Below, one piece after another: positions 1 through 20,767 of a stretch of 20,767 nt of DNA. A model generated the notes under the pieces. It worked only from the letters and a program-made list of their open reading frames with translations, made no database searches and was not told where the DNA came from. Origin of the DNA: a virus. The position numbers were made by a program, and so were the translations under genes. Position 1 is the stretch's first letter. Every line of letters begins with the position of its first letter. The stretch spans positions 1 through 20,767 of the IMG/VR virus record IMGVR_UViG_3300032086_003702. One strand, 5' to 3'.

Positions 1-852
1 AAAGGGTTTGACCACATTTTTGTTGGTTTTGAACACGTCATCGAACATACCTCCACTGGTAATATCCCAATCCCCCTCAAGCCAAGCTTTACGCTTGTTA
101 GGGTCAGTAATGGATTCTAATTCTAAAACGTACTCCGGTGATAAATACTTGTTGTCCTTGTAGGACATGAAAAGGTGAACGAATGACTTGCGTAAAATCT
201 CTTTTTTCTGAGTTCTTGGATTAAAAATCTCAGCTTCTTTGTAAAAAATCTCACCAGACTCAGCCTTGTCGATGAATTTTTGCTTAATCCAATTTCGACC
301 AACGCCGTATGGGTTAGTGGTTGATAGCACCACCAAGGGGATTTCTGGCAGTATTTTTACACTACCGTCAGCCATCTTTATGGGGTTATCTTCGGGAATG
401 AACGATGTTCTGTTGCAAGACATGATCATATCGTATAAACTACCATTGGGGTTCTTCGTCAATTCGTTATGTCCAATATAAGCGTATTCATGGCCGTGAT
501 AACGCCAGTAGTCTTCTTCTTTAGCCAGTGTGCGGAAGAACAGCTCTTCGCCAGTTGGCCACACCCATTTTAACTGACTGTTGTTAGCAAGAAATCTCGC
601 ACCGTCTTTAAATTGTGGGAACCAACGTCGAGACTTCGCAATCAAATCTTCAAGGTTTTTATATTCTCGATCAAATATAATTCCACGCCAAGCGTGACCA
701 TAACCCTGCCCTACGAATCGGCGGAAATACATCAACTGAACGTCAGATTTACCAGAACCACGAGTTCCATGTAGCAATATATGGTTGCAAGGGCAGTTTA
801 AAGCAAGCCCTTGGTTTCCCTCAAGAGCTTGCCATATTACCTTTTTAGCCAT
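1..852 (-). CDS. terL: Terminase large subunit, 3' end cut off by the window edge
   Basis: This is the N-terminal 284 residues of the packaging motor, which pumps DNA into the prohead with ATP and cuts the concatemer. The frame is open to base 1, so the C-terminal nuclease domain is mostly outside. Visible ATPase motifs are Walker A GTRGSGKS (about residues 29-36), a Walker B region YIGHNEL (125-131) and a coupling motif LSTTNP (176-181). The aspartate normally before the catalytic glutamate is asparagine here. The ATG at 852 begins MAKKVIWQ and overlaps the upstream 83-residue gene by 8 bases; the ribosome binding site is weak (AGGTAGC), so translation may be coupled. The order small subunit, holin, two small genes, large subunit recalls the mixed lysis and packaging clusters of T7-like phages. 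Family assignment is firm; subtype is not determined. Confidence 0.9.
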   Translation of the reverse strand, partial: MAKKVIWQALEGNQGLALNCPCNHILLHGTRGSGKSDVQLMYFRRFVGQGYGHAWRGIIFDREYKNLEDLIAKSRRWFPQFKDGARFLANNSQLKWVWPTGEELFFRTLAKEEDYWRYHGHEYAYIGHNELTKNPNGSLYDMIMSCNRTSFIPEDNPIKMADGSVKILPEIPLVVLSTTNPYGVGRNWIKQKFIDKAESGEIFYKEAEIFNPRTQKKEILRKSFVHLFMSYKDNKYLSPEYVLELESITDPNKRKAWLEGDWDITSGGMFDDVFKTNKNVVKPF

Positions 853-1096
853 GCTTTCGAGTAGCTACCTTACGGTTCAAAGAGTTCATATGACCTTCTG
901 AAACATTAGCCATCTGAATATCCTCTTTTAGCGATTTCAAATCGGAAGCGTCACCTTCTTTTAGTAAATCTGGAATAGCAGCTCTAACTTTTTCGATGAA
1001 ACGATCATCTTTTTTGGTAGGTGTTAAATCAGCTATGGCGTCTAAAATATCTAATATTACCAAAGCCTTTTTTATCTTAGCGAGTAATGCGAACAC
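845..1096 (-). CDS. Small hypothetical protein between holin and large terminase
   Basis: An 83-residue protein that I do not recognise. It starts with GTG at 1096, preceded by GAGGG seven bases upstream, and overlaps the preceding small membrane protein by 20 bases and the large terminase by 8. The first 25 residues are rich in Leu, Ile, Ala and Lys and could form an amphipathic helix, but there is no clear full transmembrane segment. The rest is charged and probably helical (many Lys, Asp, Glu). Its place between lysis and packaging genes would suit a spanin component or a packaging accessory protein, but no lipobox or membrane anchor supports a spanin call. Function unknown. Confidence 0.6.
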   Translation of the reverse strand: MFALLAKIKKALVILDILDAIADLTPTKKDDRFIEKVRAAIPDLLKEGDASDLKSLKEDIQMANVSEGHMNSLNRKVATRKHG

Positions 1097-1289
1097 GGTT
1101 TAACCCTCTATGAAATATAAAATACTTTAATTGAGCTGATACTATAGGCGCCCAGAACAGGCAAAGTGAAAATAAGCATTGAGAATTGTAATTACTATGA
1201 ATTTGCTGAAGCGGAACTGTTGCTGCAATTACCCACACTAAGGGTGATAGCATCAAACTGGCTAACAACAGCTTGGTATTATCGGTCAT
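1077..1289 (-). CDS. Small membrane protein next to the holin
   Basis: A 70-residue protein with two hydrophobic stretches, about residues 8-27 (LLLASLMLSPLVWVIAAT) and 39-59, and a basic C-terminus (RGLNRVRITR). The ATG at 1289 lies inside the end of the holin gene, overlapping it by 11 bases, with AGGTG just upstream. The pairing of a small two-segment membrane protein with a holin suggests a second holin, an antiholin or another lysis accessory protein. This is inferred from topology and position only; I recognise no family. Confidence 0.6.
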   Translation of the reverse strand: MTDNTKLLLASLMLSPLVWVIAATVPLQQIHSNYNSQCLFSLCLFWAPIVSAQLKYFIFHRGLNRVRITR

Positions 1290-1599
1290 CTTTTACACCT
1301 AATCCAAATTTGTCTTTGAACACTTTCAACATGATATTGGCGGCGTTAGACACCCCGAACCATCCCATTAGAAACACGATAACGATGCTCCACCACAAAC
1401 CCAAATCAAATTGAAAACATAATGCTATTGTAGCAATACCACCTACTTTAGCTGCCAACCATTCAACGAAACAAACCTTGAAGGTTATCTCTTGATCATC
1501 GTTAATACAACGCATCAAATGTGCAACTAAGCCTGAAAAACCAGCAAAAACCGATAACATTATCAGCGTGTAAACGGTTTCAAAGTTTAAAGCTTCCAT
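1279..1599 (-). CDS. Holin, LydA/phage_holin_3-like, three membrane segments
   Basis: A 106-residue membrane protein with three predicted transmembrane helices, at about residues 10-29, 45-62 and 68-92, and a charged C-terminal tail (KDKFGLGVKDDR). The arrangement, including FAGFSGLVAHLM in helix 1, a central Gly-rich helix (AAKVGGIATIA) and a last helix with GWFGVSNAANIML, fits holins of the LydA/HP1 type that form the membrane lesion releasing or activating the endolysin. The start ATG overlaps the stop of the small terminase gene (TAATG) and has AAAGGA upstream. The endolysin is encoded about 6.6 kb away beside the primase, so lysis genes are split. The holin call rests on topology and pattern, without a database match. 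Confidence 0.75.
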   Translation of the reverse strand: MEALNFETVYTLIMLSVFAGFSGLVAHLMRCINDDQEITFKVCFVEWLAAKVGGIATIALCFQFDLGLWWSIVIVFLMGWFGVSNAANIMLKVFKDKFGLGVKDDR

Positions 1600-2138
1600 T
1601 ACTTGTCCTTTAACACCTTACTATGTTCTATAGCTTTGGCCTCCCATTCTTCTTCACTTTTCACAGAATCAACAATGAGTACGCCCCCGACATCTTCATC
1701 TTGGCCGTCATCTTCTTTCTTGCCAATTTGAAAACCCTCATTAAGCATACCGTGACTTCGAGCTAGAATGCCTAATGCTGTAACTCTAGCAGCATGTGAG
1801 GAGCCTCTACCTCTATCTGAAGCTTCTCTTAACAACCTCGCACGAATTTTACGTTGCCACTGCTCTTGCTCGCTAAGTTTTGAATCTTCAGAGAACTCAT
1901 CGTTAAGCGGGTTAAGCTTTGCACCGCACTCCATTTGGCGAATGAATCTTAGCGTCATAGGGTCGCGCAATAGACGCTCACCTATGAGAGAAGCCTTACT
2001 TTCGCTATATCCGCAACCGATGGCCGCAAGCTCAGCGTCATAGCAATTGATGTATGATTTTGCGAAATTCTCACACATTCTCAGCTCTAATTCTGAGTAG
2101 TGTCGTATTCCATCTGGGACTTCAATTTCATCAGACAT
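1599..2138 (-). CDS. terS: Terminase small subunit
   Basis: A 179-residue protein resembling Terminase_2-type small subunits, which bind the packaging site and load the large subunit. The N-terminal part carries the typical pattern: FAKSYINCYDAELAAIGCGY (about residues 25-44), then SESKASLIGERLLRDP and a following hydrophobic position. This is a helix-turn-helix DNA-binding core. The middle (77-130) is rich in charged residues and likely forms oligomerisation helices; the tail is acidic and Lys-rich. The start ATG at 2138 lies four bases after the stop of the nuclease gene and has no convincing Shine-Dalgarno sequence, which suggests translational coupling. The stop overlaps the holin start. 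Confidence 0.85.
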   Translation of the reverse strand: MSDEIEVPDGIRHYSELELRMCENFAKSYINCYDAELAAIGCGYSESKASLIGERLLRDPMTLRFIRQMECGAKLNPLNDEFSEDSKLSEQEQWQRKIRARLLREASDRGRGSSHAARVTALGILARSHGMLNEGFQIGKKEDDGQDEDVGGVLIVDSVKSEEEWEAKAIEHSKVLKDK

Positions 2139-2141
2139 ATT

Positions 2142-2597
2142 TTAACCAATAGCTTTAAAATAATTCTTCATTTTAGCTCTTAATATAACTTCGAAATCTT
2201 CTAAAGAAACTTCAACCCTACATATATGGTTAGGGCAATTGGTGAAAGATATAAAGCCATCAATTATAACTTTCCAAGGCTTTCTGTTTTGACGATAAAC
2301 TAAAACAGGAATTGCACCCTCTTCACTTGCAGCTTTTAAACACTGCTTCCACCAAGTGTTAACACTTAACTGCTCTTGACGCTTAACCTCAATAGACAGT
2401 CCGAATGGGTTGGATAAATCAGAACCTCCAACGGCAGATTGATTCTGATTTCTTTGGAATGGATAGGGTATTTCTTCAGACTTATAAGGATTGTGGGCAT
2501 ATAAATCTTGTAAAACTTCATCCACAATCTTATTCCAACGAGTGGCGATTTCTCGCTCACCCGTCTGCCCTTTTGTACGAACGTTAATACGGGGCAT
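2142..2597 (-). CDS. PD-(D/E)XK nuclease, possible Holliday junction resolvase
   Basis: A 151-residue protein with the hallmarks of a small restriction-fold nuclease. GQTGEREIATRW near the N-terminus gives a conserved Glu (about residue 15), VGGSDLSNP gives the metal-binding Asp (about 60), and SIEVKRQE gives the E-x-K catalytic pair (about 70 and 72). Many phages carry such proteins to resolve branched DNA before packaging, which suits its place just upstream of the small terminase gene. The ATG overlaps the csrA stop (TGATG), with GAGGAT upstream; a TTG one codon earlier is possible but less likely. Nuclease fold is well supported; Holliday junction activity is inference, and another structure-specific or single-strand nuclease role is possible. 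Confidence 0.75.
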   Translation of the reverse strand: MPRINVRTKGQTGEREIATRWNKIVDEVLQDLYAHNPYKSEEIPYPFQRNQNQSAVGGSDLSNPFGLSIEVKRQEQLSVNTWWKQCLKAASEEGAIPVLVYRQNRKPWKVIIDGFISFTNCPNHICRVEVSLEDFEVILRAKMKNYFKAIG

Positions 2598-2824
2598 CAA
2601 TCATCCTCACTCAATGGGTTGGCATCATAACCATGCTTATATCCTTTCGGGTTTTGATCCCTTTCCATTTGGATTCGCTGATAAATTTCCTCCCTGTGAA
2701 CTGCAATATCTCTCGGAGCATTAACACCAATTCGAACTTGGTTTCCCTTAACACCCAAAACGGTAACAGTCACTTCGTCACCTACCATAAGGGTTTCACC
2801 AATACGACGTGTAAGAATCAACAT
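2597..2824 (-). CDS. csrA: CsrA/RsmA-family translational regulator carried by the phage
   Basis: A 75-residue CsrA. The family forms a swapped dimer that binds GGA in RNA hairpin loops and usually represses translation by covering the ribosome binding site. The sequence begins [20 protein letters not shown] and continues through [14 protein letters not shown] and [11 protein letters not shown], so the RNA-contact residues near the N-terminus (LILTRR) and the VHREE segment with Arg44 are present. Compared with the 61-residue Escherichia coli protein as I recall it, the core is nearly identical, and the phage version adds about 14 residues (a Gly/Asp/Asn-rich tail). An in-frame ATG at 2842 is rejected because AAGGAA lies within that extension, correctly spaced for the ATG at 2824. 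It sits between the beta-helix gene and the nuclease gene. Confidence 0.96.
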
Positions 2825-2834
2825 AACAATTTCC

Positions 2835-4502
2835 TTATTCAATAATTACTGATTTTAAACCTTCTCCGTTAGTCTTATCGTAAGACTCACCAAAATCTTT
2901 AAATGGTACTGGTACAGAAGGTAAATTTAATTTAAACACATTACCCGAGAAAACTTTTTTACCTTTAACGTTATCATCGGTTAGGGTTCCGTAATCCAAC
3001 TCTACGAAATAATGGAAGGGTAGTAACTGACTTTTTGATTCTTGATCATTGAGAAAAGTGTTATCCCTAACCACACTTTCACTATAGCTCAATCGCAGAC
3101 CGTATATAGTGTTAGAAGACGCCTTTAATGTGTTCTTTTCGATTAACAGCTCACCTTTTCCAGCGATTGTCTGACGATTCATTGTTGCGGCACTTAGGAT
3201 AACGAACCCACCATTCAACTGATTTTCAGTAATAGAGCCTGAGAAACCAGAATCACCGCCTTGGTGGAATCGTAAAGGTGGATTATGACCTTTACCGTCA
3301 CTACTCCAACCCGTGGTAGAAGTGAAGACGTTTTGATGGATACCAGTATTAGCGCTCCATTGCTGTCTGAACGATGAGTGGTCAGCCCAACGAGGTTCGC
3401 CCCCACGCTTACCACCACCACCGGAAACAGCTTGGGGGTTTTGCTGGAAGTCATTACCGGCAACAATGAAGTTAGCACCTTTCTCAAACTCGGTTAACTT
3501 ACCGTCCTTGCTTTCATCGTAATGCTGAGCGTAAACGCCGTAATCATGCCAGTTGGTAGAGAAGTTATCAGCGATAACTGTATTCAATCCAGACGTGGTA
3601 AAAACACCCTTGTTCAGACCAATAAAGCTACTTCGATAAACAGTCAGGTCTGACACGTTAAATGTTGTAACTCCGTCGGTAGACCAAGTAGAACCCTTGC
3701 CGGTGACCGGACTGTAATTACCTTTAAACACAATACCGTAGACCGTCACGTTCTCGGATCGACTAAAAGACAAAGCTGATCCGATGGGGTTATCTATGAC
3801 CACGGTGGCTAATCCGGTAGAACCTATGACCACATCCTTGGCACGATTGATAGGGGTGTCTGAGTCTAACTTGTGGGTAGTATTATCAAGAAGTAACAAT
3901 CTACCAGTTCTAGCTCTTTGAATGCGACCTAAGCCTTCTTCAAAGCTTGATACACGCTCACCTTGGTCACAGTTAACGCAATAGGTCTTACCCTTATAGT
4001 CTTCAACAGTGATCCAAACTTTAGCGACATCGTTACCGTCTTTAACGGAAACCTCATAGTTACCAGACTTACCGAACACATGGCCGACATGGAAACCGAT
4101 AGCTGAGTTGGAAGATTTACCCGTGCTTCTGAAAACAGAACCCTTGTCGGCAAAGTCCCATGTGAAAGTTCTGAATAGTCGATTGGGGGATTCTGCTGTG
4201 AAGTGTACGCCGCATGGCGCATAGCATTGAGTACGACTAGGTTTGATGGTGATGTCACCCCCAACCCCTACCGAGGCGGGCACAACACCCAAAGGTTCAG
4301 GGGCAACATCGGTTTTAATGATAGACTGCTTTTCTGATTGTTGTAGTTTTTCCCACAATGTTAGGGGTTGGCAAACAAGAACTTGCTCTTTATCTTCTAA
4401 GGTAAGGGTTTGACCTTTGGCTTTTTCTACTCCTATTATCGCCAAGCCGATGTAAACAACCATGGCCACTATACTTGCTGGAATTTTCAAAATATCTCGC
4501 AT
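2835..4502 (-). CDS. Exported PKD-domain and right-handed beta-helix protein
   Basis: A 555-residue protein with an apparent signal peptide ([20 protein letters not shown] then [10 protein letters not shown], with a plausible cut near residue 30). Residues about 83-168 match a PKD domain, with the WDF signature at 115-117 and a closing [18 protein letters not shown]. From about 190 to 520 the chain has repeating short strands with Asn, Gly and Val typical of a parallel beta-helix, as in pectate lyases and tailspikes. At 329-340 [12 protein letters not shown] matches an EF-hand or dockerin-type calcium loop. AAGGAGA precedes the ATG at 4502. It lies between the DNA polymerase and csrA, away from tail genes. 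It could be a secreted polysaccharide lyase or adhesin, or a virion spike; the signal peptide favours export. No catalytic residues could be assigned. Confidence 0.75.
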
Positions 4503-4514
4503 ACAAATTTCTCC

Positions 4515-6692
4515 TTAAAATGGTAAATCTTCTTCAACAATACCCAAGTCTATCAAAGCAGACTTAGCTATACTCACATACTTAGCATAATCAATATCGC
4601 TGGGAAATTCTTCAGGTAGCTCCTGAACGCACTTAGCGCCATCGGACATAGGCACCTTATTACCACTCTTTGCGTAAATCAGGTTCCCTGTAACTTCAGT
4701 CGAATAGTAAAATCGAACCACTTTACCTAAGAATATTCCATTATATTTCTGAGTCAGCGCACCTCCTGTGACTTTCCTTAGTGTTAAAAATTTAGATAAA
4801 TCTTTGCATTTAGTTATGGTGTCTTCGACGGGGACATTATCCGAAACATAAGCACTAACAGCTTCAGCGATAATGCTATTTGCTTGGTTCTTTTGGAGTC
4901 CTGCCTCAGCGTAAACACCTTTACGCTTAACTTTACCTGAGTCGGTAAAAGCTAAATAGTTATTAACATCACGGCTTGATAGCTGTTTATATGAGCTTTT
5001 CTCAAGCTTGAATTGGGTCAGTTCTTGCCACTTATCAAGTATCTTGTTGGTTATTTCACGCTTGTGCTTCGGAACCTTCATTACGATGCCGTCAGTGTTC
5101 GCACTAACAACGCTAATGCCGTTATGCTCCAACAACTCAATAAGCATTAGCAGGCTAAGTTGACCCGTTAATGTCACTTGAATCAAGAACTTAGGTGCAA
5201 AAAGCGGGCTGTAGGGATCGCCGAACAGACCAAAGCTTGAGTTAATGACAATCTTGAGGGAATCCCTAGCGACGCAAGCATCTTCATATCCTGAATCAGC
5301 ACCAACACTACCGCAAGCCTCAAGCTTTTTAGCTTCAGCCTTAGCTTTTAACCGATTATCGACAATACCCTTATAAATGGGCTGGAAAGCATAACCAATA
5401 TGTTCGGGTGCATACTCATTGTTAATAATAATTTTCGGGTAGTAAGATTCGACATCCCAGTCTTCGAGGTCATAATCTTCATCATTATTGTGGGTAGTGG
5501 ATTTCTCCATGCTATGTAATCCACCAATACCCAAATTATATCGAGTGTTTCCAATTTCAATCACTTCATTAGCGATTACTTCAGGTAGCAATACTTTATT
5601 AGAATGAGAAAGGCTAAAGTTCGAACTCAATATAGACCTGAAAACCTTCCTCATATTATCAGTGCCAAACCTAATGTATTCTGGCGGATCATACTTGAAG
5701 CTGAACGAAAACGGGTTGATTGTTGGAGGCTTAGGCCATCTTCCGGTGGCATTCTTTACCGCATTACAGATTACAGCTTTAGCGATACCCGCATCCGACT
5801 TACACATCAGATCAGAACCAAACTTCTTACCCATATCATGACGTAGCTTGATTTGAGGTTTTAGCGCATCCATTAACGTGTGAGTACTGTCCAAGTCGTT
5901 AAAGCAATACATACCAGTTATCGTCATTTGTCGCTCAGTTAGAACCTCATTTGGGTCAAAAGGTAAATCCATTATCGACCTAGCGCCAGCGCGCCCAGCA
6001 TAGATTTTTAGGCTTCCTGACTGGGGCGCAATCTCCATGAGGTCAATATGTCTAATGCCAGATTGAACGACAAAGCCAAACTTATTAGCAATCTCACCGT
6101 CTCGCATCGAATCATTAATGTGGGCATCGGTAATAGCTTTTAATCGAGCATTTAAGAACTCATCACCTTCTAATCCACAAGCAGCCGAAATCATTAAGTT
6201 GTCGTATTTGGAGCTATTGAAACCAACATGGGTAAAATTTTTAGCAAGCCATTTAACCATTTTAAAGTTAAGCGTCTTACCTTCATAGTGCTCCAATAAT
6301 AGGTATTTACCCACACTAGGGAACTTGTAACCGATGGCAAAGTAATTTTTATAACACTCGACATCGAATATAACGATACCTGAATTTTCCAATATATCAT
6401 TAAGTTCAGACGGATGAGTAATCATATTGTTTTGGTAAAACCCGTTAAACCTGCTTGGTAGGTTTTTAGGCACATAGCCAGCTTCTTTCCAAAATTCAGG
6501 CGGCTTTATCTTTGATTCTTTATCGACCTCATGCTTAGTTATCGTATAAGCCTCGGTCATTAATTTTTTTTCATTACCTCTAGTCCATATAGCATGGCTC
6601 GACTCTTTCCAACCATTTTGCAATAAGAAAGCTTTACGCTTTTTATTTGTTTCAGATTCGTAGTCCCAGAAAAAACCCTTATCAATATTCAT
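4515..6692 (-). CDS. Family B DNA polymerase with proofreading exonuclease
   Basis: A 725-residue replicative polymerase. The 3'-5' exonuclease motifs are visible: Exo I FDVECY (109-114), Exo II HVGFNSSKYDN (155-165) and Exo III YCFND (262-266). Polymerase motif A is DVESYYPK (413-420), motif B KIVINSSFGLFGD (480-492) and motif C SANTDGIV (530-537). The essential motif C Asp is retained (534), while the first Asp of the usual DTD is Asn. A KxY-like element, KRKGVY, occurs at 589-594. Its ATG overlaps the stop of the clamp-like gene (ATGA), so the two are probably made together by coupled translation. The length is short for the family, and I see no terminal-protein-type insertions clear enough to call protein priming; with a PrimPol and a clamp in the same operon, RNA or DNA priming is more likely. 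Confidence 0.92.
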   Translation of the reverse strand: MNIDKGFFWDYESETNKKRKAFLLQNGWKESSHAIWTRGNEKKLMTEAYTITKHEVDKESKIKPPEFWKEAGYVPKNLPSRFNGFYQNNMITHPSELNDILENSGIVIFDVECYKNYFAIGYKFPSVGKYLLLEHYEGKTLNFKMVKWLAKNFTHVGFNSSKYDNLMISAACGLEGDEFLNARLKAITDAHINDSMRDGEIANKFGFVVQSGIRHIDLMEIAPQSGSLKIYAGRAGARSIMDLPFDPNEVLTERQMTITGMYCFNDLDSTHTLMDALKPQIKLRHDMGKKFGSDLMCKSDAGIAKAVICNAVKNATGRWPKPPTINPFSFSFKYDPPEYIRFGTDNMRKVFRSILSSNFSLSHSNKVLLPEVIANEVIEIGNTRYNLGIGGLHSMEKSTTHNNDEDYDLEDWDVESYYPKIIINNEYAPEHIGYAFQPIYKGIVDNRLKAKAEAKKLEACGSVGADSGYEDACVARDSLKIVINSSFGLFGDPYSPLFAPKFLIQVTLTGQLSLLMLIELLEHNGISVVSANTDGIVMKVPKHKREITNKILDKWQELTQFKLEKSSYKQLSSRDVNNYLAFTDSGKVKRKGVYAEAGLQKNQANSIIAEAVSAYVSDNVPVEDTITKCKDLSKFLTLRKVTGGALTQKYNGIFLGKVVRFYYSTEVTGNLIYAKSGNKVPMSDGAKCVQELPEEFPSDIDYAKYVSIAKSALIDLGIVEEDLPF

Positions 6693-7684
6693 TTGTATGC
6701 AGACACCATAAAAGTTAAAGGGTAGCTTTTCAAAACTAACATACCGTTGAAATATCCGACATTGTGAAGATGGTTCTTTAGTTTTTTCAAAACTTCAAAA
6801 GAGAAAGGTATAGGATCGTTAATACTGAATATCGGATTATCAAATTCTCTGTGAGCATACTTTTCTGACTCAACGACACTGTTAGAGAAATCGCTTGAAT
6901 CAATATAAATTCTATCGTTCTCGATAAATTCGGAAATACTTTCTATACCCCTATAAAAATCTTTACCTTGGCAAACAGTTTCGCACTCACCTGCTTTTAT
7001 CTCCAAGAAAGAAGTGTCAGGCCAAGGCGCTTTAATGTCGAACCTCAATAACCCGTGATCATAAATTAATATCATTTTATTTTTTGAAAGATAGGTTTTT
7101 TTAGGTGTCCCTAAATGTAATACAGCATTTAAAACTCTAAAATCAATATTTACTTTTCTAGGTAATCCTGTGTAACCATCATTGTAAGTGGCGAAAACTA
7201 AGTTGTTAGTAGCTTTTATCAAATTAGGCTCTATTTCTATCCCCGCGAACCAAGGGCTTTCCACTTGCTTCGATAGTTTTAAAATTCTTGATTCAGGTAA
7301 TAATGATTTAATAGCTTTAAAAAATGAAAATATCGTAACCCAATTTATGTCGGATAAATGATCATAAGAGCTTAAATTATTCTCTACTGATAATTTTGAT
7401 TCAATCTTATCTTCAAAACTCATTACTGAAAATTTTTGATGACCTTCTAAGTTCGATAAGTTGAGCATTCCCCCAGTGTAAGTTAAAGTTGAATTACTAT
7501 CAAAATTAGATACTAAGGTTTCAAAATTTTCAAGACCTATTAAAAAAGTTTCATCAGGTAAACCTTCGCCTTGAAAAAAATACTCGAACGTTGGAGTGAC
7601 TAAAACACCATTGTTACCTTGAAAAATTACTGATGAGTTTTGTTTCCCGTTTTTCGATTGCTTTATCTTCAGAATAGATTTCAT
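6689..7684 (-). CDS. Probable divergent DNA sliding clamp (beta-clamp-like)
   Basis: A 331-residue protein without strong family motifs. I read it as a candidate processivity clamp for three reasons. Its stop overlaps the polymerase start (ATGA). A central segment, GIEIEPNLIKATNNLVFATY (148-167), has the strand-and-turn pattern of the beta-clamp segment that ends in ATDGHRLA. The C-terminus, FEVLKKLKNHL followed by YFNGMLVLKSYPLTFMVSAY (311-330), resembles the last helix and strands of a clamp domain ending in VVMPM. The length lies between T4 gp45 and bacterial DnaN. AAGGAA is correctly placed before the ATG at 7684, which is inside the preceding gene with a 71-base overlap. No clamp loader is visible, so it would have to self-load or use host proteins. 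Structure prediction would settle this. Confidence 0.5.
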   Translation of the reverse strand: MKSILKIKQSKNGKQNSSVIFQGNNGVLVTPTFEYFFQGEGLPDETFLIGLENFETLVSNFDSNSTLTYTGGMLNLSNLEGHQKFSVMSFEDKIESKLSVENNLSSYDHLSDINWVTIFSFFKAIKSLLPESRILKLSKQVESPWFAGIEIEPNLIKATNNLVFATYNDGYTGLPRKVNIDFRVLNAVLHLGTPKKTYLSKNKMILIYDHGLLRFDIKAPWPDTSFLEIKAGECETVCQGKDFYRGIESISEFIENDRIYIDSSDFSNSVVESEKYAHREFDNPIFSINDPIPFSFEVLKKLKNHLHNVGYFNGMLVLKSYPLTFMVSAYK

Positions 7685-8201
7685 TTATATATTTCCTTAT
7701 CTCACAAGTTATAACATCATCGTGTATTTCATCATTAATTTCATAATCTTCAGGCCAAGTATAATCTTCCCAACCTAAACATAACATGCGAATCCTAACA
7801 TACTTAAAATCTTCAAAATCTCCACCCTCAGATATAGACTTGTGTGCAATTATTTCTAATGCGTGACGCATACCATCAATGTGTTCATGATTAGTATGAC
7901 GATACCCGTTAACCCAAGTCTTACCGTTAGAATCTTCAAAATGAGCTTCAATGTCGCAAACCCAATTAAGCTCAAAATGATACATCAATATGTTATGATT
8001 TTTATTAACAAACCCCATGATCATACTATCTATGATGGGGTTCTTATGACTGTATTTGAAATCAAATAATCTATCCTCACAAGATTCGTAAGGGTTTGGG
8101 TCTTTCCAATCAACTTGCAAGCTAATACACTTTTGAACAAAACTTGTTACAGGACAAGTCTTGTTGCGATTAACCTTTTTCCTTTGCTTAGTTTTAGCCA
8201 T
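7614..8201 (-). CDS. Hypothetical acidic protein between endolysin and clamp-like gene
   Basis: A 195-residue protein I do not recognise. It begins with a very basic stretch (MAKTKQRKKVNRNK) and continues with an acidic, aromatic-rich body (WKDPNPYESCEDRLFDF, GGDFEDFKYVRIRM, LGWEDYTWPEDYEINDE). Several His and Cys residues occur (GYRHTNHEHIDGMRHALE at about 98-115), but they do not form a recognised zinc motif. The ATG at 8201 abuts the endolysin stop (TAAATG), with GGGAG upstream. The last 23 codons overlap the clamp-like gene in another frame. Its position within the replisome genes hints at a replication accessory role, but that is inference only. Confidence 0.65.
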   Translation of the reverse strand: MAKTKQRKKVNRNKTCPVTSFVQKCISLQVDWKDPNPYESCEDRLFDFKYSHKNPIIDSMIMGFVNKNHNILMYHFELNWVCDIEAHFEDSNGKTWVNGYRHTNHEHIDGMRHALEIIAHKSISEGGDFEDFKYVRIRMLCLGWEDYTWPEDYEINDEIHDDVITCEIRKYINEIYSEDKAIEKRETKLISNFSR

Positions 8202-8591
8202 TTACCATAGCTCCCAGTGTGCGAAATCCCTAAAGTTTTGCCAGTGCCCACCCCATCTAATGCGCTGGCCATATAGCATGGCTGAGTAAACCATAGCTTC
8301 GGCTATGCGGTAGTAAAGGTCTTCATCGTTAACCCTGAAGGTGCCATCTTTGTAGGGTATTAAGTCCAAAGCTAAACCCTTCTGATGCTCACTTATACCG
8401 TGAATACCATCAAGCTTGCTGGCTCCAGCATCAAAGATAGTTTTCTGTTGCTCAGCGGTGCGAAAACCCCCAAGATAAGCTACGCCAAAATCGACCGATG
8501 ATATTTTTAAAGCATTGTGGGCAATGCTAACCAGACGATTATCAACACCAATCATTCTTTTTTCAGAACGTCTTGAAAATTTAAATGACAT
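8202..8591 (-). CDS. Endolysin, M15-family peptidoglycan peptidase
   Basis: A 129-residue single-domain lysis enzyme of the VanY/L-alanyl-D-glutamate peptidase M15 type, which cuts peptide cross-bridges of the cell wall. The zinc-binding signature is complete: SEHQKGLALD (67-76, giving His69 and Asp76) and DFAHWEL (122-128, giving the catalytic acid and His125). The substrate-side FRTAEQQKTIFDAGASK (43-59) is also typical. The size equals that of single-domain phage M15 endolysins such as the T5 type. There is no signal peptide, so release through the holin about 6.6 kb away is expected. The start overlaps the primase stop (TAATG). The surrounding genes are replication genes, and base composition here is noticeably higher in GC than in the two flanking genes. 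Confidence 0.93.
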   Translation of the reverse strand: MSFKFSRRSEKRMIGVDNRLVSIAHNALKISSVDFGVAYLGGFRTAEQQKTIFDAGASKLDGIHGISEHQKGLALDLIPYKDGTFRVNDEDLYYRIAEAMVYSAMLYGQRIRWGGHWQNFRDFAHWELW

Positions 8592-11491
8592 TAATGGTCA
8601 CCTTTAAATCTTTCCATCATTTTAAAATCAATCAGGTAAATTTTAGACCTGAACTTGTCATCCATTAGCGCCTTAAAGCTGTCATAATCTTTTCCTTTTT
8701 TATCAATCTCGTATTTCTCTATAGCACTATCAACTTCAGGGTGAAGTTTAATATTGTTCTCCTTACAAGCTAATTTTAACCTCCTATAATAATCAATTTT
8801 AGATATAGATTTTATAACACCGTAACATAACAATTGTGCGATAGCCGCCTCGTAAGTAGATTCTATATTTCTATTATGAGAATTTTCTAAATTAGTAAAA
8901 GGTGCCTTAGCTTTTAACGTTTGGGATACATTTTTACAAATAACATCAGTTAAGAAAGTAACCTTTGTCTTAAAGTTATCGAAATTGTCAATGTTTCTTA
9001 TGCTATCTAAATCATCTATGTAATTGTTCTTCAATCTCAAATAAGTTTCAGCCATACCCTTAGAGCATTTAGCCACGCTTTCCTTTTCGTATTTTCCATT
9101 CAAAGATTGCTGATAAAGATTAGCGTAAGCACACTGAAATAAAGATAAACCTAACATTGCATCCTGCATTGTAACCTTAGGTATCGCTTTCCCATCACAT
9201 AAGTTTTCTATGTTTCTAAGCACACAGATAGCGCCTATCAATTTATATATTTTTTGGTCAACCCTTTGTAGCACACTATCAGCAAAAACTTCATGAGGTG
9301 AATTTTCAATCATTTGATAGTTAGTATAATATGAAAAAGCCTTGTTAAGATACTCATTTATGGCATCGGATTCATTGGGATCGTTTTCTAATATAGTTGG
9401 ATTGATTTTAATTTTTGAGTTAAAAGACTTTAATACAGATTCTTGATTTTCAGCGCCGAAGCAAGTCTTTTTACAGTGAAGGTAAGAAGTATAAAAAGTC
9501 CTTATAAAATCCTTTATAACCATATTAGACTCATCAGTACTTTTAACAGTAGATTTGTCAACGCTATTTCTCGGACTTTCGTCAACTCTTAAAACTAATC
9601 TACGATTGAGTAATCCAGATTTTTGACCTCGTATATTACATATTAATGAATCTAATTCATCACATTGAGTTTCAGAATATTCTGAAATACTAGGGTAATG
9701 TATCTCTTTTTGATCATCAGAGCCTACTTTTTTACTGGCTTTTATAGAATCGCCTCTATTAAGCTCCCCAAGCTCGATAAGAAAATTATACATATCTGAA
9801 TCCCTACTACTGGACTTACTAGATAGAGAAGATTTAAATATGCTTCCACATTCAGGTATATGAAATATAACATTTGGTAATGTTTGCCCACATTCTTCAA
9901 TTATCGCTAGTTTTGTAGCTTGCGGGCTAGCTTCTAACGTCCTAATGGAAGTTCTAACATCATAATTTTGAAAATTTTGGTCGGATAACATCATGTCATA
10001 AATTTGAGAACAATCTTCGAACATACCCAAAATGAAATTTTTATTTATCGTGAAAATATCCTTTTTACCGGAACCCGTAGGTGCTGCAAGTAGCAATTGG
10101 ATATTGGTGTTATGTCCTCGATATGAAAAAACATTACCAAAAAATGCTGAAAACATTGTTATAGTAACGTAAACTAATATTTCGGGATAATTAGTGTGAG
10201 CGTAATTGTTTAATTCTGAAAGATAATTAAAAAATTTACCATCATCAGCGCTTTGTATAATTTCACATAATTGATGTATGTCACTAATACAATTAGGTAA
10301 TTCTGTTACAGCAACATTATTAAACTTTCGTCTGTCTTTTGTTCTTTTACTCGCATCCTTTAATTTTAAACCTAGACTTTTCGCACTTTTTTCTAAATTC
10401 TCTTTTTTAGAAGATTCTTTTACATTTTTATTTTTCAACGCATCGAATGAATACATGCCCTCTTTAAGCTCTAAACCTTTTTGATGGTTACCATCTGATA
10501 TGAGCCACATTGATATAGCTTCATCGGAAGATGGTAAGCATTTAAGGTCACAAGCTGTAATCATCGTCCGCACTGAATACTCATGGAACGATCTACCTGC
10601 TACGTCAATTTGACCGTGCTTTTTACTGAAATTTAGCAGATTCTTAAATCTATCTGACGATTCGAAAATTTCTAGCGACTGGATAAAATCATTAGAGTGA
10701 CCAAAAATAATATTAGCTAGCGCTTGGTCAAATTCTGAATTAGATTGATGAGGCTTATCTAAGCAATTTTGTAAATGGTAAGGTGATGAATCAGAGCAAG
10801 TCATTATCGCTTCGTAGGTTTCAAATTGCTTTGAATCCCTCATTATCGAAGCTTCAACCGCTTGAATATCTTCAAAAGCACCTTGTTCGAAAATGCCAGC
10901 ATAATAGTTAGCAATAGAGCTAACGCTACCATTGTGGGAAGTCTTAGAAGTATCTCTTGATTGTCTTATGTGTTGTATAAAATTCTCAATATGAGAATAA
11001 TCTTCAAAAAGCTTTATCGAACCATCATCATCACCAAAAGCTTTTACTCTTTCACCTGTAAAAGTAATAAATCGTTTACTTTTATAAAACTCTATCCCGA
11101 GCCTTGAAGATTTAACCCCATCCTCTAATTCATCGTAATAATCTTGTGGTAATTTAACCCAAACATGCACACCTCTACCGGATGGTGATACCTCGGTATA
11201 GCTATCAATAGAGGTGACAATCATTGATTGATCTTCTTTGGGCTTTTGACCTTCTTTTACATCAAAGTCAAAAACAGCATAAGTATTAGAATCATCTAAA
11301 CTAAACCCTAAACCATACTTATTAGTTTCAGTAGCACGCAAACACTCCTTTATATCATACCGACCTTCATCCCATCCGATCTTTTCACCGTCCGGTGAAC
11401 AAGGGAACTTACCAACCCCATCATCGGATTTGCGCCAATTTAGCCACCTTTTTAGTGAGACTAGCTCACTTGGAATGTCTTCTAAACTCAC
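8591..11491 (-). CDS. PrimPol-like primase fused to DUF3987-like helicase
   Basis: A protein of about 966 residues that probably makes primers and unwinds DNA at the fork. The N-terminal domain (about 1-175) has archaeo-eukaryotic primase/PrimPol features: W-rich start KRWLNWR, the metal pair FDFD (about 74-77), SPSGRGVHVWV (about 102-112) and GIEFYKSKRFITFTGE (about 132-147). The second half has an ATPase core with LLLAAPTGSGKKD (about 466-478) and AIIEECG (about 529-535) as Walker A and B, in the arrangement of DUF3987-type phage helicases. The residue after the Walker A lysine is Lys instead of Ser/Thr. No ATG is available: I chose the GTG at 11491 because AGGG lies nine bases upstream; the TTG at 11497 is too close to it. 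The gene is AT-rich. Confidence 0.85.
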   Translation of the reverse strand: MSLEDIPSELVSLKRWLNWRKSDDGVGKFPCSPDGEKIGWDEGRYDIKECLRATETNKYGLGFSLDDSNTYAVFDFDVKEGQKPKEDQSMIVTSIDSYTEVSPSGRGVHVWVKLPQDYYDELEDGVKSSRLGIEFYKSKRFITFTGERVKAFGDDDGSIKLFEDYSHIENFIQHIRQSRDTSKTSHNGSVSSIANYYAGIFEQGAFEDIQAVEASIMRDSKQFETYEAIMTCSDSSPYHLQNCLDKPHQSNSEFDQALANIIFGHSNDFIQSLEIFESSDRFKNLLNFSKKHGQIDVAGRSFHEYSVRTMITACDLKCLPSSDEAISMWLISDGNHQKGLELKEGMYSFDALKNKNVKESSKKENLEKSAKSLGLKLKDASKRTKDRRKFNNVAVTELPNCISDIHQLCEIIQSADDGKFFNYLSELNNYAHTNYPEILVYVTITMFSAFFGNVFSYRGHNTNIQLLLAAPTGSGKKDIFTINKNFILGMFEDCSQIYDMMLSDQNFQNYDVRTSIRTLEASPQATKLAIIEECGQTLPNVIFHIPECGSIFKSSLSSKSSSRDSDMYNFLIELGELNRGDSIKASKKVGSDDQKEIHYPSISEYSETQCDELDSLICNIRGQKSGLLNRRLVLRVDESPRNSVDKSTVKSTDESNMVIKDFIRTFYTSYLHCKKTCFGAENQESVLKSFNSKIKINPTILENDPNESDAINEYLNKAFSYYTNYQMIENSPHEVFADSVLQRVDQKIYKLIGAICVLRNIENLCDGKAIPKVTMQDAMLGLSLFQCAYANLYQQSLNGKYEKESVAKCSKGMAETYLRLKNNYIDDLDSIRNIDNFDNFKTKVTFLTDVICKNVSQTLKAKAPFTNLENSHNRNIESTYEAAIAQLLCYGVIKSISKIDYYRRLKLACKENNIKLHPEVDSAIEKYEIDKKGKDYDSFKALMDDKFRSKIYLIDFKMMERFKGDH

Positions 11492-11520
11492 TACCAATCA
11501 CCCTAAATCAGAAAAAGCTA

Positions 11521-11820
11521 CTAAGCTTCGAAAGTCATGCAACCATCAAAAAGACCATCCATTAAACCTATTAGTGTGCTTTGGCTTAGGGTTTTAGGCG
11601 CTTTGCGCTTAATGTTATAAAACGCTGTAGGAGTTATTCCGCAAATGAATGCTACGTCAGAGGGCGAGAAGTCATCAAATTTGAGATTTTTTATAACAAT
11701 ATGAAAGACTTTACCCACATTATGATCTAAGGTTATCCGCCCTCTGAACTCTGACTTCAGAATTGATCGAGCTTGCTTAGAAACTTTTGACTTAATTTCC
11801 GTTAGATTGTTTTCTGTCAT
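11521..11820 (-). CDS. Small helix-turn-helix regulator at the divergent promoter
   Basis: A 99-residue basic protein. Residues about 52-72 (SPSDVAFICGITPTAFYNIK) have the spacing of a helix-turn-helix with a recognition helix around TPTAFYNIKRK, as in Cro/C1-like repressors. It is the first gene leftward of the divergent control region and lies 160 bases from the first rightward gene, the usual position for an autoregulated switch protein. A promoter with TTGACA and a 17-base spacer precedes it, and a perfect palindrome covers part of that promoter. I find no integrase in the window, so a lytic/lysogenic switch is only one possibility; an early-to-middle transcription switch is equally possible. 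I see no clear ribosome binding site before the ATG, so the message may be nearly leaderless or weakly translated. Confidence 0.7.
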   Translation of the reverse strand: MTENNLTEIKSKVSKQARSILKSEFRGRITLDHNVGKVFHIVIKNLKFDDFSPSDVAFICGITPTAFYNIKRKAPKTLSQSTLIGLMDGLFDGCMTFEA

Positions 11821-11852
11821 TTGTATGAATCCGATTAGGTTTGATAGCTATA

Positions 11853-11881
11853 ATGTTATGTTACATAAACACCATTGTCAA
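11853..11881 (-). promoter_or_regulatory. Leftward promoter of the primase and replisome operon
   Basis: On the minus strand TTGACA (11881-11876) is followed by a 17-base spacer and TAACAT (11858-11853), a perfect -35 with a 4 of 6 match to the -10. Transcription would start near 11846 and read the regulator and then the primase and the rest of the leftward operon. Confidence 0.65.
11856..11868. promoter_or_regulatory. Perfect 13-bp palindrome, candidate operator
   Basis: TTATGTTACATAA is a perfect inverted repeat with six-base arms around one central base. It overlaps the last part of the leftward -10 and the adjoining spacer, so a protein bound here would block that promoter. The adjacent helix-turn-helix protein is the obvious candidate ligand; this is inferred from position. 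Confidence 0.5.
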
Positions 11882-11913
11882 TAATAATTATGAAACTTAG
11901 TACAAAAAACATA

Positions 11914-11942
11914 TTGACATTTTCAATTCAATGATCAACAAT
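11914..11942 (+). promoter_or_regulatory. Likely rightward promoter of the recombination operon
   Basis: A perfect TTGACA (11914-11919) is followed 17 bases later by AACAAT (11937-11942), a poor -10 matching 3 of 6. The weak -10 suggests either an activator or that the true -10 is a few bases away (the nearby AATAGT has a 20-base spacer). GTTAA and TTAAC form a short inverted repeat just downstream (11944-11959). The first gene follows with AAAGGAAG before its ATG. Confidence 0.45.
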
Positions 11943-11982
11943 AGTTAAGGTCAATTAACACAAACCGAAAGGAAGCTTAACC

Positions 11983-12438
11983 ATGAACTTACAAGATTAT
12001 TTAAACCTTAAAGCTCAGATCAAAGATGCCGTTAACCTTGAGCGTGAAACTCGAAAAAATATCATTGTTGATAATTTTGGAACTGACGAAGGTGAGGGAA
12101 CCAAAAAGACTAATAACGGAAATTGGTTTATTAAAGCTGTATTGAAGAAAGGTTACAAATTCAAAAAAGCCGCTATTAAACTTTCAGATAGTTTCGACAT
12201 AAGGTCTTATGTTAGATTTAACGATGACATGCACGATATATCAGATACAGGTTTAGAAGCTATAGAAGTTGCCGCTAATTTAAATATTCCAGCGAGTTTA
12301 TTTAAAGTAAGCGTAAGTGTTAGTTTAAGTGAATATCGTAAGCTCACATCTGAACAAAAAGATTTTATTAACCAATTTATTGAAGTAAAACAAGAGTCTC
12401 CAACACTTGAACTTAAATACGAGGGGGAAAATGGGTAA
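11983..12438 (+). CDS. First gene of the recombination operon, hypothetical
   Basis: A 151-residue protein with a well-placed AAAGGAAG before its ATG. I do not recognise a family. The N-terminal 30 residues (DYLNLKAQIKDAVNLERETR) look helical and may form a coiled coil. A middle part with alternating basic and aromatic residues (GNWFIKAVLKKGYKFKKAAI, 46-65) could be a small beta-rich domain, and the C-terminus is helical and acidic. It overlaps the Sak4-like gene by 8 bases, so it is probably translated with it. Small proteins in this place upstream of Sak-type recombinases are common in phages and are often thought to be recombination accessories or host-nuclease inhibitors; that role is only a guess here. 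Confidence 0.7.
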   Translation: MNLQDYLNLKAQIKDAVNLERETRKNIIVDNFGTDEGEGTKKTNNGNWFIKAVLKKGYKFKKAAIKLSDSFDIRSYVRFNDDMHDISDTGLEAIEVAANLNIPASLFKVSVSVSLSEYRKLTSEQKDFINQFIEVKQESPTLELKYEGENG

Positions 12439-13156
12439 AATTAAGAAAGTGGATGATTGTATAAAAGACAACGGTTTTAAATCGCTTGTCTATGGTGAGT
12501 CTGGAGTAGGTAAAACCCTACTCTGCGCCACCATGCCAAAACCTTTAATCATATCGAACGAAAAAGGTTTGATGTCATTAAAGAAAAGCAACCTTGTTCG
12601 TGTTCACGGTGAAAATAAACCTTTCGTCGATTATGAACCGGATGTGTGGGAAGTTACAAGACTATCTGAAATCATTGAAGTTTATCGTTTTTTGCAAAAT
12701 TCAAAAGAAGCCGAAAAGTATGAGTCGGTTTGCTTGGACTCATTAACTGACCTTGCCGATATGCTTCTAATTGAAGTGTTGAAGTTACCGGAAGTTAAAG
12801 ACCCGCGCCAAGGCTTCTACGATGTGCAAAAAAAGATTGAAGAATTAGCAAAAGATTTCAGAGACTTACCGCGCTATCATGTTTTGATAACCTGCGCCGC
12901 CGAACGCTTAAAAGATGAATTGAGCGGCGCTGTAAGAGTTTCACCAATGTTAACAGGTCAAAAGCTTGGTCAAAAGGCTCCATATTGGTTTGACTCTGTT
13001 TTTAAATTATCGGTTGAAGGTCATGGCGAAAACGCTTATCGAGTGTTAAAGACAAGACCAGAACCCTCTTTTGTAGCAAAGGATAGAAGCGGTTGCTTAG
13101 AAGCCTCTGAATATCCAGCAATTAAACCCTTGATAGATAAAATTAGGAAATCTTAA
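12431..13156 (+). CDS. Sak4-like RecA-fold ATPase, single-strand annealing
   Basis: A 241-residue protein with one RecA-like ATPase core. Walker A is GESGVGKT (22-29) close to the N-terminus, and Walker B-like YESVCLDSLTDLA lies at 97-109 with Asp103. HVLITCAAERLKDE (150-163) is the sensor-like strand typical of the AAA_24/Sak4 group. These phage proteins promote annealing of single-stranded DNA together with a phage binding protein, and the next gene encodes such a protein, which supports the call. I place the start at the ATG at 12431, which has GAGGGGGAA just upstream, and reject an in-frame TTG at 12407. Full RecA activity is unlikely because of the small size. Confidence 0.85.
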   Translation: MGKIKKVDDCIKDNGFKSLVYGESGVGKTLLCATMPKPLIISNEKGLMSLKKSNLVRVHGENKPFVDYEPDVWEVTRLSEIIEVYRFLQNSKEAEKYESVCLDSLTDLADMLLIEVLKLPEVKDPRQGFYDVQKKIEELAKDFRDLPRYHVLITCAAERLKDELSGAVRVSPMLTGQKLGQKAPYWFDSVFKLSVEGHGENAYRVLKTRPEPSFVAKDRSGCLEASEYPAIKPLIDKIRKS

Positions 13157-13158
13157 TT

Positions 13159-13743
13159 ATGAGCGAATGGTTAGAAGGTTTTAACTTTTCAGAAGTGGAT
13201 GCGGAAAATGGCGAAAAAATCAACGAGCCTTTAAAGGCTGGTTGGTACATCGGCCAAGCCACCGAGGGCGAATTTAAAGTTAACTCAAAAGGTACAGGTC
13301 GATACCTGAAGTTAAAATTTGAAATCACTGAAGGTGTCGGGCAAGGCAGATTCATTTTTTCTATCTTGAATCTTCAAAACCCGAATAAAGTAGCGGTAGA
13401 CATTGCCAAAGCCGAACTGAATACAATTCTTTCGGCTATGGGGATGCGTGGTTTTAACGGATCATCTGAAGAAGAATGTATTAACGAACTTCTAAACAAG
13501 CCGATGAAGTTACAAGTTAAATACGTTCCAGAGCAAGACGGATACGACGCTAAAAACGAAATTAAAAATTATAAGCCCATGAGTCATGAAGTGGAACTTG
13601 TTAGCGATTCCTCCGGTAGCTCCTCAGCGCCTAGCTCACCTAGCGCACCTTCTCAACCTAGCGCACCTAGCACACCTTCTGAAGAATCAGTAAAAGAAGT
13701 GTCAGATTCCGATAGCTTTGACGACGAAGCACCTAGCTTGTAA
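13159..13743 (+). CDS. DUF669-type single-strand DNA-binding protein
   Basis: A 194-residue protein matching the DUF669 pattern found beside Sak4 and Erf-type genes: KAGWYIGQATEGEFKVNSKG (26-45), RYLKLKFEITEGVGQGR, IFSILNL and KAELNTILSAMG. The fold is probably an OB-like single-strand DNA-binding domain (about 1-140). A Ser/Pro/Ala linker follows (150-175), then an acidic tail ending SDSFDDEAPSL, which is like the partner-binding C-tip of bacterial SSB but without the final Phe. It starts three bases after the Sak4-like stop, with AGGAAA upstream. The linker is built from a 9-base DNA repeat. A terminator follows, so this may be the end of the first transcription unit. Confidence 0.8.
   Translation: MSEWLEGFNFSEVDAENGEKINEPLKAGWYIGQATEGEFKVNSKGTGRYLKLKFEITEGVGQGRFIFSILNLQNPNKVAVDIAKAELNTILSAMGMRGFNGSSEEECINELLNKPMKLQVKYVPEQDGYDAKNEIKNYKPMSHEVELVSDSSGSSSAPSSPSAPSQPSAPSTPSEESVKEVSDSDSFDDEAPSL
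13630..13683 (+). repeat. 9-bp tandem repeats coding a Pro-Ser-x linker
   Basis: Six units of nine bases each encode Pro-Ser-x. They are arranged as two 27-base blocks, each made of two CCTAGCNCA units (N varies) and one CCTTCTNAA unit. They lie in frame in the flexible linker of the DUF669 protein, so slippage would change linker length without a frameshift. Confidence 0.75.
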
Positions 13744-13749
13744 TTTAAT

Positions 13750-13770
13750 GGGGCTTTAAGCCCCTTTTTT
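13750..13770 (+). terminator. Rho-independent terminator after the SSB-like gene
   Basis: GGGGC, a five-base loop TTTAA and GCCCC form a hairpin followed directly by six T residues. It lies seven bases after the SSB-like stop and 12 bases before the next ATG, so it may reduce rather than abolish read-through into the nuclease gene. Confidence 0.8.
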
Positions 13771-13781
13771 AGGGTTAACGT

Positions 13782-14756
13782 ATGAGTTTTTCAGGTTTTG
13801 ACTTTGGCTCACTTGTGGGCAGACAAGAAGCAATTAAAACCAAGGAAGCTATAAACGACGCCATAAAAAGGGACGGTGGTAACGCTTATAGAGCAGGTCT
13901 TGAAAAGTGGTTGCCCACAATGAGTGACGCCTATTTGCAGCAAAATAACAAAGATGGGCGTCAACATCTTGGCGCTTCAGTTATCGGTGGTGAATGCCTC
14001 CGTAAAATATGGTTCTCTTATCGTTGGTTCAACCATAACCCCACTGGCTTTAAAGACCCGCGCCTAGTTCGCTTATTTAACACTGGTCACTTGTACGAAG
14101 CTAAGGCTTGCGCCATGCTCGAAACTGCTGGAATAGAGGTTGTCCCCCAAGATGAAAAAGGTAATCAGTTTCGTGCTTCTTTTGGTACTAGCGGTCATAG
14201 TGGAGGAGCGTGTGACGGACTTATCGAAGGGGGGATACCGGAATTACCTACAGAATCGAGAATATTACCAGAATTTAAAACAGCATCAGATAAGTCATTC
14301 AAAAGATTAAATGATAAAGGTGTAATGGCTTGGAACATTACCTATTATAATCAAGTTCAAATATTCATGGGTAAGTTCGATATTAAATATTGCTTACACT
14401 TTACAATTAATAAAAATGACGATGACATCTATTTAGAAATAATCGAAAAAGACGATAAAATACATAAAAAAATGGATGAACGTGCAGACCTTATTATCTC
14501 AACCAATGAAGGTAATTCATTAGATAGAATAAGCAAAGATGGTACGGATTGGCGTTGTAATTACTGTGAGTTCAAAGCACCGTGTCACGGTAATGTGAAA
14601 CCTAGAGTTAACTGTAGAACGTGTGCCTATAGTGAACCTAAATGGGGTGAAGGGGGTATTTGGTATTGCAATAAATACGATGAAGATTTAAAAGGGGTTG
14701 AACAATATGAATTTGCTCAAAAATGCGAATCTTATCGAATGATTGAAAAATATTAA
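13782..14756 (+). CDS. Cas4-like PD-(D/E)XK exonuclease with two cysteine clusters
   Basis: A 324-residue nuclease that probably resects DNA ends for the adjacent annealing proteins. SVIGGECLRKIWF (67-79) gives the early cysteine (72) of Cas4/AddB-type iron-sulfur nucleases. CDGLIEGG supplies Asp145, LPEFKTAS gives the Glu164-x-Lys166 pair, and YYNQVQIFMG (188-197) supplies the conserved Gln motif. CNYCEFKAPC (259-268) completes the four-cysteine set. A second cysteine set follows at about 278, 281, 296 and 315 (NCRTCAY, IWYCNKY, QKCESY), which looks like an extra zinc-binding tail. TAGGG precedes the ATG at 13782. Codon use changes near base 14270: the first half has CGT/CGC arginines and higher GC, and the second half is AT-rich with many AGA codons. 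Confidence 0.85.
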   Translation: MSFSGFDFGSLVGRQEAIKTKEAINDAIKRDGGNAYRAGLEKWLPTMSDAYLQQNNKDGRQHLGASVIGGECLRKIWFSYRWFNHNPTGFKDPRLVRLFNTGHLYEAKACAMLETAGIEVVPQDEKGNQFRASFGTSGHSGGACDGLIEGGIPELPTESRILPEFKTASDKSFKRLNDKGVMAWNITYYNQVQIFMGKFDIKYCLHFTINKNDDDIYLEIIEKDDKIHKKMDERADLIISTNEGNSLDRISKDGTDWRCNYCEFKAPCHGNVKPRVNCRTCAYSEPKWGEGGIWYCNKYDEDLKGVEQYEFAQKCESYRMIEKY

Positions 14757-14761
14757 ACCTG

Positions 14762-14783
14762 ACCCCCTTAACTGGGGGTTTTT
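14762..14783 (+). terminator. Rho-independent terminator after the exonuclease
   Basis: ACCCCC (14762-14767), a six-base loop and GGGGGT (14774-14779) form a strong hairpin followed by a short T run. It ends 15 bases before the homing-endonuclease-like start codon, separating that gene from the nuclease. Confidence 0.85.
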
Positions 14784-14797
14784 ATTATGAGGTAATT

Positions 14798-15472
14798 ATG
14801 AAACTTAGGGAATATCCAGAATGGCTACCAGAAGAATATAGGAAGCCTTGTAGAAAAAATAGTAAAAAGAAAGTTAGAGATATAGGTTTAAACGATGTTG
14901 ATTTTATAATATGTTTTAAAGGTAAAACTTTAACTGAGTATCATAGATGGTCGTTACTTTTTGAAAGATGCTATTCGCCTAAAAATATAAGCGATAAGTT
15001 AAATTATCATAATGTTGAAGTTTGTAAAAGTTGGTTAAAATTTTCAGGATTTTTAGAATGGTTAGAATTTAATAATAGAAGAAATCTTCTATTAAAAGGT
15101 TTTAATTTGGATAAAGACTTAAAAGTTTTAAATTCTAAAATATATTCTCCTGAAACTGTTGTATTAATACCCTCTAAAATAAATTCATTTTTAAAAAATT
15201 ATTATTTTAAGAAAGGTGATTTACCTAGAGGTGTAGTTTTTCTAAAAGCTAAAAATTACACTAAACCTTATGAGGCTCAATGCAGTAATCCAATAACTAA
15301 GAATTACGAAAAGCTTGGAAAATTTAAATGTCCTAATATTGCACATGAAGTTTGGAAAAATCGTAAATTAGAAATTTTAAAAGAGCTATGGGATAAAGGT
15401 TATTTCAGTGAGGTTGAAGAAAACGAACTAATTTATTCCAATTGTAGAGAGATCATCTTAAATGCAACTTAG
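14798..15472 (+). CDS. HNH/AP2-type homing endonuclease-like protein
   Basis: A 224-residue protein resembling free-standing phage homing endonucleases of the HNH/AP2 group. The typical pattern is visible in order: RWSLLFERCYSPKN (45-58), VCKSWLKFSGFLEWLE (75-90), a LDKDLKVLNSKIYSPETVVL block (104-123) and a C-terminal DNA-binding segment with GKFKCPNIAHEVWKNRKLE. The HNH core is degenerate, with no clear H-N-H triad, so activity is uncertain. GAGG lies six bases before the ATG. The gene is very AT-rich (about 22% GC in 14881-14940 by hand count) and overlaps the helicase start by 11 bases. It is probably a selfish insertion between the exonuclease and helicase genes. Confidence 0.7.
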   Translation: MKLREYPEWLPEEYRKPCRKNSKKKVRDIGLNDVDFIICFKGKTLTEYHRWSLLFERCYSPKNISDKLNYHNVEVCKSWLKFSGFLEWLEFNNRRNLLLKGFNLDKDLKVLNSKIYSPETVVLIPSKINSFLKNYYFKKGDLPRGVVFLKAKNYTKPYEAQCSNPITKNYEKLGKFKCPNIAHEVWKNRKLEILKELWDKGYFSEVEENELIYSNCREIILNAT

Positions 15473-17186
15473 AGATTATCAGCAAAAAGCGGTTTCTGAA
15501 TATTTCAAAAAGATGAAGTTAGAATCCGATAAATCTAAAAGAAATTATTTATTAGTGATTCCTACAGGAGGAGGTAAAACGCCTATATACTGCTACATTT
15601 TAAACAAATTTATACATTCACAACCTTATATAAAAGCATTAGTAGTTACTCATAATAAAGAGTTAATAAGTCAAGGCTTTTCAACTTTTAAAAGATTTAA
15701 TGACAAAAATTTAACAGGTCTTTGTTGTGCTGGACTTAACTCATACGATACCCACCTACCTATAACTTTTGCATCCATAGGCACGATATTTAAAAGAATG
15801 AAAGAGCTTGGCGAGTTAAATTTAATAATAATTGATGAAGCTCATAAAGTATCTCTTGATAAAAGAAGTCAATATTTTAAATTGATTGAACACTTTAGAT
15901 CATTAAACCCTAACTTAGCTGTATTAGGATTATCTGCAACACCATACAGATTGAAACAAGGTTTATTGTGGGAAGGAGAAGACGCACTATTCAATGGCGT
16001 TGCTTATGATCTTACAAAAGGGGATGACTTCTTAAACTTAATAGATAACGGCTATTTAGCCGATTTAAGCACAAAAGAACCTAATGTTGAAATAGACGTA
16101 ACTGGCGTTAAAACTACCGGCGGGGATTATAACGTAAAAGAATTAGAGGAAGTCAGCGATACTAAAACCATCACTGAGTCAGCAATAGACAATATGATAG
16201 CTCAAGGGGGGAACAGGAAATGTTGGTTAGTATTTGCTGTTAGTATTGAACACTGCGAGAATATTAGCAAAAAATTGAATGAAAAAAATATATCATCAAT
16301 GCCGTATCACTCCAAACAAACAGAAAAGGAAAGAGAAAAAATATTGGCTATGTATAAGGCTGGAAAGCTAAGATGTTTAGTCAATATGAATACCCTATCA
16401 GTAGGATTTGACCACCCTAAGATAGATTTGATAGGACTACTAAGACCCACAAAGAGTGTTAGCTTATTCGTTCAAATTGTGGGTAGAGGGCTTCGCCCAG
16501 TGTACGCCGATGGATACGACCTATCCACGCAAGAAGGTCGATTACAGGCGATACAGGCAGGTTCTAAACCTAATGGTTGTTTAGTGCTAGATTTTGCTGG
16601 CAATACTAAGCGCATGGGTGCGATTAACAGCGCCCAACCTCCTAGCGGCAAGCGCAAGAAGAAAGGGGGTGAGGCTATTATGAAAACCTGTCCACAATGC
16701 TCCGAGATAGTTCACAGCGCCGTTCGTTATTGCCCTAAGTGTAACCATAAGTTCGAGTTTAAAACAAAAATCGTGGAAACGGCGCACGCTGGAGAAATCG
16801 TTAAGCGTAAGAAGGAAGTAGCGCCAAAGCACGAATGGTTCACGGTTAGATCGGTAGCCTACTCCCTGCACACTAAACAGGGTTCCCCTGACATGGTTAA
16901 GGTAACTTATAACGTTGGTGTGGGGTTGCTTTCAAAGGCTTACACTGAATACCTTTGCTTGAATCATAGCGGCTACGCTAGGCATAAATCACTCAAGTGG
17001 GTCACTGAAAGGTTGCCAGATGGGTGCAACGAATCGAAGCACAAGGCTCTGTGTCATGGTACAGCGTCATTTCTAACAAACGCTCACCTAATAAAAAAGC
17101 CATCTAGCATTCAAGTGTGGGTAAATAAAAAATACCCTTCAATAACTGAATACAAATACGAGGGAGCAAGCAATGTATCAAACTAA
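15462..17186 (+). CDS. Superfamily 2 DEAH helicase, RadD/UvsW-like, with zinc ribbon
   Basis: A 574-residue helicase likely to remodel recombination or replication intermediates. Motif Q-like RDYQQKAV (4-11), Walker A PTGGGKT (34-40), Walker B DEAH (125-128), SAT (158-160), GFDHPKIDL (315-323) and motif VI QIVGRGLRP (338-346) are present in order. A four-cysteine zinc ribbon CPQCSEIVHSAVRYCPKC (410-427) follows the second helicase domain, as in RadD-like proteins. The C-terminal 120 residues resemble no domain I can name. The ATG overlaps the homing gene. The first two thirds are AT-rich with AGA codons, and the part after about base 16450 has markedly higher GC, so the gene may be a recombinant. 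RadD versus UvsW-like role is not decided by sequence alone. Confidence 0.9.
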   Translation: MQLRDYQQKAVSEYFKKMKLESDKSKRNYLLVIPTGGGKTPIYCYILNKFIHSQPYIKALVVTHNKELISQGFSTFKRFNDKNLTGLCCAGLNSYDTHLPITFASIGTIFKRMKELGELNLIIIDEAHKVSLDKRSQYFKLIEHFRSLNPNLAVLGLSATPYRLKQGLLWEGEDALFNGVAYDLTKGDDFLNLIDNGYLADLSTKEPNVEIDVTGVKTTGGDYNVKELEEVSDTKTITESAIDNMIAQGGNRKCWLVFAVSIEHCENISKKLNEKNISSMPYHSKQTEKEREKILAMYKAGKLRCLVNMNTLSVGFDHPKIDLIGLLRPTKSVSLFVQIVGRGLRPVYADGYDLSTQEGRLQAIQAGSKPNGCLVLDFAGNTKRMGAINSAQPPSGKRKKKGGEAIMKTCPQCSEIVHSAVRYCPKCNHKFEFKTKIVETAHAGEIVKRKKEVAPKHEWFTVRSVAYSLHTKQGSPDMVKVTYNVGVGLLSKAYTEYLCLNHSGYARHKSLKWVTERLPDGCNESKHKALCHGTASFLTNAHLIKKPSSIQVWVNKKYPSITEYKYEGASNVSN

Positions 17187-17340
17187 AGCGCACGCTTATA
17201 GAAGTTGTGGGATATGGTACGTGTATTTCAATGGATTCGTGGCATATTCACCAGATTTAGAAGAAGCTATGGGTATGATGGTGAATTACGTATCAACGTT
17301 GCAAATTGAAGGTGAGTTTGAAGCTTATAAACTGCACTAA
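17173..17340 (+). CDS. Short 55-residue protein at the end of the rightward operon
   Basis: A frame of 55 codons plus stop starting MYQTKAHAYRSCGIWYVYFN and ending EGEFEAYKLH. It has a strong GAGGGAG ribosome binding site correctly spaced before the ATG, and it overlaps the helicase stop by 14 bases, so it looks translated with the helicase. It is rich in Tyr and ends with an acidic helix-like part (SPDLEEAMGMMVNYVSTLQI). It resembles the small modulator proteins that end many phage early operons, but I recognise no family. Confidence 0.6.
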   Translation: MYQTKAHAYRSCGIWYVYFNGFVAYSPDLEEAMGMMVNYVSTLQIEGEFEAYKLH

Positions 17341-17344
17341 AAAT

Positions 17345-17380
17345 AAAACCCCCTAAGCGCCTAATAACTTAGGGGGTTTT
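17345..17380. terminator. Strong hairpin between convergent operons, likely terminator in both directions
   Basis: AAAACCCCCTAAG (17345-17357) pairs perfectly with CTTAGGGGGTTTT (17368-17380) around a 10-base loop. A tract of A precedes and a tract of T follows the GC core, so it can stop transcripts from both the rightward operon and the leftward block. Confidence 0.9.
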
Positions 17381-17442
17381 ACCATTTTCACCCATAACAC
17401 CGTTAATCATCAATCAACAGCAATTTAATATTAGACGATAAA

Positions 17443-17895
17443 TTAGGAATGAGCTAAGCGATTTTGAGCTAAATGTATTTCACGCTCAAGTGTTACAAGA
17501 ATGTGAGCGCAAAGTGATTTACGATCCTTACCATATTGACGTGCATTGGAAAGCATATCGTTACCGGCAGTTGAATAGAATGCCATAGCATGGTCATCTG
17601 GGAAGCAAGGGAAATCAGTAGCGTTAGATGGAACTGGGAAAGTTATGTCACCAGAAAACTTGTCCCAATCTCGAATAATATCATTGATAAAGTTTCTGAC
17701 CTGTAAAAGTTCGATAGCCCAGCGAGGATTGTCGTAAGTTGGAAAGTCACGGGCTAGAGGCGTGTTATCTCTGACTAATCCAATGTGTGGGCAGATACCG
17801 GAAGAAAGATCAACTAATGTGTGCTCCGATAAAATATCGGTAAGGTTAAAAACCGCAACGTTTAAAAATTCGATTTGGCGAATAGTGTTAATCAT
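17443..17895 (-). CDS. Hypothetical 150-residue protein, last gene of the right-end leftward block
   Basis: A protein I do not recognise. It is rich in Asp, Pro, Phe and Leu, with a helical N-terminus (MINTIRQIEFLNVAVFNLTD), a Pro/Asp-rich middle (SGDITFPVPSNATDFPCFPD, about 80-99) and a helical C-terminus with His, Glu and Arg (LCAHILVTLEREIHLAQNRL). No signal peptide or membrane segment is evident. AAAGGAAC precedes the ATG at 17895. It is separated from the gene upstream by 81 bases that hold a possible promoter, and it ends about 60 bases from the shared terminator. Confidence 0.7.
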   Translation of the reverse strand: MINTIRQIEFLNVAVFNLTDILSEHTLVDLSSGICPHIGLVRDNTPLARDFPTYDNPRWAIELLQVRNFINDIIRDWDKFSGDITFPVPSNATDFPCFPDDHAMAFYSTAGNDMLSNARQYGKDRKSLCAHILVTLEREIHLAQNRLAHS

Positions 17896-17946
17896 GATTA
17901 AGTTCCTTTTGATTTGATTGTGCTAGCCGTCTTGCTAACTATTTAA

Positions 17947-17952
17947 ACTATA
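17947..17952 (-). promoter_or_regulatory. Possible -10 element before the 150-residue gene
   Basis: Minus-strand TCTATAGTTTAAA contains TATAGT about 50 bases upstream of the start codon. The same CTATAGTT core occurs before the first gene of the block near 20716. No good -35 is seen at 16-18 bases, so an activator or a phage-specific factor would be needed. Confidence 0.3.
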
Positions 17953-17976
17953 GATTACGTTTTTTAACTCGGTGTT

Positions 17977-18264
17977 CTAGCTGGTGACAATTTTATGTTT
18001 AGATGAAACTTTGTTAAGCGGGCTTGATTTAATGATGGCTTTATCACGCTCAATAGCTTCGCTTTTAATCTTATCCACAAGGCAACCTAAATGCGCTCGC
18101 CTATGAGTGAATATCGGATCATCGTTAATAATATTGAGGTAATCAGTTCGAAATTTCTTCGAACCTTCGGAATCGTAATAATATTCCTCTATCTTCTTCC
18201 CACAAATATAACAATGATGGCCTCGCCCTTCTTTTGGGATACTTCTATGGTTTCTATCACGCAT
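17977..18264 (-). CDS. Small putative zinc-binding protein
   Basis: A 95-residue, very basic protein with a possible zinc site: CYIC (18-21) followed by THRRAHLGC (53-61), giving a Cys-x2-Cys and His/Cys ligand arrangement. The remaining sequence is charged and helical (KIKSEAIERDKAIIK). It may bind nucleic acid. The HNH fold was considered, but no central Asn or trailing His fits. GGAGAAG lies upstream within the end of the 329-residue gene, three bases before this ATG at 18264, and the two genes are probably co-translated. Function unknown. Confidence 0.65.
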   Translation of the reverse strand: MRDRNHRSIPKEGRGHHCYICGKKIEEYYYDSEGSKKFRTDYLNIINDDPIFTHRRAHLGCLVDKIKSEAIERDKAIIKSSPLNKVSSKHKIVTS

Positions 18265-18267
18265 GGT

Positions 18268-19257
18268 TTAAAACTTCTCCGATTCGATAACGTCAGGTGC
18301 TCTCTGCGGCACATCAAGCCATGATTGCATGTAAGCCCTTACAATCTTTTCGGCCTGATGGCTCAGGAATATAGCAGGTACACACACATCGTTACCATCG
18401 ACATCAACCCCCTTAACGTTGGTGACGTGATGGAAAGCATCAGCCTGTGTAACTAGGGGCGGGTGGCCGATGTGAGGCTTCAGTATGGCGCCTATGATGG
18501 GGGCATCCTCAACCGTGATGATGCGCATATCGTTATTATACTTTTGCGCCATATCCATGCTTTTGTATGACCATTCATTACCTACACCGCTATCGGGGTT
18601 CGGGACATCATCACGCTTGACCTTGACCTTCTCATAGGATTTGTTCAAAAGGCTTTTTTCACCGGATTCGCGCAAGGTGTTAATGTATGAGTCACTTTTA
18701 AAAGGTGCCGATTTTTCAACCGAGAACAGGCTTACAAAAAGCTCTAGTGGTATCAGTAAATCCATACCGCGATTGTGGTCGATGCTAATTTCCTTGTATC
18801 GTATGTTGTTCTTTCTAACCCATATTGAAATAACTGAATATCTGATATTGAGATGATTGGAAAGGCGCCTAGAACTTACAAAGTCTCTGCAATCGCTGAG
18901 CGATTTAGATACAGCTACCTCAAATTCTTTTTGACTGTTGAAAGCTATACCAAAGTTTTTGCTCGGTTCTAAATGGTGAATAAGCGTTTCATGAATAAAC
19001 ATGACAGTTTTGGGAGAACCTGAAGGCACTTTATCAAGTCCTTTATCATAATTGCTTAATTCCATAACTTTATCTTGTGGGAATTTACCAGATTTAACCC
19101 GTACTAATATTTTTTTAATCGTGGCTGAATTGCTACCTTTGAAGTACTGAGCAATCGAATAAGAGCTGTAAAACTTATTCTTATGGTGCTCTCGCCTTAG
19201 ACATTTGTTTCTATCAGAGGCACAAAAGTTTTTGAAATCTTTCAATACAAAAGTCAT
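18268..19257 (-). CDS. Hypothetical 329-residue protein with a possible helix-turn-helix
   Basis: The largest gene of the right-end block, not recognised. The N-terminal region is basic and Cys/His-containing (FCASDRNKCLRREHHKNKFY, 11-30) and then carries SIAQYFKGSNSATIKKILVR. A second region, SSRRLSNHLNIRYSVISIWV (128-147) followed by RKNNIRY, reads like a helix-turn-helix. The middle is low in recognisable pattern (SVEKSAPFKSDSYINTLRES). The C-terminal third (YKSMDMAQKYNNDMRIITVE to WLDVPQRAP) looks globular. TGGAGGA precedes the ATG at 19257, an unusually good ribosome binding site, and the upstream gene stops one base before it. A DNA-binding regulatory role is a reasonable guess. Confidence 0.7.
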   Translation of the reverse strand: MTFVLKDFKNFCASDRNKCLRREHHKNKFYSSYSIAQYFKGSNSATIKKILVRVKSGKFPQDKVMELSNYDKGLDKVPSGSPKTVMFIHETLIHHLEPSKNFGIAFNSQKEFEVAVSKSLSDCRDFVSSRRLSNHLNIRYSVISIWVRKNNIRYKEISIDHNRGMDLLIPLELFVSLFSVEKSAPFKSDSYINTLRESGEKSLLNKSYEKVKVKRDDVPNPDSGVGNEWSYKSMDMAQKYNNDMRIITVEDAPIIGAILKPHIGHPPLVTQADAFHHVTNVKGVDVDGNDVCVPAIFLSHQAEKIVRAYMQSWLDVPQRAPDVIESEKF

Positions 19258-19258
19258 A

Positions 19259-19570
19259 TTAACAATCCTCCATTAATTTAACTTCAACTGAACCATTAGA
19301 CTTGATAGCGCAGAACTTTTTAATAATGATCCGCTCATAGCTCAATAAGCTAGGCTCAGTAAGCATATGGCCGCAAGTGTGGCAAAGCTCAGCGGCACGA
19401 TAAGGTAAATCTAATATTTGCGCCACACTAAGGGTTTTAATAATATCGTTTATGGTCTTAGGTGCAAAAGCTACAACCGCACCCATACCATTACCATAAG
19501 CAAGTTTAACATTAAAGATTATTGTTTCTTCAGAAACTTCTAAAGGTTTTACGCCTAAATCTTCCATCAT
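19259..19570 (-). CDS. Hypothetical 103-residue protein with a Cys-x2-Cys-Gly-His segment
   Basis: An unrecognised protein. Its first half is hydrophobic and beta-like (ETIIFNVKLAYGNGMGAVVA), and its middle has a helix and a CHTCGH segment (about 63-68) that could contribute to a metal site. The end is acidic. AAAGGAAA is well spaced before the first of two adjacent ATG codons at 19570. The stop lies one base before the ATG of the 329-residue gene, so the two are probably coupled. Confidence 0.65.
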   Translation of the reverse strand: MMEDLGVKPLEVSEETIIFNVKLAYGNGMGAVVAFAPKTINDIIKTLSVAQILDLPYRAAELCHTCGHMLTEPSLLSYERIIIKKFCAIKSNGSVEVKLMEDC

Positions 19571-19596
19571 GATAATTTCCTTTTAATTTAATTAAA

Positions 19597-19615
19597 TGGG
19601 TGAATTGATCACCCA
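19597..19615 (-). terminator. Small hairpin in the gap between two leftward genes
   Basis: TGGGTGA and TCACCCA form a seven-base stem around a five-base loop. On the minus strand it is followed by an AT-rich run without a clean T tract. It could be a weak terminator, a processing site or a structure shielding the next ribosome binding site. Confidence 0.35.
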
Positions 19616-19623
19616 AATTAATC

Positions 19624-20223
19624 TTAGCGCAATGCTTTCTTCATTTCTCGTTCAAAATGATTTAACAGATCAAGTCTTAACCTTAGATAAGTGAAAATTT
19701 GATCGTACTTATATAATCCATTACTCTTATCTGAAAAAATGTAAAAACCTACTTCATTTTCTGATAAATTAGGATCATCACTTGTATCTAATTCACCATT
19801 TGATATTTTTAAACAATCTGATTCTATTAATTGCTGTATAACTTTATCCTTGTTTAAAATACCAAGAGAATTAGCGTGTTCTAAATCGTGCATGAAAATT
19901 TTAAAGTTAAAAGGTACAACATAGGACGAAACTTTACAATCATCGTCAAGTTCCGAATACTTCCACGATTCAAATATATGCTCCATACAATTATAAAGAT
20001 TGCCAATTTTATCATTAAATATCCATTTAATGCTTATTGGGCGATTAATGTCTATAGGTTGATCATGACAAAACAAATTTAATAAAGTTTTTCTAAACGT
20101 ATCGCATATACCCCTAGCCATTACAATATCTTTATAGTTAGGATCAAGCATAACGTGTAAAGTGGTTAAAATATCCTTATCATCACAAACATACTTAAAT
20201 TCGTTTTCCTTAATGATAGGCAT
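19624..20223 (-). CDS. Hypothetical 199-residue protein
   Basis: An unrecognised acidic protein with many aromatic residues. The chosen start at 20223 (MPIIKENEFKYVCDDKDILT) has AAGGAGA eight bases before it; a longer in-frame ATG at 20253 would place this signal inside the coding sequence and overlap the next gene, so I reject it. The middle has KWIFNDKIGNLYNCMEHIFE (66-85) and HDLEHANSLGILNKDKV, and the end has a likely helix (YLRLRLDLLNHFEREMKKAL). No membrane segment or known catalytic motif. The gene is AT-rich. Function unknown. Confidence 0.65.
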   Translation of the reverse strand: MPIIKENEFKYVCDDKDILTTLHVMLDPNYKDIVMARGICDTFRKTLLNLFCHDQPIDINRPISIKWIFNDKIGNLYNCMEHIFESWKYSELDDDCKVSSYVVPFNFKIFMHDLEHANSLGILNKDKVIQQLIESDCLKISNGELDTSDDPNLSENEVGFYIFSDKSNGLYKYDQIFTYLRLRLDLLNHFEREMKKALR

Positions 20224-20234
20224 AACAATTCTCC

Positions 20235-20441
20235 TTAAACCCAATCGCCGCAATCATCAATGATAGGTATGTTAACAACTGACTTGTCATTTTCTTTAAT
20301 ATTAATGCGAATAAACATATCGTAAATTCCTTGCGTATCACCTTCACAAGATGGATGGATAGAACTTACACCATGCTTAGCCATTAATTCCGATAAATCT
20401 TTCAAAAATGCTTGTTTCTTTTGCTCGATAGAGATAGACAT
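20235..20441 (-). CDS. Small hypothetical protein
   Basis: A 68-residue protein beginning MSISIEQKKQAFLKDLSELM, which looks like an amphipathic helix, followed by a beta-like C-terminal half (IYDMFIRINIKENDKSVVNI) ending in an acidic PIIDDCGDWV. AAAAGGG lies upstream of the ATG at 20441. Small proteins of this form are common in phage early regions; no specific role can be assigned. Confidence 0.6.
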   Translation of the reverse strand: MSISIEQKKQAFLKDLSELMAKHGVSSIHPSCEGDTQGIYDMFIRINIKENDKSVVNIPIIDDCGDWV

Positions 20442-20471
20442 GATTTAAATTCCCTTTTAACTTTTGATTAA

Positions 20472-20657
20472 TTAATTAGAGTATTCAAAAACTGTGTTTT
20501 TCATTTTGTATTTGTTAAGTAAAGCTACTTCCCGTTTGGCGTCCGATAGAGTGAATGGCTCTTTTTCATTAGTGGTAGCATTTAGTATATATTCACGTTT
20601 ATTAGTGTGGATGTTTCGAGCGTAGATATAATAAATAAGAGTATGTTCATTATTCAT
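20472..20657 (-). CDS. Small hypothetical protein, first gene of the leftward block
   Basis: A 61-residue protein beginning MNNEHTLIYYIYARNIHTNK and ending NTVFEYSN. The ATG at 20657 has TAAGGA upstream; an in-frame ATG at 20693 (adding MEHCPQIKDGLP) also has a weak TAAGG and cannot be excluded. The protein looks like a short beta-sheet followed by a helix (TLSDAKREVALLNKYK) and may be of the small modulator type. The promoter-like sequence upstream suggests a transcript starts here. Confidence 0.55.
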   Translation of the reverse strand: MNNEHTLIYYIYARNIHTNKREYILNATTNEKEPFTLSDAKREVALLNKYKMKNTVFEYSN

Positions 20658-20713
20658 AGGTAAACCATCCTTAATTTGTGGGCAGTGCTCCATACCTTGC
20701 CCTTACACTTTTA

Positions 20714-20719
20714 ACTATA
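20714..20719 (-). promoter_or_regulatory. Possible -10 element before the first leftward gene
   Basis: Minus-strand CTCTATAGTTAAAA contains TATAGT about 20 bases before the longer start codon. The same core is seen near 17950. A -35 of the usual kind is not seen at the normal distance, and the inverted repeat at 20724-20753 occupies that area. Confidence 0.35.
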
Positions 20720-20723
20720 GAGT

Positions 20724-20753
20724 CACAAAACCGGATTCGTGTGTGATTTTGTG
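20724..20753. promoter_or_regulatory. 7-bp inverted repeat upstream of the -10 like element, candidate operator or activator site
   Basis: CACAAAA (20724-20730) and TTTTGTG (20747-20753) are perfect inverted arms 16 bases apart, with centres 23 bases (about two helical turns) apart. This spacing suits a dimeric protein bound on one face of the helix. It lies directly upstream of the TATAGT element. Confidence 0.35.
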
Positions 20754-20767
20754 CCCTTTTTTAATTT

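Follow-up and report, generated by a model that had tools for sequence, protein, structure and literature searches.

A predicted Sec-exported PKD/β-helix protein encoded between the DNA polymerase and csrA genes of a Queuovirinae-like siphovirus

A 20.8 kb viral record (20,767 nucleotides; IMGVR_UViG_3300032086_003702, hereafter the window), which is a fragment of a Queuovirinae-like siphovirus, encodes a 555-residue protein with a predicted Sec signal peptide, a PKD domain and a right-handed parallel β-helix. The gene lies at 2835..4502 on the minus strand, as do all the features of the window located below, and it starts with ATG. The Shine-Dalgarno sequence AAGGAG just upstream (4511..4516) overlaps the end of the polymerase gene. 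The coordinates given for this open reading frame in the initial annotation are exact, and its observation of a signal-peptide-bearing PKD/β-helix protein at this place is confirmed. We judge the chance to be slightly better than even that the protein is a cargo exported late in infection, which would act on envelope or matrix polysaccharide, and is not a virion spike.

Does the protein carry an export signal? The predicted signal peptide comprises residues 1-30 (4413..4502). It consists of a basic n-region (MRDILK), a 19-residue hydrophobic stretch (mean Kyte-Doolittle value of 2.4 at residues 7-25) and a putative A-K-G|Q cleavage site at 30/31, and residues 9-28 form a helix in the structural model. 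Among the 27 non-overlapping open reading frames of the window, this one alone passes our signal-peptide rule, which is home-made, is not SignalP and is no substitute for it. As controls, 4 of the 133 open reading frames in related phages passed the same rule, as did 4.8% of the shuffles of the first 60 residues of the protein. The rule-based prediction thus bears out the earlier proposal of a signal peptide, and we consider this sequence evidence to be good. The segment may instead be an uncleaved signal anchor. No outer-membrane export signal was seen in the protein.

The domain structure was examined in an AlphaFold model built from an 11-sequence alignment (pTM 0.73). The PKD domain (residues ~79-168; 3999..4268) matches Pfam PKD (PF00801) with an E-value of 2e-4 and 21.6 bits, which is under the curated cut-off of 23.5. 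In the model this region is a confident β-sandwich, with pLDDT values mostly of 81-94, and the PKD motifs WDF(G/A)D and H(V/A)(F/Y) are present in the alignments. The PKD domains 1b4r, 1wgo and 4xed are among the weak Foldseek matches. The β-helix (residues ~173-486; 3045..3986) is modelled as coils of stacked parallel strands at 173-485; its Foldseek matches are right-handed β-helices, and it has a weak sequence match to NosD (E 0.0025). Both assigned domains are therefore upheld, the helix mainly through the model. The C-terminal tail (residues 487-555; 2838..3044) is predicted to be disordered, with pLDDT values mostly of 25-35 in the last 60 residues. The EF-hand-like loop that had been noted at residues 329-340 (3483..3518) does exist as a pattern: it matches the PS00018 core, with the 12-residue D-x-[DNS]-x-[DNS]-G arrangement, which has a chance of 0.3-0.8% per protein of this composition. 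However, the loop lies in an insertion absent from the aligned homologues and is not structurally defined, with pLDDT values below 50 at 331-341.

The gene is located 12 nt downstream of a family B DNA polymerase gene (4515..6692; phrog_1252, E 2e-182). On its other side, csrA (2597..2824; Pfam CsrA, E 2e-24) has a probable ATG start, read from the sequence, at 2824, 10 nt past the stop of the PKD/β-helix gene. The position between polymerase and csrA is thus correct by gene calls. The description of the locus as a replication operon fits the upstream polymerase, but not the genes after csrA: a PDDEXK nuclease/resolvase-like gene (2142..2600; PF24608, phrog_244), the terminase small subunit gene (1599..2138; phrog_5334), a holin gene (1279..1599; phrog_785), two small genes and the terminase large subunit gene, which is cut by the window end (1..852; phrog_979). 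The locus is a junction of replication with lysis and packaging genes. The polymerase is ~40% identical to Queuovirinae polymerases, and the best identity of the large terminase, 65%, is to Alteromonas phage R7M; by sequence, these two proteins relate the window to Queuovirinae and Vibrio siphophages. An M15-type peptidase is also encoded, and searches of the window for RNA families and tRNAs found none. Among the phages that share its replication genes, the closest ones do not carry the PKD/β-helix gene, which is therefore accessory. A search for relatives of the phage by primase, helicase and terminase found no closer genome carrying the gene.

Where are the relatives of the protein? It has no PHROG and no match in cultured phages, either close or otherwise, and searches with its sequence alone retrieved no close relatives from viral contigs or genome contigs. 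The homologue search nevertheless found relatives in exopolysaccharide loci, diverse bacteria and uncultivated phages. Over its full length, it is matched best (24% over 540 columns) by a Jannaschia protein whose plasmid-borne gene belongs to an exopolysaccharide/exosortase locus. Four further relatives, also plasmid-borne, are found together with genes for glycosyltransferases, exosortase or other functions in envelope polysaccharide. Of the sampled genomes, 6 of the 150 Rhodobacteraceae (about 4%) and 4 of the 369 Gammaproteobacteria have a match, three of the latter being short PKD-region matches. A pattern search with RxxCxAPC hit 11 loci, and real relatives are encoded in 4 of them.

The maximum-likelihood tree splits the homologues into two clades with 100/99 support. 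Clade A combines proteins from Rhodobacterales exopolysaccharide loci with phage proteins encoded in structural or lysis regions, and hardly any of them has a signal peptide. In the second clade, signal-peptide proteins from Spirochaetes, Planctomycetes, Myxococcota and Curvibacter stand together with those of uncultivated phages (L024, L048, L053, L054 and the similar L050). The window protein groups with clade A, a placement that rests on a long branch, despite having a signal peptide and a CxAPC motif as in the second clade. It shares with the proteins of the second clade the presence of a signal peptide, their type of PKD domain and the Arg/Gly invariants of the helix, and with some of them CxAPC. 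With the Rhodobacterales locus proteins (Jannaschia W003 and others) it shares the NWxDYG, QNPxA, GWS and LR motifs; unlike the window protein, those proteins belong to biosynthesis loci, and none has CxAPC. An M..I.F.GF..G-type module begins the structural-region phage homologues, including the clade-A viral members L010 and L026, and most of the locus homologues, while the window protein has a signal peptide and a linker instead. As a separate observation, a GTA-type spike base gene (RCAP_Rcc01079 family; L021 7621-7926) in a Jannaschia locus with apparent glycosyltransferases is located just upstream of one of these PKD/β-helix homologues (genome copy).

The cysteines follow the distribution of the signal peptides in part. 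The CxAPC pair C93/C97 (4212..4226) is common to part of the signal-peptide homologues: each of the two columns holds Cys in 7 of 21 rows, none of which belongs to the 11 other clade-A members counted, nearly all lacking a signal peptide. Among the homologues with a settled N-terminus, CxAPC occurs only in signal-peptide members (L016, L019, L024, L048, L053 and L054). Since the signal-peptide members L015, L020 and L023 lack it, the cysteines mark a subset and not export as such. In the second pair, C175/C178 (3969..3980), the residue is Cys in 13 and 8 of the 22 rows, respectively, and in 3 and 0 of the 11 other clade-A rows.

In the helix, R201, G349 and R379 are invariant across the 22 aligned family members. 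R379 belongs to a DHxxxR motif (residues 374-379; 3366..3383). R479 is nearly invariant, and position 411 is Arg or Lys in 20 of the 21 members. No conserved acidic pair was found in the helix, where position 455 alone is mostly Asp or Glu (18/21), nor was a conserved catalytic Asp of the GH28/GH87 type. The conserved basic residues and the lack of an acidic pair lead us to lean toward a lyase-type or binding site over an Asp-based hydrolase, and our guess would be a lyase in which the invariant Arg/Lys residues do the chemistry. The closest solved structures found by Foldseek are GH87 glucanases, the AlgE4 epimerase, the RbmB lyase, the K1 capsule lyase and a PL6 lyase, followed by tailspikes, with query TM values of about 0.2-0.4 and 7-13% identity. 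On the model, the protein thus appears to be a carbohydrate-active β-helix at the level of fold and no more, and belongs to no recognised enzyme family. Sequence similarity to the polysaccharide lyases PL6 and PL29 was not detected, and phmmer against the PDB sequences to E 10 gave no match.

How might such a protein work? The product of this accessory gene would leave the cytoplasm of the infected cell via Sec; in the periplasm it would lose its signal peptide, and the cysteine pairs could form. In the mature protein, the PKD domain would be a binding or spacer part, and the β-helix that follows it would bind or cleave envelope or matrix polysaccharide. The protein would build up late, and would leave with the virions at lysis or via a type II system. 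Once released, it would benefit the progeny by removing capsule of the host, debris or biofilm matrix. Its mode of action would be that of a depolymerase in free form, or of an RbmB-like matrix lyase, and not that of a virion spike. The export and polysaccharide role, which the initial annotation had raised, is the best reading because the protein has a Sec-type signal, a cysteine pair restricted to signal-peptide members and no tail-attachment module, while its gene lies outside the tail clusters seen and its clade relatives are found in exopolysaccharide loci. Against this reading, the enzymes are matched at the fold level only, the N-terminus may be an uncleaved anchor, no outer-membrane export signal was seen, and the tree groups the protein with the clade whose other members mostly lack signal peptides.

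The main alternative, which we hold to be unlikely, is a virion-borne tailspike or fibre with a hydrophobic or cleavable N-terminus that serves as an anchor or stems from an unusual route of assembly. The clade-A phage relatives L010 and L026 sit in structural or lysis regions, and the β-helix fold resembles that of depolymerase spikes. Moreover, the premise that phage tailspike-type proteins lack signal peptides is too strong. In three uncultivated phage contigs, signal-peptide genes lie at the end of the structural cluster (L056 32-3831, IMGVR_UViG_3300020045_011308; L057 9870-14763; L058 11943-19001). They include fibre-like proteins, such as one with ISALPAASTPTGTEVLPCVQ shortly after a MKKLLTALVLALLMGTAHAA signal; two of the contigs have several signal-peptide genes in a row, and the N-terminus of one such product has no match in cultured phages. 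Several uncultivated phages also have genes for signal-peptide PKD/β-helix proteins close to where the structural cluster ends; in L024, the homologue gene ends this cluster, before a spanin-like gene. The signal peptide alone therefore does not separate virion fibres from exported proteins, and for this reason the virion alternative keeps some weight. Against it, the N-terminal attachment module of L010 and L026 is replaced by a signal peptide and linker, the C-terminal tail is predicted to be disordered, and the cysteine pairs are like those of the exported members. The gene also lies between polymerase and csrA, outside any tail cluster seen, although the tail genes of this phage fall beyond the window.

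Somewhat less likely still, the protein could be exported or membrane-anchored and change the envelope by binding rather than cutting, for superinfection exclusion or as a receptor mask. The predicted export evidence applies equally here, a signal anchor would hold the protein in the membrane, PKD domains are often binding modules, and the helix has no conserved acidic catalytic pair. However, the proteins known to mediate superinfection exclusion are usually small, and there is no sign of early expression for this gene, which is just upstream of the nuclease, terminase and holin genes. A periplasmic lysis accessory, which would act for instance on periplasmic or capsule-precursor polysaccharide for efficient envelope rupture, is improbable: a holin gene is in the same gene run and signal-peptide homologues lie near holin- or spanin-like genes in other phages, but the M15-type peptidase and the holin are already present, and no β-helix protein of this kind is known as a lysis factor.

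Compared with phage depolymerase tailspikes (CBA120 TSP2, DpK2 and the K1 lyase), with which it shares the β-helix by fold matches in the PDB and BFVD, the window protein has in addition a signal peptide, a PKD domain and cysteine pairs, and it lacks an attachment module and a place in a tail cluster. It also has the β-helix fold in common with secreted or periplasmic proteins, namely RbmB of Vibrio cholerae, PL6 alginate lyases, AlgE4 and AlgG; in contrast to these, it is phage-encoded, and the likeness is known from the fold alone, with no sequence similarity detected. Similar exported-looking proteins appear, from their sequences, to recur in other uncultivated viruses: signal-peptide PKD/β-helix proteins are encoded in five uncultivated phage contigs, at least three of them near holin- or spanin-like genes. 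In L054 and L050, these small neighbors were recognised by membrane segments and place only. It is a tentative possibility, which we would not yet bet on, that a class of uncultivated phages deploys Sec-exported, non-virion PKD/β-helix enzymes that clear host polysaccharide outside the cell around lysis.

Plaque halos are usually blamed on free tailspikes. If phages do make such an enzyme for export, they also spend resources on a tool that diffuses and attacks capsule or biofilm; this particle-independent, secreted matrix enzyme would be a clean target for testing. The finding also casts doubt on the routine labelling of all phage β-helices as tailspikes. What appears to be new, judging from sequence and model, is a secreted-type PKD/β-helix cargo in phages that is accessory, exported-looking and of a carbohydrate-active fold; the library searched held no paper joining PKD, β-helix, phage and signal peptide. 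Signal peptides are known from endolysins (PMC6116005).

We also considered an anti-matrix cassette with csrA, and rejected it, as the annotations around the csrA genes that we inspected in other phages show no neighbor of this type. The window csrA is closest by identity (80%) to Acinetobacter records, where the gene lies beside alaS and thrA in what looks like a chromosomal setting. The phage copy is therefore nearer to bacterial csrA than to other phage csrA genes.
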